From contig NZ_CP118955.1 in NCBI RefSeq assembly GCF_029023785.1, positions 1,300,501-1,364,500 on the forward strand: a stretch of DNA of 64,000 bases. Direction: 5' to 3'. Positions 1 to 64,000 of this stretch are shown here, piece by piece. The translations under genes were made by a program, and so were the position numbers. Below the pieces are notes generated by a model. The model ran no database searches. It saw nothing but the letters and a program-made list of their open reading frames with translations, and had not been told where the DNA came from. This DNA is from Enterococcus faecium (lineage in GTDB: Bacteria > Bacillota > Bacilli > Lactobacillales > Enterococcaceae). Position 1 is the stretch's first letter; each line of letters opens with the position of its first letter.

Positions 1-321
1 AGAAGACCGGCTGATGGAAATTTTTTCACAATAATACTCAATCGTTTTACCCGGATTGACAATAATCTCATTTAATAAACGACTGTTTGTAGAACTTTGC
101 GACATTTCCATCAGAACATTTAAATAAGCTGGTACATTCAAATGTTCAAGACGATACCCCAATTTTTGTGAAGATTGAATCGTTACATCCGTTCCCCAGC
201 GGATTTTGATCTCTTCGATATACCTTACAAATGTAGATTCTGAACTACCAATTCGTTTGGCAAGTTCTTTTTTAGTCATCCACTTGTCAGAAATGGACAG
301 AATTCGAATGATTTTTTCCAT
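1..321 (-). CDS. ebpR: EbpR-type Mga/AtxA-like transcriptional regulator, N-terminal part (gene runs off the left edge)
   Basis: The reverse strand from position 321 encodes 107 codons without a stop to the window edge, beginning MEKIIRILSISDKWMTKKEL. A helix-turn-helix of the Mga/HTH_11 kind is visible (KKELAKRIGSSESTFVRYIEEI), followed by the start of a second helical region. The ATG at 319-321 is chosen because an upstream in-frame-looking ATG is followed by a stop after two codons and an AGAAAG precedes this one. In enterococci the gene divergent from the ebp pilus operon encodes EbpR, a positive regulator of ebpABC, and the position here fits. The identity therefore rests on HTH similarity plus synteny. 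Most of the protein is outside the window. Confidence 0.75.
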   Translation of the reverse strand, partial: MEKIIRILSISDKWMTKKELAKRIGSSESTFVRYIEEIKIRWGTDVTIQSSQKLGYRLEHLNVPAYLNVLMEMSQSSTNSRLLNEIIVNPGKTIEYYCEKISISRSS

Positions 322-448
322 CTTTCTATAGTTTCATTCCAACAACCTGATCATATGTTTTTCTCCCTCAACCCTTTTCTTTCAATGAAACGCTCATTAA
401 TCGAAGGAATCAACTTCATAAATGAAACCAATTGGTATGAAAATTGGT

Positions 449-477
449 GTGATTCCCTTTAGCGCCCTTCGTATAAT
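449..477 (+). promoter_or_regulatory. candidate ebpA promoter with weak -35
   Basis: TATAAT at 472-477 lies about 100 bases before the ebpA start in the AT-rich divergent region. At the expected 17-base spacing the -35 position reads GTGATT, a poor match. A strong -10 with no good -35 fits an activator-dependent promoter, consistent with EbpR control, but the start site is inferred. Confidence 0.4.
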
Positions 478-577
478 AATTATCATATTAAAATAAATAA
501 AATTATGTAACGCCTGTTTATTTTAATAATTTTCACTATTCACGTCAAAACAGAAAAAAAGAAAAAGGAGGGGAAAA

Positions 578-3500
578 ATGACGACCACAGGGAAGAAACT
601 GAAAGTTATTTTCATGCTGATAATATTGAGTTTATCAAACTTTGTGCCATTATCTGCAATAGCAGACACTACAGATGATCCAACAGTTTTAGAAACAATT
701 TCAGCTGAAGTCATTTCGGATCAGTCTGGAAAAAAAGCACTGAACATCAAGCTAAATGCGAATAACACCAGTGCTGAAAAGATAGAAAAAGAAATTGGTC
801 TAGTCGAAAATTACTTAAGTGATGTGGAAAGAAAAGAAGGAGATGGCTATGCTTATCAGGTAAATAGCGGGAAAATTACGTTGGAAATCTCATCAAACAC
901 TAAACAAACTATCGATCTGAGTTTTCCAATCGATCCAGCACTTTACCACAGCCAGGCAAACAAGCTGATCGTCGATAATAAAGAATATGACATTATTGAT
1001 GAGACAGAAAATAAGAAAGATACAGATGTGTCAGTACCAAAGCCAGACGAAATAGAAGAAGAATCATCAAAAGAAAACGAAAATTCTGTCAGCCCATTTA
1101 CATTGCCTACATTATCCTTGCCAGCTGTGAGTGTGCCATCTAATCAAACGATTCCTACAGAATATACAACAGATGATCAGGGCACTTATCCTAAAGCCAG
1201 TTGGCAACCTACAGGAAATACAAATGTTCTTGATCATCAAGGCAATAAAAACGGAACAAATCAATGGGATGGTATAAATTCTTGGAATGGAGATCCTAAT
1301 GATCGGACCCATTCGTATATCGAATATGGAGGAACCGGTAATCAAGCAGACTATGCGATACGAAAGTATGCAAAGGAAACAAGTACACCCGGATTGTTTG
1401 ATGTTTATTTGAATGCTCGTGGAAATGTACAAAAAGATATCACGCCTCTTGATCTCGTATTGGTCGTAGACTGGTCAGGAAGTATGAACGACAATAATCG
1501 GATCGGTGAAGTAAAGATTGGTGTCGATCGTTTTGTCGATACTTTAGCAGATAGCGGTATCACAGACAAAATCAATATGGGATATGTCGGCTACTCAAGC
1601 GAAGGATATAGCTACAGTAACGGTGCAGTACAGATGGGTTCATTTGATTCAGTGAAAAATCAAGTAAAATCCATTACACCTTCACGGACAAATGGTGGTA
1701 CTTTTACACAAAAAGCACTAAGAGATGCAGGAAGCATGCTATCCGTTCCAAATGGACATAAAAAAGTGATCGTTTTGCTGACGGATGGTGTACCAACATT
1801 TTCCTATAAAGTACAGCGGGTACACGCACAATCAAGCAGCAATTATTACGGAACTCAGTTTTCTAATACGCAAGATCGGCCGGGAAATACTTCTCTAATC
1901 TCAAGAATCTATGATGCACCTGACCAAAACAATCTATCCAGAAGAATCGACAGTACGTTTATCGCAACCATCGGAGAAGCGATGGCACTCAAAGAACGAG
2001 GAATCGAAATACATGGTCTTGGCATCCAACTTCAAAGCGATCCGGCAGCTGGTCTCTCAAAAGCAGAAGTAGAGTCTCGTATGCGACAAATGGTTTCATC
2101 AGATGAAAAAGGCGATCTTTACTATGAATCAGCTGATCATGCAACAGATATCTCTGAATACCTAGCCAAAAAAGCTGTACAGATCTCAGCAACTGTAAGC
2201 AATGGACAAATAAATGATCCAATCGCAGAACCATTCATTTATCAGCCTGGTACACTTTCAGTCAAGAGTGTGGGGACAAGTCCTACAACGGTCACTCCAT
2301 CTATTTCCATAGAAGGAAATACCATCAAGAGCAATCAGATCTATTTAGGAAAAGACCAAGAAATCCAAATCCATTACCAAGTGAGAATCCAAACAGAAAA
2401 TGAGGACTTCCATCCAAATTTCTGGTATCAAATGAACGGCAGGACAACTTTCCAGCCAAACATTGATACCAATGAATTAGCTGAATTCGGTATACCATCT
2501 GCTAAAGCTCCCGGAGTCAGTCTTCACATCAAAAAGTTATGGGAAGAATTTGACAACAATCTAGCTGATCGTCCAGATCAAGTTACTTTTGAGATTCAAC
2601 GGGAACATACGACAAATGCTGCAGCTTGGAAAAACGGATATATCCGCATCATTAAACCAGCTAAAGATACAACAAATACGTGGGAACGTGCAGACATTGA
2701 CAAATTATCTGCAAATAGCGGAGAAAGTTATCAAGAGATATTATCACTACCTCAATACAATAATCAAGGTCAAGCATTCAGTTACCAAACAATCAAAGAA
2801 TTACCTGTACCAGGATACGATTCTCAACAAATAGATGCAATGACATGGAAAAATACTAAACAATTCACACCGTTAAACTTGAAAATAACGAAAAATTCCT
2901 CTACAGGTGAAAAGGATCTTATTGGCGCTGTTTTCAAATTAACAGGAGATTCTATTGATACTTTACTAACAGATCATGGCGACGGAACCTATTCTCTTCC
3001 AGAAAATGTCAAATTGCAAAAAGAAATGACTTATACGCTGACAGAAACAAAAGCTCCAGAAGGGCATGAATTAAGCAAAAAGACTACTTGGGAAATCAAG
3101 ATTGCTTCTGATGGTACGGTAACCATTGATGGAAAAACAGTCACTACTTCCGATGATACGATCCAGTTGACCATTGAAAATCCTTTTGTTGAAATTCCTA
3201 TAGCAGTACGTAAGTATACGATGCAAGGGACGGACAAAGAGATAAATCTTAAAGGAGCAGCATTTTCCCTACAGAAAAAAGAAGCAAATGGTACTTATCA
3301 GCCAATTGACAGCCAAACAACGAATGAAAAAGGTCTTGCCAGTTTTGATTCACTCACACCTGGTAAATACCGAGTCGTTGAAACAGCTGGTCCTGCTGGA
3401 TATGATACTTCGCCGGGAAATTATGAATTCCAAATCGATAAATATGGAAAAATCATTTACACGGGAAAAAATACCGAGATGACAAATAATGTATGGACGC

Positions 3501-3967
3501 TCACTCATCAAAATCGACTAAAAGCGTTTGATCTAACGGTACACAAAAAAGAAGACAACGGACAGACATTAAAAGGAGCAAAATTCAGACTGCAGGGACC
3601 AGAAATGGACTTAGAATTGCCAAAAGATGGACAAGAAACAGATACCTTTCTATTCGAAAATTTAAAACCTGGAACTTATACGCTGACCGAAACTTTTACA
3701 CCAGAAGGATACCAAGGTCTAAAAGAGCCAGTTACTATAGTTATACACGAAGATGGGTCAATTCAAGTGGATGGACAAGATCATGAATCTGTTCTGTCAC
3801 CAGGAGCCAAAAACAACCAGATTTCTTTAGACATCACGAATCAGGCAAAAGTACCATTACCTGAAACGGGAGGAATTGGCCGTTTAGGAATCTATCTAGT
3901 AGGGATGATTGGTTGTGCGTTTTCTATTTGGTATCTTTTTTTGAAAAAAGAAAGAGGGGGCAGCTAA
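578..3967 (+). CDS. ebpA: EbpA-type pilus tip adhesin with VWA domain, LPXTG-anchored
   Basis: 1129-residue surface protein expected at the pilus tip. It has an N-terminal signal peptide (hydrophobic to about residue 28, cleavage near AIA-DT) and a von Willebrand A domain from about residue 290 to 500 with a MIDAS metal-site motif DWSGS at 298-302. Three Cna_B/SpaA-type beta domains start near residues 766, 871 and 983. The C-terminal sorting signal is LPETG at 1094-1098, a hydrophobic stretch and a basic tail. The ATG at 578 follows a strong AAGGAGGGG. It is first in the operon; ebpB begins 2 bases after its stop codon. In E. faecium this locus (also called empABC) contributes to biofilm and urinary or endocarditis models; that is family knowledge, not seen here. 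Confidence 0.93.
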   Translation: MTTTGKKLKVIFMLIILSLSNFVPLSAIADTTDDPTVLETISAEVISDQSGKKALNIKLNANNTSAEKIEKEIGLVENYLSDVERKEGDGYAYQVNSGKITLEISSNTKQTIDLSFPIDPALYHSQANKLIVDNKEYDIIDETENKKDTDVSVPKPDEIEEESSKENENSVSPFTLPTLSLPAVSVPSNQTIPTEYTTDDQGTYPKASWQPTGNTNVLDHQGNKNGTNQWDGINSWNGDPNDRTHSYIEYGGTGNQADYAIRKYAKETSTPGLFDVYLNARGNVQKDITPLDLVLVVDWSGSMNDNNRIGEVKIGVDRFVDTLADSGITDKINMGYVGYSSEGYSYSNGAVQMGSFDSVKNQVKSITPSRTNGGTFTQKALRDAGSMLSVPNGHKKVIVLLTDGVPTFSYKVQRVHAQSSSNYYGTQFSNTQDRPGNTSLISRIYDAPDQNNLSRRIDSTFIATIGEAMALKERGIEIHGLGIQLQSDPAAGLSKAEVESRMRQMVSSDEKGDLYYESADHATDISEYLAKKAVQISATVSNGQINDPIAEPFIYQPGTLSVKSVGTSPTTVTPSISIEGNTIKSNQIYLGKDQEIQIHYQVRIQTENEDFHPNFWYQMNGRTTFQPNIDTNELAEFGIPSAKAPGVSLHIKKLWEEFDNNLADRPDQVTFEIQREHTTNAAAWKNGYIRIIKPAKDTTNTWERADIDKLSANSGESYQEILSLPQYNNQGQAFSYQTIKELPVPGYDSQQIDAMTWKNTKQFTPLNLKITKNSSTGEKDLIGAVFKLTGDSIDTLLTDHGDGTYSLPENVKLQKEMTYTLTETKAPEGHELSKKTTWEIKIASDGTVTIDGKTVTTSDDTIQLTIENPFVEIPIAVRKYTMQGTDKEINLKGAAFSLQKKEANGTYQPIDSQTTNEKGLASFDSLTPGKYRVVETAGPAGYDTSPGNYEFQIDKYGKIIYTGKNTEMTNNVWTLTHQNRLKAFDLTVHKKEDNGQTLKGAKFRLQGPEMDLELPKDGQETDTFLFENLKPGTYTLTETFTPEGYQGLKEPVTIVIHEDGSIQVDGQDHESVLSPGAKNNQISLDITNQAKVPLPETGGIGRLGIYLVGMIGCAFSIWYLFLKKERGGS

Positions 3968-3969
3968 AT

Positions 3970-5391
3970 ATGAAAAAACTTGGTTGGCTTAGTATGTGTC
4001 TCTTCTTGTTACTATTTAAACCAGCTTTTACTCAGGCAGCAACAGAAACAGAAACAGAAATGGTTCAGATTACTTTACACAAATTGCTTTTCCCAAACGG
4101 GCAACTGCCGAAAAATCATCCAAATGACGGACAAGAAAAAGCGTTATTACAAACGTATCGAGGATTAAATGGTGTCACATTCCAAGTTTATGATGTCACA
4201 GATTCTTTTTACCATCTACGGGAAAAGGGCAAAACGGTAGAAGAAGCACAAACAGAGATCGCAAAAAACGGTGCGTCTTCCGGTACGTTTACCGCAGAAG
4301 CAACAACTACAACTCTTAACAACGAAGATGGTATCGCTTCTTTTTCTCTGGCCGCTAAAGATCAAGAAAAAAGAGATAAAGCGTATCTTTTCATTGAATC
4401 CAAAGCACCAGAAGTCGTCAAAGAAAAGGCAGAGAATATGGTAGTTGTTCTTCCTGTACATGGACAAAACAATCAAAAACTTTCAACTATCCATTTGTAT
4501 CCTAAAAATGAAGAAAACGACTACCCTGATCCACCTTTTGAGAAGGTATTAGAAGAGCCTAGAAATGATTTTACGATTGGTGAAAAAATCACTTATTCCT
4601 TGCATACGACAATTCCTGTAAATATCCTTGACTATCAAAAGTTCGAATTGTCAGATAGTGCGGATGAAGCATTAACGTTTTTACCTAATAGTTTAACGAT
4701 TTCATCGAATGGAGAAAAGCTGACAGAAGGCTTTGTCATACACAAGAAACCTCACGGATTTGATGTTTTATTTTCGATCCCTTCGTTGGAAAAATATGCT
4801 GGAAAAAAACTGACCATTTCTTATCAGATGCAGCTAAGCAGTACAGCACAGGCGAACAAGGAAATCAACAACAACGGAACACTGGATTTTGGTTTTGGTA
4901 TCAGTACAAAGAAAGTTTCTGTATATACAGGGAGTAAGCAATTTGTCAAAATCGAGACAAATAAACCAGATAAACGATTAGCTGGCGCAGTATTCCTTAT
5001 TAAAAACAAAGCAGGAAATTACCTCCAGCAAACAGCCAACGGATACAAGTGGACAAAGAACGAATCAGATGCGCTTCACCTGATTTCCGATAAAAATGGC
5101 GCTTTTTCAATTTCCGGGTTGAAAACAGGAAGTTATCGATTAAAAGAGATCGAAGCACCTTCTGGTTATATTTTAAGTGAAACAGAAATTCCGTTTACCA
5201 TTTCAACTTTTCTTTCTGAGGATAAAGAGGCGGACAGTATATTGAAAGTAGTCAATAAAAAAGAAAATAGCCGTCCATTTCTTCCAAAAACAAACGAAAC
5301 GAAAAATACACTTTTAGGCGTTGTTGGTATGGTATTCGCAAGCTTTGCAATCTGGTTGTTTATCAAAAAAAGAACAGGAGTGAAAAAATGA
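3970..5391 (+). CDS. ebpB: EbpB-type minor pilin, LPXTG-anchored
   Basis: 473-residue minor (probably basal) pilus subunit. I start it at the ATG at 3970, behind an AGAGGGGG, rather than at an upstream in-frame start that would lie inside ebpA. A signal peptide covers about residues 1-24. There are isopeptide-type beta domains with an E-box-like segment (RLKEIEAPSGY), a YPKN pilin-like motif at 177-180 and a sorting signal LPKTN at 438-442 with membrane segment and basic tail. The stop overlaps the ebpC start (ATGA). The YPKN motif here as well as in EbpC is unusual for a subunit not forming the shaft; whether its lysine is used is unknown. Confidence 0.9.
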   Translation: MKKLGWLSMCLFLLLFKPAFTQAATETETEMVQITLHKLLFPNGQLPKNHPNDGQEKALLQTYRGLNGVTFQVYDVTDSFYHLREKGKTVEEAQTEIAKNGASSGTFTAEATTTTLNNEDGIASFSLAAKDQEKRDKAYLFIESKAPEVVKEKAENMVVVLPVHGQNNQKLSTIHLYPKNEENDYPDPPFEKVLEEPRNDFTIGEKITYSLHTTIPVNILDYQKFELSDSADEALTFLPNSLTISSNGEKLTEGFVIHKKPHGFDVLFSIPSLEKYAGKKLTISYQMQLSSTAQANKEINNNGTLDFGFGISTKKVSVYTGSKQFVKIETNKPDKRLAGAVFLIKNKAGNYLQQTANGYKWTKNESDALHLISDKNGAFSISGLKTGSYRLKEIEAPSGYILSETEIPFTISTFLSEDKEADSILKVVNKKENSRPFLPKTNETKNTLLGVVGMVFASFAIWLFIKKRTGVKK

Positions 5392-7265
5392 AAAATCATA
5401 AAAAAATAAACGTTATGTTAGGAGTACTTTTCCTTATTTTACCATTACTCACAAACAGCTTCGGCGCAAAAAAAGTGTTTGCAGAGGAGACAGCAGCTCA
5501 AGTCATCCTTCATAAAAAGAAAATGACTGATTTACCCGATCCTTTAATCCAAAACAGCGGGAAAGAAATGAGCGAATTCGATCAATACCAAGGATTAGCC
5601 GATATTTCATTTTCAGTTTATAACGTCACTCAAGAATTTTATGCGCAACGAGATAAAGGAGCGTCCGTGGATGCAGCAAAACAAGCAGTCCAGTCTTTGA
5701 CTCCTGGTACACCAGTTGCTTCAGGAACGACAGATGCTGATGGAAATGTCACTTTATCTTTACCTAAAAAACAAAATGGGAAAGATGCAGTCTACACGAT
5801 CAAAGAAGAACCAAAAGACGGAGTGTCAGCTGCCGCAAACATGGTTTTAGCTTTCCCTGTATATGAGATGATCAAACAAGCAGATGGCTCTTATAAATAC
5901 GGGACAGAAGAACTAGATACTATCCATCTCTACCCTAAAAATACAGTCGGTAATGATGGAACGTTGAAAGTTACAAAAATCGGTACTGCCGAAAACGAAG
6001 CACTAAATGGAGCAGAATTTATTATTTCTAAAGAAGAAGGAACACCAAGCGTCAAAAAATACATCCAAAGTGTCACAGATGGATTGTACACTTGGACAAC
6101 TGATCAAACCAAAGCCAAACATTTCATTACTGGTCATTCTTATGACATCGGCAACAATGACTTTGCCGAGGCAACGATTGAAAAAGGTCAGTTGATCGTC
6201 AATCATTTAGAGGTTGGAAAATATAATTTAGAAGAAGTAAAAGCTCCTGATAATGCGGAAATGATTGATAATCAAACAAACACGCCGTTTGAGATCTTGG
6301 CAAATAGTCAAACTCCTGTAGAAAAGACAATCAAAAATGATACGTCCAAAGTTGATAAGACAACTCCACAATTGAATGGAAAAGATGTCGCAATCGGAGA
6401 AAAAATCCAATATGAGATCTCTGTCAATATTCCTTTAGGTATCGCTGATAAAGAAGGAACACAAAACAAGTACACGACATTCAAACTCATTGATACTCAT
6501 GACGCCGCTTTGACATTTGATCATGAAACTTCAGGAACGTATGCGTATGTCTTGTATGATGGGGATAAAGAAATCGATCCAACAAATTATTCTGTCACTG
6601 AACAAACAAACGGATTCACGGTTTCAGTTGATCCGAATTATATTCCTTCATTAACTCCTGGCGGTACATTGAAATTCGTTTACTATATGCATTTGAACGA
6701 AAAAGCAGATCCAACCAAAGGATTTTCTAACCAAGCAAATGTCGATAACGGGCATACAAATGATCAAACACCACCGTCAGTCGATGTCGTTACTGGGGGC
6801 AAACGATTTGTTAAAGTAGATGGTGACGTTACATCAGATCAAACACTTGCTGGAGCAGAATTCGTCGTTCGTGATCAAGATAGTGACACAGCAAAATATT
6901 TATCGATCGACCCATCCACAAAAGCCGTCAGCTGGGTATCGGCGAAAGAATCAGCAACGGTTTTTACAACCACAAGTAACGGTTTAATCGATGTGACAGG
7001 TCTAAAATATGGCACGTACTATCTGGAAGAAACGAAAGCGCCAGAAAAATATGTTCCATTAACAAACCGTGTAGCATTTACTGTCGATGAACAATCTTAT
7101 GTAACAGCAGGACAGTTGATTTCTCCTGAAAAAATACCAAATAAACACAAAGGTACACTTCCTTCAACAGGCGGTAAGGGAATCTATGTGTATATCGGTG
7201 CAGGAGTAGTCCTTCTATTGATTGCTGGACTGTACTTTGCTAGACGCAAGCACAGTCAGATTTAG
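5388..7265 (+). CDS. ebpC: EbpC-type major pilin (shaft subunit), LPXTG-anchored
   Basis: 625-residue major pilus subunit. Features in order are a signal peptide (about 1-32), an N-terminal domain ending at the pilin motif YPKN (182-185, Lys184 the expected polymerisation lysine), Cna_B/SpaA-like domains from about 191 and about 467 with E-box segments (NLEEVKAPD, YLEETKAPEKY), and the sorting signal LPSTG at 591-595 followed by a membrane span and RRK tail. The start overlaps the ebpB stop by four bases and follows ACAGGAG. By family knowledge the class C sortase joins the Thr of LPSTG to the pilin-motif Lys of the next subunit. Confidence 0.93.
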   Translation: MKNHKKINVMLGVLFLILPLLTNSFGAKKVFAEETAAQVILHKKKMTDLPDPLIQNSGKEMSEFDQYQGLADISFSVYNVTQEFYAQRDKGASVDAAKQAVQSLTPGTPVASGTTDADGNVTLSLPKKQNGKDAVYTIKEEPKDGVSAAANMVLAFPVYEMIKQADGSYKYGTEELDTIHLYPKNTVGNDGTLKVTKIGTAENEALNGAEFIISKEEGTPSVKKYIQSVTDGLYTWTTDQTKAKHFITGHSYDIGNNDFAEATIEKGQLIVNHLEVGKYNLEEVKAPDNAEMIDNQTNTPFEILANSQTPVEKTIKNDTSKVDKTTPQLNGKDVAIGEKIQYEISVNIPLGIADKEGTQNKYTTFKLIDTHDAALTFDHETSGTYAYVLYDGDKEIDPTNYSVTEQTNGFTVSVDPNYIPSLTPGGTLKFVYYMHLNEKADPTKGFSNQANVDNGHTNDQTPPSVDVVTGGKRFVKVDGDVTSDQTLAGAEFVVRDQDSDTAKYLSIDPSTKAVSWVSAKESATVFTTTSNGLIDVTGLKYGTYYLEETKAPEKYVPLTNRVAFTVDEQSYVTAGQLISPEKIPNKHKGTLPSTGGKGIYVYIGAGVVLLLIAGLYFARRKHSQI

Positions 7266-7282
7266 TCTTTTTGCAAGAATTG

Positions 7283-7327
7283 GAAAAAGGAGCAGCGGAT
7301 TACGCAAATGCTCCTTTTTCTTTTATT
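7283..7327 (+). terminator. perfect hairpin terminator/attenuator between ebpC and srtC
   Basis: Arms 7283-7294 and 7309-7320 are exact 12-base complements around a 14-base loop and run into a T-rich stretch. The hairpin lies 18 bases after the ebpC stop and 30 bases before the srtC start. It would limit read-through so that sortase is made at a lower level than pilins. Confidence 0.8.
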
Positions 7328-7356
7328 ATCAAACAGTCATCACAAGGAGAACACGA

Positions 7357-8199
7357 ATGAAACCAAAGAAAAGAAAACTTCTAGATCTGCTGATGCTTTT
7401 CTTGCTTCTCTCAGGAATAGGGATACTAGCTTATCCATTTGTTAGCGACGCGCTGAATAATTATCTGGATCAGCAGATCATCTCTCATTATCAGCAACAA
7501 GCGGTCAAAGAAAATGAAGAAGTCATGGCTAAAATCCAAGAAAACATGACAAAGAAAAACCAGCAATTAGCAAAAGAAGGTGGAAATCCAGGTGCAGATC
7601 CCTTTACTAAGAAAAAAGAACCTGCGAAAAAGGATAGAACCTATTTTGAGAAACATACGATCGGTATTTTGACGATCCCTGAGATCAATGTCCATTTGCC
7701 AATTTTTGATGAAACGAATACTGTGCTGCTAGAAAAAGGTGCCTCATTATTGGAAGGAACGTCTTATCCTACGGGGGGAGAAAATACACATGCCGTTATT
7801 TCCAGTCATCGAGGACTGCCTCAAGCAAAGTTGTTCACAGACTTACCGAAACTGACTTTAGGTGATTCTTTCTATATCGAAATCAATGGACGGACACTCG
7901 CTTATCAAGTCGATCAGATCAAGACGGTAGAACCGACTGATACAAAAGATCTGAGAATCGAAAAAGGGCAGGATTTCGTGACACTCCTAACTTGTACACC
8001 TTATATGGTCAACAGTCATCGCTTACTTGTCAGAGGGCACCGGGTTCCTTATCATGCAAAAGAAGTTCAAAAAGAAGTACAGAAAGTATCCGAGAACAAA
8101 CGATTTTTCCTGTATGGATTGTTAGCTGCATGTATACTGATTTTCCTCCTTCTTATATATCTTTTTCGTCAATCGTTCAAAATAAGAAACAGAAGTTAG
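7357..8199 (+). CDS. srtC: pilus-specific class C sortase
   Basis: 280-residue membrane transpeptidase that polymerises the upstream pilins. It has an N-terminal membrane segment (about 11-30), a class C lid motif DPF at 81-83, catalytic His151 (SSHRG), Cys213 in TLLTC, Arg226 (LLVRGH), and a C-terminal membrane segment (about 247-268) typical of class C enzymes. The start is the ATG at 7357 behind CAAGGAGAACACGA; the longer frame upstream runs through the terminator hairpin and has no signal. The gene is called bps or srtC in enterococci. It probably depends on read-through from ebpABC, a weak promoter of its own, or both. Confidence 0.93.
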   Translation: MKPKKRKLLDLLMLFLLLSGIGILAYPFVSDALNNYLDQQIISHYQQQAVKENEEVMAKIQENMTKKNQQLAKEGGNPGADPFTKKKEPAKKDRTYFEKHTIGILTIPEINVHLPIFDETNTVLLEKGASLLEGTSYPTGGENTHAVISSHRGLPQAKLFTDLPKLTLGDSFYIEINGRTLAYQVDQIKTVEPTDTKDLRIEKGQDFVTLLTCTPYMVNSHRLLVRGHRVPYHAKEVQKEVQKVSENKRFFLYGLLAACILIFLLLIYLFRQSFKIRNRS

Positions 8200-8242
8200 C
8201 TATTCCTCATTTCTATAATATATCTATTCGAATCGTTCCGTA

Positions 8243-8289
8243 AACAAACAGGCTGAGGTTTGAAAAAGAAAACTTCAGCCTGTTTTTAT
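8243..8289 (+). terminator. terminator after srtC
   Basis: Arms 8245-8260 and 8270-8285 pair with one G-U wobble and end in a T run. It closes the pilus locus and may also serve the convergent rpiR-family gene. Confidence 0.75.
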
Positions 8290-8350
8290 GATGATATCAA
8301 AGAGAGCCTATCAAACACTATCTTTCTTATTACTAAATGAGGATCTTTTC

Positions 8351-9226
8351 TTAAGTTTTCCGATATTCTTTAAGAAGGCCTTTTTGCATCAATTCTTGTT
8401 TGTTTTTCAAGTTGCGGATATTCTCTTCAAAATTTTGAGAATATATCACTGAGAATAACGTATTTAATACGTAATCGAAGGCAATTTGAGAGGAGAAAGT
8501 CGCTACTTTAGCAAAATCATATTCCTCCTGCGATATAACAAGACACATATCAGCCTGTTTGGCCATTTCTGAATGCTGATTTCCGGTAATCAGCAAGGTA
8601 GGGGCCTCTACATGCTTCAAATAGGTCATTATTCGTTCATAATGATGGATGCGACCGCTGTAGCTAATAAAAATGGCGCAATCCTCGCTAGTCAAATTGG
8701 CTGCATTCCAAGAAGAATCACTGTATTCTTCAGCCATGATCAAAAACTTATTCAACTTGACCATTTTATTCTGGAATTTCCTTGCCGTGATTTGAGAATC
8801 ACCTTTTGCAAAAAGAAAGATTCGCTGTGCCTTGTTCAATACTTTACCGATTTGATCTAAATCTTCATGTTCAATCTGCAATTGTGCTTTTTTTATTGAC
8901 TGGATCGATAAATCCGCCATTTTCTTTGCAATTTGCTGAGTGCTATCTTCACTTGAAAAAGGAAAATTAGGATCAATCGTTTGATTGAACTGAGCAATCA
9001 ATTGATGAACTTCCCGCCCCAGCTCGAAACGGAATTCTTTAAATCCGCTGAATCCCATTTTTTTGCATAAACGAATGATAGCTGAATGGGAAGTATACGT
9101 AGCTTTTGCTAATTCTTCAATCGTCATGTAGACTGCAGCTTCGATATTCCTACGGATGTAATCGGCAATCCGTTTCTCTGTCGTGGTAAACAACTCTTGT
9201 TTTGTTAGTTTTTCTTCAATAAGCAT
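8351..9226 (-). CDS. RpiR/MurR-family transcriptional regulator (HTH + SIS domain)
   Basis: 291-residue regulator. An RpiR-type HTH (about residues 5-80, with EELAKATYTSHSAIIRLCKKMG as recognition region) is followed by a SIS sugar-phosphate-binding domain (about 115-250, including FAKGDSQITARKF and SYSGR). I start at the ATG at 9226 behind GGAGGTCAGATC rather than an extension 12 residues longer. Family members sense phosphosugars and control nearby catabolic genes. It is divergent from a Gfo/Idh/MocA oxidoreductase, which is the likely target. The effector is not predictable from sequence. Confidence 0.85.
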   Translation of the reverse strand: MLIEEKLTKQELFTTTEKRIADYIRRNIEAAVYMTIEELAKATYTSHSAIIRLCKKMGFSGFKEFRFELGREVHQLIAQFNQTIDPNFPFSSEDSTQQIAKKMADLSIQSIKKAQLQIEHEDLDQIGKVLNKAQRIFLFAKGDSQITARKFQNKMVKLNKFLIMAEEYSDSSWNAANLTSEDCAIFISYSGRIHHYERIMTYLKHVEAPTLLITGNQHSEMAKQADMCLVISQEEYDFAKVATFSSQIAFDYVLNTLFSVIYSQNFEENIRNLKNKQELMQKGLLKEYRKT

Positions 9227-9432
9227 GATCTGACCTCCAAATTCTATCTTACTGATAAACACTTGGTTCCGCTACTATCTTTTTGATTTTTATCCTTACT
9301 TTGAACATTAATTTCACCAAACCGAATGATAACAAGTGTTTTTCTGAACTTTTTTACCAGAATAGCTATTATAAATACTTTCTGCGCTTTTCTAGGATAT
9401 ACTGAAAACATCAATAAAAGGAGGCACCACTC

Positions 9433-10464
9433 ATGCTTACAATCGCTTATCTTGGCAATGGAAAGAGTACAAATCGCTATCATTTGCCTTTTTCAAGAAA
9501 ACTTACGAACAAAATCAATATCAAAAAAATTTTTTCCCCATCTGAACCAGTGTGGAAAACATTCGAAGACATCGAATATACTGATCAGCTGTCTGATCTT
9601 TGGGATGATCCTGAGATCCAATTAGTTGTCATCACTACACCTAGTCAATTTCATTATGAATATGGAAAAATGGCACTCGAACATGGTAAGAATGTACTAG
9701 TAGAGAAACCTTTTGCAGAAACGTCAAAGGAAGCAGAAGAGTTATTTGCATTAGCAAAAGAAAAAGGTCTATTTATCCAATGTTACCAAAACAGACGGTT
9801 CGATTCTGACTTCTTGACAGTCCAAAAAGTAATCGAAAGCGGAAAATTAGGGGATATTTTAGAAGTAGAAATGCATTATGATTATTTCAGACCGGAAGTA
9901 CCAGAAAATACGCATGAATTTTCTACTGCGAACAGCTATTTATATGGACATGCTTGTCATACAGTAGATCAAGTTCTTTCTTATTTCGGCGAACCAGATG
10001 ATATCAGCTATGATGTACGTCAACTTTTAGGGAAAGGACGAATGAATGATTACTTCGATCTGGATTTTTTCTATGGAAATATGAAAATTTCGATAAAATC
10101 CAGTTATTTCCGCATCAAAGAACGTCCAAGTTTCGTCGTTTACGGAAAAAAAGGGATGTTCGTGAAACAAACAAAAGATCGACAAGAAGAACATCTGAAA
10201 ATGTTTTACATGCCTGATCATGAAGACTTTGGTATCGATTTGCCCGAACATTATGGTGTATTGACCTATATAGATGAACAAGGGAGTTATCATGAAGAAA
10301 AAGTAATTTCCGAGGTTGGTGATTACAGCCGTGTCTACGAAGGGATTTACGAGACATTAGTTAATGGCGCAGAAAAAGTCATCAAAGATGAAGAAACAAT
10401 CTTACAAATGAAAATTTTGGAAGAAGGAATCAAAAGCATTCAAGAATCAGAAGGAAAAATATGA
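9433..10464 (+). CDS. Gfo/Idh/MocA-family NAD(P)-dependent oxidoreductase
   Basis: 343 residues behind a perfect AGGAGG. The N-terminal Rossmann fold begins IAYLGNGKSTNRYHLPF, with the family motif VLVEKPFAETSKEA near residue 95 (the EKP lysine is the family catalytic or NAD-contact residue). The C-terminal alpha/beta domain carries the YLYGHACHTVDQVL segment (His near 176-180) typical of YhhX/YdgJ-like members. It probably oxidises or reduces a sugar or inositol derivative; substrate unknown. It is monocistronic, with an RpiR-type regulator divergent to it. Confidence 0.85.
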   Translation: MLTIAYLGNGKSTNRYHLPFSRKLTNKINIKKIFSPSEPVWKTFEDIEYTDQLSDLWDDPEIQLVVITTPSQFHYEYGKMALEHGKNVLVEKPFAETSKEAEELFALAKEKGLFIQCYQNRRFDSDFLTVQKVIESGKLGDILEVEMHYDYFRPEVPENTHEFSTANSYLYGHACHTVDQVLSYFGEPDDISYDVRQLLGKGRMNDYFDLDFFYGNMKISIKSSYFRIKERPSFVVYGKKGMFVKQTKDRQEEHLKMFYMPDHEDFGIDLPEHYGVLTYIDEQGSYHEEKVISEVGDYSRVYEGIYETLVNGAEKVIKDEETILQMKILEEGIKSIQESEGKI

Positions 10465-10491
10465 CATATTTGTAAGAATCGGGTTTGTTTT

Positions 10492-10520
10492 TTGACGCAT
10501 AAACTGTCTTATTGTACGAT
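10492..10520 (+). promoter_or_regulatory. sigma-A promoter for the small repeat protein gene
   Basis: TTGACG (10492-10497), a 17-base spacer and TACGAT (10515-10520), 33 bases before the start codon at 10553. The short gene therefore has its own transcription unit. Confidence 0.65.
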
Positions 10521-10552
10521 GAAAAAGTATAGAACTACTAGGAGGAACCAAC

Positions 10553-10858
10553 ATGACAAATTATGACGGTGAAAAACACAAACGATTAAGAGGTTCAATG
10601 GCCCCTAAAACAGAAGAAGAAGTGGCTTTAGCAGGAACTAATTCTGGTGAAACAGAAGACAAAGAAGAATCATTAGCTGGCACAAACTCTGGTGAAACAG
10701 AAAATAAAGAAACAGCTTTATCTGGTTCAAATTCTGTAGAAGAGGAAACAAAGCCTAATGAGCCCAATCACTTTGAAAAAGATATCGAAAAAGCGGTTGA
10801 AGATGTCAAAGAAAAATTTGAAGAACTGACCTCAAAAAATAAACATGATCATCATTGA
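10553..10858 (+). CDS. small acidic disordered protein with three 15-residue repeats, function unknown
   Basis: 101 residues behind AGGAGGAACCAAC. I do not recognise the family. There is a basic N-terminus (GEKHKRLRGS), then three tandem 15-residue units (ALAGTNSGETEDKEE, SLAGTNSGETENKET and a diverged ALSGSNSVEEETKPN), then a charged helix likely to form a coiled coil (EKDIEKAVEDVKEKFEEL) and a His-rich end (KHDHH). There is no signal peptide, membrane segment or cysteine. It has its own promoter and terminator and intact codon structure, so it is probably expressed and cytosolic. It could be a stress or scaffold protein; that is a guess. Confidence 0.7.
   Translation: MTNYDGEKHKRLRGSMAPKTEEEVALAGTNSGETEDKEESLAGTNSGETENKETALSGSNSVEEETKPNEPNHFEKDIEKAVEDVKEKFEELTSKNKHDHH
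10625..10759 (+). repeat. three tandem 45-bp units within the small acidic ORF
   Basis: Units 10625-10669, 10670-10714 and 10715-10759 encode the repeated AGTNSGET-type blocks. The first two are close at DNA level and the third is diverged, so copy number may vary between strains. Confidence 0.8.
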
Positions 10859-10878
10859 TCGGACGAAATCAATTCATA

Positions 10879-10912
10879 AAAGCAGGAGACATTTGGTCAC
10901 CTGCTTTTTTTC
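10879..10912 (+). terminator. terminator after the small acidic protein gene
   Basis: AGCAGGAGAC (10881-10890) pairs with GTCACCTGCT (10896-10905) with one mismatch, followed by a T run. Confidence 0.75.
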
Positions 10913-10989
10913 TGTATCCATTCGATAGAAATCGTTCGGTACAGTCGTAAAAAAAATCCAACTGTAAGTTGTACCAAACACCCCTCGAT

Positions 10990-11005
10990 TTAAAAGCGCT
11001 ACCAT
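10990..11005 (+). promoter_or_regulatory. possible CcpA site (cre) before the PTS regulator
   Basis: TTAAAAGCGCTACCAT matches 14 of 16 positions of the cre consensus WTGNNARCGNWWWCAW and lies 32 bases upstream of the GTG start. It would make the PTS cluster subject to catabolite repression. It is pattern matching only. Confidence 0.4.
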
Positions 11006-11036
11006 ACTAGAATATAAGTAGGAGGTGAACAGCGCT

Positions 11037-13052
11037 GTGAACTACAAAATTAGTTATCTCCTGAAAACACCAAGAGAAATCAGTCTAGAAAAAGCAGCAG
11101 AGATCATCGAAGTAAATACAAGCGAGGCGATCAAACAATTAACTCCTTTTGCCGAATATGTGGATGATACCCGTATCCGTATAAAGAAATTCCGAGCAAT
11201 CGACTGGGCAGAAAAATTTTTGGATATTACTCGATTTGAAGCTGTGTATACCGAACAAGAGCGAAGAGATCTTCTTTATTTGATGGTTTATTCGACTGCA
11301 ACGTCTGTTTCTGTTTTTCATTTTCAAGATTTTCTTCAGGTTTCTAAAGGGACAGTCCTGTCAGATATCAAAAAGATAAGAAATGAATTAGAAGTGGAAG
11401 ATTGTCAGCTGTCGTATACTAGGAAAACTGGTTTTAGGCTGCTAGGGTCAGAAGCAATATTAAGAAGAGAAGCAAAAAATCGCACTGCTCGTTTGATGCA
11501 GTCACTTGCTGGAAGATTTGGGCTCACGTATTTAACCGCAACCCTTTCCATTGATTATTACGCCAAAGTTAGAGATTTGCTAGATAAAACGATTTCACTA
11601 TCAGATCTTCGATTCGCACCAAATCGAATGGATGAATTAGCTTATTATTTGAGTTTGACAACCATTCGAATTGGAAAAACATCCATGGAACTGGTAAAAG
11701 ATGCTGAACTGTTGGCTTCTCTTGCAGTCACTGACATTAGTCGACAAGTATTGACTGGCCTTGGCTATTCCGAACATCAAAATTCGGAGATTATATTTTT
11801 CTCTCTTTGCTTAGCATCGATCGTTGAAGGAGATGTCCAGGAGCCTGCACTTGATTTTTTGCTGGAATGTTCTTCAGAAGTCATCCATCGCATGGAATTC
11901 CTGATGGCCGTAGAATTTGCTTCGTTTCGTGAATTATTGATGAATGTCTTTTATCACTTGGTCCCTGCCTATTTTCGTATTTCCTATTCTTTTTATTTAC
12001 CTAATGTGATGATCGATCAAATTAAGCATCAATATGCTTCCATCTACGAAATGACAAGAAAAGCATTACTTCCGTTAGAAAGACGAATAGGGAAGAGCAT
12101 CCCTGAAGAAGAGATTGGTTTTTTCACTATACTATTTGGCGGAGAGATCAGAAAAGCGGACGCAGAAGAAAGAAATAGAAAAATAAGAGCCGTGATCGTC
12201 TGTCCAAGTGGCATTAGCTCTTCATTGATCTTAAAAAGTGAACTTCAGCAATTATTCCCGATGATCTTTTTTACAGAGACTAATTCAGCTGACCGCTTAC
12301 ACGAGGTTGACGAAACTTCTTACGATATTATTTTTTCTACTGTACCTCTCACACTTACTGATAAGAAAAAGTCTCTCTATGTTCTGCATCCAATCATGAC
12401 TGACTTGGAAAAAAATCAGCTGATCAATCAAGTACAAAGAGATTGGCTGATACCAGGATTTTCAATGCCTTCTGCCCAAGAATTGTTGTCGGCGCTACTG
12501 CCTTATATCGAATTAAAAGAAGGCGTAGACGAAGAAAAGCTCTATCAAGTATTAAATCGTAAAATGAACAAACTTTTAGAAAAGAAGGAGGATCAACGTC
12601 CTATGCTATCTGAATTATTAACAGAAGAAATGATCCAATTATCGGATCAACCAAAAAACTGGCAAGAAGCAATCACATTTGCCGCACAGCCGCTATTATC
12701 AGAAAATAAAATAGAAGAAAGTTATATCAAAGCTATGATCGAGCGCGTGGAGCAGTATGGTGCGTTTATCCATATTGGCGATCACATCGCATTACCTCAT
12801 GCTCGTCCAGAAGATGGCGTAAACGAAGTAGGGATGTCTTTGCTGAAACTTCAACAACCTGTGGATCTGCTTGATAATCCAGCCCATCCCATTAGTTTGT
12901 TCATCTGTTTAGCTGCTATCGATAATGAGGCACATCTTCGGGCTTTGGCAAATTTAACAAAGCTACTTTCTAATAAACAAAATCTTCAAGATTTATTACA
13001 CGCATCAACAAAAGAAGAAATATTAGCGATCATAAGAAAAGGAGACGAATGA
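11037..13052 (+). CDS. PRD-containing BglG/MtlR-type regulator with fused EIIB-like and EIIA domains
   Basis: 671 residues. I take the GTG at 11037, 11 bases after AGGAGG, because the GTG at 11025 overlaps that Shine-Dalgarno. In order it has N-terminal HTH domains (to about residue 160, including LQVSKGTVLSDIKKIRNELEVE), two PRD regulatory domains (about 165-385), a galactitol-type EIIB-like domain with CPSGISSS near 396, and a C-terminal EIIA(Fru/Mtl) domain (about 520-671) with the phospho-His motif LPHARPEDG. It should activate the PTS genes that follow by one base and 25 bases. No free EIIA lies in the cluster, so this EIIA may also feed the transporter. Confidence 0.9.
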   Translation: MNYKISYLLKTPREISLEKAAEIIEVNTSEAIKQLTPFAEYVDDTRIRIKKFRAIDWAEKFLDITRFEAVYTEQERRDLLYLMVYSTATSVSVFHFQDFLQVSKGTVLSDIKKIRNELEVEDCQLSYTRKTGFRLLGSEAILRREAKNRTARLMQSLAGRFGLTYLTATLSIDYYAKVRDLLDKTISLSDLRFAPNRMDELAYYLSLTTIRIGKTSMELVKDAELLASLAVTDISRQVLTGLGYSEHQNSEIIFFSLCLASIVEGDVQEPALDFLLECSSEVIHRMEFLMAVEFASFRELLMNVFYHLVPAYFRISYSFYLPNVMIDQIKHQYASIYEMTRKALLPLERRIGKSIPEEEIGFFTILFGGEIRKADAEERNRKIRAVIVCPSGISSSLILKSELQQLFPMIFFTETNSADRLHEVDETSYDIIFSTVPLTLTDKKKSLYVLHPIMTDLEKNQLINQVQRDWLIPGFSMPSAQELLSALLPYIELKEGVDEEKLYQVLNRKMNKLLEKKEDQRPMLSELLTEEMIQLSDQPKNWQEAITFAAQPLLSENKIEESYIKAMIERVEQYGAFIHIGDHIALPHARPEDGVNEVGMSLLKLQQPVDLLDNPAHPISLFICLAAIDNEAHLRALANLTKLLSNKQNLQDLLHASTKEEILAIIRKGDE

Positions 13053-13053
13053 T

Positions 13054-13338
13054 ATGAAAATTTTTGCAGTATGTCAAAGTGGATTAGGAACAAGTTTTAT
13101 GGTAGAGATGAACATCAAACAAGCACTTGCAGATCTTGGAGCAGATGTGGACGAGTTTGAAGTAAGTCATACGGATGTTGGAAGTGTATCTAGCGATATG
13201 GCTGATTATTTCTTCATTGAGCATTCTTTGAAAGATACGCTAACTTCTATACCTGATGAAAAGCTCGTACCTTTGCAATCGATCATTGACAGCGAAGAAG
13301 TAAAAGAAAAAGTAACGAAGATCTTGTCAAAAGAATAA
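13054..13338 (+). CDS. PTS EIIB component, Ula (ascorbate)-type
   Basis: 94-residue cytosolic phosphocarrier with the P-loop CQSGLGTS, where Cys8 is the phosphorylated residue. The sequence after the loop (MVEMNIKQALADLGADVDEFEVSHTDVG) is typical of UlaB/SgaB. It starts one base after the regulator stop behind AAAAGGAGACGAATGAT. It receives phosphate from an EIIA and passes it to the substrate bound by the IIC encoded next. Family substrate is L-ascorbate in E. coli, but many Firmicute homologues have other or unknown substrates. Confidence 0.9.
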   Translation: MKIFAVCQSGLGTSFMVEMNIKQALADLGADVDEFEVSHTDVGSVSSDMADYFFIEHSLKDTLTSIPDEKLVPLQSIIDSEEVKEKVTKILSKE

Positions 13339-13363
13339 AAATGATTCAAGGGAGGAACTATCA

Positions 13364-14737
13364 ATGGATAAATTGTTGAATTTGTTTGTGTCAATCGTCA
13401 GTCAGCCCTCCATCCTCGTTTCTTTGATTGCACTGCTTGGTCTCGTTCTTCAGAAGAAGAAATTTTCAGAAGTGATCCAAGGAACTATCAAAACATTTGT
13501 CGGATTCCTAGTACTGATCGGCGGTGCTGGTTTAATCAGTAATTCACTAACCCCTTTTGCTTCGATGTTCCAAACAGCTCTGCATACTCAAGGAGTAGTT
13601 CCTAGCAATGAAGCAGTAGTGGCGATTGCTTTGCAACAATACGGTACACCTACTGCTTTGATCATGCTAGTAGGGATGATCGTGAATATTTTACTTGCTA
13701 GATTCACAAGATATAAATTCATTTTTCTTACAGGTCAAGCAATGCTTTATGTTTCTTGTCTAACAGCAGTCATTTTAGTAAGCGCGGGGTTTACTGCAAA
13801 TTTGTGGATGATCTTATTAGGCGGGGTCTTCGAAGGAACACTATTAACTATTACGCCTGCTCTTTGTCAACCGTTTATGAAGAACATCACTGGAAACAAT
13901 CAAGTTGCGTTAGGGCATACCGGAAATATCGGTTATGCTTCTAGTGGATGGATCGGAAAGTTTTTTGGAAACAAAGACCGTTCTACAGAGGACATAAAGA
14001 TTCCTAAAAGTTTCAGCTTTTTGCGAGATTCTACTGTATCGATCATGCTCTTGATGTCGATCGTATATGTCGCACTTGCTTTGTTAGCTGGTCCTGGATT
14101 TGTTGAAAGAGAACTAAGCAATGGAGACAACGCTGTAATCTTTGCACTGATCCAAGCTGGAACATTCACAGCTGGGTTTGTTATCGTCCTTCAAGGGGTT
14201 CGAATGGTGTTGGCAGAAATCGTTCCAGCATTCCAAGGGATTGCTAAAAAACTCGTACCCGATTCTAAACCAGCATTAGATGTTCCTATCGTTTTTCCAT
14301 ATGCACCTAATGCTGTATTAATTGGCTTTTTTGTTAGCTTCTTTGTAGGAACACTATCCATGTTTGCTATGATAGGCTTGCAAACTACAGTTATCATTCC
14401 TGGGGTAGTAGGACATTTCTTCTGCGGAGCTGCTTCTGGTGTCTTCGGCAACTCGACTGGCGGTAGAAGAGGGGCGGTATTAGGTTCTGCTTTCAATAGC
14501 TTATTGATTAGTTGGCTGCCATTATTTATCCTTCCAGTATTAGGAGATCTTAAAATCGCTTCTTCTACATTTGCCGATACTGATTATCTAGTACCAGGAC
14601 TTGTACTTGGGAAACTAGGAGAATACGGTCAAATAGCCTTGACAGTTGGAATCATCGCTTTCTTTTTACTTGTCGTATTATCTAGCTTTCTTTTTGCCGG
14701 AAAAAGAACAAACATTGTTTCTAAAGAACAGAATTAA
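13364..14737 (+). CDS. PTS EIIC permease, UlaA (ascorbate)-type
   Basis: 457-residue membrane permease with about ten or eleven hydrophobic segments, of the UlaA/SgaT superfamily (GGAGLISNSLTPFASMF, then QQYGTPTALIMLVGMIVN). It follows the EIIB gene with a GGGAGG Shine-Dalgarno. With the EIIB it would import and phosphorylate a sugar acid or polyol. The usual downstream ulaDEF-type catabolic genes are absent, so the substrate is not predictable and ascorbate is only one option. Confidence 0.88.
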   Translation: MDKLLNLFVSIVSQPSILVSLIALLGLVLQKKKFSEVIQGTIKTFVGFLVLIGGAGLISNSLTPFASMFQTALHTQGVVPSNEAVVAIALQQYGTPTALIMLVGMIVNILLARFTRYKFIFLTGQAMLYVSCLTAVILVSAGFTANLWMILLGGVFEGTLLTITPALCQPFMKNITGNNQVALGHTGNIGYASSGWIGKFFGNKDRSTEDIKIPKSFSFLRDSTVSIMLLMSIVYVALALLAGPGFVERELSNGDNAVIFALIQAGTFTAGFVIVLQGVRMVLAEIVPAFQGIAKKLVPDSKPALDVPIVFPYAPNAVLIGFFVSFFVGTLSMFAMIGLQTTVIIPGVVGHFFCGAASGVFGNSTGGRRGAVLGSAFNSLLISWLPLFILPVLGDLKIASSTFADTDYLVPGLVLGKLGEYGQIALTVGIIAFFLLVVLSSFLFAGKRTNIVSKEQN

Positions 14738-14749
14738 GCAAACTTCAAA

Positions 14750-14817
14750 ATAAAAATTGCTTGGACAATATCAGAAGAAGATTTAAAGTCTTCTGATATG
14801 TCGCAAGCAGTTTTTTG
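14750..14817. terminator. bidirectional terminator between the PTS and GH78 operons
   Basis: A long imperfect hairpin (arms about 14754-14779 and 14788-14816) sits between two convergent genes, with a T run on the plus side and A-rich sequence at the other end. It would end both transcripts. Confidence 0.75.
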
Positions 14818-14819
14818 TT

Positions 14820-16835
14820 TTATGCATTTATTTTTGAATAGCTTGTTAAGACAAGTGGCTGTTTTGCTAGAAGAGGATAACTTTTACCATTCATTTTCAC
14901 TGTTCCGCCTGTTCTATCAGAAGTAATCACGATCTTATCTTTTGTTTTTTCAAGCGAAATCTTTCCATCTTTGATAGGTAGCGTACAATTCAGTGTTTCA
15001 AATGAATCTAGATTAGGTTGTATCATAAATTCTTCATAACCTGGCTTTGTTGGATACAAACCGATAAAATAGCGTCCTAAAAGATAGATTGGGCTTGCTC
15101 CCCATGCATGGCATAAGCTTTTTCCATAAGGATCTCCATACATACTGTACTTTTCATTTCCTGTTTGAGTAGGGTCGTATTCTTCCCAGAAAGTTACCGC
15201 ATCATGAGATAACATCCCTCCCCAATAATCAAGAATCGTTTGGTAGACGATATTCGTCTGTCCGAGTTTGCATAAAGCATCTTGTTCATAGAATTTGAAA
15301 TATGGAGTAGTAATCTGTGTGATAGTGTCATTCAATAAGACATTCTTTAAGATCGATTGCTGTTGGTCTTTGTTAGCAAAATCGAATAAAACAGCGAAAA
15401 TATTCGCATGACGCGTCACATTTCTTCTCCCAGATTCATAGCAATCGATAAAAGCGCCAAGTTCTTCATCCCAAAAGTAGTCAAATAGGTTTTGTTTCAA
15501 TAGTTGATATTTTTCTTGATAGAGATGAGTATGATAATTTTCGTTCTCTCCATATGTTTCAGCTAAGATATCTCTGCAAGTGATCATGGAATGATAGGCT
15601 TTCAGTAATAAGACTTGTTCTGCAGCAAGCGTTCCTTCTTTATCCATTTCAGACCAATCAATAAATATCCAATCTTTTGCTCTCCCATAAATAAACCCTA
15701 ATTCATTCGTTTGCTCCATCAAGTATCTCATTAATGATTGCATCTTAGGGTAGACGATGCGTAAAAATTCATAGTCTTTCGTCATCATATAGTGGTTTTC
15801 GATACCAATCAACCACAAGATCGAATAGTCAACGATAGTATTCATATGCTGCTTGATTTCATTTTGTCCTCTTAATGCTAATATCGTTCGTTTATTGATT
15901 TCCTCGTCAAAAAAAAGATATTGATTGATCATGAATGATTGATACGCATCTCCAGACCAAATCCAGCGATCTCGTTTGATACCGTCGATAAAAAACAAAT
16001 CACTACATAACTTGAAGGTTTCTTCTGATACTGACCAGATCTGATTCAGTAAAGAAGAATCGCTTGAAAAAGCAGCTTGTTTCGAAAGAGATAAAAATTC
16101 ATGAAAAACTTGAAGTTGAACCATTCCAGTAGAAACCTCTGGTATAAACAAATAGCGAAAAGCGCGTTTACGAGCTTTCATTTTTCTTGTCATTCCTATT
16201 TGCTTATAGTAGCAATAATCGATATCCATAGCTTCTACATCGGACTCTCCATAACATAGAGTGATAGATTCGATATGGTCATCCAGAGATATTAGTTCTA
16301 CACAGCCATTCACTGCTCGCCCAAAATCGAATAAGATTCCTCCGCCAATCTCCGTTTCAGTGACTGGATGGACGCATTCTTTTTGATAATAGATTTGATT
16401 TGGATCTTTTGCGATATCGACATAAAGCGGACTCCAGCCAGCTGGATATTCTTCAATAAAATTACTTGCTGTCCAGCCAATATCTGATTTTACTTCGTCT
16501 CCCTCGATAAACATCGCTGGTAGCCCTGATGTATGTCCTACAAAGATACGAATTTTTGCTTTACCAGCTGGACAAGTCAGCCATTTTCCACATGGATGTT
16601 TTTGTCCATTAATTTCTACATACCCAACTCCTTGGATCGTCACTTTAAACATGGAAGGTTGATCAAGAAAGTAATATCTCTTAAACTTGACGTTCCGATG
16701 GCAATCATCCATGTACCAGTACGCTGGCCAGTCAAAACCTCGTTCTTCCCGTTGGAAATTTTGTAGCAGTCCATGGCGGATCTCAAAGTCTCCAGGATAC
16801 CAAAGCCATCTATCTTTATGTTTTTCATTTGTCAT
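14820..16835 (-). CDS. GH78-like (alpha-L-rhamnosidase-type) glycoside hydrolase, cytosolic
   Basis: 671 residues with no signal peptide, so it should act on imported substrate. An N-terminal beta domain (about 1-230) is followed by an (alpha/alpha)6 barrel (about 240-590) and a C-terminal beta domain. The barrel contains DGIKRDRWIWSGDAYQS (about residue 283), a variant of the rhamnosidase acid motif, and a later FWEEYDP...SLCHAWGASPIYLLGRY block typical of bacterial GH78. The start follows GGAGGTCGTGTAAA. It is second in an operon with the MFS gene 21 bases upstream. The motif is divergent, so the exact sugar may not be rhamnose. Confidence 0.8.
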   Translation of the reverse strand: MTNEKHKDRWLWYPGDFEIRHGLLQNFQREERGFDWPAYWYMDDCHRNVKFKRYYFLDQPSMFKVTIQGVGYVEINGQKHPCGKWLTCPAGKAKIRIFVGHTSGLPAMFIEGDEVKSDIGWTASNFIEEYPAGWSPLYVDIAKDPNQIYYQKECVHPVTETEIGGGILFDFGRAVNGCVELISLDDHIESITLCYGESDVEAMDIDYCYYKQIGMTRKMKARKRAFRYLFIPEVSTGMVQLQVFHEFLSLSKQAAFSSDSSLLNQIWSVSEETFKLCSDLFFIDGIKRDRWIWSGDAYQSFMINQYLFFDEEINKRTILALRGQNEIKQHMNTIVDYSILWLIGIENHYMMTKDYEFLRIVYPKMQSLMRYLMEQTNELGFIYGRAKDWIFIDWSEMDKEGTLAAEQVLLLKAYHSMITCRDILAETYGENENYHTHLYQEKYQLLKQNLFDYFWDEELGAFIDCYESGRRNVTRHANIFAVLFDFANKDQQQSILKNVLLNDTITQITTPYFKFYEQDALCKLGQTNIVYQTILDYWGGMLSHDAVTFWEEYDPTQTGNEKYSMYGDPYGKSLCHAWGASPIYLLGRYFIGLYPTKPGYEEFMIQPNLDSFETLNCTLPIKDGKISLEKTKDKIVITSDRTGGTVKMNGKSYPLLAKQPLVLTSYSKINA

Positions 16836-16856
16836 TTTACACGACCTCCATCAAAT

Positions 16857-18065
16857 TTATTTTGTTGTCAATTGTTCTTTTATTTCTTCATCTACTCTTA
16901 TCACTGTCTTTCTATTCGTCCTGTGTACTACTAGAAGGCTAATAAGCGCGCTAATCAACAGCAAGATACTGCCATTGACGAAAACAGCAAGTGTTTTACT
17001 CCCAAGAGAAGCAAAAGAGAGAAAGAGCAAACCATATGGTGCAATGAAAGTACCTAAATTAGCGCCAACCAATAAGATTGAAGTATTGAAACTCTCCGCG
17101 TACTTGGGCGCTTGGATACTTACTTGGTTGAATAAGTAAGGAATGAATAACGAAAAAGAAATTCCTGTTAGGATCGCACCAAACCCAATCACATACAGGT
17201 TTATCACAGTGGCAATCAATACAAAGCCGATTCCCATCAGTAGTAAAGAAAGTGTAAGCATATAGCGATGTGCTTTTGTCTGAAGCCAGCCAAAACAAAC
17301 TCCGGCAGCCATACTTGCCAATTGCATGATTGTTAAGATATTCGCTGCATTAGTTTCGTTTCCTAGAGAATAAGTCGTCAGGACTGTGGCTAATTTAATC
17401 GATACAGCATTATATACCACGATGACCAGCAAGAGAAAAATACCATAACTAATCATTTTAGGATTCGTTTTGATTACTTGTCTTGTTGGGGCTGTGCCAT
17501 GTGATTGAAGTTCAGTTGTTTCAGGTGTAGGAACAAACAAAACAAACAAGACAAGAATAGGTAAGCTGATGGCGTAGACTAAAAAGGTATATTGCCAACC
17601 GAACTGTACTAGCTGTCCTGCAACAAATGTCATTAAAGCTGCACCAAATCCTTGAAATGCACTTTGAAAACCAATCATAGAGGCTCGTTCATCTCCGTGA
17701 TAAAAGGCAGCAATCATGCTGACTGCCAAAGAATTGATCAATCCAAAGCCAATACCTAGTCCAGCTCTTGAAGCTAAGACAATACTGTAACTTTGTGAGA
17801 AGAGGGGGAGGATACCACAAATCGATGCAATCACTAATCCGATGATCACAGTTTGTTTTTGTCCGATTTTCCTAGCAATAAAACTACTAATCAAAACAAA
17901 AATAGTGACCATAAAAGAGGGAGCAGTCGTTAATAATTCAACAGCAGATAAAGAACGCGTGGCATAAGTAGCTGACATACTGGGAATTGCAGACGTGACT
18001 GCACCAGCAGAAGTCAAAATAAGAGAGACTGACAGCAGAGAAAATTTCATCATCTTTTTATTCAT
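16857..18065 (-). CDS. MFS transporter, 12 transmembrane segments
   Basis: 402 residues from the ATG at 18065 (AAAGGAAC upstream; an ATG two codons earlier is possible). It is a hydrophobic protein with about 12 spans and a central cytosolic loop. The family loop RKIGQKQTVIIGLVIASICGILP after TM2 marks it as major facilitator superfamily. It is transcribed ahead of the GH78-like hydrolase, so it probably imports the oligosaccharide or glycoside that the hydrolase cleaves. It is divergent from a degraded AraC-type regulator that would normally control it. Confidence 0.85.
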   Translation of the reverse strand: MNKKMMKFSLLSVSLILTSAGAVTSAIPSMSATYATRSLSAVELLTTAPSFMVTIFVLISSFIARKIGQKQTVIIGLVIASICGILPLFSQSYSIVLASRAGLGIGFGLINSLAVSMIAAFYHGDERASMIGFQSAFQGFGAALMTFVAGQLVQFGWQYTFLVYAISLPILVLFVLFVPTPETTELQSHGTAPTRQVIKTNPKMISYGIFLLLVIVVYNAVSIKLATVLTTYSLGNETNAANILTIMQLASMAAGVCFGWLQTKAHRYMLTLSLLLMGIGFVLIATVINLYVIGFGAILTGISFSLFIPYLFNQVSIQAPKYAESFNTSILLVGANLGTFIAPYGLLFLSFASLGSKTLAVFVNGSILLLISALISLLVVHRTNRKTVIRVDEEIKEQLTTK

Positions 18066-18084
18066 AAGCATGTTCCTTTCATTT

Positions 18085-18101
18085 TTGTAAGCGCTTATCA
18101 A
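18085..18101 (-). promoter_or_regulatory. cre-like palindrome at the MFS/GH78 transcription start
   Basis: On the minus strand TTGATAAGCGCTTACAA. Its half AGCGCTTACAA fits the cre consensus fully, with two mismatches in the other half. It sits directly downstream of the predicted -10, where CcpA binding would block transcription. Confidence 0.5.
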
Positions 18102-18103
18102 AA

Positions 18104-18132
18104 AATATAGTATGAAGTGGTTATTCTCTCAA
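18104..18132 (-). promoter_or_regulatory. promoter of the MFS-GH78 operon
   Basis: On the minus strand TTGAGA (18127-18132), a 17-base spacer and TATATT (18104-18109), placed about 40 bases before the MFS start codon. Confidence 0.6.
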
Positions 18133-18264
18133 TAGCGGAATCACAGGAAGTTCATGTCCCAACCATAGAAAGTCTTTATGAAACCAAAAATAGCTTTGCA
18201 TATAATAGCAGTACAGCGTGAACTAATAAGCGAAAGAAACCACTTACAAAAAAGAGGGAGTCAA

Positions 18265-19237
18265 TTGGAACTAGCTGAATTAGACATTTTTTTTGCGTAA
18301 CGAAGAATCAATCGAAACTCTGCAGCGTGAACAAGGAATGAATATCAATGATTTAAACTTAGCTTACCATCTTCAGACACCGCCAAAAATCCACCGAGGG
18401 GATCTATTTCAACAGGGAAATATTCATATCAGTAAACACCGTCGATATGCGGAAGTTCCCGAGCATACACATGATTTTGTTGAAATCAATTATATGTATA
18501 GCGGTACATGTTTATAAATTATTAATGGAGAAAGGATAGAGATGGAAGAAAGTGACGTGGTGATCATTGATAAAGAAGCTACTCAAAGAATCGAATACAC
18601 AGGGCAAGAGGATATTTTAATCAACATCTTATTAAAAGAAGAAACCTTATCTACAGAGATATTGAATCATTTGGCAAGCACAAATAATCTACTTTCTTCT
18701 TTTTTGATCAATGCATCAAAAGAAAAAGGGGAACATACACAATTCATTCATTTTCGCGGCGGAAAAACAAGTCGTTTGACGCATTTGATTGAAAATATGC
18801 TGTTGATTTATTTTGATACATACAGTCATAAGATCCGTTCGTTAAATCTCTATACATCACTATTACTGATCGAATTGACTCATTTATTAGAACAACAAAG
18901 CTTTTCATCAGCAGATGGATGCGCAGAAAATGAGATGCTTAGAGTATTAGATTATATCGATAAGCATTTTACTTCTTGTACGTTAAAAGAAACAGCAGCT
19001 CATTTTGGCTACAATCCGGTCTATCTTAGTAATAAATTGAAAATGTATTTTGATGCTTCCTTTCAAGAACTGGTTCTAAAGAAAAAATTCGACTTTGCGT
19101 TGGAACTGATTCAAGAAACGAGTTTTTCGTTGGAAGAAATCGCTAATCGTATCGGATATAAACAAACGACTTCTTTATTCAAATTATTCAAGAAGTATTC
19201 AACATGTACTCCCAATGAATGGAGAAATAAACATTAA
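18265..19237 (+). pseudogene. AraC-family regulator broken by a poly-T frameshift and an in-frame TAA
   Basis: The region reads as one AraC regulator of about 324 residues, with a cupin-like N-terminal sensor (HISKHRRYAEVPEHTHDFVEINYMYSG) and a C-terminal double HTH (TAAHFGYNPVYLSNKLK... and ANRIGYKQTTSLFKLFKKY). Two lesions break it. An eight-T run at 18287-18294 shifts the frame 22 bases into the gene; seven Ts would join the TTG start at 18265 (behind AGAGGGAG) to the downstream frame. A TAA at 18515-18517 interrupts ...SGTCL/IINGERIEME..., where CAA (Gln) would restore it. The rest of the frame is intact to 19237, so the damage looks recent. A fragment from 18542 could still supply the HTH domain. 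Confidence 0.8.
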
Positions 19238-19459
19238 GAAGAAAATCTTTCACTAAAGCATATGAAGGAAAATTGTTTTAGGTGCGATTGCTGTCTTATT
19301 ATATCGTTGCAGCGAATTTTTTTGGATTTATTTTCAGTTCTAAACTTTTGGTTGTATTATCAGGGGATATAGGTGTAAACATTTGTCATTTATCTGTTAT
19401 GCGTATTCAGGAATTCGTTTCCATCAAAAATTATAATAACAACTATTATAATTAACATG

Positions 19460-19488
19460 TTGATAAAATGAATAAACAAGACTATACT
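19460..19488 (+). promoter_or_regulatory. strong sigma-A promoter of ldh
   Basis: TTGATA (19460-19465), a 17-base spacer and TATACT (19483-19488), 44 bases before the ldh start. The near-consensus boxes suit a highly expressed glycolytic gene. I saw no clear Rex operator. Confidence 0.8.
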
Positions 19489-19532
19489 TTTCATGAAAGT
19501 AACAAATAGTTATGAAAAGGAGCTGTTTATTC

Positions 19533-20477
19533 ATGAAAAAAACAAGTCGTAAAGTAGTAATCGTCGGTACAGGTTTTGTTGGAACAAGTATCGCTTATGC
19601 AATGATCAACCAAGGAATCTCTAATGAATTAGTATTGATCGATGTGAATCAAGAAAAAGCAGAAGGGGAAGCATTGGACCTTTTAGATGGTATGGCTTGG
19701 GGCGATGAAAATGTGGCTGTATGGTCAGGTGGCTATGAAGAATGTAAAGATGCTGATATCGTTGTTATCACAGCTGGTATCAACCAAAAACCTGGTCAAT
19801 CTCGTTTAGATTTAGTTAAAACAAATGCGTCAATCATGCGCCAAATCGTAAAAGAAATCATGGGATCAGGATTCGACGGTATTATCGTTGTTGCTTCAAA
19901 CCCAGTAGATATTTTGACATATATCGCTTGGAACGAATCTGGTCTGCCAACATCACGTGTTATCGGTACTGGAACAACATTGGATACAACTCGTTTCCGT
20001 AAAGAAATCGCATTGAAATTAAAAGTTGACCCACGCAGCGTCCACGGCTATATCTTAGGTGAACATGGTGATTCAGAAGTTGCTGCATGGTCACATACAA
20101 CTGTCGGTGGTAAACCAGTGTTTGAAATTGTAGAAAAAGACCATCGTATTGCCCAAGATGAATTAGATGTGATTGCTGATAAAGTCCGTAATGCTGCTTA
20201 TGAGATCATTGATCGTAAAAAAGCAACTTACTATGGTATTGGTATGAGTACTGCACGTATCGTAAAAGCTATCTTGAATAACGAACAAGCTGTATTGCCT
20301 GTATCTGCTTATTTAACTGGTGAATACGACGAAAAAGATATCTTTACAGGTGTGCCATCAATCGTTGACGAAAATGGTGTTCGTGAAGTTGTTGAATTAT
20401 CAATCAACGAAGAAGAAAAAGCAATGTTCAGCAAATCAACAAGTGCTTTAAGAGAAGTATTGAACACTGTATTATAA
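19533..20477 (+). CDS. ldh: L-lactate dehydrogenase
   Basis: 314 residues from the ATG at 19533 behind AAAAGGAGC; the ATG 21 bases upstream overlaps the Shine-Dalgarno. It reduces pyruvate to L-lactate with NADH in the cytosol. The NAD-binding GTGFVGTS loop is at residues 12-19. The substrate loop AGINQKPGQSRLDLV has Gln where malate dehydrogenases have Arg, and the catalytic motif is GEHGDSE. The gene is monocistronic with strong promoter and terminator. Enterococci often carry two ldh genes; which one this is was not settled. Confidence 0.93.
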   Translation: MKKTSRKVVIVGTGFVGTSIAYAMINQGISNELVLIDVNQEKAEGEALDLLDGMAWGDENVAVWSGGYEECKDADIVVITAGINQKPGQSRLDLVKTNASIMRQIVKEIMGSGFDGIIVVASNPVDILTYIAWNESGLPTSRVIGTGTTLDTTRFRKEIALKLKVDPRSVHGYILGEHGDSEVAAWSHTTVGGKPVFEIVEKDHRIAQDELDVIADKVRNAAYEIIDRKKATYYGIGMSTARIVKAILNNEQAVLPVSAYLTGEYDEKDIFTGVPSIVDENGVREVVELSINEEEKAMFSKSTSALREVLNTVL

Positions 20478-20505
20478 GAAACAATGAATATGAACTAAAA
20501 ATCCT

Positions 20506-20547
20506 AAAACTGCTTAACAGCTGAAATAGCTGTTAAGCAGTTTTTTA
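20506..20547 (+). terminator. ldh terminator
   Basis: Exact 17-base arms at 20506-20522 and 20528-20544 with loop GAAAT, ending in T6. Confidence 0.92.
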
Positions 20548-21143
20548 TTGATATCTAATAGGTAAGCAAATAAACAGAATGGTTAAAATTAATCGGTCCG
20601 AAAATGTATCCGTACATATGAACATATGAAATTTAATCTGTTGATTACAATAAGCGAATCGTTATCAATGTTTATCTGTGGTTAATTAAAAAATCCTTCC
20701 GCAACGGCAAATACAATGATTCATATCTAATTCGTTCATATTTGATTAACTGAATAAAGAAACTGGTTTTTATCATTCAATTAAACGACAAAAAAAGTAA
20801 GAAAAACTGCAAAATTTTTTTATAATTTTGCATAAGCAGATTTTGATGGAAAAATGACGATTTTTGATAAAAAACCGTTCGAGAGAGGTTTATCATTTTT
20901 TAAATCTACTTTGTATAATATATATTATGTAAACTAAAATATATAAAAAATCAGCCCACTAGTTCTAAACCACTATTTCCTACTATTCACTCTTTTGTAT
21001 TCCTTTTAAATCAATTATTTCAAAATTAATCCATATTTTCCATATTTTTATGAAAAAACTATTTTGTATGATTAACCATAAAAAAATCAGCATATTCCTT
21101 AATGACATGCTGATCTAATTGAGAAATAAAGTTTTTAATTCGT
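20548..21143. other. 596-bp AT-rich gene-poor gap with two small hairpins
   Basis: No convincing reading frame on either strand. There are two hairpins: TGCAAAATT paired with AATTTTGCA (20808-20816 with 20824-20832) and a terminator-like stem TGATAAA..CC / GG..TTTATCA (20865-20895) followed by T7. TATAAT occurs at 20914-20919 without a good -35. Composition is more AT-rich than its neighbours. It could hold a small RNA ending at the second hairpin; I cannot show one. Confidence 0.4.
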
Positions 21144-21542
21144 TCATTTTATTGCGGTTTGTCGTAAATAACTGGTTATCTTGGACTTTAGTGAATCGAA
21201 ATCCAATGAACTAGTGGTAATCATTATGATAAAATCAACAGCTTCTTGACGAGAAAAAGCAACTGGACAATTATTCAATTGAAGAAACAACAACATGGCA
21301 ACAAGAGCAGTTCGTTTATTGCCATTATGAAAAGGATGTTTTTTAGCTAAATTAATTGCTAAAATCGCCGCTTTTTCATAGATTTCAGGATAGAGTTCTT
21401 GATTGAATACTGCTTGTGAAGGCTGTTTGACGGCCATATCTAATGCATTTGCATCTTTTACACCGATCATTTCGCCTGGCGAGTGACGTAAAATAACTTT
21501 CGCGTTGATTTTGATAATTTCTTTAGTCGAAAGATACCTCAT
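21144..21542 (-). CDS. doc: Doc-type Fic-fold toxin (death-on-curing family)
   Basis: 132 residues with the Fic/Doc core motif HPFHNGNKR at residues 69-77, the canonical active-site loop. Doc toxins phosphorylate elongation factor EF-Tu rather than adding AMP. Length and the upstream GVKDANALDMAVKQPSQAVF segment fit Doc. The start overlaps the antitoxin stop by four bases (ATGA), so translation should be coupled. All visible catalytic residues are present, so the toxin looks active. Confidence 0.88.
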   Translation of the reverse strand: MRYLSTKEIIKINAKVILRHSPGEMIGVKDANALDMAVKQPSQAVFNQELYPEIYEKAAILAINLAKKHPFHNGNKRTALVAMLLFLQLNNCPVAFSRQEAVDFIIMITTSSLDFDSLKSKITSYLRQTAIK

Positions 21543-21775
21543 AAATCAACCAAATCTTTTAACGCGTCTTCATATTGATTCATGATCGAATCAACTAATG
21601 AATCAATATCAGGTTCTTCTTGTGCTTTGATCATTCGTACAGAACCATCAGATTGAAAAACATAACTGATTGCGTCACCTGTCTGCACACCCATGAATTC
21701 TTTTACTTCTGGTGGGATAGTTGTTACATCGCTATTGCCAGATTTTCTAATTTTATACTTTTTCATTTTTTTCAT
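21539..21775 (-). CDS. AbrB/MazE-type antitoxin of the Doc module
   Basis: 78 residues. An N-terminal SpoVT/AbrB swapped-hairpin DNA-binding domain (KYKIRKSGNSDVTTIPPEVKEFMGVQTGDAI) is followed by an acidic C-terminal tail (EEPDIDSLVDSIMNQYEDALKDLVDL) that would bind and neutralise the toxin. It starts behind GAGGGTGGC. The pairing of an AbrB-fold antitoxin with Doc differs from the classic Phd-Doc of phage P1. It probably represses its own promoter through the repeats at 21827-21860. Confidence 0.87.
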   Translation of the reverse strand: MKKMKKYKIRKSGNSDVTTIPPEVKEFMGVQTGDAISYVFQSDGSVRMIKAQEEPDIDSLVDSIMNQYEDALKDLVDL

Positions 21776-21817
21776 ATTTCGCCACCCTCTATACCATTCT
21801 CATTCTATAGTAAGTAC

Positions 21818-21846
21818 ATTATATCCAAGTATATACTTTTAATCAA
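21818..21846 (-). promoter_or_regulatory. toxin-antitoxin promoter
   Basis: On the minus strand TTGATT (21841-21846), a 17-base spacer and TATAAT (21818-21823), 43 bases before the antitoxin start. It is interleaved with the operator-like repeats. Confidence 0.75.
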
Positions 21847-21860
21847 TGTATATACTTTTA
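21827..21860. promoter_or_regulatory. two 15-bp operator-like direct repeats at the TA promoter
   Basis: A(A/T)GTATATACTTTTA occurs at 21827-21841 and 21846-21860, a 19-bp period. One copy fills the -35/-10 spacer and the other covers and extends upstream of the -35. The palindromic GTATATAC core fits autorepression by an AbrB-fold dimer. Confidence 0.65.
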
Positions 21861-21891
21861 TTTTGCTTTTTCTTACGAAAAAATGACAAAG

Positions 21892-21926
21892 AAAAAAGTT
21901 TGTGACATGACTTTTGTCACAAACTC
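21892..21926. terminator. terminator with TTGTGACA/TGTCACAA core
   Basis: AGTTTGTGACA (21897-21907) pairs exactly with TGTCACAAACT (21915-21925). A T run follows on the minus strand. It ends the small membrane protein transcript. Confidence 0.8.
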
Positions 21927-21934
21927 TCGTATTC

Positions 21935-22252
21935 TTAACCAAAATATTGATGAAATACTTGTGTAATAACTGGTAGAAAATAAATAATGATCATAGCCGC
22001 TACCACCACCAACAATTGTTTTCGCTGTTTCTTTCGCTTTAGCATGCTTGTCGTTTTATGAAAAAAATAAGTAGCGCTTTTAGCTCCTGCAGTCAAAGTC
22101 GATAAAATCAACGTTGGTGAATATGCTGTTTGATTGTGCGTCAATGACAACAACTTCGTCCCGTAATCAGGATACTTTAGAAATGCTTGGTACACAGCCA
22201 CAATCGTGATTGCTCCCATAAGATAATTTAAAAATGAATGCACTTTTTTCAA
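21935..22252 (-). CDS. small two-span membrane protein, function unknown
   Basis: 105 residues from a TTG start behind AAGGAGTTTTTTTA. It has hydrophobic segments near residues 8-26 and 80-100 separated by a loop and a strongly basic stretch (LKRKKQRKQ), which suggests both ends in or across the membrane. I do not recognise the family. It has its own terminator and lies between topB and the toxin-antitoxin module. Confidence 0.6.
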   Translation of the reverse strand: MKKVHSFLNYLMGAITIVAVYQAFLKYPDYGTKLLSLTHNQTAYSPTLILSTLTAGAKSATYFFHKTTSMLKRKKQRKQLLVVVAAMIIIYFLPVITQVFHQYFG

Positions 22253-22389
22253 ATAAAAAAACTCCTTACTATCTATATAAAATCAGCCTACCCCAACGTT
22301 TTTGCTTGATTCACTGATATTTTTTAGTTTTATTGGTATTTATATTCTCACTTTTCGGAATAAATATTCCGCTATTTCATTGTTTTCAT

Positions 22390-24618
22390 TTACTCTACTT
22401 CGTTTTCATTATTTTTTCTTGATGTTTCTTTGTTTCCATCAACTGCTTTTGTTCCACTGTTTTCGATCCATGGAAAAGAAAAACCGATTGTCATATCTTC
22501 TTTTAATACTAAAACTGCATCGAATTTCCCTTTTTTACCAGTAAAACCTTTGACAACTTTACTTGTCTTTCCTTTTGAAAGCAAATCTCTGAGATTCGTT
22601 TTAGTCAGCTTCTTTTTAGCTACTGTTGGCCACAATTTGAAGTCGCATTCCGGATTCAAGCATGTAGCGATTTTAGGATAAAGCATGACTATTCCCTTTT
22701 TACATTTTGGACATCTTCCTAATTGATCGTTTTTCTTCTCCATCGCTTTTATCTGACGTGTCCCGCTAATCTCATCTGAAAAGTCTACCTTGTCGATTTG
22801 ATTAGGAACTTCTGCCAATAAATGTAGGATGAATTTTTTGATATTCTCTAAAAAAACAGATGGTGTCCCCTCTTGTTTACCAATTTTTCTCAAGTACCCT
22901 TCCCAGCGCGCAGTCATTTCTGCGCTCGTCAGTAATGGTTCATTGGCTACTGCCTTACAAAGAGTGATTCCTTTTGGCGTAACAGTTATTTCGTTTTTAT
23001 TGACTTCGATGTAATGCTTCTGCTTAAGATTTTCAATGATATTGGCTCGTGTAGCTTCTGTCCCTATTCCTTCTACTTCTTTGAGAATTTCTTGCGCTTC
23101 ATCATTATCCAGCGTTTTTCCCGCAGTTTTCATTGCTGTGATCAACGTTCCTTCGGTATAGGGTTTTGGAGGTTGTGTTTCTTTCTCCATACTTTTCAGT
23201 TCTACTTCTGCTTCTTCATTTTCTACGATAGGAGGAAGAGTCTGAGCTTCTTTCTTTTTTGACTTGATGCGTAAGATTTCCTGCCAACCTTGCTGTAATG
23301 GGATCTTTCCGATGCTTTTTAGCTTTAATTGCTGTACGCCCGTCATTACGGTCGTCTCTTCGTAGATATAATCTGCAGCAAACATAGCCACAGTAGTGCG
23401 CAAAACTTGCAAATAGATTGCTTGCTGTAATTTGGAAAGCTTCGCAAAGCGTGCAGGAGTCGGAATCGTCTTTGTCGGAATAATTGCATGATGTTCTTGA
23501 ACTTTTTTCGCATCGACATATCGTTTCTTTGCTTTGATCTCAGTTGTCTGTACTTCTTCTATTCCTAAAAATTTTTTATAATTTTGCAGATGTTTAACCA
23601 GATACTGATGCTCATTTTCTGTAATGTAAAAGGAATCCGTTCTTGGATAGCTTAGAAACTTGCTTTCGTACAATCCTTGAGCAGCATCAAGTGTAGCTTT
23701 GGCACTTGCTTTCATTAGCTGATTCATCTTTGTCTGCAAACTAGATAGCGAAAATAAACGTGGACTATGCAACCTCTTTTCCTTTTTCGTAACTTCAAGA
23801 ATCCGTCCGTTTTGCTTACCTAAATGCGCTCCAAGTTTTTCTATTTCCTTCGTTAACTCTTCTTGGGTTTTAAATGCTTTTTTTGGTACGATTTTTCCAG
23901 AAAACTGCCCTTTGTTTGTCGTAATTAAACCTTCTCCTTCAAAGTACGTTTCTTTTTTGAAGTGTTTGATTTCTTCTTGCAGCTGATAAATCATATAGAG
24001 TGTCGGTGTTTGTACACGACCAAGAGAAAAACTGCCATCAATCCCTTTTCGTTGAAGTAGCAAGCTATATAATGGACTTCCATTCATTCCAATCAGCCAA
24101 TCAGCGTTCTGCCTTGCTTGCGCTTCTTTATATTTTGGAAAATAGTTCTTTCCAGGTTGGAGATTCTTAAAACCTTCATAGATTGCTTCTTTTTCAAGAG
24201 AATTGATCCATAAACGTAAATAGTTCTTTTCCTTAGAAAATGCGTTTGCTTGTCGAATAATCGACCACGCGATGGCTTCACCTTCTCGATCACCATCTGT
24301 TGCAATAATGATGGTATCGGCTGACTGCAATTCTCGTTTTACGATCGAAAATTGTGCACGTTTGTCCATTGGAACTTCGTAACGGAAGGTTTCTGGGAAA
24401 ATAGGCAAATTTTCTAAAGACCATTTTGCCCAACGCTCTTCATAAGCTCCTGGAGCAACCATATCTACCAAATGTCCAAAACCATAAGTGATGGTTACTT
24501 CACCAGCAAACAATGGATCGCTGATTTCATAATACCCTTCATGCCGCTTTCGCTGTTGGAAGGTTTCGGCATAGGCTTTTGCTTGTGAAGGTTTTTCAGC
24601 TAGTATCACCGTCTTCAT
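22390..24618 (-). CDS. topB: DNA topoisomerase III (type IA)
   Basis: 742 residues. The start is the ATG at 24618 behind GGAGGTCAGAAG, giving MKTVILAEKPSQAKAYAETF; a longer frame adds 59 residues with no support. Order: TOPRIM domain (about 1-140, with TDGDREGEAIAW), the type IA core with catalytic Tyr324 in SYPRTDSF, and a C-terminal four-Cys zinc-ribbon (RCPKCKKG...CLNPEC) followed by a conserved FxGKKGKFDAVLVL module. It decatenates and relaxes DNA through a transient covalent link. A single unlinked copy of normal length, so it is likely the chromosomal enzyme rather than a plasmid TopB. Confidence 0.93.
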   Translation of the reverse strand: MKTVILAEKPSQAKAYAETFQQRKRHEGYYEISDPLFAGEVTITYGFGHLVDMVAPGAYEERWAKWSLENLPIFPETFRYEVPMDKRAQFSIVKRELQSADTIIIATDGDREGEAIAWSIIRQANAFSKEKNYLRLWINSLEKEAIYEGFKNLQPGKNYFPKYKEAQARQNADWLIGMNGSPLYSLLLQRKGIDGSFSLGRVQTPTLYMIYQLQEEIKHFKKETYFEGEGLITTNKGQFSGKIVPKKAFKTQEELTKEIEKLGAHLGKQNGRILEVTKKEKRLHSPRLFSLSSLQTKMNQLMKASAKATLDAAQGLYESKFLSYPRTDSFYITENEHQYLVKHLQNYKKFLGIEEVQTTEIKAKKRYVDAKKVQEHHAIIPTKTIPTPARFAKLSKLQQAIYLQVLRTTVAMFAADYIYEETTVMTGVQQLKLKSIGKIPLQQGWQEILRIKSKKKEAQTLPPIVENEEAEVELKSMEKETQPPKPYTEGTLITAMKTAGKTLDNDEAQEILKEVEGIGTEATRANIIENLKQKHYIEVNKNEITVTPKGITLCKAVANEPLLTSAEMTARWEGYLRKIGKQEGTPSVFLENIKKFILHLLAEVPNQIDKVDFSDEISGTRQIKAMEKKNDQLGRCPKCKKGIVMLYPKIATCLNPECDFKLWPTVAKKKLTKTNLRDLLSKGKTSKVVKGFTGKKGKFDAVLVLKEDMTIGFSFPWIENSGTKAVDGNKETSRKNNENEVE

Positions 24619-24791
24619 CTTCTGACCTCCGTTACTTAATTTTTTGCGGACTTCTCTATTATGGAACATATTTTCGCATCTGGCAATAAAAAAAAGATAC
24701 CGTATAGTCGAAATAGACACAAAAACATCAAGCAAACAAACGATGATCCGTTTGCTGCTTGATGTTTCCAGAAAATATTCATCTTTAGCTG

Positions 24792-25202
24792 TCACTCTTG
24801 GTTAATCTGCCAGTTGATGCCAAATCGATCAGTTACCATCCCATACAACTGAGCCCACGGAACAGCATCCAGCGGCATCTCAATCTTACCACCCTCAGCT
24901 AAGCTTTCAAATAGGCGCTTCGTTTCTTCTTCATTTCTTGTCTGGATGACTAAAGAAACATTATTTCCCACAACTAATTCAGGACCAATTCCTTCTGGCG
25001 TATCTGCAAACATAACTAATGTATCATAAATGTTCAGCCGTGCATTCGTGATTAGATTTTTTGCTTCTTCTGGCAAGTTCATTTGTTCTATTCCAGGCAT
25101 TTCACCGTATGTGGTGATACCTGATGCTTCAGTCTGAAAAACTTTTTCATAAAAAGCGATGGCTTCACGCGACTCATTTTTGAAGTTCAGATAGATATCC
25201 AA
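24792..25202 (-). CDS. PhnB/VOC-superfamily (glyoxalase-fold) protein
   Basis: 136 residues from a TTG start behind GAGGAGCTG. The beta-alpha-beta-beta-beta VOC arrangement is visible (YLNFKNESREAIAFYEKVFQTE at the N-terminus, VPWAQLYGMVTDRFGINWQIN at the C-terminus), matching the PhnB-like 3-demethylubiquinone methyltransferase fold group. Such proteins are uncharacterised in most Firmicutes; function unknown. It is probably monocistronic. Confidence 0.8.
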   Translation of the reverse strand: MDIYLNFKNESREAIAFYEKVFQTEASGITTYGEMPGIEQMNLPEEAKNLITNARLNIYDTLVMFADTPEGIGPELVVGNNVSLVIQTRNEEETKRLFESLAEGGKIEMPLDAVPWAQLYGMVTDRFGINWQINQE

Positions 25203-25318
25203 TGTAAACAGCTCCTCTCTTGGTTAAATCTACCATAAGAAAGCGTTTTTTACGAGTGAATCGTTTGATTGATTCATGACAAAAGCCTTGCGCAGCTTCT
25301 TCTTGATCTTTTTTATGA

Positions 25319-26482
25319 TCATTTATTCAAAAAATCTGTAATAGCAGATTGATTCATTTGATTATCAATTTCAAGAATACTGCCAGCATAATCACTTTGC
25401 CCATAATTCCACGAACCGTCTACTGGCACACTTATTCGATCAATGCCACCAGCTCCTCGTGCAATCGAAAAGAGGTTTTTCGTCAAGAACCAAGCAGTGA
25501 CATCTGTGGATGTATATCCTAAAGCTTTACCAGCTGCATAAGGTGCACGGATCAGATTCAATGGATTCTTCAATTGGCTGAAAATAGCGTTCATTACTTG
25601 CTGTTGGCGTCTGACACGGCCAAAGTCTCCTTGTTCATCCATTCGGAAACGTGCGTACTGCAAAAGAACATGTCCATCCATCTTCTGGACCCCTTTTTTA
25701 ATATCTACACCATCCAGATTCAGATCTTTTTCTGCATCGATCTTCACTCCGTTCATGAATAAGGCATCGATCACTTTTTCAAACGATTTGAAATCGACTT
25801 TCGCATAGTATTGACAATCGATTCCAAAATTTTCTACTAAAGTTTGACGCACTAGATCGGCTCCTCCGTATGCATAAGCTGAATTGATCTTATTTTGTCC
25901 TACCCCTGGGATCGTAACGAAGCTGTCACGCATAAAAGAAATCAGTTTCGGCTTATGGGAAGGACCATCCAACTGTAAGACCATGATCGTATCGGCTCGC
26001 CCGGCATCTTCTCCGCGTGTATCACTTCCAAGGATCAAAATATTATGCGCACCATTCGTCGCTTTTTGCCCATGAAAGGTTTCTGAAGTCGCTGCCTCTA
26101 AGCTTGTGTCATGTTCAGCTACATATTTACCAATAAAAAATGAGATACCTGAATAAAGGATCAAAACAAGCAAAATCGATAGAATGATTTTTTTCCACGA
26201 TCGCTTTCTTCGAGGTTTTAACGGTTTGTTCTTCTTTTGCCGATTGAAAAATTTTTTATTTTTTTGTTGTTCTTCTGCTCTTGGTGCATCTCTGTATATC
26301 TGTTGCTCGTATTGGTTCAAATGTTCAAATGAATGCTGCTCTCTTTCATAAATACGGGTAGCATCTTCCTCATTTTCCATACGCGTTCGTTTTCGTTCTC
26401 TTCTAGCAAAAATACTCCCCGTATCCCGCTTCAGAGGTTTCGCCTTCTTATGGATGTCCTTATAGCGATCCATCCGACTCAT
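25319..26482 (-). CDS. LytR-CpsA-Psr (LCP) family cell-wall glycopolymer ligase
   Basis: 387 residues behind GGAGGAACCACA. An unusually long, charged cytosolic tail (about 1-92, rich in Lys, Arg and Glu) precedes one membrane span (about 94-114) and the extracellular LCP domain (about 140-345). That domain carries the conserved ILGSDTRGEDAGRADTIMV, ISFMRDSFVTIPG, KINSAYAYGG and RFRMDEQGDFGRVRRQQQV blocks whose Arg and Asp residues bind pyrophosphate. LCP enzymes move teichoic acid or polysaccharide from lipid carrier to peptidoglycan. It resembles the enterococcal Psr group; monocistronic. Confidence 0.9.
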   Translation of the reverse strand: MSRMDRYKDIHKKAKPLKRDTGSIFARRERKRTRMENEEDATRIYEREQHSFEHLNQYEQQIYRDAPRAEEQQKNKKFFNRQKKNKPLKPRRKRSWKKIILSILLVLILYSGISFFIGKYVAEHDTSLEAATSETFHGQKATNGAHNILILGSDTRGEDAGRADTIMVLQLDGPSHKPKLISFMRDSFVTIPGVGQNKINSAYAYGGADLVRQTLVENFGIDCQYYAKVDFKSFEKVIDALFMNGVKIDAEKDLNLDGVDIKKGVQKMDGHVLLQYARFRMDEQGDFGRVRRQQQVMNAIFSQLKNPLNLIRAPYAAGKALGYTSTDVTAWFLTKNLFSIARGAGGIDRISVPVDGSWNYGQSDYAGSILEIDNQMNQSAITDFLNK

Positions 26483-26659
26483 TGTGGTTCCTCCTCGTTT
26501 CTTACTGATAAATAAAGGATACGATAACCAATCGACAAAAGCCTATCATTTTTTGATAATTTAATAAAAAATAACGAAATAAATGCTTCGATACATAAAG
26601 GATTACTTTTCTTGAGACCGTTTATGCGAGAATAAAAGATCTTTATCTATTATCCTTTT

Positions 26660-27514
26660 TTAATCAAACAGCTTTTCAATCACATGGATCGGCATCTTTT
26701 CCTTTGTCCATAATTCAAACGCGATTGCTCCTTGGTAGATCAACATGCCAAGTCCATTGTATCCTTTTGCTCCTACTTTTTTTGCTTCTTTTAATAAACG
26801 TGTTTCTCTAGGTGCATAAATCAAATCAAAAACCGCTAGATTCTCATGCATCATGCTTATATCTAAGAGCGGTGACTGATTGATTTTCTTTCCCATCCCG
26901 ATATCTGTTGCATTGACTAGAAGACAGCTTTCTTTCAAGTCTTTTCTTAATTGATGCGTATCGGCAAAGTCACGAACTTTTATCTTACAAGAAGTTCGAT
27001 AGCTGAGTTGTTCGAATGTTTCTTTTACTTGAGCGAATGTTTGGTTGTTTCGTTTATAAACTACGATTTCCTCAGCGCCGTCTAACGCTGCTTGAACAGT
27101 GACTGCCTTTGCTGCACCTCCAGCTCCCAGTAGAGTCATTTTTTTCTTTTTGATCGAAATCCCAGCTTCTTGCACGGATTGCATGAAGCCCGCACCATCG
27201 GTATTATAGCCAATCAAACGACCCTTTTCGTGCACGATCGTATTCACTGCTCCGATCAATTGCGCTTCCTGGCTTACCTCATCCAGATAAGGAATAACCG
27301 CTGTTTTATTCGGCATCGAAAGATTTACACCTAACATATCAAAAGTTCGAATACTTTCGACTGCTTGCTTCAAATTCATTGGATTTACTTGGAAAGCTAA
27401 ATACACCGCATCGATGTTGTTTGCTTCAAAAGCAGTATTGTGCATCAATGGGGATAAACTGTGAGAAGCCGGATCAGCAAAGAGCCCAGCTAATTTGGTT
27501 TGTCCAGAAATCAT
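26660..27514 (-). CDS. aroE: shikimate dehydrogenase
   Basis: 284 residues behind AAAGGAGGAATAAG. It reduces 3-dehydroshikimate to shikimate with NADPH in the chorismate pathway. Shikimate-site residues are visible in SHSLSPLMHN (about 18-27), NLSMPNKTAV (Lys near 68) and the NTDGAGF motif; the Rossmann loop is GAGGAAKAV. No other aro gene is next to it. It lies downstream of an aromatic-type ABC transporter but behind its own promoter and leader, which suggests separate attenuation control. Confidence 0.92.
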   Translation of the reverse strand: MISGQTKLAGLFADPASHSLSPLMHNTAFEANNIDAVYLAFQVNPMNLKQAVESIRTFDMLGVNLSMPNKTAVIPYLDEVSQEAQLIGAVNTIVHEKGRLIGYNTDGAGFMQSVQEAGISIKKKKMTLLGAGGAAKAVTVQAALDGAEEIVVYKRNNQTFAQVKETFEQLSYRTSCKIKVRDFADTHQLRKDLKESCLLVNATDIGMGKKINQSPLLDISMMHENLAVFDLIYAPRETRLLKEAKKVGAKGYNGLGMLIYQGAIAFELWTKEKMPIHVIEKLFD

Positions 27515-27549
27515 CTTATTCCTCCTTTGTTCTTACTTCAATAAAAAAA

Positions 27550-27594
27550 GCCACTTAGCGTTTGATACGAAAAAGTACGAAACGTCTAGGTGGC
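27550..27594 (-). terminator. leader terminator upstream of aroE
   Basis: On the minus strand GCCAC...GTGGC arms enclose a hairpin with internal mismatches and a U-rich loop, and it ends in T7 (27543-27549). It lies 35 bases before the aroE start and after the promoter at 27719-27748, so it can act only as an attenuator of aroE. Confidence 0.75.
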
Positions 27595-27617
27595 AAAGTA
27601 GCAAATTCTTTTCTCAT
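27555..27617 (-). CDS. candidate aroE leader peptide, 20 codons
   Basis: ATG at 27617, sequence MRKEFATLPPRRFVLFRIKR, stop TAA at 27555-27557. The frame cannot extend upstream because TAA ACG ATG precedes it. The Phe13 codon falls in the 5' arm of the terminator, Phe16 in its loop region and the stop codon in its 3' arm, so a ribosome on this ORF would melt the terminator. The Shine-Dalgarno is weak (AAGTAAACG) and a near-perfect 11-base hairpin (27605-27615 with 27631-27641) includes the ATG. A ribosome-sensing leader is inferred; a chance ORF is possible. Confidence 0.5.
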   Translation of the reverse strand: MRKEFATLPPRRFVLFRIKR

Positions 27618-27718
27618 CGTTTACTTGTCAGAGCAAAGAATATTCTATTTAATTGTTAAAATCATTGACTACGTGATCCTACAAAACACCCAAATATGTT
27701 TAATTGTTTATTGTTTTA

Positions 27719-27748
27719 AGTATAGGATGAATCAAAGGAAGATGTCAA
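27719..27748 (-). promoter_or_regulatory. promoter of the aroE leader
   Basis: On the minus strand TTGACA (27743-27748), an 18-base spacer and TATACT (27719-27724). The leader before aroE is then about 200 bases, far longer than a simple 5' UTR. Confidence 0.75.
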
Positions 27749-27792
27749 TGAGTTTTCAAGTCCTTCTACTGAAAGGAATTTTTCTGTCGAAA

Positions 27793-28563
27793 TCAATCCA
27801 CTACTTCTTCAAAGAACTGCAAAAGGTCGCCCATTGTCAAATGTTGCTTTTCTTTTTCAGAAATATCTTGAACGATTTTCCCTTTTTGGAGTACGATCAG
27901 ACGATTTCCGTATTTCAAGGCGTCTTCCATTCGATGCGTGATCATGAGACAAGTCAATTTTTGTTCATTGATCCGCTGATTTGTTAATCGCATTAATGCT
28001 TTAGCTGTTTTAGGATCTAAAGCTGCAGTATGTTCATCTAATAATAGTAACTCAGGAGCTGTGATCGTCGCCATCAGCAAGCTTAATGCTTGGCGTTGAC
28101 CACCAGATAATTCACCCGCTGGAGTATCCAAGTGTTGCTCTAGGCCATTACCGACTTCTTGACATAGTCTGAAAAAATCTTCTTTTTGATTTTTCAAGTT
28201 ACGTAAACGGAATTTCCGTTTTTGACCTCTTTTTTGTGCAAGTAGCAAATTTTCTGCTACTGTCATCCGAGGAGCCGTTCCCATCTTGGGGTCTTGGAAA
28301 ACTCGAGAAAGGAATCGTGCTCTTTTTTCTTCTGAATCTTTTGTGATCAGCTGATCTTTAAAAGAGATCGATCCTTGACTGAGTTGAAGCGTACCAGCGA
28401 TCGTATTGAACAGTGTGCTTTTTCCAGCACCATTCCCGCCAAGGACAGTGATGAAGTCCCCTTCTCTGATTGTAAGGTTAATTTCATCCAATAGTACTTT
28501 CTCTTCATTCATTCCATTGTTTACGACTTTTCTGCCATTTTTGATTGTCAATATATCAGTCAT
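27793..28563 (-). CDS. trpZ: ABC transporter ATPase, TrpZ-type
   Basis: 256 residues with Walker A GGNGAGKST, Q-loop FQDP, signature LSGGQRQAL, Walker B LLLLDEHTAALDP and the H-loop ITHRME. It starts three bases after the permease stop, behind GGAGGCATAGTA. It powers the permease and binding protein encoded just upstream in the same operon. The TrpXYZ assignment comes from the binding-protein family and the Trp-codon leader of the operon. It is last in the operon; a separate promoter for aroE begins about 45 bases after it. Confidence 0.85.
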   Translation of the reverse strand: MTDILTIKNGRKVVNNGMNEEKVLLDEINLTIREGDFITVLGGNGAGKSTLFNTIAGTLQLSQGSISFKDQLITKDSEEKRARFLSRVFQDPKMGTAPRMTVAENLLLAQKRGQKRKFRLRNLKNQKEDFFRLCQEVGNGLEQHLDTPAGELSGGQRQALSLLMATITAPELLLLDEHTAALDPKTAKALMRLTNQRINEQKLTCLMITHRMEDALKYGNRLIVLQKGKIVQDISEKEKQHLTMGDLLQFFEEVVD

Positions 28564-28565
28564 TA

Positions 28566-29447
28566 CTATGCCTCCTTCTCAAAACCCGTTTTTAAGTTCA
28601 GTGCTTTCTTCAATTGCGGGATCATCAGACAAATAGCTAAGATGATAGCGGAGAACAACTTCAGATAAGTCGTGTCAAACCCTAGTTTGATTACTACTAA
28701 AATCAATAGCTGATAAATGATACTGCCGACAACAATAGCAATCAATCTTTCTGCTAGCGTCAATTCTTGGAAGATCACTTCACCGATGATGATGGAAGCA
28801 AGACCGATGACGATTACGCCAATCCCTTTATTTACATCTGCATATCCGTCGTTCTGGGCAATCAGCGCACCGGATAATGCAATGACACCGTTCGACAAAG
28901 TTAAACCTAAAATTTTCATACGATCGGTTTTTATCCCTAACGACCGAGCCATCGTTTCGTTGTCTCCTGTCGCAATATAGCCTTGACCCAAATCTGTATT
29001 GAAGAAGAATAGCAGTACAGCAATCAAGATGCCCAAAGAGATGAAGCCAAGAAGGACTGTGTCAAAGTAATCAGGTAACCCAAAGCGATGGAAGCTGTCT
29101 TGTAGAATCGGATGATTCAATAAAGAAAGATTTGGTGTTCGCATCACAAACAAAATAACTGAGTTCAATCCTGACATCACTAAAATCCCTGCTAAAATAA
29201 CCGGTATCTTTCCTTTTGTATAAAGTAACCCCGTAACGAGTCCTGCTATCATGCCAGCACCTACGCCTAATAATGTAGCTACAATCGGCGCTACCCCATG
29301 AGTAATAGCTGTCACACAGACAGCAGCACCTAATGGGAAGGACCCTTCTGTCGTCATATCAGGAAAGTCTAAGATCCGATAAGTCATGAAAATCCCTAAT
29401 CCTAATATTGCCCAAAGCATGCCTTGTGAAATAGCCGATACGATCAT
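28566..29447 (-). CDS. trpY: ABC transporter permease, TrpY-type
   Basis: 293 residues with about eight or nine hydrophobic segments, of the branched-chain-permease-like group that pairs with ABC_sub_bind proteins (FMTYRILDFPDMTTEGSFPLGAAV near the N-terminus, ATGDNETMARSLGI in the ATPase-contact loop). The start overlaps the binding-protein stop by four bases. Predicted to form the membrane channel of a tryptophan or aromatic importer. Confidence 0.85.
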   Translation of the reverse strand: MIVSAISQGMLWAILGLGIFMTYRILDFPDMTTEGSFPLGAAVCVTAITHGVAPIVATLLGVGAGMIAGLVTGLLYTKGKIPVILAGILVMSGLNSVILFVMRTPNLSLLNHPILQDSFHRFGLPDYFDTVLLGFISLGILIAVLLFFFNTDLGQGYIATGDNETMARSLGIKTDRMKILGLTLSNGVIALSGALIAQNDGYADVNKGIGVIVIGLASIIIGEVIFQELTLAERLIAIVVGSIIYQLLILVVIKLGFDTTYLKLFSAIILAICLMIPQLKKALNLKTGFEKEA

Positions 29448-30493
29448 TTGTCATCCTCCTTAGATGTTTCTTGCTGCGAGTCATCTGTAATGATTTTGGC
29501 TTTTTCCTTCATCGATTGGGGAACAATGATTCCTAAGCGATCAGCTTGAGATTGATTGATCACTGTATCCCCTTGATCAAATGTATAAACAGGCGTCGTT
29601 TCCGGTTTTTCTTTTCCACTCGCAAGTTCTGCCGCCATCTTACCGCTTTGAAGCCCTAATTGATATTGATTGATCCCGATTGTTGCTAGTCCACCTTGTT
29701 CCACCATTGTATCCACAGATGGAATGACGGGGATATTTGCTTTGTTTGCTTCTTTTACCACTGTTTGCATCGCATTGGCAATGGTATTATCTAATGGAAC
29801 ATAGATAAAATCGACTTGTCGGCTCATCACTTGAACCGTTTGTGCAATCTCATTAGTGGAAGGCACCGCATATTTTACTGATTCTAACCCTTCTTTTTTT
29901 GCAGCTTCTTCTGCTTGTGCTACTTGGTATTTTGAATTATCCTCTGAAGAAGCATACAAGATTCCGACTTTTTTTGCATTTGGCAACAAATCAGAAGCAA
30001 GCTTGATTTGTGAAGTAACAGGCGGCTGATCAGAAACACCTGTTACATTACCACCAGGTTTCTCTAAAGAAGCGACTAATCCAGCCCCCACAGGATCCGT
30101 TACAGCACCTAACACAACTGGGATCGATGAAGTCGTGTTTGCTAATGATTGAGCGGCAGGTGTTGCGATTCCAATCAAGGCATCTGGATCAGATTGTACT
30201 AGCTGTTGACTCATTGTGGCTAGCTTGCTCTGATCGGCTTGTCCATTTTGAAATTTGATCTCAAGATTTTCTCCTTCTTTTAATCCTTCTTCTTTCAGAC
30301 CATCTTTGATTCCTCGATAAATCTCATCTAATGCCGGATGGCTCACGTATTGCAATACCCCAACAACTGTTGTTTTTTTTGTCTGGTTCGTCGAAGTACT
30401 TTCTTTTTCGCCTGAAGCTTTTCCATAAATAAATGCACCTGCTAAATAAACTAAAATAATTACTACAACTGTTATTAATCGTTTGTTTTTCAT
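29444..30493 (-). CDS. trpX: ABC transporter substrate-binding protein, TrpX-type
   Basis: 349 residues behind GCAGGAGG. A hydrophobic N-terminus (about 5-22) is followed by a two-lobe periplasmic-binding fold of the ABC_sub_bind family (VVGVLQYVSHPALDEIYRGIKDGL, then VLGAVTDPVGAGLV). There is no lipobox cysteine, so unlike most Gram-positive binding proteins it appears held by an uncleaved membrane anchor, or secreted. The tail is acidic and hydrophilic. First gene of the operon, placed behind two tandem terminators and a Trp-codon leader, which points to tryptophan as ligand. Confidence 0.85.
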   Translation of the reverse strand: MKNKRLITVVVIILVYLAGAFIYGKASGEKESTSTNQTKKTTVVGVLQYVSHPALDEIYRGIKDGLKEEGLKEGENLEIKFQNGQADQSKLATMSQQLVQSDPDALIGIATPAAQSLANTTSSIPVVLGAVTDPVGAGLVASLEKPGGNVTGVSDQPPVTSQIKLASDLLPNAKKVGILYASSEDNSKYQVAQAEEAAKKEGLESVKYAVPSTNEIAQTVQVMSRQVDFIYVPLDNTIANAMQTVVKEANKANIPVIPSVDTMVEQGGLATIGINQYQLGLQSGKMAAELASGKEKPETTPVYTFDQGDTVINQSQADRLGIIVPQSMKEKAKIITDDSQQETSKEDDK

Positions 30494-30553
30494 TTTTTTC
30501 CTCCTGCAAAGTCAATCTTTTTATTTATTATAATCAGGCAAGTATCCAGTCTA

Positions 30554-30589
30554 CAAAAAAAGACAATGGCCAAAGCGGTCATTGTCTTT
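30554..30589 (-). terminator. second leader terminator before trpX
   Basis: On the minus strand AAAGACAATG and CATTGTCTTT (30580-30589 with 30559-30568) form exact 10-base arms followed by a T run. It is downstream of the first leader terminator and still before trpX. Confidence 0.8.
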
Positions 30590-30593
30590 ACAC

Positions 30594-30623
30594 AAAAAAC
30601 CGCATAGATTCTAATCTATGCGG
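30594..30623 (-). terminator. first leader terminator before trpX (attenuator)
   Basis: On the minus strand CCGCATAGATT and AATCTATGCGG (30613-30623 with 30600-30610) are exact complements followed by T6. Its 5' arm GCATAGAT can instead pair with ATCTATGC of an upstream segment, which would prevent termination. Confidence 0.85.
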
Positions 30624-30643
30624 CAGTCAATGTTCATGTCTAG

Positions 30644-30715
30644 CATAGATACAAGCTTTAGAAATGCACTCTAAAAAGTTGTATCTATGGGAAAGTCTCA
30701 CCATTAATACAACTT
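30644..30715 (-). promoter_or_regulatory. alternative pairing segments of the trp attenuator
   Basis: Three segments share one sequence family. Segment 1 AAGTTGTAT (30707-30715) includes part of the leader stop codon. Segment 2 (30676-30689) pairs exactly with segment 1 over nine bases, or exactly with segment 3 (30644-30654) over eleven, strengthened by an inner CTTTTTAGA/TCTAAAG stem. Segment 3 can also pair over eight bases with the terminator's 5' arm. The pairs 1:2 with 3:4 would prevent termination; 2:3 leaves the terminator free to fold. Confidence 0.75.
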
Positions 30716-30776
30716 ATCTACGCCAGCTGCGCCAATTTTTTTTGTTTTCTGCTGAAATACGTTTTGATAAGTTCAT
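30714..30776 (-). CDS. tryptophan-codon leader peptide of the trpXYZ operon
   Basis: 20-codon ORF MNLSKRISAENKKNWRSWRR, with Trp codons at positions 15 and 18, behind AAGGAAAGGGTGACC. It lies between a good promoter and two tandem terminators. The stop codon overlaps the first of several mutually exclusive pairing segments. This is the layout of ribosome-mediated attenuation. A ribosome stalled at Trp15 would leave segment 1 free, allow 1:2 and 3:4 pairing and so allow read-through. A ribosome reaching the stop would mask segment 1 and favour termination. The direction of the switch is inferred; the ORF and pairings are seen. Confidence 0.8.
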   Translation of the reverse strand: MNLSKRISAENKKNWRSWRR

Positions 30777-30808
30777 TACAGGTCACCCTTTCCTTAAGAA
30801 TTGATTTA

Positions 30809-30837
30809 AGTCTAATCGAATTTTTGAATTTCGTCAA
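30809..30837 (-). promoter_or_regulatory. promoter of the trpXYZ leader
   Basis: On the minus strand TTGACG (30832-30837), a 17-base spacer and TAGACT (30809-30814), 33 bases before the leader peptide start. It gives an mRNA leader of roughly 300 bases before trpX. Confidence 0.75.
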
Positions 30838-30942
30838 CTATATTTTTTAATTTTTTATTTGTTATTTTGAAGATCAAACATCACTTGTTCTGATAATTAA
30901 AAATAGCGCTATATAGACCCACCGTTTCATCGCGCCAATGTC

Positions 30943-31566
30943 TCAATTAGCAATCTCGGAATTTTGGGAAGTTACTCCCGTTCTATCCAATTCTTCTTCT
31001 AATTGTTTGATATTGGCTAACGGAAGTCGATTCAGTTCAGGGATCAACTCCTTATCAAAATCAGTTATTCCTCCCTTACCCGCAGTTATCCGATTTGCTT
31101 CTTTTCCTCCATCAAAGAAAATAAATGTCACTTCATCCGTTCGTATGTTATATTTTTGTTCCAGTTCATGTACATCATAAACGATCGGATAATAAAAGAT
31201 CGGTCGATTCAATTCTTCCATAAGCTCAGGATCATTAAAAACATCAAGCATGTCCTGATAGGTTTTCCCGTTCGGTTTGCTGAACATCACCGATATCGCC
31301 CGGCTTTGTTTGATTTTCTGATCAGCTTTGCTGTAATCAAAAGGTTTCAATTTGCTGGTTGGTATGGACGAATAAACGAGACTATTTACTTGCTCTTCTC
31401 GGATTTTTTCCGGCAATAAAAACATTGCAACTGTTAACAGCAATGATAAGATGAGCAGAAAAACAAGACGTCGAAAATACTTACTTGGATTTTCTGCGAA
31501 TGACACTGAGAAATGTTCATTCATTTCTTGTACTCTCGATTTAACTACTTCCCAAATAACAAACAC
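30943..31566 (-). CDS. membrane-anchored thioredoxin-fold-like protein without CXXC, function unknown
   Basis: 207 residues from the first possible start (GTG at 31566, Shine-Dalgarno too close); an ATG at 31524 is an alternative, so the N-terminus is uncertain. One membrane span lies near residues 32-52. The extracytoplasmic part has a thioredoxin-like beta-alpha-beta pattern (FYYPIVYDVHELEQKYNIRTDEVTFIFFDGGKEANRITAG), the usual end of such folds, but no CXXC motif, so redox activity is unlikely. It might be a bacteriocin-accessory-like or redox-dead adaptor. No operon partner. Confidence 0.6.
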   Translation of the reverse strand: MFVIWEVVKSRVQEMNEHFSVSFAENPSKYFRRLVFLLILSLLLTVAMFLLPEKIREEQVNSLVYSSIPTSKLKPFDYSKADQKIKQSRAISVMFSKPNGKTYQDMLDVFNDPELMEELNRPIFYYPIVYDVHELEQKYNIRTDEVTFIFFDGGKEANRITAGKGGITDFDKELIPELNRLPLANIKQLEEELDRTGVTSQNSEIAN

Positions 31567-31692
31567 CTTCTTTTCTACTTTTTCTCCTATTTTTTATTAT
31601 ACCTAAAAATTTGGATTTCAACGATAGAAACACTGTTTTTTATGTAATTAGTCCAAGATTTTTCTAGACTTTTGCTTTACTATTCGGCCAAA

Positions 31693-31721
31693 TTGGTTTT
31701 TCTTCTTTTTTTCGTTATAAT
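31693..31721 (+). promoter_or_regulatory. promoter of the fnm/rqcH gene
   Basis: TTGGTT (31693-31698), 17-base spacer and a perfect TATAAT (31716-31721), 34 bases before the start codon. Confidence 0.75.
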
Positions 31722-31755
31722 GAATATACTTATGAAAAGAAATGAGGAATGAACC

Positions 31756-33462
31756 ATGTCCTTTGATGGTGTATTTACCCACGCGATGGTCAACGAATTG
31801 CGTGAAACGTTACTATCTGGCCGGATCTCGAAAATCCATCAGCCTTATGAAAATGAAATCGTGCTGGTGATTCGTTCACGCGGCAAAAACCATCGATTAT
31901 TATTATCTGCGCACCCAAGTTATGCTCGTGTACAGATTACCCAAATCGATTATCAGAATCCTGATAATCCGCCTAACTTCGTGATGATGCTTCGAAAATA
32001 TTTGGATGGCGCTATTTTAGAAGACATCGAACAAATCGAAAATGATCGAGTGATCCATTTCCACTTTGCTAAACGAAACGAGTTGGGTGATCTACAAAAT
32101 ATCATATTGATCGTTGAATTAATGGGACGTCATAGTACGATCGTCTTAGTTAATCGAGAAACTGGAAAAATACTGGATGCGATCAAACACATTGGAAGCT
32201 CTCAAAACACTTATCGTTCTTTGCTTCCTGGTGTAGAATATGTTGCTCCGCCAAAACAAGAGGTCTTGAACCCATTTAGCTCCGAGAAAGAAAAAATCTT
32301 TCAGCGGCTTTCCCAAACTGAACTAGATCCAAAAGCAATCCAACGTCAGTTTCAGGGAATCGGTTTCGATACCGCTCAAGAGCTGACCAAAAGATTACTG
32401 GAACGTCCTAATGAAAAGATGGTTGTATGGGACGAATTTTTCTCAGCCATCAGCCATCAGCCTATTCCTACTTTTTACGAAACGGAAAATAAAGATTTTT
32501 TCACACCGATTGCTTATCAGGTATTGTCCGAACAGGCATCTGCTGTAACAGCTTATCCAACACTCAGTCAATTATTAGATAGCTATTATCACGAAAAAGC
32601 AGAGAAAGATCGGGCAAAACAACAAGGCGGAGAACTGATTCGAAAAATCGAAAATGAACTAAAACGAAATAAAAATAAATTGAAAAAACGTGAACAAACA
32701 CTCAAAGAATCCGAAAACGCTGAGAATTACCGTAGAAATGGCGAACTACTTACTACTTTTCTGACACAAGTACCACGCGGCGCAAAAGAAGTTGTTTTAC
32801 CTAATTATTATGAAGAAGATCGGCCAATCAAAATAGCACTAGATCCGGCATTGACACCAAATCAAAATGCACAGAAATATTTCCATCGATACCAAAAGCT
32901 GAAGAACGCTGTTAAGCTGATTGGCGAACAAATCCAAGAAGCCAAAGATGAAATCCAATATCTTGAATCTGTCTTATCTCAACTGGAAATTGCCGGCCCA
33001 ATGGATATCGAAGCAATTAAAGAAGAATTGACTTCAGAAGGATACCTGAAAAAGAAGAACTTAAAAAAACAAAAACGTAAGAAACCATCTCAGCCTGATC
33101 AATACTTTTCTTCTGACGGAACGCTCATTCTTGTTGGTAAAAACAATCTTCAAAATGACCAGCTGACAATGAAGACAGCTAAAAAAACCGACTATTGGCT
33201 TCATGCAAAAAATATACCCGGTTCGCACGTCATCATTAAAAGTGACAAGCCCTCAGATGAAACAATTACAGAAGCTGCCGAGTTAGCTGCCTATTTTTCA
33301 AAATACCGATACTCTGCCCAAGTGCCGGTTGATCTTGTACAGGTAAAGCATATCCGAAAACCAAATGGCGCCAAGCCTGGTTATGTTATTTATGAAAACC
33401 AAAAGACGATTATCGTGACACCAGAAGAAGAAAAAATTACAGCTATGAAACAAAACAGGTAA
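31756..33462 (+). CDS. fnm: RqcH/NFACT protein (fibronectin-binding protein family)
   Basis: 568 residues behind GAGGAATGAACC. An NFACT-N domain (about 1-260, with MSFDGVFTHAMVNELRETLLSGRISKIHQPY and ELMGRHSTIVLVN) is followed by a long coiled-coil (about 270-440) and an NFACT-R domain (about 450-565, including DYWLHAKNIPGSHVIIK). In Bacillus the same family (RqcH) recruits tRNA-Ala to stalled 50S subunits and adds C-terminal alanine tails. In enterococci it is known as fibronectin-binding EfbA/Fnm, with no signal peptide. Both roles are family knowledge. Monocistronic. Confidence 0.9.
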   Translation: MSFDGVFTHAMVNELRETLLSGRISKIHQPYENEIVLVIRSRGKNHRLLLSAHPSYARVQITQIDYQNPDNPPNFVMMLRKYLDGAILEDIEQIENDRVIHFHFAKRNELGDLQNIILIVELMGRHSTIVLVNRETGKILDAIKHIGSSQNTYRSLLPGVEYVAPPKQEVLNPFSSEKEKIFQRLSQTELDPKAIQRQFQGIGFDTAQELTKRLLERPNEKMVVWDEFFSAISHQPIPTFYETENKDFFTPIAYQVLSEQASAVTAYPTLSQLLDSYYHEKAEKDRAKQQGGELIRKIENELKRNKNKLKKREQTLKESENAENYRRNGELLTTFLTQVPRGAKEVVLPNYYEEDRPIKIALDPALTPNQNAQKYFHRYQKLKNAVKLIGEQIQEAKDEIQYLESVLSQLEIAGPMDIEAIKEELTSEGYLKKKNLKKQKRKKPSQPDQYFSSDGTLILVGKNNLQNDQLTMKTAKKTDYWLHAKNIPGSHVIIKSDKPSDETITEAAELAAYFSKYRYSAQVPVDLVQVKHIRKPNGAKPGYVIYENQKTIIVTPEEEKITAMKQNR

Positions 33463-33533
33463 TCAATGAGTGTTTCTAGAATCATATTTGCGTACTTTCC
33501 CACAACAGCAATTAGTTATAAATTGTTTGCTAC

Positions 33534-33578
33534 AAAAAGAGGAGTTGTGACAAAATTCTGTCACAACCCCTCTTTTTT
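33534..33578. terminator. bidirectional terminator with TTGTGACA/TGTCACAA core
   Basis: Arms 33534-33552 and 33559-33577 pair with one mismatch around AAATTC, flanked by A and T runs. It separates convergent fnm and the LysR gene. Confidence 0.85.
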
Positions 33579-33619
33579 GATCAACGGTGTTCAATAAACA
33601 GCGTTCTCATCTGCTTTTC

Positions 33620-34522
33620 TTAGCTCTGCTGGTCCAGTAACCGAGTAAGCTCTTTGATAAATCTTTGAGCGATTTCACTGAGCGGACGTTTCGCCGAATA
33701 AATGATATAAAATTCATTTAGTTCGCCTTCTGCCAAAGGGATTAACCGCAAGTGCTCGCGAATCCCTCCAATCACAATACCAGATCCTGAAGCGTAAGCA
33801 TCAGTTTCAAGAACGATATTCATCAAAGTACCTCGATCACTCGTATAAATCACTGTTTCTTGATCAGGGATCTCGATAAGGTCTTCATAAAAATACGGGA
33901 AATTATTTCCATCCTGTGTAAAACGAACCTGAGGATAAGATAACAATTCTTCTTTGGTGATCTCTGCGTGTTCAGCTAATGGATGTCCTTGCCTTAAAAA
34001 AATATGCGTTTTGAATTTTCCAATGCTGCGGCCACTTAGCTCTCCTTGTTGTAAATATCTTCTGATACCAGCTTGATTATGCTCATTCATATAAATAATG
34101 CCGATCTCACTGTGCTGCTCTTTGACTTCTTCGATCACTCTCGCTGTTGTCGTCTCCATGATCCGAAATTGTTTGATCTCGTCTTTGAATTCCTCGAGTA
34201 GCTGTGCGGTCAAAGGACCTAAGAAATCATAATGCTGGGCAGCGATCGAAAAATTGTCTCTCTTTTCACTCGTTAGATAGTGAGTTTCTAATGTATCAAG
34301 CTGGACCAATATTTTCTCGGCACGATTTAAGAAGTCTTGCCCTTCTTCTGTTAAATATGCCCCTCGATTCGTTCGAGTAAACAGCGTGATCCCTAACTCG
34401 GTTTCTAATTCTTTGATACCAGCTGAAAGACTTGGCTGGGAGACAAACATTTTCTTTGCCGCTTCTCTGAAACTACCATTGTTTGCTACAGCGACCACGT
34501 ATTTCATCTGCTGAATATTCAT
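33620..34522 (-). CDS. LysR-family transcriptional regulator
   Basis: 300 residues. The N-terminal winged HTH (NIQQMKYVVAVANNGSFREAAKKMFVSQPSLSAGIKELE) is followed by a LysR substrate-binding domain (about 90-295). It overlaps the carbonic anhydrase stop by four bases, so the two are translated together. That suggests it responds to a CO2/bicarbonate- or envelope-related signal, but the ligand is unknown. Similar to the CpsY/CynR group by eye. Confidence 0.87.
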   Translation of the reverse strand: MNIQQMKYVVAVANNGSFREAAKKMFVSQPSLSAGIKELETELGITLFTRTNRGAYLTEEGQDFLNRAEKILVQLDTLETHYLTSEKRDNFSIAAQHYDFLGPLTAQLLEEFKDEIKQFRIMETTTARVIEEVKEQHSEIGIIYMNEHNQAGIRRYLQQGELSGRSIGKFKTHIFLRQGHPLAEHAEITKEELLSYPQVRFTQDGNNFPYFYEDLIEIPDQETVIYTSDRGTLMNIVLETDAYASGSGIVIGGIREHLRLIPLAEGELNEFYIIYSAKRPLSEIAQRFIKELTRLLDQQS

Positions 34523-35223
34523 TGCTCAAACTCCTCGAAATAATAAATTTCTCTTCCATTCAAGGGCTGGATTGGTCGGTTGTTCGGTCGAGCATACTGA
34601 CCATCGAAGGGGAGAAGAAACTCTTGGTTCAGTTTTCCTACATGATCCATTACAAACCATTGGATTGGCCCGCTGGTAGGCGGAGTTGTCAATGAGCCAA
34701 TATAATGGAAATGGCTTTTTTGCTCCGGAAAGAACACATCCGGATTTACCCAATGCTCATGTTTTTCTAAGTTCCAACTTTCCCCATTTTCTTGATTATA
34801 CAGCCAACCTTCCTGTACCATTAGCTGGTACATGACACCCACAACTAGATTCTCTTTTTTGCTGTTCATATGAACAAAATGAAATTCAATATCTTCCTGT
34901 TTTCCGTTGATGATATGTTCAGAAGGCAAGTGGAAATGAATATCTGTCAAATAATAGCGTTCTTTCTTGAACTCTACATAACTGAGTTGGTCAAAAGGTA
35001 CTAAATGAATCGTGTTTTTGAATTCCTTGTCAGTAAACCGTTGCTTTTGATAATGAAAGGAAAGCGTGTCTCCTTCTATTTTGGTTTCTTCCCCCTTGGT
35101 CAAATGAATAGGCGACTGCAATGGAAATTCCGCACCTCTCGCAAACCAATCACATAAACTCGCCCAATTTTCCGGACCTTTGTCTCCAGAATAGCCCCAT
35201 TCGACATCCATATTCTTTTTCAA
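34519..35223 (-). CDS. alpha-class carbonic anhydrase
   Basis: 234 residues from a TTG start behind AGGGGGAAG. It interconverts CO2 and bicarbonate. Zinc ligands are visible in IHFHLPSEH and EFHFVH, with the substrate-pocket block SLTTPPTSGPIQWFV near the C-terminus (the usual Cys after TTPP is Thr) and W-Y-S near the N-terminus (VEWGYSGDKGPENW). No signal peptide is present, unlike many bacterial alpha-class enzymes, so it is probably cytosolic. It would supply bicarbonate to carbamoyl-phosphate synthesis and carboxylases; the pyr operon lies 1 kb downstream. It forms an operon with the LysR gene. Confidence 0.9.
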   Translation of the reverse strand: MKKNMDVEWGYSGDKGPENWASLCDWFARGAEFPLQSPIHLTKGEETKIEGDTLSFHYQKQRFTDKEFKNTIHLVPFDQLSYVEFKKERYYLTDIHFHLPSEHIINGKQEDIEFHFVHMNSKKENLVVGVMYQLMVQEGWLYNQENGESWNLEKHEHWVNPDVFFPEQKSHFHYIGSLTTPPTSGPIQWFVMDHVGKLNQEFLLPFDGQYARPNNRPIQPLNGREIYYFEEFEQ

Positions 35224-35253
35224 CTATACTTCCCCCTGCATCTCATATCATTT

Positions 35254-35895
35254 TTATTTTTCTTCTTTCTTTACAATCGTTGAGACGGTTTCTAAAAACG
35301 CCTCTTTTCCATAAAATTCCTGGTTCAATAGTTCCGGAAATATCTCTTTAAAGAAATACTGAACAGAAGGCCGATGTTCAAAGCTTTTAATCGTAGTCAC
35401 TGCCTCAATGAACATCTCCTTATAAACTTTTTCCGGGTTATTTTTGATGATTTCATCAAAAGATTCATAAAGAAGGTCAACCTTATCTGAAATGGCTAAT
35501 AGTTCTCCTTCTACGGTTTCATCTTTTCCTTCGAACAACCGACGGCGATAAACTTCTTGGAACTCAGCTGGAATCTCTTGGTTGATGAATTCGTCCGTCA
35601 TCTTTTCTTCAACTGTTTGCAGCATCCCTCTTAACTCTTTGCTTGCGTATTTCACCGGCGTTTTGATATCACCAATAAAACGCTCTGTGTAGTCATGATT
35701 CAATGATTTTTCATAGAGCAGTTTCCAATCGATCGGTTGTCCATTCGCTTCTTCAATGTCTCCTAGAACTTGCGCAATAGATGCTACACGATACGAATGT
35801 GCTGCAACTGTATGCTCTGTATATTTAAAAAATCCAGGTGCCCTTGTGATCGTCTCTAAATTGTTCAATCCTAAAATAAATTCATTCAACCCCAT
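35254..35895 (-). CDS. HD-domain phosphohydrolase, YfbR-like
   Basis: 213 residues behind GGGAGGTAAC. The HD-domain metal residues are visible: His in VAAHSYRVA (about 33), HD in LNHDYTE (about 67-68) and the later Asp in ISDKVDLLYE (about 137). YfbR-type enzymes are 5'-deoxynucleotidases. The gene sits 30 bases upstream of the carbonic anhydrase gene on the same strand and may be cotranscribed. The exact substrate is inferred from family. Confidence 0.8.
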   Translation of the reverse strand: MGLNEFILGLNNLETITRAPGFFKYTEHTVAAHSYRVASIAQVLGDIEEANGQPIDWKLLYEKSLNHDYTERFIGDIKTPVKYASKELRGMLQTVEEKMTDEFINQEIPAEFQEVYRRRLFEGKDETVEGELLAISDKVDLLYESFDEIIKNNPEKVYKEMFIEAVTTIKSFEHRPSVQYFFKEIFPELLNQEFYGKEAFLETVSTIVKKEEK

Positions 35896-36234
35896 AAAAG
35901 TTACCTCCCTTTGAGATTTCTTTTTCCGAATATCATATCATTAAATAACTGATATTCGCAACATTTCCGCTCTTTACCATTTTTGAAACAGCTCCCTTAC
36001 CAAAAAATAGAGAAAATCTATATATAATAGAAAAAAGAGAAGAGATTATTCTCTTCTTTCTGCTAACCAGTCTTAGAAAAATGAATTTTAAAAAAATCAA
36101 AAACTGATCACGATAGAAGTTTCTTTTCATACCTGATGAAAAGATGCTTCTCGCAATCAGTTTTTGGATTTTTGCTATTCCAATTGATGATTCTGGAGAC
36201 ACAAATCGGATTTCTCTATCTTCATCAAGCGCGC
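35896..36234 (-). terminator. intergenic region with the pyr operon terminator (36089-36174)
   Basis: This 339-base gap has no credible gene. On the minus strand a long imperfect hairpin (arms about 36093-36130 and 36136-36173, with CAAAAACTGATTG / GATCAGTTTTTG at its base) ends in a T7 run and closes the pyr operon about 60 bases after pyrE. The rest is AT-rich sequence before the HD-hydrolase gene. Confidence 0.75.
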
Positions 36235-36864
36235 TTAAATCTGCCAATTTTCAGGATCTTTTTTCCATTCTTTTAGCAGAGTTAATTCTTGCTCATCGAT
36301 ATAACGATCTTCTAAAGCTGCTTCAATCAATACAGAATAATTGGTCAACGTCATAAGAGGGATTTCGGCTTTTTCGAAATTTGCTTTTCCTTTTGGCAAC
36401 TCATACGTAAAGATAGCCGCAACACCAAGGATATCCGCACCTTCTCTTTTTGCTGCTTCAGCTGCTTCCAAGACACTTCCGCCTGTAGAAATCAAATCCT
36501 CGATCACAACCATCTTCTGACCTTCAAATATACGTCCTTCGATTTGGTTACCTTTCCCATGATCTTTCGCCTTACTTCGAATATAGACCATTGGCAAATC
36601 CAGTATTTCCGCTACCCATGCGGCATGAGGGATTCCTGCTGTTGCAGTTCCAGCAATCACTTGTACTTCAGGGTAAGCTTCTTTGATTTTGCTTGCTAAT
36701 CCTTTTGCGATCTCTTTTCGGACTTTTGGATAGCTCATCGTGATTCGGTTATCACAGTAAATTGGGCTTTTGATTCCACTTGCCCATGTAAAAGGATTAC
36801 TTGGATTTAAAAATACTGCTTCAATTTCTAATAAGTCTTTTGCGATACTTTGTTCAACATTCAT
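36235..36864 (-). CDS. pyrE: orotate phosphoribosyltransferase
   Basis: 209 residues. It makes OMP from orotate and PRPP in the fifth step of UMP synthesis. The PRPP-binding motif [18 protein letters not shown] is clear, with the flexible-loop block [15 protein letters not shown]. It is the last gene of the operon, six bases after pyrF. Confidence 0.95.
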
Positions 36865-36870
36865 TTTAGG

Positions 36871-39289
<2,419 letters not shown>

Positions 39290-39342
39290 CTGTCCCCTCC
39301 TGCAACGGTTTTTCGTCTTTTTGTCTTAACATGTGCTCGCCG

Positions 39343-42300
39343 TTAAATAGGGTTAGTTGAAAAAGCACGGGATTCCATCACTCGAACGATCGCATCTGCT
39401 GTGTCTAAAGAAGTAAACAATGGAATACCATGTTCAACTGCTTCTCTTCGGATGATGAAACCGTCTTTAGAAGCATTTCCCCGATCTTTATCAATCGTAT
39501 TGACAACCACTTGTGTTTTACCATCTCTTATTAAGTCGACTACATTTTTTTCTGCTGCTTCCTCAGAAATTTTCGCTACTGTTTCAACGACCAGACCATT
39601 TTTTTCGAAATAAGCAGCTGTATGTTTCGTTCCTATCAGACTATAGCCAATTTCTGTAAAACGTTTAGCTAATTCTAGTGCTTCTTCTTTTGTTTCGTCC
39701 GCAATCGTAAATAATACGGCTCCATATTCAGGCAAGTGTAATCCAGAAGCTTCGAATGCCTTGTACAAAGCTTTGTCTAATTGTCTGTCAGATCCCATTA
39801 CTTCTCCAGTCGATTTCATTTCAGGCCCTAAGTAAGTATCAACTTTCTGCAATTTCGTAAAAGAAAAGACAGGTGCTTTAACATGAACTTCTTTTGTTTC
39901 TGGATAAAGTCCGTTTTCATAACCAAGTGTCTTTAGTTTCTCTCCCAAAATAGCTTTCGTCGCAATTTGTGCCATTGGAATTCCTGTCACCTTACTTAAG
40001 AATGGAACAGTCCGACTTGCTCGAGGATTGACTTCGATCACATAAACCTCATTTTCATGGATGACAAACTGGATATTCATCATCCCGACACAATTCAAAC
40101 CTAATGCTAAGCGGATCGTGTAATCTTCGATCGTTTTCTTGATCGATTCAGATAATGTTTGAGGTGGATACACAGCCATTGAATCCCCTGAATGGACACC
40201 AGCACGCTCAATATGCTCCATGATCCCTGGGATGAGTACTGTTTCACCGTCACAAATCGCATCCACTTCGCATTCACCACCAAGCAAGTAACGGTCCACT
40301 AGTACTGGATGTTCTGGAGATGCTTTCACAGCATGTTCCATGTAATCTTCTAAATCTCGCTGGTTTTCAACGATTTCCATCGCACGTCCGCCTAATACAT
40401 AGCTTGGACGAACAAGAACTGGATAACCAATTCTCGAAGCGATAACCACGGCTTCTTCTTTACTTGTAGCAGTATCCCCTAAAGGTTGAGGAATATCCAA
40501 CTCTTTCAGCGCTTGCTCGAATAAATCACGATTTTCCGCACGATCCAAGTCTTCGATCGTTGTCCCTAAGATTTTTACACCAGCAGCAGTCAAAGGTTCG
40601 GCTAAGTTGATTGCTGTCTGACCACCAAATTGAACGATTACTCCTATCGGCTGTTCTAGCTCGATCACATTCATCACATCTTCGAAGGTCAATGGCTCAA
40701 AATATAATTTATCCGAAATAGAAAAGTCAGTCGAAACTGTTTCAGGATTGCTGTTCATGATGATTGCTTCGTATCCTGCCTGCTGGATTGCTTTGACAGA
40801 ATGCACAGTCGCATAGTCAAATTCAACCCCTTGTCCGATACGGATAGGACCAGATCCCAGTACTAGAATTGAGGGCTTTTCTGATCGTGAACTTTCATTT
40901 TCATATTCATAGGAACTATAAAAATAAGGTGTTTTTGATTCGAATTCCGCTGCACAAGTGTCAACCATCTTATATACAGGAATCAAATCATTTTCTTTTC
41001 TCATCTGGCGAACGGCTTCTTCGTTTATTTCCCACAGCTCCGCCACTTTTTTGTCTGTAAAACCGTTTTGTTTCGCTGTTTTCAATATCTTGTCATCCAA
41101 CGGCTGCTGTTTCAACTGCTGTTCGATTTCTACGATATGCAACAGTTTATCTAAAAAGAATAAATCGATTTTTGTCAAATCCGCTAATTCTTCTATGGTG
41201 TACCCTCTTCTAATAGCTTCAGCTACATAAAACAGGCGATCATCTTGTGCTCGAACCACTTTTTGGATTAGGTCATCGTCCGTGATGTCTGCCAACTCAG
41301 GAAGTTCGATATGGTGTGTACCGATTTCTAAAGAACGCACAGCTTTCAATAAAGACTCTTCGATATTCCGACCGATAGCCATCACTTCACCAGTTGCTTT
41401 CATCTGCGTGCCTAAAAGCCGTTCTCCGTTTTCAAACTTATCAAACGGCCAGCGAGGAATTTTAGCTACAACATAATCTAATGCAGGTTCAAATTCTGCA
41501 AAAGTCGTTCCTGTAACAGGATTTTTCATTTCGTCTAATGTTAATCCAAGCGCTATTTTAGCAGCTAGCTTAGCGATCGGATAGCCAGTCGCCTTACTTG
41601 CTAACGCAGATGAACGAGAAACACGCGGATTGACTTCAATCACATAATAATTAAAACTATGTGGATCAAGAGCGAGTTGGACGTTACAGCCTCCCTCGAT
41701 CTTAAGTGCTCGAATAATCGAAAGAGAAGCATCACGAAGCATTTGATATTCATGGTCAGACAATGTTTGACTAGGGGCAAATACGATAGAATCACCTGTA
41801 TGGATACCCACCGGGTCAAAATTTTCCATATTGCAGACAACGATTGCATTATCAGCCGAATCTCTCATCACTTCATATTCAATTTCTTTAAAACCTGCAA
41901 TACTTCGTTCAATCAAACATTGGGTAGCGGGGGAAAGACTTAATCCATTTTCTGATACGATACGTAATTCTTCTTCATTTTCACACATACCTCCACCAGT
42001 TCCGCCTAAAGTAAAGGCTGGACGAACGATGACAGGATAGCCGATTTTATTTGCAAAATCTACAGCTTCTTCTACTGTATTGACGATTTCAGACTCGGGG
42101 ATTGGCTGATTCAATTCTTTCATCAACTGTTTGAATAGATCACGATCTTCTGCTTGATCGATCGCAGAAAGCTTTGTTCCTAGAAGTTCTATGTTCAATT
42201 CTTCTAAAATACCTGATGCTGCCAGCTCCATTGCCATATTGAGGCCTGTCTGTCCGCCTAAAGTTGGAAGGAGAGCATCTGGACGCTCTTTTCGAAGAAT

Positions 42301-42528
42301 CCTTGATACAAATTCAAGTGTGATCGGTTCGATATATACTTGATCTGCCACTTCTTTATCCGTCATGATCGTCGCAGGATTAGAATTTACTAAAACCACT
42401 TCATATCCTTCTTCTTTTAAGGCAAGGCAGGCTTGTGTTCCTGCGTAGTCAAATTCTGCGGCTTGACCAATGATGATCGGACCAGATCCAATCACCATAA
42501 TTTTCTTGATATCTGTACGTTTCGGCAT
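39343..42528 (-). CDS. carB: carbamoyl-phosphate synthase, large subunit
   Basis: 1061 residues, full length for the family. It uses ammonia from CarA, bicarbonate and two ATP to make carbamoyl phosphate. Two homologous ATP-grasp halves are visible ([13 protein letters not shown] about 170 and [14 protein letters not shown] about 710, with VIEVNPR in each), an oligomerisation region between them and a C-terminal MGS-like allosteric domain. It starts four bases after carA. As part of the pyr operon it is the pyrimidine-regulated isoform (pyrAB). Confidence 0.95.
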
Positions 42529-42532
42529 CTGT

Positions 42533-43609
42533 TTACTGCTCCTTTCCTGCGTCCATCATTTCCATAAATTCATCAAATAAATGTAGTGCATCATGCGGAC
42601 CAGGGGCAGCATCTGGATGAAACTGCACACTGAAAGCGGGATAATCTCTGTGTTTGACTCCTTCTACTGTTCCGTCATTTACTTCTACATGAGTTACGAT
42701 GAGTTTTTCTGGATCAATCGTGGCTTCATCGACTGCATAGCCATGATTTTGAGAAGTAAAATCAATTCTTCCGGTCGCTACTTCTCGTACCGGGTGATTT
42801 AATCCTCGATGTCCGAATTTCATTTTATAGGTATCTGCACCGTTGGCTAAAGCAAATAACTGGTGACCGAGACAAATACCAAAAATCGGTACTTTTCCTT
42901 GGATTTTTTTGATCATTTCGATTGCTTCTGGCACATCTTTTGGATCACCAGGTCCATTCGTCAGCATGACTCCGTCTGGTGATAGCGCTAAAATCGTCTC
43001 GGCATCTGTGTTATAGGGAAGTACTGTGAGGTTACAGTTTCTTTTACTCAATTCTCGTAAAATACTATGTTTCAAGCCGAAGTCAATGACAATGACTTTC
43101 CGACCTGTTCCTGGACTTGGATAAGGTTTGTTAGTTGAGACTTGCTGCACTTGATTGGTTGCTAGAACGGTTGCTTTCAGCTGATCAAATGCATGTTCGA
43201 AGGAATCTCCAGCATCAACGATACTAGCTTTCATCGTTCCGACTTCACGGATTTTGCGAGTAAGGGCGCGCGTATCGATACCTGATATTCCAGGAATTCC
43301 TTTTTGTTTCAAAAATGAATCTAGCGTCATTTGGTTTCGCCAGTTTGAAGCTACACGTGCATGTTCTTTTACTACTACTCCTTTGCATGTTGGAGAAATC
43401 GATTCATAATCATCTCTATTTACCCCATAATTACCCACCATAGGATAGGTAAATGTAATGATTTGACCGTTAAAACTTTGATCAGTGATAGTTTCTTGAT
43501 AACCAGTCATACTTGTTGTAAAAACGATTTCTCCGAAGACACTAGCATCTGCACCAAAAGCCTTTCCTTCGAAAACTGTTCCATCTTCTAATATAAGCAA
43601 ACGTTCCAT
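42533..43609 (-). CDS. carA: carbamoyl-phosphate synthase, small (glutaminase) subunit
   Basis: 358 residues from the ATG at 43609 behind GGGAG; the longer frame overlaps pyrC. It hydrolyses glutamine and passes ammonia to CarB. The class I amidotransferase has its nucleophile Cys in FGICLGHQ and His in [12 protein letters not shown]. The third triad residue is normally Glu in HPE; here it is Asp, a change I believe is shared by other Lactobacillales and so not a defect. Confidence 0.94.
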
Positions 43610-43613
43610 ACTT

Positions 43614-44894
43614 TTATTCTCCCTTCTGCCACACAAGTTTTCCGTTGACAAAAGTCATTTGTGTTTCGCCTTTTACTTTCCAGCCGATAAAAGGTGTATT
43701 CTCCCCTTTTGATAAAAAGTCTTCTTTATCGATCGTGCAAGTTTGTGTAATATCAAAAACTGCTACATCAGCGGGGGCACCAACCGTTAGCGTTCCTGCA
43801 TTCAAACCAAAAATCTCAGCCGGTTTAACTGCCAACCAATTGATCACTTGTTCCAACGTGAATCGACCAGTTTCTACAAAATGAGTATAGATCAGTTGAA
43901 ACGCTGTTTCGCTTCCTACGATACCAAATGGTGATTTCATGAAACTTTGGCTTTTTTCTTCTAATCCATGGGGGGCATGGTCTGTAGCGATGCAATCGAT
44001 CGTACCGTCAAGCAAGCCTTCGATCAAAGCTTCTCTGTCCTCCCGTCCTCTTAGCGGCGGGTTCATTTTCCAAAAGCCGAAATCTTCGGGAATATCTTCG
44101 TCGATCAAAATAAGATGATGGGGTGAAACTTCTGCTGTTACGTGGATTCCTGCTTTTTTTGCGTCTCTGATTACACGGACACTTTCTTTAGTAGAAACAT
44201 GGCAAACATGGTAATGAACACCAGTTGCTTCAGCTAGCAACAGATCTCTAGCAATTTGAGAAGACTCGGTTACGCTTAAGATCCCGGGAAGACCAAGTTC
44301 TTCTGCCTTCTTGCCAGCGTGCATAACGCCGCCAAATAATAAAGATTCATCTTCTGTATGGGCTACTAGGGCTTTATTGTTTTTTGCAGCTTCTTTCATA
44401 GCCAGATACATCGTCCCAGCTGTTTGGACACCTACACCGTCATTTGTGAAAGCAAAAGCACCTTCTTCAATCAGTGCTTCTTGATCAACTAATTTCTCAC
44501 TTCGCAGATTTTCTGTGATTGGCGCATACTGCAATACCTTCACAACTGCATCTTTTCTAATGATGTCATATACTTGTCTCAGCTTTTCTGCCGTATCAGG
44601 TACAGGATTTAAATTCGGCATCGCGCATACAGTAGTGAAACCGCCACGAGCAGCTGAGCGAGTCCCAGCTTCGATCGTCTCCTTGTATGTAAATCCTGGC
44701 TCTCTCAAATGAACATGGACGTCCACTAAACCAGGTGTGATCAATTGTCCCTTTGCATCAAACACTTCATCAAATTCGGCTTCTGAGAATCCTGTACCGA
44801 TTGCTTTGATTCGCCCATCTTCTATCCAAATTTCTGCTGGTGTCGTCATATTTTTTCGTGTATTGATCTGACCGTTTTTAATGAGTGTTTTCAT
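43614..44894 (-). CDS. pyrC: dihydroorotase
   Basis: 426 residues behind TAGGAGGATGAAAAA. It is the class I amidohydrolase that closes carbamoyl-aspartate to dihydroorotate. Metal ligands are visible in [10 protein letters not shown] (about 58), then His residues in [10 protein letters not shown] and EVSPHHL, and the catalytic Asp in IATDHAPH (about 304). Located between pyrB and carA as in other enterococci. Confidence 0.95.
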
Positions 44895-44912
44895 TTTTTC
44901 ATCCTCCTATAA

Positions 44913-45839
44913 TTACGCTTTTCCATTTAGCACTGCTTCTAAGATTGCCATTCTGACGAATACTCCATTGCTCATTTGCTGAACGATCCGCGACTGTAAT
45001 CCTTCCACTAATGAATCAGCTAATTCTACATCGCGGTTAACTGGTGCTGGGTGCATAATGATTGCATGTTTTTGCAACTTCTTCGCACGCTCAACTGTTA
45101 ACCCATGTTCCTGATGGTAGCCTTCTTTTGAGAAACTTTCTTTTCCATCATGGCGTTCGTGTTGCACCCGAAGCATCATCATGACATCAACTTGATCTAG
45201 TAGTTCATCCAATGGCATATAATGTCCGTACACTTCGAATTCATCGTCGTACCATTCTCTAGGACCTGAGAAGAATACTTGTGCGCCTAGACGTTTTAAC
45301 ATCTGCATATTGGATTTAGCTACGCGAGAGTGAGTGATATCACCTACGATGGCAACTTTCAGACCTTCAAAATGACCAAATTCTTCATAAATGGTCATCA
45401 AATCAAGCAAGCATTGGGTTGGATGCTGTCCGCTTCCGTCTCCTCCATTGATAATCGAACACTGGATTGTTTTACTTTGTATCAGTTCGTCATAATAGTT
45501 CTCATCACCATGACGGATAACCGCTACGTCTACGCCTAATGCTGACATCGTCAGTACTGTATCGTATAGTGTTTCCCCTTTTTGGACAGAGCTTGTGCTT
45601 GCTTCAAATTCAATCACTTCTAGCCCTAGTTTTTTCTCCGCTACATCGAAGCTTTTATGTGTGCGAGTACTATTTTCGAAAAAGAGGTTTGTAGCAAAGT
45701 ACTGGCGCTTTTGCGGAGTCCAATTAGCACCTTGCTTGAATTCCTGCCCTCTGCGGATCAAGCCCATAACTTCTTGATCAGTAAGTGCCTCAACGGTCAA
45801 TAAATGCTTTAAGCTGATACGTTCTGATTTGATGATCAT
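44913..45839 (-). CDS. pyrB: aspartate carbamoyltransferase
   Basis: 308 residues behind AGGAGGAAACATT. It joins carbamoyl phosphate and aspartate. The carbamoyl-phosphate motif [12 protein letters not shown] (about 52), [16 protein letters not shown] and [12 protein letters not shown] are intact. There is no pyrI regulatory gene, as expected for Gram-positive bacteria. Confidence 0.95.
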
Positions 45840-45851
45840 AATGTTTCCTCC

Positions 45852-47135
45852 TTAGTTTTCTTCGCTTCGTGAAGTTTCTGGTAAGATAAGATTTAAAATG
45901 ATGCCAAGTACAGTTGCTAATGCCATTGCCGACAATGTAAATGTGCCTACTTCAAAGACGAGTCCGCCAATTCCTACTACTAAGATAACTGAAGCAATCA
46001 ACAGATTTTTCTTTTTATCAAAATCGATTTTGTTCTCGATTAAAATCTTCATTCCACTTGCGGCAATTACTCCAAATAAGATAAAACTGATTCCTGAGAT
46101 GACTGGTCCAGGGATACTTAAAATCAAAGCGCTTAATTTTCCTACGAATCCTAAAATGACTGCAAATACTGCAGCTCCACCGATCACAAACACGCTATGG
46201 ACACGTGTGATAGCCAGAACACCAATGTTTTCACCGTAACTTGTTACAGGAGGACCTCCGACAAAGGCTGCCACGATTTGTGCTAACCCATCACCTGTCA
46301 ACGTCTTATGAAGACCCGGTTCTTCAAAGAAATTACGTTTAGTTAGTTTATTCAATACCATAAGATGGCCGATATGCTCTGTCATCGTCACAAAAGCGAT
46401 GGGTGCCATTGTTGTGATTGCTCCAAGATATAGCTTTGGTTCATATTGTACAAAGGGAATCTCAAAGTTAGGAACAGCAAACCAGGCAGCGTCTACGATT
46501 GGCTTAGTATCCACGATTCCAAACAGCAAGGCTACGATGTATCCGCTAATGATACCTAGTAAAATCGGAATCAATCCGAGAAAACCTCTTAGCCACATGT
46601 TGAAGAAAATTGTTAATCCTAATGTGATCAGCGCTACAGCAATATACTTGAAATCATACGTGCCCTGATTATACATAGCATTTGTTGCTGCATTTGCCGC
46701 AAGTCCCAACCCGATAACCATGATGACTGGACCGACGACGATTGGAGGCAAGATTTTATCCAGCCATGCTGAACCGATCTTTTTGATGATCAGCGCAACA
46801 ATCAAATAGACTAATCCAGTTGTGACTGCTCCTTGTGCAATCGCTGGATAACCATCTGTTTTCATCAAAAGCTGCATCGCTGCAATGAAAGCGAAGCTGC
46901 TTCCTAAGTACGCAGGTATCTTTCCTTTAGTAGTAAATAAGTACACCAATGTACCTAGTCCTGAACTGACTAGCGCAATACCTGGATCGATACCTACTAA
47001 GATGGGGACTAACACGGTTGCTCCGAACATCGTGAACAAGTGTTGTAAACTTAATCCTACCCAATGTCCTGGGGTTGGGCGATCGTGGATATCTAACACC
47101 ACGTCATCATTATGAAATCCTTTTTTCTCCGACAT
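45852..47135 (-). CDS. pyrP: uracil permease
   Basis: 427 residues, NCS2/UraA family with about 14 membrane segments, behind AGAGGAGAGAG. The substrate-contact block TMTEHIGHLMVLN and the following GDGLAQIVAAFVGGPPVTSYGENIGV are typical. Proton-coupled uracil uptake. It follows pyrR by 13 bases and is controlled by the upstream attenuator. Confidence 0.94.
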   Translation of the reverse strand: MSEKKGFHNDDVVLDIHDRPTPGHWVGLSLQHLFTMFGATVLVPILVGIDPGIALVSSGLGTLVYLFTTKGKIPAYLGSSFAFIAAMQLLMKTDGYPAIAQGAVTTGLVYLIVALIIKKIGSAWLDKILPPIVVGPVIMVIGLGLAANAATNAMYNQGTYDFKYIAVALITLGLTIFFNMWLRGFLGLIPILLGIISGYIVALLFGIVDTKPIVDAAWFAVPNFEIPFVQYEPKLYLGAITTMAPIAFVTMTEHIGHLMVLNKLTKRNFFEEPGLHKTLTGDGLAQIVAAFVGGPPVTSYGENIGVLAITRVHSVFVIGGAAVFAVILGFVGKLSALILSIPGPVISGISFILFGVIAASGMKILIENKIDFDKKKNLLIASVILVVGIGGLVFEVGTFTLSAMALATVLGIILNLILPETSRSEEN

Positions 47136-47148
47136 GTTTCTCTCTCCT

Positions 47149-47790
<642 letters not shown>

Positions 47791-47838
47791 TCAATGAGCA
47801 ATCTACTTATGGCGCACCATACGTATCCTTGCTCCCAC

Positions 47839-47870
47839 CCTTCTTAGCCTCACGGGACTAAACTTAAAGG
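47839..47870 (-). promoter_or_regulatory. PyrR-binding loop (anti-antiterminator)
   Basis: The minus strand carries AGTCCCGTGAGGCT (47846-47859), which matches the PyrR-binding consensus, within a CCTT...AAGG hairpin. GTTTAG in this stem can also pair with CTAAAC nearer the terminator to form the antiterminator. Only this one copy is present; the pyrR-pyrP and pyrP-pyrB gaps are 13 and 12 bases and hold none. Confidence 0.88.
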
Positions 47871-47904
47871 AATTCTATTAAGTTTTATGCTTTCGTTGTT
47901 AATT

Positions 47905-47933
47905 ACTATACCGTTATCTAAATTAAAATGCAA
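47905..47933 (-). promoter_or_regulatory. pyr operon promoter
   Basis: On the minus strand TTGCAT (47928-47933), 17-base spacer and TATAGT (47905-47910). The -35 lies inside the last codons of the pseudouridine synthase gene. Confidence 0.7.
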
Positions 47934-48834
47934 TGTTTTTTCTTAATTTTTCTAAAGTTTTTTCAAAAACTTCTGGAAGAGGTGCTTCAAAGATCATCTT
48001 TTCGTTTGTAGTCGGGTGCGTAAAACCTAACATTTGCGCATGGAGAAACTGACCATTGCCTTTCAAAGTTTTCTTCGGTCCGTATACTGGATCTCCAGCT
48101 AACGGATAACCGATATACTTCATATGCACACGGATCTGGTGTGTTCTTCCGGTTTCTAGTTTTAATTCAACCAGAGTAAATCCTTCGAAACGTTCCAATA
48201 CAGTAAAATGTGTGACAGCCGACTTCCCATCTTCTCTTATCGCCTGCATTTTCCGGTTTTCCTTCGAACGGCCGATTGGCGCATTGATGGTTCCTTTTTC
48301 GTGAGGAATCTCTCCATGGACTAAAGCAACATATTTGCGCAAAGAGGTCTTATCTTTTAATTGCTGAGCTAATGATTCGTGTGCCTGGTCATTTTTGGCA
48401 ACCATTAGCAGTCCGGAAGTATCTTTGTCGATTCGGTGAACAATACCTGGACGAATAACGCCGTTGATCGTAGAAAGATCCTTGATATGGTACATCAGCG
48501 CATTGACCATTGTGCCATGCGTATGACCTGCTGAAGGATGAACGACCATTCCTTGAGGTTTGTTTATCACCGCTACATCTTCATCTTCGTAAACGATCGT
48601 CAACGGGATATTTTCTGGGACCACATCTAATGTTTCTGGTTCGGGGATCAAGACAGTAATCTCGTCTCCTTGTTTTACTTTGTAATTTGCTTTGACTGGC
48701 TGTCCATTGACAGAAACCGCTCCATTTTTCAGCCACAGCTGAATTTGCGAACGACTGTAATCGGTGAATAAATTAGTCAATACTTTATCGATCCTACCAG
48801 ATTCATGGTGAATCGTCGTTTTAAGTTCTGTCAT
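47923..48834 (-). CDS. RluD-family 23S rRNA pseudouridine synthase
   Basis: 303 residues. An N-terminal S4 RNA-binding domain (SRSQIQLWLKNGAVSVNGQPVK) is followed by the catalytic domain with Asp in HRIDKDTSGLLMVAKN (about 136) and the LETGRTHQIRVHM block. Members modify uridines of large-subunit rRNA; the exact site is not deducible. It overlaps the lspA stop by four bases, a conserved arrangement in Firmicutes. Confidence 0.92.
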   Translation of the reverse strand: MTELKTTIHHESGRIDKVLTNLFTDYSRSQIQLWLKNGAVSVNGQPVKANYKVKQGDEITVLIPEPETLDVVPENIPLTIVYEDEDVAVINKPQGMVVHPSAGHTHGTMVNALMYHIKDLSTINGVIRPGIVHRIDKDTSGLLMVAKNDQAHESLAQQLKDKTSLRKYVALVHGEIPHEKGTINAPIGRSKENRKMQAIREDGKSAVTHFTVLERFEGFTLVELKLETGRTHQIRVHMKYIGYPLAGDPVYGPKKTLKGNGQFLHAQMLGFTHPTTNEKMIFEAPLPEVFEKTLEKLRKNIAF

Positions 48835-49295
48835 TTTTTTCTTTGATCCTTTTCATCTAAAATAATATAAATTAACATACAAATCACTCCACATACAAGT
48901 GTCACATCTGCTACGTTAAAAATCGGAAAGCTCATAAAATCTGTCTGGAACATATCTACTACATAGCCAAGACGAATACGGTCGATAAAATTGCCAATCG
49001 CACCAGCTAGAATCAAACTCAATCCAATCATGAACCAGCGATTACCTTTTTCACGATTTTTAATCATCAATGTGAGAATCACAACGACTGCAATGAGTGT
49101 CACTATAGTAAAGAACCACATCTTCCCTTCTAGCATACTCCATGCGGCTCCAGTGTTTCGAATATGATTCAGTGACAAAATACCTGGTATAAGATTTTTC
49201 GTCTCTCCAAGCGCTAGATTATCAGTGATCCACCATTTGACCAACTGATCCACTCCTACTAGCAAAGCGCTGAATATCCAATAAATAATTAACAA
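48831..49295 (-). CDS. lspA: lipoprotein signal peptidase (SPase II)
   Basis: 154 residues from a TTG start behind AAAGGATTG. Four membrane segments and both catalytic aspartates are visible, in GNFIDRIRLGYVVDMF and FNVADVTLV. It cleaves the signal peptide of prolipoproteins before the lipidated Cys. Cotranscribed with the CBS-domain gene (four bases upstream) and rluD-like gene. Confidence 0.93.
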   Translation of the reverse strand: MLIIYWIFSALLVGVDQLVKWWITDNLALGETKNLIPGILSLNHIRNTGAAWSMLEGKMWFFTIVTLIAVVVILTLMIKNREKGNRWFMIGLSLILAGAIGNFIDRIRLGYVVDMFQTDFMSFPIFNVADVTLVCGVICMLIYIILDEKDQRKK

Positions 49296-49299
49296 AAAA

Positions 49300-49998
49300 T
49301 CAATCCTTTTCTATTTGTTTATAAATATCACGAGGTCGTACGATCCCGAGCAGATTACCATCGGGATTCCCATCTTTAGTGATAAGTACGGCTTCCAAAG
49401 TCCCTTGCTCACGAAACATCGCTTCAACCTCGTAAATATGTGTTTTAGCTGGAACAAAATGATAATTTGTGTACTTTCCGTTTTGGATGATCAAATCCAA
49501 CGCTCGTTTATTTGTTAAATCAACCGGACCTTTTTGGCTTTCTTTTGCTAGCCAAAACCCGATATTACGTAAAGTAATCAATGCTACAAATTTTCCTTTA
49601 TTGTATAACGGAAATTGTGAATACCTTTTTTCTGCTACTATCTTTAACAGTTCAAGTAACGGAAGATCTTGTTCAAAACCTGTTACACGTTTTGCAAATC
49701 GAGGCAGCACGGTTTCAGGCTGAATCAGTTCTTGTTCGATCAGCTGGATTCGCTTGACTGTCCAATCATTTGGCTCTGCAATGACAAAATCGACTGCGAT
49801 CCGATCATGGACGATCGCATTCCTTAACTGAGCAAGCTGTAAAAGATCATCTTCGTATTTTCTGATCATTAATTGTTTTCTTTGAGCTAGGCGTCTGACA
49901 AGTTCGGTAAATCCCATATTTCGTGCATTTCCCATCTCGTCTCTCATCCATTTTTCGATTCGATTGAAACTGATTAAAAAAAGATCAGAGTTTGCCAT
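49300..49998 (-). CDS. HEPN-like N-terminal domain plus CBS pair, function unknown
   Basis: 232 residues behind AAGGAGGAAAATT. The N-terminal half (about 1-90) is helical and contains LRNAIVHDR, an R-x4-H motif as in HEPN domains. The C-terminal half is a pair of CBS motifs (about 95-150 with RYSQFPLYNKGKFVALITLRNIGF, and about 165-228 with LEAVLITKDGNPDGNLLGIVRPRDIY) that usually bind adenine nucleotides. It may be an adenylate- or c-di-AMP-sensing protein; CBS-only YkuL/CbpB proteins are relatives. Its RNase activity is speculation. It overlaps the upstream small membrane gene by 14 bases. Confidence 0.7.
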   Translation of the reverse strand: MANSDLFLISFNRIEKWMRDEMGNARNMGFTELVRRLAQRKQLMIRKYEDDLLQLAQLRNAIVHDRIAVDFVIAEPNDWTVKRIQLIEQELIQPETVLPRFAKRVTGFEQDLPLLELLKIVAEKRYSQFPLYNKGKFVALITLRNIGFWLAKESQKGPVDLTNKRALDLIIQNGKYTNYHFVPAKTHIYEVEAMFREQGTLEAVLITKDGNPDGNLLGIVRPRDIYKQIEKD

Positions 49999-50374
49999 AA
50001 TTTTCCTCCTTGATCAAATATGCCCGGTTTTTTATATAGAAAAAGAACGCAATCAACACAATAACTGCAAAAAAACTGAAAAATAAATTTTGTAGGAAAA
50101 CGGCCCCCAACCCAGTTGCTAGAAATAAAAACGGATAGATTTGAAGAATCAAGTAATTCATTGTGATCACATAAGCAGGCTTTGCTTCTTTCACTGTATA
50201 AACGGGGCTTTTTAGCCAATAAAAGGTGACCTGCATCGTAAAGGGCACTTCCAGATCAAGCGTTATCTTTTGTTCATGACTGAGAACACTGCGTTTTTCA
50301 TTGTTGATTCTTAGCTGAATCGAGCTACCCATACCGTAAAAACCGGTTTTTCTTATAAATGTCGTTTTCATCAT
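49985..50374 (-). CDS. small membrane protein of unknown function
   Basis: 129 residues behind AGGAGGGT; the second ATG is an equally likely start. A basic, beta-rich N-terminal half resembles a cytosolic domain (RINNEKRSVLSHEQKITLDLEVPF). Two adjacent hydrophobic segments (about 68-90 and 92-112) form a hairpin in the membrane. I recognise no family. Cotranscription and overlap with the CBS gene suggest a functional link. Confidence 0.6.
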   Translation of the reverse strand: MMKTTFIRKTGFYGMGSSIQLRINNEKRSVLSHEQKITLDLEVPFTMQVTFYWLKSPVYTVKEAKPAYVITMNYLILQIYPFLFLATGLGAVFLQNLFFSFFAVIVLIAFFFYIKNRAYLIKEENYGKL

Positions 50375-50463
50375 ACCCTCCTATTATGCTTTAGTATAGC
50401 TCAAAATACAATAAAGAAAAAGAATGATCCTAGTGTAAACAAAATTAATTCCCTATCGTCTAA

Positions 50464-50495
50464 AAAAAGAAGCTGTAGTCAAAATACAGCTCCTT
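50464..50495 (-). terminator. fhs terminator
   Basis: On the minus strand GGAGCTGTA and TACAGCTTC arms around TTTTGAC are followed by T7. Confidence 0.85.
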
Positions 50496-50517
50496 CGATG
50501 GTAGATTATAATCAAGC

Positions 50518-52188
50518 TTAAAACAATCCCAACACTTCTCCGTCATTTGTCACGTCCATATTCAATGCAGCAGGTTTTTTAGGCAAACCAGGCATCGTCA
50601 TAACATCTCCAGTCAAGGCTACTAAAAATCCTGCCCCTAATTTTGGGATGATTTCGCGGATCGTGATGGTGAAATCTTCCGGTGCACCTAGCAGTGAAGG
50701 ATCATCAGAAAATGAATACTGTGTTTTTGCCATACAAATCGGCAGTTTGTCCCATCCATTCTTCGTAAACTCTTCTATTTGTTTTTGCGCTTTTTTGCTG
50801 AAAACAACACCATTTCCTCCGTAAATTTTCTTGACGATTGTTTCTGTCTTTTCTTGTATCGTTTCTTCTAGGCGGTATAATGGCTTGTAATTAGCTTCTT
50901 TTCTATCAATCAATCGTACTACAGCTTTTGCTAAATCAACGCCGCCTTCTGCTCCATCTGCCCATACACTCGCTCTCTTGGCAAGAATCCCCTGATTTTC
51001 ACACAAGTGCTCCAACAGTGTGAGTTCATTGTCTGTATCTGTTACGAATTCATTGATTGCGACGATCACAGGTAGCTGATATTGTTCCATATTACGTATA
51101 TGGCGCTTTAAATTTGCAAAACCTACTTTCAAAGCATCAAGATTCTCATTTTTAAGTTCATCTTTTTTCATTCCGCCATGCATTTTCAATGCACGGACAG
51201 TGGCGACAATCACCACAGCATCCGGCGCTTTTTTCAAGTTAGGTACTTTGATATCTAAAAATTTCTCTCCGCCAAGATCTGCACCAAATCCTGCCTCTGT
51301 GACAACGTAATCTGCTAATCTCAATGCTGTCTTGGTAGCTAAAATACTATTGCAGCCATGAGCGATATTGGCAAACGGTCCCCCGTGGACAAAAGCTGGT
51401 GTTCCGTAAATTGTTTGTACAAGATTCGGCTTGATTGCATCTTTCAGCAGTAATGCCAGAGCGCCTTCTGCTTTCAAGTCTCCAGCAGTCACAGGCTGAC
51501 GGTCAAATGTATAGCCGACAACGATCCTTGCAAGACGAGCCTTTAAATCTTCAAGGTCTGCCGCAAGACACAAGATAGCCATGATTTCGCTGGCAACTGT
51601 GATATCAAACCCATCTTCTCTTGGAACACCTTGGATTGGCCCACCCAAGCCAACAATTACTTTACGCAGTTCACGATCATTGAGATCGACTACCCGTTTC
51701 CAAATCACTCGGCGGGCATCGATGTTCAATTCATTTCCTTGATGAATATGATTATCTAAAAGAGCAGATAATGCATTATTAGCTGTTGTGATAGCATGCA
51801 TGTCACCAGTAAAATGCAAGTTGATATCTTCCATAGGCAATACCTGTGCATATCCTCCGCCTGCAGCACCACCTTTGATTCCCATCACAGGACCAAGTGA
51901 GGGTTCTCGCAATGCAATAACAGATTTTTTATTGATTTTATTGAGCGCGTCTCCTAACCCTACAGTGATCGTTGACTTTCCTTCGCCAGCTGGTGTTGGA
52001 TTGATGGAAGTAACTAAGATCAAATGCCCCTCAGCGTTATCCTTTGATCGATTGATTCCAGAAAAATTGATTTTCGCCTTATATTTCCCATACAGTTCCA
52101 AATCGTCTTCCTTAAGATCTAATTTACTAGCCACTTCAACAATCGGTTCTAGCTCTGTTTCTTGTGAAATTTGCAGATCATTCTTCAT
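50518..52188 (-). CDS. fhs: formate-tetrahydrofolate ligase
   Basis: 556 residues from the ATG at 52188 behind AGGGGTAATCAA, the usual family length. It makes 10-formyl-THF from formate, THF and ATP for purine and fMet synthesis. The P-loop [18 protein letters not shown] is at about residue 65, with the conserved [24 protein letters not shown] block after it. Monocistronic. Supply of one-carbon units complements the nucleotide genes nearby. Confidence 0.95.
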
Positions 52189-52370
52189 TTGATTACCCCT
52201 TTTCACGAACTTTATTCAACAAAATATCTTCTTTGTTAAGATATGCCAATTATACCTTTTTTTATTCAGAAAAAAAACATAAAATTACAGGTTTTTAATT
52301 TATTTGACGTACTTATAAATACTCTTTATAATGAAGGCTATGATCAGACTTTAGAAAGGTCGTGAGTGCT

Positions 52371-52604
52371 TTGACCACAGGAATTGTAAAATGGTTTGAC
52401 AACAAAAAAGGATACGGCTTTATCAGTTATGATGACACAGAAGAAATTTTTGTACATTTTACTGCGATTGAAGAAGAGGGATTCAAAACTTTGGAAGAAA
52501 ATCAAGTGGTCGAATTTGAGATCATCGAAGGGAATCGAGGAACACAAGCTGCCCATGTCAAGAAAGGCAACGTTCAGACTACCGATACTAGTATGCATGA
52601 ATAG
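52371..52604 (+). CDS. csp: cold-shock-domain protein (CspA family)
   Basis: 77 residues from a TTG at 52371, chosen because it gives the family start [18 protein letters not shown] and the right spacing to AGAAAGG; a GTG at 52362 would overlap it. RNP1 (KGYGFI) and RNP2 (IFVHFTAI) RNA-binding motifs are intact. It is longer than typical CspA by about ten C-terminal residues ([14 protein letters not shown]). RNA chaperone; enterococcal relatives include CspR. Monocistronic. Confidence 0.9.
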
Positions 52605-52614
52605 ATAAACAAAT

Positions 52615-52660
52615 AGAGTGAGACGCTAAACGGGATGAACCGTACGTCTCACTCTTTTCT
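52615..52660. terminator. bidirectional terminator after csp
   Basis: Exact 11-base arms AGAGTGAGACG and CGTCTCACTCT (52615-52625 with 52645-52655), followed by a T-rich tail; it separates two convergent genes. Confidence 0.85.
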
Positions 52661-52702
52661 TTTCCTGTAAAAATTCGTTTTTTTAGGTTCTGATTTTTAA
52701 AA

Positions 52703-53134
52703 TTAGCTTTTTCTTTTTTTCGTATAAGGATAAGGAATTGATTCTGATTTGGGTCCGTTTTTTTCAAAATGATCAAAAAGGACTACTTGATCTTTTTTTC
52801 GCATCATGAAAACAGATGGGGCTTTCTCATCTTGCAACATCATTTGCACCCCAGTATTAGTTGGCGTCAAAGATCGAATCTGTCCGACAGATATTTCTCG
52901 GTCTTTCCAAAAAGCAGCATAACGTATAATCACAGAGTTTGATTTTAAAATAAAAGAACGCCGCAAACCTAGAAATAGAAAAACAAGAAAAATACCTAAA
53001 ACAAAATTGCTTTTCCAATAAGGACCTGTGTTTTCTAAAGAAAGAATCAGACTAAAAAACAGAATGATCAAGGTCAATGACCAATAGATGATCGTATGTG
53101 CCAGTTCAGGCTGCCATCGAATATTTTTTTTCAT
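52703..53134 (-). CDS. ebsA: EbsA-family membrane protein
   Basis: 143 residues behind AGAGGTTAGAGA. Two membrane segments (about 14-32 and 44-60) precede a cytosolic PH-like beta-domain and a basic tail. The N-terminus WQPELAHTIIYWSLTLIILFFSL is what I recognise as enterococcal EbsA, once linked to pheromone-related cell-wall functions; its biochemical role is unclear. The divergent neighbour encodes an RNase-H-like protein, as in other enterococci. Confidence 0.7.
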   Translation of the reverse strand: MKKNIRWQPELAHTIIYWSLTLIILFFSLILSLENTGPYWKSNFVLGIFLVFLFLGLRRSFILKSNSVIIRYAAFWKDREISVGQIRSLTPTNTGVQMMLQDEKAPSVFMMRKKDQVVLFDHFEKNGPKSESIPYPYTKKRKS

Positions 53135-53212
53135 TCTCTAACCTCTCACCGATTCAGTAATGATATAATCTTACCATAACATTAGTTTGAACAAAAAGGA
53201 GAATCTCTTTTT

Positions 53213-53626
53213 ATGTTAAAAGTATACATTGATGCCTCTACAAAAGGCAACCCTGGTCCTAGTGGAGGTGGAATCTTGATTGTCTATCAAGGTAAACAAG
53301 AACAGCTATCTATCCCGCTTTCTATAGGGACAAACCATCAAGCAGAGTTCGAAGTCTTTTTAAAAACTTTAGAATTTCTAAAGAAAAACGACTTACAGAA
53401 TGAAACGATTTTCTGTTTTTCAGACAGCAAAACACTAGTTTCTACGGTCGACAAAAACGCAACGAAGAACGAGCTCTTCCTTCCCTACCTTCAAAGAATC
53501 CAAGAACTTCTATCCGAATTTTCTTTATTGATCCTGCAATGGTTGCCCGAAAACAAAAATAAAGGAGCAGATAATCTTGCACGTCAGGCTCTCCATAAAC
53601 AATTAAAAGAAAAAAAGACTCTTTAA
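53213..53626 (+). CDS. RNase HI-like protein
   Basis: 137 residues behind AAAAGGAG. Four acidic active-site residues are visible: Asp7 in YIDASTKGNPG, Glu in HQAEFEVF (about 46), Asp in FSDSKTLV (about 70) and Asp in KGADNLARQAL (about 124). The fold is RNase HI without the basic handle region, as in the short Firmicute paralogues that digest RNA in hybrids or are weakly active. Enterococcal synteny names it EbsB-like or RNase HI. Confidence 0.8.
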   Translation: MLKVYIDASTKGNPGPSGGGILIVYQGKQEQLSIPLSIGTNHQAEFEVFLKTLEFLKKNDLQNETIFCFSDSKTLVSTVDKNATKNELFLPYLQRIQELLSEFSLLILQWLPENKNKGADNLARQALHKQLKEKKTL

Positions 53627-53652
53627 ATTAAAAACTTTAAGGAGTCTTTTTA
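53612..53652. terminator. bidirectional terminator overlapping the RNase H stop
   Basis: Arms AAAAAGACTCTTTAAA and TTTAAGGAGTCTTTTT (53612-53627 with 53635-53650), one G-U wobble. The stop codon lies in the first arm. It separates convergent genes. Confidence 0.8.
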
Positions 53653-53663
53653 TAGTTTCTCAT

Positions 53664-54812
53664 TTAATATAAAAGATAATTGTGATCAAACGTAATTTCC
53701 AATTGGTAATCTCCGATTTTTTCTTCTATTTGACTACGTAAGATTCTTTCTAGTTCTGTATCAACAAACTGGAATTTCTCAGGGACCACTACATCAAATT
53801 GCAGCGTTTTTCCTTGATGAATTACTCTAAAATCATGAATATTAAGCCCTGTACCTGTTTCAAGAAGAATTTGCTTTAACTGCCGCAAGATATTATAGTA
53901 TTTTTCGTTATCAACAGGCATTGGATCCAAGTGACAGACAAGTTCCACATCCAAAGACTTTTTAAAGTCTTTTTCTATCAGATCAATAATCTTATGAGCC
54001 ACATTCAAATTCATTGATTCATCTACTTCGATGTGGACTGATGCAAAGCGTTTATTGGGTCCATAGTTATGCACCAATAAATCATGATAGCCAAGTATAT
54101 CATCGCAAGCATTTAAATGCTCTTCCATTTCTTCAATCTCTGCTGGCGTTGGGCGACTTCCTAATAGTTCGTATACAAAATTTCGAAGCATCGTCAATCC
54201 ACTATAAAGGATATATAATGCTAAAGCAAAACCTATATATCCATCAATACGCCATCCAGTTACCCATTCGATTGCTGCTGAAAGCAATACAGCCAGTGTA
54301 GTAAAGACATCATTATAACTATCTGTTGCTGTAGCTCTCAATGTTTCAGAATCAATGGATTGCGCAATAACCTGATACATTTTGCCTTGTGCAAATTTCA
54401 AAAAGATGGAAATGATTAGGACAAAAAAGACGATGGGTGTTAAAGAGACATTTTCTGGATGGATGATTTTTTCAGCAGAAGACTCTAAAAATTGAAATCC
54501 TACATAAGTAATGATGATCGAAACAAATAACCCACTGATATATTCGAAGCGTTCGTGTCCATAAGGATGTTCCTGATCTGCTGGCTTTGCAGCAATTTTA
54601 AATCCGATCAAAGTCAATATGGATGAAGCAGTATCTGATAGACTGTTCACTGCATCAGCCATAATGGAGACACTTCCTGAAAAAAGCCCGATCATTAGCT
54701 TAGAGACAAACAAGATCAGATTCGTAACCAATCCTAAGATACCCGCTAGTACTCCTTTTTTTGTCCGCTGTTGCGGTATTTGTTTCTTTTTTTCTTCTTG
54801 TTTCTTAGCCAA
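53664..54812 (-). CDS. cation diffusion facilitator (CDF) metal exporter
   Basis: 382 residues from a TTG start behind GAAGGGGT. A basic N-terminal tail and six membrane segments (about 22-215, with IMADAVNSLSDTASSI and ATDSYNDVFTT metal sites) are followed by a cytosolic ferredoxin-like domain with His-rich contacts (YHDLLVHNYG, VHIEVDESM, CHLDPMP) and an extended C-terminal segment of about 90 residues. It expels Mn, Zn or Fe in exchange for protons; the metal is not determined, but the second-site D-x3-D pattern (DSYND) fits Mn-type CDFs. Confidence 0.85.
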   Translation of the reverse strand: MAKKQEEKKKQIPQQRTKKGVLAGILGLVTNLILFVSKLMIGLFSGSVSIMADAVNSLSDTASSILTLIGFKIAAKPADQEHPYGHERFEYISGLFVSIIITYVGFQFLESSAEKIIHPENVSLTPIVFFVLIISIFLKFAQGKMYQVIAQSIDSETLRATATDSYNDVFTTLAVLLSAAIEWVTGWRIDGYIGFALALYILYSGLTMLRNFVYELLGSRPTPAEIEEMEEHLNACDDILGYHDLLVHNYGPNKRFASVHIEVDESMNLNVAHKIIDLIEKDFKKSLDVELVCHLDPMPVDNEKYYNILRQLKQILLETGTGLNIHDFRVIHQGKTLQFDVVVPEKFQFVDTELERILRSQIEEKIGDYQLEITFDHNYLLY

Positions 54813-54933
54813 GTTTTTTACCCCTTCTAGTTTGCTTGTTGCTCAGGTAAAAAGATGGAGAGGACGATTGTTTTCCTCTCCTCTCTTCCTTTTTCTATCT
54901 ATCGTGCGTCCTATTACTATTAAAAGATGGTCA

Positions 54934-55530
54934 TTATTCTGGTTTCAACGGTGTTGCTGCAAATAACGCTTTTGCTAGTAATGGTGTTATGATTCCCGCA
55001 CCTATTGCTTCTGGTATCCCATTGATTGCTGCAACCCCTGCTAAGGTTTTAAATAAAAGAGCAGAATCTACACCATAGGCATCTGCCGTTGCACCTGTAT
55101 AAAATAATCCCATGAATCCTAACACTAAGACTGTATTGACCAATGAACCCAGTACCCCTGCAAAGGCTGAGCTGATCGTTATTGATTTATTTTTTTGATA
55201 AATCCAGTGGAAAACCAAGCCTGCTACTAAGCCAACAAGTACTCTGGGAACTACCGAGATAATCGGATTCGTGAACACTAATGTATCAAATGGCGTTGTT
55301 GGCATGGCATAGGCACGAACAATTGTAGCGATTCCCCAAAACAAGCCAATCACCATGCCATCTTTTGGGCCTAATACTACTGCAGCAATAATTACTGTGA
55401 TATGGATAATTGTTAAACTAATGAATCCTAATGGAATAAACCCCAGCCAAGGAACCATCGCTTGTACGATGATGATTGCTAACAAGATCGCACGTAAGAC
55501 TAGTCGAAAGGTCTTATTTCTACTATTCAT
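54934..55530 (-). CDS. ECF transporter S component (vitamin-binding membrane subunit)
   Basis: 198 residues behind AAAAGGGGTG. Six hydrophobic segments, with a conserved LGFIPLGFISLTIIHITVIIAAVVLGPKDGMVIGLFWG block in the N-terminal half where S components bind the EcfT subunit. The shared EcfA/A'/T module is not in this window. Overall pattern is like pantothenate or folate-class S components (PanT); ligand uncertain. The monocistronic gene lies just downstream of alaS. Confidence 0.75.
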   Translation of the reverse strand: MNSRNKTFRLVLRAILLAIIIVQAMVPWLGFIPLGFISLTIIHITVIIAAVVLGPKDGMVIGLFWGIATIVRAYAMPTTPFDTLVFTNPIISVVPRVLVGLVAGLVFHWIYQKNKSITISSAFAGVLGSLVNTVLVLGFMGLFYTGATADAYGVDSALLFKTLAGVAAINGIPEAIGAGIITPLLAKALFAATPLKPE

Positions 55531-55644
55531 TTTTTCACCCCTTTTTATTTATACTAATCGTAAAAATTTCTGTCACTTTCGTCAACTAAAGACCATCCGA
55601 ATCCGACCATTTGATTAGATGCGCCATCCAATTGAAAAAAGTAT

Positions 55645-55672
55645 GAGGGCAAGACTTGTTTGTCTTCGCCCC
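55645..55672 (-). terminator. alaS terminator
   Basis: On the minus strand GGGCGAAGAC and GTCTTGCCC arms with one bulged base, then a T-rich tail at 55635-55640. Confidence 0.6.
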
Positions 55673-55729
55673 CATAATCATGTTTCGTTCAATGTTTGAA
55701 CTTTTGTTTTTCTGTCAAACGTAAACGCC

Positions 55730-58372
55730 CTATTGTTGCGCAACCCATTCTTTCGCAGCTTTAAGTGCATCTGGAATACCAGCAGGATTTTTCCCGCCAG
55801 CTTGTGCCATGTCTGGACGTCCACCACCGCCACCGCCTACTTTCGGTGCGATTGCTTTAATCAAGTCGCCAGCTTTTAGTCCAGCTTCATTTGATTCTTT
55901 CGTCATTGCCGCTAGCAGACTGACTTTTCCTTCTTGTTCGTTTGCTAAAACAAGAATATCTGAAATATTTTTTTGTTTCCATTGGTCAGCTAATTGACGC
56001 AGCTGATTCATATCTTTCACTTTTACTTGTGCTGCAATGATTGTTTTTCCATTGATCGTTTCTGGATCTTTGAATACATCACCAGCTTGTTGATTCGCTA
56101 ACTTGCTAGCTAATTGTTCATTTTCCTTTTGTAGCTCTCTTACTTGCTGTTGCAATTGTTCCGCTTTTGAAACAACTTCTTTCAATTGAGGTGATTTAAC
56201 AATTGTTGCTACTTGTTTTAGTTGTTTTTCTTCTTCTTCAAGTAGTTCGTACGCTTCTTTACTTGTTACAGCCTCGATTCGTCGCACGCCTGCACCAATT
56301 CCTGATTCAGAAACGATTTTGAAGATTCCGATGTTTTCTGTATTTGCTACATGTGTGCCTCCGCACAGTTCGATTGACCAGCCGCCAATATTTACTACTC
56401 GAACGTCATGTCCGTATTTTTCACCAAACAAAGCCATTGCACCCATGTTTTTGGCTGTATCGATATCTGTTTCAATTGTTTCAACTGGGATAGCTTCCCA
56501 GATTTTTTCGTTGACGATTCTTTCCATTTCAGCTAATTCATCTGAAGTGATTTGACCAAAGTGGGTAAAGTCGAATCGTAAATGTCCAGGAGCGACTAAA
56601 GAACCAGCTTGATTTGCATGCTCGCCAAGTACTTCTTTCAATGCCTTGTGCAGTAGATGGGTTGCTGTATGGTTTTTGATGATCCGATTGCGCATCGATT
56701 GATCGATCAATAGATGATAGGTTTGTCCTTCACTCATTGGTGCTTTTACTTCTACGGTGTGCATAAATTGACCATTAGGCGCTTTTTGAACATCTGTAAC
56801 AACTGCTACGATTTCGCCTACTTCATTCATGATCCATCCTTGATCCGCTACTTGCCCACCCATTTCTGCATAGAAAGGTGTTTGATCAAAGATCATTTGA
56901 GCTTCACCTTCTGCGACTTCATTCAAAAGAGACTCACCTTTAACGATGACCAATAATTGACTATCTGATTCTTGTTCTGTGTATCCAATGAATTTACTTT
57001 CTACTTTGATATCTGTCAATAAAGCAGATTGTACCCCCATTGATTTTTCAGTACTGCGGGCAGAGCGAGCACGTTCGCGTTGTGCATCCATTTCTTTTTC
57101 AAAACCAGCATGATCAACTTTCAGTCCTTCATCTTCTGCCACCTCTTCCGTTAATTCTACCGGGAAGCCATATGTGTCGTATAGTTTGAAGATGTCTTTT
57201 CCTGCTAGAGTCGTCCCGTTTTCGTTTTTTACTTCTTGGATCACTTGATTTAAGATTTCCAAACCTTCATTGATTGTTTCATTGAAACGTTCTTCTTCTG
57301 TACGGATAACTTTTTCAATAAATTCTTTTTGTTGAAGTACTTCAGGATAATAACTTACCATGATTTCCCCAACAACAGGGACTAAACGATATAAGAATGC
57401 TTGTTCAATACCTAATTTTTTCCCATGCATGACAGCACGACGAAGCAAACGGCGTAAGACATACCCTCTCCCTTCATTCGATGGCAATGCACCGTCGCCA
57501 ATAGCAAATGAAAGGGCGCGAATATGATCTGCGATTACTTTGTAAGAAATATCTGTTACTGGGTTTTCACCATATTTTACTTGTTTGCTTAGCTTTTCTA
57601 CGGCGTGGATAATAGGCATAAACAAGTCTGTCTCAAAGTTCGTTGGCGCATCTTGAACGATTGAGACCATGCGTTCCAATCCCATCCCCGTATCAATGTT
57701 TTTATGAGGAAGTGGTTCAAATGTGTTATCAGGCTTATGGTTGAATTCTGAAAATACTAAGTTCCAGATTTCTAAATAACGTTCATTTTCTCCTCCTGGA
57801 TAGTTTTCAGGATCGTCTTCTGCTAAATCGTTATAAGCTTCTCCACGGTCATAGAAAATTTCCGTATCCGGACCACATGGGCCTGCACCGATATCCCAGA
57901 AGTTGTCTTCTACATCAATAATGTGATCTAGTGGCAGGCCAACTTCTTCATGCCAGATGCGTTTTGCTTCTGTATCTTTTGGATAAACTGTTACATAAAG
58001 TTTTTCTGGATCGAATGCCATCCATTTTGGATCAGTCAAAAATTCCCATGCCCAGTGGATGGCTTCATTTTTGAAATAGTCACCAATCGAAAAATTACCC
58101 AGCATCTCAAACATCGTATGGTGCCGTGCTGTTTTACCGACATTTTCGATATCATTTGTTCGAATAGATTTTTGGGCATTTGTGATTCTTGGATTTTCTG
58201 GCACAACTGAACCATCAAAATATTTTTTCAATGTTGCAACACCAGAGTTGATCCACAATAAGGTTGGATCGTTCACGGGGATCAAAGACGCACTAGGTTC
58301 AATCGTATGTCCTTTAGATTGGAAGAAATCAAGAAACATTTGTCGAACTTGTGCACTACTTAATTGTTTCAT
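55730..58372 (-). CDS. alaS: alanyl-tRNA synthetase
   Basis: 880 residues, full length. Class II catalytic domain (about 1-250), helical tRNA domain, editing domain with [11 protein letters not shown] (about 565) and CGGTH (about 665) zinc or catalytic residues, and a C-Ala DHHA1 domain ending [19 protein letters not shown]. It charges tRNA-Ala and edits Ser/Gly. Controlled by an upstream T-box leader. Confidence 0.96.
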
Positions 58373-58399
58373 GTCATTACCTGCTTTCTATAAATTAAA

Positions 58400-58466
58400 T
58401 ACAAAAAAACACCATCACAGCCAAGGACGAAAACTCGCGGTACCACCTTGATTGCAATGATGTGTA
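58400..58466 (-). terminator. T-box terminator of alaS
   Basis: On the minus strand the 3' arm CCTTGGCTGTGATGGTGT pairs with an upstream ACACATCATTGCAATCAAGG and is followed by T7. This is the terminator form; binding of uncharged tRNA-Ala favours the alternative antiterminator using the T-box. Confidence 0.8.
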
Positions 58467-58651
58467 ATCATTACCTCTTAAACTCGATAACGCTGAGCTG
58501 CGTCGGTATTTCTACCAAAATAGAAAAAGGGAGCAATTTGATTAGTGACTATTCTTTTTTCAGCCAAGAAAGAATTTTCTGTGAGTCTTAAAAAACAAAT
58601 CATATCCTTTTCGTACTTAATTAGTATACGCATTCTATTGATCACTGTCAA
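58436..58651 (-). promoter_or_regulatory. alaS T-box riboswitch with promoter
   Basis: The minus strand has AAGGTGGTACCGCG at 58436-58449, a perfect T-box core whose TGGT would pair with ACCA of tRNA-Ala, and a promoter TTGACA-17 bases-TATACT at 58623-58651. The region between folds as Stem I and connecting hairpins. A GCT in the leader is the expected specifier codon, but I could not place it firmly. Confidence 0.85.
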
Positions 58652-58759
58652 TATCTCAATTTTTATTTTCATTTCCTTTTGGTCATACTCCACGATTTTT
58701 GGTACGATAAGAATAAAGGAATCAATACATCTCTGCTATTCATGACAAGGAGGAATATG

Positions 58760-59191
58760 ATGAAAAAAATAGTTGGAGCGGATGAATGGATACGCGCAGC
58801 TAGCTGCTTTTTGAGATATCAAGTTTTTGTATTAGAACAAGGGATTCCTGCAGAACTAGAATTCGACGGAAAAGATATCCCGCAACAAACCTATTATCTA
58901 TTTCTTGATCAAAAAAGACCAGTAGCTACTTTGCGTTATGAAAAGAAAACACCTACTTGCTTCAAGCCGGAACGATTTTGCGTAGCAAAAGAATACCGAG
59001 GAAAAGGGTTAGGCGGTCAGTTGCTTGAAGCTGCTGAAAAACGGGCGGTTTCAGAAGGTTGTCAGACTAGTTATGTAGTAGCTGAAATGACGGCTGTAGA
59101 TTTTTATGAAAAACAAGGGTATCATACTTGCACAGAACCTTTTATTGAAGATGAAGTACTTTGTATCGGAATGGAAAAAAGTCTAGCTTAA
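58760..59191 (+). CDS. GNAT-family N-acetyltransferase
   Basis: 143 residues from the ATG at 58760, six bases after AGGAGG (the ATG at 58757 is possible; a longer frame upstream has no signal). The acetyl-CoA loop RFCVAKEYRGKGLGGQLLEAAEKRA carries the Q/R-x-x-G-x-G/A motif and the last strand ends YEKQGYHTCTEP. It resembles ElaA/YjcF-type acetyltransferases; substrate unknown. Confidence 0.85.
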   Translation: MKKIVGADEWIRAASCFLRYQVFVLEQGIPAELEFDGKDIPQQTYYLFLDQKRPVATLRYEKKTPTCFKPERFCVAKEYRGKGLGGQLLEAAEKRAVSEGCQTSYVVAEMTAVDFYEKQGYHTCTEPFIEDEVLCIGMEKSLA

Positions 59192-59237
59192 AAACAAGAG
59201 ATTGTGACACGCCTTTTGTCACAACCTCTTGTTTTTT
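59191..59237. terminator. bidirectional terminator with TTGTGACA/TGTCACAA core
   Basis: Arms 59191-59209 and 59217-59235 pair almost perfectly around CGCCTTT, with A and T runs at the ends. It separates the GNAT and helicase genes. Confidence 0.85.
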
Positions 59238-60585
59238 ATTTATGTGAATTTTTCTTATTTTTACGAGCAGTACGGCTTTGCTGTCTGCGTTCGATTTTGC
59301 GTTCTTTTTTATTTTTTTCTGCAATTGCCCAATCGATTTTTTTCTTATAACCAGGCTTGATCTTTTTCTTTTTCTTCTTCACAAGACCAATCAGCGTGGG
59401 ATCTAATACATCTTTTGATTTTTCTCGTTTGGCACGTCTATTACGATCGTATGTTTTGACGATTTCCCCGTTTTTGATTTCTTTTGGTTCAAATGAGACG
59501 CCCAATTTTTCTATCGCATCAATGGCTTGCTCATCATTTGGCGAATATAACGTAATGGCCGTTCCTTTTAAGCCATTACGTCCAGTACGTCCGACACGAT
59601 GGATAAAGAAGTCTAGATCTTCTGGAATTTCTGCATTGATAACATGAGAGACACCTTCGATATCGATCCCTCTAGCAGCTAAATCAGTCGCTACAACATA
59701 TTGATACTCCAGATTCTGTACTTGTCGCATCACTCGTTTTCTCTCTCTTGGGGTGATGTCTCCATGAATCTTTGCTACTTTCAAGCCTTGGTTTTTCAAG
59801 TAATCGGCAATTTCATCCACATGCTGTTTTGTATTGGCAAATACGATTGCTAAATAAGGATGACCAATTGTCAGCAGTTGATAAATCATTTGATTCTCAT
59901 CTTTACCTTTTGTTGAAATCAGCCAATTTTCAATGTCTTCAGAAATAACTGCTTTTGGTTTGATTTCTTCAATGATTGGATTTTCCATGTATTTTCGTAA
60001 GAATGGACGAAGTTTTTCTGGAATAGTGGCAGAAAAAACTAAAAACTGCAGCTTTTCTGGTAATCGACTTGCAATTTGGTCTACTTCATTTAAAAAACCC
60101 ATATCCAATGTCATATCCGCTTCATCGACAACAAATGCAAATGCGGTGTGAATCTTCAGCGCTTGTTCATTCATCATGTCTAATATTCTACCAGGCGTGC
60201 CTACTACAACCTGTGGCTGTTGGTGATGCAGACGATTTAATTGACGCTGTTTGTCTGTACCGCCGACAAAATTCGAGACACGGATCTCCGGTGTAGAAAA
60301 TTTAGCGATTTGTGTAGCTGCTTCATAGATCTGTGCAGCTAGTTCCCTACTTGGAGCTGTAATAACAACTTGTACTTCCTCTTTTTCTGCATTGATTTTT
60401 TCAAACAAAGGCAACAAAAACGTATGTGTTTTTCCTGTACCAGTTTGAGATTGCCCAATGATATTTTTTCCTTTTGCAATTAAAGGAATCAAACGTTCCT
60501 GGACCTCTGTGGGCTGTTTGAAGCCCTTTGCGGTTAACGCTTCATTGATAAACGGTTTGAAGCGGAATATATCAAAATTATTCAT
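59236..60585 (-). CDS. cshB: DEAD-box RNA helicase, CshB-like
   Basis: 449 residues behind AGAGGTGCACGA. Helicase motifs are in order: Q motif GFKQPTEVQ, motif I SQTGTGKT, motif II DEAD (VVDEADM), motif III SAT, and motif VI HRVGRTGR. A long Lys/Arg tail (about 380-449) matches the CshB group, which unwinds RNA in cold adaptation and ribosome biogenesis. Monocistronic. Confidence 0.9.
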   Translation of the reverse strand: MNNFDIFRFKPFINEALTAKGFKQPTEVQERLIPLIAKGKNIIGQSQTGTGKTHTFLLPLFEKINAEKEEVQVVITAPSRELAAQIYEAATQIAKFSTPEIRVSNFVGGTDKQRQLNRLHHQQPQVVVGTPGRILDMMNEQALKIHTAFAFVVDEADMTLDMGFLNEVDQIASRLPEKLQFLVFSATIPEKLRPFLRKYMENPIIEEIKPKAVISEDIENWLISTKGKDENQMIYQLLTIGHPYLAIVFANTKQHVDEIADYLKNQGLKVAKIHGDITPRERKRVMRQVQNLEYQYVVATDLAARGIDIEGVSHVINAEIPEDLDFFIHRVGRTGRNGLKGTAITLYSPNDEQAIDAIEKLGVSFEPKEIKNGEIVKTYDRNRRAKREKSKDVLDPTLIGLVKKKKKKIKPGYKKKIDWAIAEKNKKERKIERRQQSRTARKNKKNSHK

Positions 60586-60654
60586 TCGTGCACCTCTTCT
60601 CTTTAAATTATCACGACTTTGGCATTATAACACAGACAAAGCGTTTTTGCTCAG

Positions 60655-61818
60655 CTAATTTCGAGAATCATCATCCTTTGTTTGGCCAATCGTGCTAACA
60701 GTATATGTGTGACTAGCTTTTTCATAAAACAGAATCCGTTTTTTTCTCAAAAATGATAGCAAGATATTTAAAATAAAAATACCTTGTAGTAACAAGACAC
60801 CGAGAGAAATGAATACTGCACTCATCTGCAACACCGTATTCGTTGTCGAATTCATGATTTGCTGAAGCAACTGCCCCAACCAGCTTAAACCATAAAAAAG
60901 AAAGTACAGATACCCGTAGCGGATCATCAATGCTTTTAAAGAAATTCGTTCGCGGTCTTCTTCCACCAAACGGATACGCACAATTTTTTTGCCAAGTGTC
61001 CATCCATTGGTTATAAACGGTACAATCATAAAGTATACCCCTACTTCTAATAAAAGCCACCAGATATGAGAAGTAACTGCCCCTGAATCGAACGCAATTT
61101 TAAAGAAAATCGCCGCTACCAAATTAATAAGAGATAAAAATGTCCAGTCGATCAAATAAGCGACCAAGCGTCGAGTCAATGAGACAGTCTTTCCTTTTTC
61201 ATAAGAAAGTTCATCCATTCGTCTTCTTGTAGGAAGCATAAATGTAAATAACGGCGTAACGACAAAACCAATGATTCCACCCAATGTATTTGTCACTAAA
61301 TCATTAACATCAAATAAGCGGTATGGTCTTGGGTAGATAAAATAAAGTCCACTTAGCTGCGTCAATTCAAAAAATAGAGAAAGGCAGAAACTAGCAATCA
61401 TCGTTTTCATAAAAGAAAGCCGGAAATAATATCTTAAATAAATGCCAAATGGTATGAGTAATAAAACATTAAAAGCTGGTTCCAAAAATACACTCTGCTT
61501 CATTGCCGGCAGGTAGGTACTAGGTTCAGACAAGACCAATACCGTGTTGTCTCTGAAATGTTGCCATGAAGCAAATAAATGCAGCTCCATCTTTGGCCCT
61601 GTCATTTGGGCAACCGTCTCCTTTGCCGGAAGTGGTAAGATCACCAAAAAATACGCACACAATAAATAAAAAACGAAAGAATACAAAATAACTGCCCTTG
61701 TTACTAGAAATGTTCCATACTTTCGATATTCATAAATAAAAAAAACAGATGAGATCGCTAAGGCTAAAAATGGAAAAACAATCAGCGCAAAACGAATCGG
61801 TTCGATATAACTTGCCAT
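60655..61818 (-). CDS. VanZ-like and RDD-domain fusion membrane protein
   Basis: 387 residues behind AGGAGGAGTC. The N-terminal half (about 1-200) is a VanZ-like domain (LEPAFNVLLLIPFGIYLRYYF, then FELTQLSGL and DVNDLVTNTLGGIIGF). The C-terminal half (about 215-360) is an RDD domain (RRLVAYLIDWTFLSLI, FITNGWTLGKKIVRIRLV). VanZ itself gives low-level teicoplanin resistance, but most VanZ-like proteins have unknown roles; RDD proteins are often ion- or lipid-linked. About nine membrane segments in total; function unknown. Confidence 0.8.
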   Translation of the reverse strand: MASYIEPIRFALIVFPFLALAISSVFFIYEYRKYGTFLVTRAVILYSFVFYLLCAYFLVILPLPAKETVAQMTGPKMELHLFASWQHFRDNTVLVLSEPSTYLPAMKQSVFLEPAFNVLLLIPFGIYLRYYFRLSFMKTMIASFCLSLFFELTQLSGLYFIYPRPYRLFDVNDLVTNTLGGIIGFVVTPLFTFMLPTRRRMDELSYEKGKTVSLTRRLVAYLIDWTFLSLINLVAAIFFKIAFDSGAVTSHIWWLLLEVGVYFMIVPFITNGWTLGKKIVRIRLVEEDRERISLKALMIRYGYLYFLFYGLSWLGQLLQQIMNSTTNTVLQMSAVFISLGVLLLQGIFILNILLSFLRKKRILFYEKASHTYTVSTIGQTKDDDSRN

Positions 61819-61946
61819 ATGACTCCTCCTTGATTCTTTGTATCTCTCTTATCTTAGCAGTCCTTTGCTGTTTCAAGCAAGTAACGAGGCTATTATTTCT
61901 CATTTCTTTCAAAGTAAAGTAAGATAAACACAAAGGGGGTGTCGAG

Positions 61947-62270
61947 ATGCTGAATATGTACTTTGTTTTTGGCGTACCTATTTTTTTACTGTTCCTTTAT
62001 GCTACGATCGCTTATGTAAGAAAAAGAACTACAATTCATTATTTAGGATTTATTCTCCTGATTATTTCGGGTTTCATGCTAGTCTTCAATCTTCAGACTT
62101 GGCAGCAAGCACTTCTTGAAATGGATAAAATGACTCCACATGCTTTGTCTAAAGTGCTTGGCTACCCTGTCTATCTGATTTGGCTTCCCATTTTCATTTC
62201 TGGTTGCTTGGTTTTATTAAATATTTATCGCGGCGTACGCCGAATAGTTCAGTTACGCAAATCAAAGTAA
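61947..62270 (+). CDS. small three-span membrane protein, function unknown
   Basis: 107 residues behind GGGGGTGTCGAG. Hydrophobic segments lie at about 3-22, 31-49 and 72-93, followed by a basic tail (RGVRRIVQLRKSK). No family recognised. Its stop codon is inside its own terminator; it is divergent from the VanZ-RDD gene. Confidence 0.6.
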   Translation: MLNMYFVFGVPIFLLFLYATIAYVRKRTTIHYLGFILLIISGFMLVFNLQTWQQALLEMDKMTPHALSKVLGYPVYLIWLPIFISGCLVLLNIYRGVRRIVQLRKSK

Positions 62271-62316
62271 AAGGCAGAAATCGGTTGAGCCCGATTTCTG
62301 TCTTTTACTTTGCTAT
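62263..62316. terminator. strong hairpin terminator overlapping a stop codon
   Basis: 22-base arms (62263-62284 and 62291-62312) with one G-U wobble. The TAA of the small membrane gene lies in the first arm. It would act in both directions. Confidence 0.8.
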
Positions 62317-62452
62317 TTCATCGTAGACAAAACGACATTTACGTGATCAAAATTAACGAGTACTTTTGACATTTCTTCCACGTACTCCTCATTTAAATAA
62401 AATATTTTGTTTGGCAGAGAAGTGCAGTTCTAATAAAATTCGAATGTTTTAG

Positions 62453-63802
62453 CTATCTACGTTTTAAATAGAGATAAATCGGGATACCAGCAAGTGTCAA
62501 TACTATCCCCATCGAAGCTAAAAAGGTCTGAGTGATAAGCGTGCTTGATACGATAAAAGTCCCTCCAATGATTGCTACTAGTGGAATAAACGGATACATT
62601 GGAACTTTGTATGGTCGAAACAAATCAGGTTCTTTTTTACGAAGAAGAATGACACCAACAAAGACCATCGTATAAAAAATCCAAATGACAAAGATCAGCA
62701 TATCCGTTAGTGTATCAAAACCACCGATCATCATCATGCCAATAGCGATGACTAGCTCTAAGATACCTGCGGCTACAGGAACTTTAGTTTTATCATGAAG
62801 TTTAGCAAAGAGCTTGCTAAAAGGCAGGTTGTTTTCTTTTGCCATAACATAAGGGAGACGCATTCCAGTAAGGGTATAGCCATTGATGGTTCCATAAACA
62901 GAAATCAAGATACCAACTGTGACCAGTCTTCCACCGAAGCCGCCAAAAATCATTTTTGCAACGTCACTTGCCGCATTGCTGTTTCCTGCGACTCCGTCGA
63001 TAGATGCGGTTCTTAAGAACACCGCATTTACTAATAAATAAACGATCATGATTCCGATGATTCCTAAAGAAATTGCTTTTGGCAAATCTTTCGCCGGCTT
63101 TTTCAATTCTCCCGAAATATTTCCTACGTGTATCCAACCGTCGTATGCGAACATCGTTGCTAGCAAGCCCGCTCCCAAGGCTGAGAAAAATGAAAGATTT
63201 TCTCCTGCTTGGATCGGAAACAGTTGGAAGTCTACTCCTTCTTGTCGGAACAAACCGAAAATGACGATCACAAACAAAGGAATAAGCTTGCAGACAAGCG
63301 TAATCGACTGAAAAGCCCCTCCAGCTTTAGAACCTAAAAAATTGATCAACAGGATCGATACAGCAGCTGTAACAGCTACGGGAACAATCATTGACTGGGA
63401 AAGACCAAATAGATTGACGAACTGTGTACCGAAAATGATCGACAAGGCTGCTACATTTGCTGGAAAATAAATCACGACTTGCGCCCAGCCCAATAAAAAA
63501 GCTGCTGTATTTCCGTAAATCCGTTCGATATATTTAATCATCCCTCCTGTTTCTGGAATAGCAGCTGCCAGTTCAGCTCCTGTTAGTCCTGCACAGACAG
63601 AAATCATACCACCGAGAAACCAAGAAAACATATGCAAACTGGCGGATCCTGTAACTTCTGCTACGCTTGCGGCTTTAAAAAATACCCCTGCACCGATCAC
63701 TGTGCCCATAACAGTCGATAAAGCAGTAAAAAATCCCATCGTACGTTTTAATTCATTTTCTATTTTTACTTCTTTTACTGGCGTGGCTTGATATTCTTCC
63801 AT
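62453..63802 (-). CDS. APC-superfamily amino-acid permease
   Basis: 449 residues from the ATG at 63802 behind AAAGGGGACAAGGG; a 65-residue longer frame overlaps the upstream gene. Twelve membrane segments, with the APC motif STVMGTVIGAGVFFKAA in TM1 and VAALSIIFGTQF later. It resembles Ser/Thr exchangers of the SteT/LAT group. Transcribed after an epimerase/dehydrogenase gene (69 bases), so a threonine- or serine-linked role is possible. Confidence 0.85.
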   Translation of the reverse strand: MEEYQATPVKEVKIENELKRTMGFFTALSTVMGTVIGAGVFFKAASVAEVTGSASLHMFSWFLGGMISVCAGLTGAELAAAIPETGGMIKYIERIYGNTAAFLLGWAQVVIYFPANVAALSIIFGTQFVNLFGLSQSMIVPVAVTAAVSILLINFLGSKAGGAFQSITLVCKLIPLFVIVIFGLFRQEGVDFQLFPIQAGENLSFFSALGAGLLATMFAYDGWIHVGNISGELKKPAKDLPKAISLGIIGIMIVYLLVNAVFLRTASIDGVAGNSNAASDVAKMIFGGFGGRLVTVGILISVYGTINGYTLTGMRLPYVMAKENNLPFSKLFAKLHDKTKVPVAAGILELVIAIGMMMIGGFDTLTDMLIFVIWIFYTMVFVGVILLRKKEPDLFRPYKVPMYPFIPLVAIIGGTFIVSSTLITQTFLASMGIVLTLAGIPIYLYLKRR

Positions 63803-63870
63803 CCCTTGTCCCCTTTCATACCATAGCCAATCCCAAAAGTATAAAAAACTTTTTGGATGTGGTTCTTGTT

Positions 63871-64000
63871 TTATACCGTCTCTACCAATTTTTCTTTCAG
63901 TTTTTCCAACATATCCTTTGTCATCACATCTAAGTCGTATTTCGGCGAAAAGCCCCATTCCTCTTGCGCACAAGAAACATCTAGTGAATTTGGCCAAGAT
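63871..64000 (-). CDS. NAD-dependent epimerase/dehydratase (threonine-dehydrogenase-like), C-terminal end
   Basis: The last 43 codons of a gene that enters from the right edge, ending at a TAA at 63871-63873. The visible end ([17 protein letters not shown], then [17 protein letters not shown]) is the C-terminal signature of the short-chain epimerases that act as L-threonine 3-dehydrogenase in some bacteria. Only this fragment is in the window, so the function is a family call. Confidence 0.65.

Follow-up and report, generated by a model that had tools for sequence, protein, structure and literature searches.

The mRNA leader upstream of trpXYZ in Enterococcus faecium is very probably a ribosome-mediated transcription attenuator that senses charged tRNA-Trp and controls these transporter genes. 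It lies in the window, the 64,000-nt stretch of DNA analysed here. The leader ORF, the conservation of its codons, their fit to the downstream genes, the helices with their covariation and the spacing between codon and helix are read directly from sequence comparison; translation, ribosome stalling and terminator read-through are predicted. Beyond this locus, we consider it likely that Lactobacillales and some clostridia share one homologous RNA frame, a codon-programmable attenuator that has been retuned among Trp, Tyr/Phe, Ile and Leu by codon swaps and matching changes in helix 1a:3. Such an element would need a ribosome paused at the reading codon to be on, and would be off when its ORF is either fully translated or untranslated, making it a ribosome-read counterpart of the T-box. 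In Rfam, the family would then be divided between two entries, one an orphan riboswitch candidate and the other a small RNA.

Results

Architecture of the trpXYZ leader

Between a promoter-like pair of hexamers and trpX (ATG at 30493), the minus strand contains a 20-codon ORF, a series of inverted segments and two terminator-like hairpins (Table 1). Behind trpX follow genes for a permease (trpY) and an ATPase (trpZ), and then a shikimate dehydrogenase gene. The initial annotation had described a tryptophan leader ORF with rival helices and two terminators, and all three were confirmed from the sequence. A ribosome-binding site precedes the ATG, the ORF has the claimed length, Trp positions and C-terminal residues, and the claimed pair lengths hold: 9–10 pairs for 1b:2 (with 4 more beyond a small internal loop), 11 for 2:3 and 8 for 3:4, with 4:5 forming the terminator. 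The five-segment layout proposed there stands for segments 1b to 5 but had overlooked helix 1a:3, whose 5′ side contains the Trp18 codon and the final two sense codons, and also that the ORF start (AUGAACUUAUC) pairs with segment 1 when the untranslated leader RNA is folded. The first terminator, with its run of six U, was listed by a terminator scan (1 found versus 0.1 in shuffles); the second folds, contains an internal mismatch and is absent from the scan listing. The promoter had been called near-consensus and is only fair at 9 of 12 bases: four sites of such quality were found versus 1.6 (sd 1.4) in shuffles, a count within chance, and the hexamers alone are no evidence. Folded from the ATG through the second terminator, the RNA has a minimum free energy of −70.1 kcal/mol; 200 dinucleotide shuffles give −46.8 (sd 4.1; z −5.7), and none of them reached so low.

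Table 1. Features of the trpXYZ leader region (window coordinates)
Feature	Position	Strand	Remarks
Promoter-like hexamers TTGACG / TAGACT	30837-30809	minus	17-nt spacer; 9/12 consensus matches
Purine-rich ribosome-binding site AAGGAAAGGGTG	30795-30784	minus	upstream of ATG 30776
Leader ORF MNLSKRISAENKKNWRSWRR, then stop	30776-30714	minus	20 codons, ends NWRSWRR; TAA 30716-30714
Regulatory Trp codon TGG (codon 15)	30732..30734	minus	column defining the Trp class
Second Trp codon TGG (codon 18)	30723..30725	minus	optional in the family; in 125/168 Trp-class members
Segment 1a CUGGCGUAGAUA	30715..30726	minus	partner: segment 3
Segment 1b AAGUUGUAU	30707..30715	minus	partner: segment 2
Stretch homologous to RF04312 (trpB motif)	30691-30588	minus	48.9 bits, E 4e-6; below gathering score 59
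Segment 2 CAUAGAUACAACUU	30676..30689	minus	partners: 1b or 3
Segment 3 UUGUAUCUAUGCUAG	30640..30654	minus	partners: 2, 1a or 4
Segment 4	30613..30623	minus	terminator 5′ arm, also antiterminator partner of 3
Segment 5	30600..30610	minus	terminator 3′ arm; then six U, 30599-30594
Second terminator-like hairpin and U run	30589-30554	minus	fold −12.8 kcal/mol
trpX, tryptophan ABC transporter substrate-binding protein	29444..30493	minus	NCBIfam equivalog NF041285, 473 bits (cut-off 390)

Conservation of the leader and search for a T-box

Matches to the leader were found by blastn in 27 of 40 genomes: all 14 from the same genus, all 9 from the same family, 3 of 16 from the same order, and the genome of origin itself. 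Two Trp codons spaced three codons apart near the end of the leader peptide were present in all 27, establishing the conservation in orthologous leaders that a Trp attenuator would call for. One of these leaders (G009) is 97% identical to that of the window.

According to excerpts of a published study, trpXYZ of S. suis is controlled by a T-box (PMC9382623), and a T-box or a protein-bound, TRAP-like leader might be expected here as well. Searching our genome with the Rfam T-box model (RF00230) gave 20 matches, 13 of them above the cut-off, with none at the window locus, as the initial annotation had stated, nor at the two paralogous loci described below; what this locus has instead is an ORF with rival hairpins. 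Control of this kind is the least credible of the alternatives. Rfam leader families resembling the E. coli type were likewise absent from the matches listed at the locus. Elsewhere in the window, the T-box model scores 80.1 bits, under its cut-off of 93, on the minus strand at 58420-58623 (G000:C1:1358920-1359123).

The region behind the ORF resembles the trpB motif

The window has no Rfam match at gathering thresholds. At relaxed thresholds, RF04312, the 'trpB motif', aligned over all 107 positions to the region behind the leader ORF, which like the motif consists of a hairpin P1 and an intrinsic terminator upstream of an amino-acid gene. With its score under the gathering cut-off, we regard the region as a divergent homolog of the trpB motif and do not call it a member. 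RF04312 also matches the plus strand at 30644-30748 with 28.7 bits, a consequence of segments that repeat one word (CAUAGAUAC / GUAUCUAUG) in near-palindromic form; opposite-strand matches of this model, and of the family model described below, were discarded as products of inverted-repeat symmetry.

Excerpts of the study describing the trpB motif report more than 900 representatives, most commonly upstream of an amino-acid-type ABC transporter gene, class it as a 'strong riboswitch candidate' and state that a classic attenuator could not be excluded (Narunsky et al, 2024; PMC11109978). Hairpin 2:3 and terminator 4:5 are common to the motif (SRC-39-1) and the window leader. The excerpts of the published text used for this comparison mention no leader ORF, helix 1a:3, helix 1b:2 or codon classes for the motif.

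The RF04312 model does not itself cover the ORF, which lies upstream of segment 2, where the model starts. Within the order, it matched 160 of 295 genomes and 49 of 74 genera (above the cut-off in 52 of the 295 genomes), and across the phylum it matched 5 of 398 genomes, two of them already in the order set. We examined what lies upstream at 113 loci, comprising 30 returned by the order search, 3 from the phylum and 80 picked among the matches listed so as to favour different genera, with the match in our own genome excluded. An upstream ORF with Trp in its last 12 residues was present at 105 loci, and an aromatic, non-Trp (Tyr/Phe) ORF at 4 more (L062, L104, L127 and L139); at one locus (L111), the reading frame is kept and the start codon is missing. 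The other three matches (L064, L065 and L122) are leaderless, have unrelated surroundings and look false.

These ORFs bear on the proposal that the motif is a metabolite riboswitch, in which hairpin 2:3 and its inner hairpin would bind an amino acid and steer the terminator without translation. The published classification favours such a riboswitch, as does the good conservation of segments 2 and 3 across our alignment. However, this conservation is largely explained by the several rival pairings in which each segment takes part, a riboswitch would not account for an ORF at 105 + 4 of 113 loci, and Trp, Tyr/Phe, Ile and Leu genes all have the same core ahead of them, with changes at the codon positions and at the partner bases of 1a:3. 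We regard a riboswitch as very unlikely and continue with the attenuator.

One RNA family with several codon classes

A model of the family (R1) was built from 48 diverse members (alignment A1, made with MAFFT and ignoring structure). The columns of R1 include the ORF end, and the members used included the four non-Trp leaders named above; the model therefore favours such leaders, a bias of which the RF04312 set is free. Within the order, R1 matched 289 of 395 genomes and 69 of 80 genera. The leader is thus no lone oddity but one of a large family, and the interpretation in the initial annotation as a Trp leader-peptide attenuator was itself supported. In another order, 24 of 117 genomes matched, all in one family; this second group seems to be clostridial, judging by pattern matches with readable Tyr/Phe leaders in records of Terrisporobacter and Clostridium.

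A wider phylum sample gave matches in 7 of 398 genomes, 3 in the order and 1 in the second-order family. Three of the matches, L358, L359 and L360, come from well beyond the order and look false; their E-values run from 9e-5 to 7e-4, and R1 E-values near 1e-4 are therefore untrustworthy alone. The same search returned L361 (G025), a leader ending KFYFSYFR before the stop codon and followed by the gene for a TrpX-like protein; weak R1 matches (E 3e-5 to 9e-4) recur across many genomes of its genus (f3 g12). A locus in Terrihalobacillus (L283) matched the DNA pattern without a fitting leader and was rejected.

The R1 alignment of 369 rows was reduced to 314 by removing overlapping and opposite-strand matches and to 283 distinct elements. 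A set of 80 paralog loci came from 40 genomes, mostly chosen for at least two matches, and non-Trp classes are enriched in that set. Our own genome has three sense-strand matches: the window locus, L196 with a leader ending NTYYFSYFR before a DAHP synthase gene, and L197 with a leader ending NNFYFSYFR before a TrpX-like gene. An ORF with an ATG and a Shine–Dalgarno-like sequence that runs through the regulatory position was found in frame 0 for 256 of the 283 elements, compared with 16 and 12 in the other frames.

Sorted by their regulatory codon, the 283 elements comprise 170 Trp, 106 Tyr/Phe, 2 Ile and 2 Leu members and 3 that are unclear; one of the unclear class, L250, is a further DAHP synthase leader with its start codon missing. 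Downstream genes were identified directly for reference proteins and otherwise by local BLAST. Trp leaders precede trpX (157), trpB (8), an aminotransferase gene (1, whose leader reads YWFSYF) and a PTS gene (1), with 3 lacking a gene call. Tyr/Phe leaders precede genes for TrpX-like proteins (43), aroE (33), SNF transporters (15), BrnQ carriers (5), DAHP synthase (3), TrpY (2), family-3 binding proteins (2), aroB (1) and aroC (1; L326, which from the start of its protein we take to be aroC), and 1 has no gene assigned. Both Ile leaders precede ilvE and both Leu leaders precede SNF transporter genes, these classes having two members each. All 8 trpB genes have Trp leaders and none a Tyr/Phe leader, whereas the shikimate and chorismate genes have 38 Tyr/Phe leaders and no Trp leader (Fisher p 4e-9, uncorrected for ancestry). 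By these assignments, the regulatory codons appear mostly to fit the product or substrate of the downstream gene.

The sole clearly unfitting gene of the Trp class is a PTS IIA gene behind the leader MTLVFISWQGWHRIK (L245, G109). Five Tyr/Phe leaders (L179, L186, L285, L302 and L310), from f143 genomes and from Terrisporobacter and Clostridium records, precede BrnQ-type carriers, which are not obvious aromatic genes. Aromatic amino acids may be substrates of these 'branched-chain' carriers; otherwise, codon and gene may not fit here. Among SNF transporters, Leu-rich leaders (L184 and L194) stand ahead of one group, and Phe- or Tyr-rich leaders ahead of another. At L032 (G082), mobile-element-like sequence with a reverse transcriptase-like ORF, presumably the start of a group II intron, directly follows the terminator, and the usual gene is absent from the stretch read.

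The binding proteins divide along with the leaders. The NCBIfam TrpX equivalog model, which accepts the window protein, rejects four Tyr/Phe-leader relatives at 253 to 367 bits. In a tree of 110 proteins, kept from 200 after thinning, the 81 Trp-leader and 29 Tyr/Phe-leader proteins lie on either side of one branch (SH-aLRT 100), and leader class changes once versus 26 times in shuffles. This split is one historical event and not many tests.

In other Enterococcaceae, a Tyr/Phe leader before aroE lies close behind the Trp element (e.g. L198 in G040 and L204 in G756). In the window, the gap between trpZ and aroE (27515-27795, minus strand) has no R1 match and no Tyr/Phe leader was seen on reading it; by eye, it contains a TTGACA/TATACT promoter-like pair and a hairpin followed by U residues. 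A Tyr/Phe leader ahead of aroE may have been remodelled or lost here.

The reading codon is held at a fixed distance from segment 1b

Trp occupies the regulatory column in all 168 Trp-class members measured, and the other classes have Tyr, Phe, Ile or Leu there. In the 168 members, the distance from this Trp to segment 1b is 21.6 nt with an sd of 0.79, whereas the sd is 4.6 for the distance from Trp to the stop codon, which ranges over 24 nt, and 8.0 from the start codon to Trp. Since only the distance from Trp to 1b is fixed and the others vary, it would be the one relevant to a waiting ribosome.

The peptide itself is variable. Over all classes, its length runs from 11 to 37 residues, the second Trp is missing in 43 of the 168 Trp-class members, and different residues occur between the Trp codons and behind them (Q/R/H/N/K, S/N/T/I/F and R/H/stop). 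Position +1 is mostly Q or R in the Trp class and F in the Tyr/Phe class, and position +2 is S or N and S, respectively; these preferences may reflect helix 1a:3. Most Tyr/Phe leaders carry Tyr or Phe at position −1 too.

This variation counts against a nascent-peptide arrest mechanism resembling that of TnaC, in which a C-terminal W-x-x-W-R-R in the exit tunnel would sense free Trp. Within the genus, the ending W-R-N/S-W-R-R-stop is indeed kept, apart from one W-R-S-W-H-R-stop, as an arrest peptide would lead one to expect. However, in the wider family no conserved peptide extends beyond the regulatory residue, the stop codon wanders while the distance from Trp to 1b does not, and homologs replace the Trp itself with Tyr, Phe, Ile or Leu. 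Arrest by the peptide is, in our estimate, most unlikely, and decoding of the regulatory codon by a ribosome is the reading that we retain.

Five helices covary

Covariation was assessed on alignment A1 against 500 shuffles and six slid versions, with the caveat that relatedness can raise such scores. All five helices exceeded all 500 shuffles and every slid version in both covariation score and fraction of cells paired, and the pairings covary. The proportion of cells paired was 89.3% for 1b:2, 93.9% for 2:3, 90.1% for 3:4 and 92.5% for 4:5. Helix 1a:3 was the weakest, with 74.6% of cells paired compared with 68.7 in shuffles and 35.5–43.2 when slid; its changes on both sides were matched in 14 of 500 shuffles, its 27 further pair types were matched in 11 of 500, and one slid version (+2) had more pair types (28). 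Examples of its partners are CUGGCG with UGCUGG or UGUCGG, AGCCAA with UUGGUU, AGCCGG with CCGGCU and, in the Tyr/Phe class, GCUAUUUUAGAUA with UAUCUAUGAUGGC (one mismatch). Folding gives 1a:3 a value of only 0.13 in untranslated Trp members.

A ribosome at the reading codon is predicted to favour the antiterminator

With a codon in the A site, the first free base lies about 12–13 nt past the first base of that codon (the toeprint distance). Leaders were folded at equilibrium up to the end of segment 4, after removing the sequence upstream of the ribosome edge. The final set contained 261 members (166 Trp, 94 Tyr/Phe and 1 Leu); a scan of edge positions used an earlier rule for membership (163 Trp and 97 Tyr/Phe).

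With the regulatory codon in the A site, helix 3:4 exceeded 0.5 in 151 of 166 Trp and 76 of 94 Tyr/Phe members, and with codon +3 there in 112 and 71, respectively. Without a ribosome, these numbers were 6 and 10, and with the ORF's own stop codon in the A site they were 9 and 4. The full three-state pattern was obtained for 137 Trp and 63 Tyr/Phe members and failed in 60 of 260; failures include two trpB leaders with YWWNWHS (L221 and L244), L032 and L195. In L194, a Leu leader, 3:4 formed even without a ribosome. When the edge was scanned along the 163 Trp members, 3:4 exceeded 0.5 in 87, 91 and 90% at W+12, +15 and +18, in 77% at +21, in 10% at +30 and in 4% without a ribosome; the effective range was wider leftward in the 97 Tyr/Phe members (+6 to +21). 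With the edge at W+42, inside segment 2, 3:4 rises again (28% of Trp and 62% of Tyr/Phe members).

In the window leader, 3:4 reached 0.95 with the ribosome stalled at Trp15 and 0.89 at Trp18, compared with 0.06 without a ribosome and 0.23 at the stop codon; with wider segments, the corresponding values were 1.11, 1.07, 0.17 and 0.31. Without a ribosome, 2:3 formed and the ORF start was paired to segment 1, and with the ribosome at the stop codon the fold was mostly 2:3. The minimum free energy structure from the ATG to the second terminator has 1a:3 with 1b:2 instead, with the terminator likewise formed.

The following mechanism is proposed, in which the order of events and the kinetics are conjectural. 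When Trp is ample, the ribosome would reach the stop codon and cover 1b, allowing 2:3 to pair and terminator 4:5 to form, and transcription would end. When Trp is scarce, the ribosome would wait with Trp15 (or Trp18) in the A site, covering 1a partly or wholly and leaving most of 1b free to pair with segment 2; segment 3 would thereby be released to form 3:4, blocking the terminator. A leader that is not translated would terminate too, because either 1a:3 with 1b:2 or the ORF start with segment 1 would separate 3 from 4. With different codons at its reading position, this RNA frame would also serve Tyr/Phe, Ile and Leu genes.

The Tyr/Phe relative is filed as a small RNA

The Rfam model RF02863, 'Enterococcus sRNA 2410', scored above its cut-off of 61 bits at 11 of 18 family loci tested. 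In our own genome, the Tyr/Phe paralogs L197 and L196 scored 212.5 and 73.5 bits, and the window leader 24.3, below the cut-off. The RF02863 consensus contains the end of an ORF reading FSYFR before its stop codon, together with segments 1b to 5, and on this basis we identify the Rfam family as the Tyr/Phe type of the putative attenuator. In excerpts of a published study, sRNA_2410 of E. faecium Aus0004 has 195 nt and gives two transcripts on Northern blots (PMC5593968). Name, genus and length indicate that RF02863 is likely this Northern-blotted RNA, and the two lengths would reflect two tandem terminators.

The RNA is filed as a small RNA gene, whereas we take it to be the leader of a TrpX-like transporter gene after termination. 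A discrete RNA on Northern blots is what one would see if it acted independently in trans, as its Rfam name implies. However, in the loci read, the element stands directly upstream of an amino-acid gene and contains the end of a leader ORF, and the RF02863 model ends at the terminator hairpins, where tandem terminators would fit the two lengths. An independent small RNA is extremely unlikely as the explanation of this family; a side role in trans for an RNA of the sRNA 2410 type is conceivable alongside attenuation.

Discussion

Ribosome-read attenuation is already known, Firmicutes included. Within the literature searched, three points appear to be new: several amino acids share one RNA frame, its layout has six segments including 1a and 1b, and two Rfam entries are read as a single family. 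In open-access literature from 2024 on, 'trpB motif' led to Narunsky et al alone; the number RF04312 led to no paper in open-access literature, and among the titles listed in wider searches of that literature, none concerned this family. Excerpts of two further papers (PMC3166299 and PMC7724050) contain nothing on the trpXYZ leader locus.

If the proposed reading is correct, the trpB motif would be explained as an element predicted to sense a codon and no ligand. The family would also be a natural codon-swap series on one RNA frame, in which rules of attenuation could be compared across amino acids. In addition, leader codons could predict the substrates of TrpX-like, SNF and other transporters, much as excerpts of an earlier study describe for T-box specifier codons (PMC2494555).

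The E. coli trp attenuator combines a leader ORF containing Trp codons with rival helices and a terminator, and low Trp leads to read-through. It has four segments, whereas the window leader has six (1a, 1b, 2, 3, 4 and 5). The stalled ribosome in E. coli hides segment 1, which frees segment 2; in the window leader, it would mask 1a while 1b stays free. The initial annotation called this the reverse of the E. coli design, which is apt insofar as a ribosome at Trp15 would leave 1b free but passes over the part of 1a that would be covered too.

The same annotation held that Firmicutes normally use T-boxes or TRAP, which omits published leader-peptide attenuators from this phylum. Excerpts of the literature describe leucine-rich leader-peptide attenuation of S. 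aureus ilv-leu with mutant evidence (PMC5794164), and predict leader-peptide attenuators for hisS/hisZ in bacilli (PMC2965389) and for his operons (PMC9413887) where others have T-boxes. The S. aureus case concerns a single operon with Leu codons and would resemble the present family in its mechanism, and the Firmicute His leaders have runs of His codons, with no RNA frame common to several amino acids described in the excerpts. In its logic, the present family parallels the T-box, which in excerpts of the S. suis study acts on the same operon (PMC9382623) and is likewise one RNA frame retuned across amino acids by a codon-like element. Unlike the T-box, which reads tRNA directly and does not need translation, the family described here would have the ribosome as its reader.
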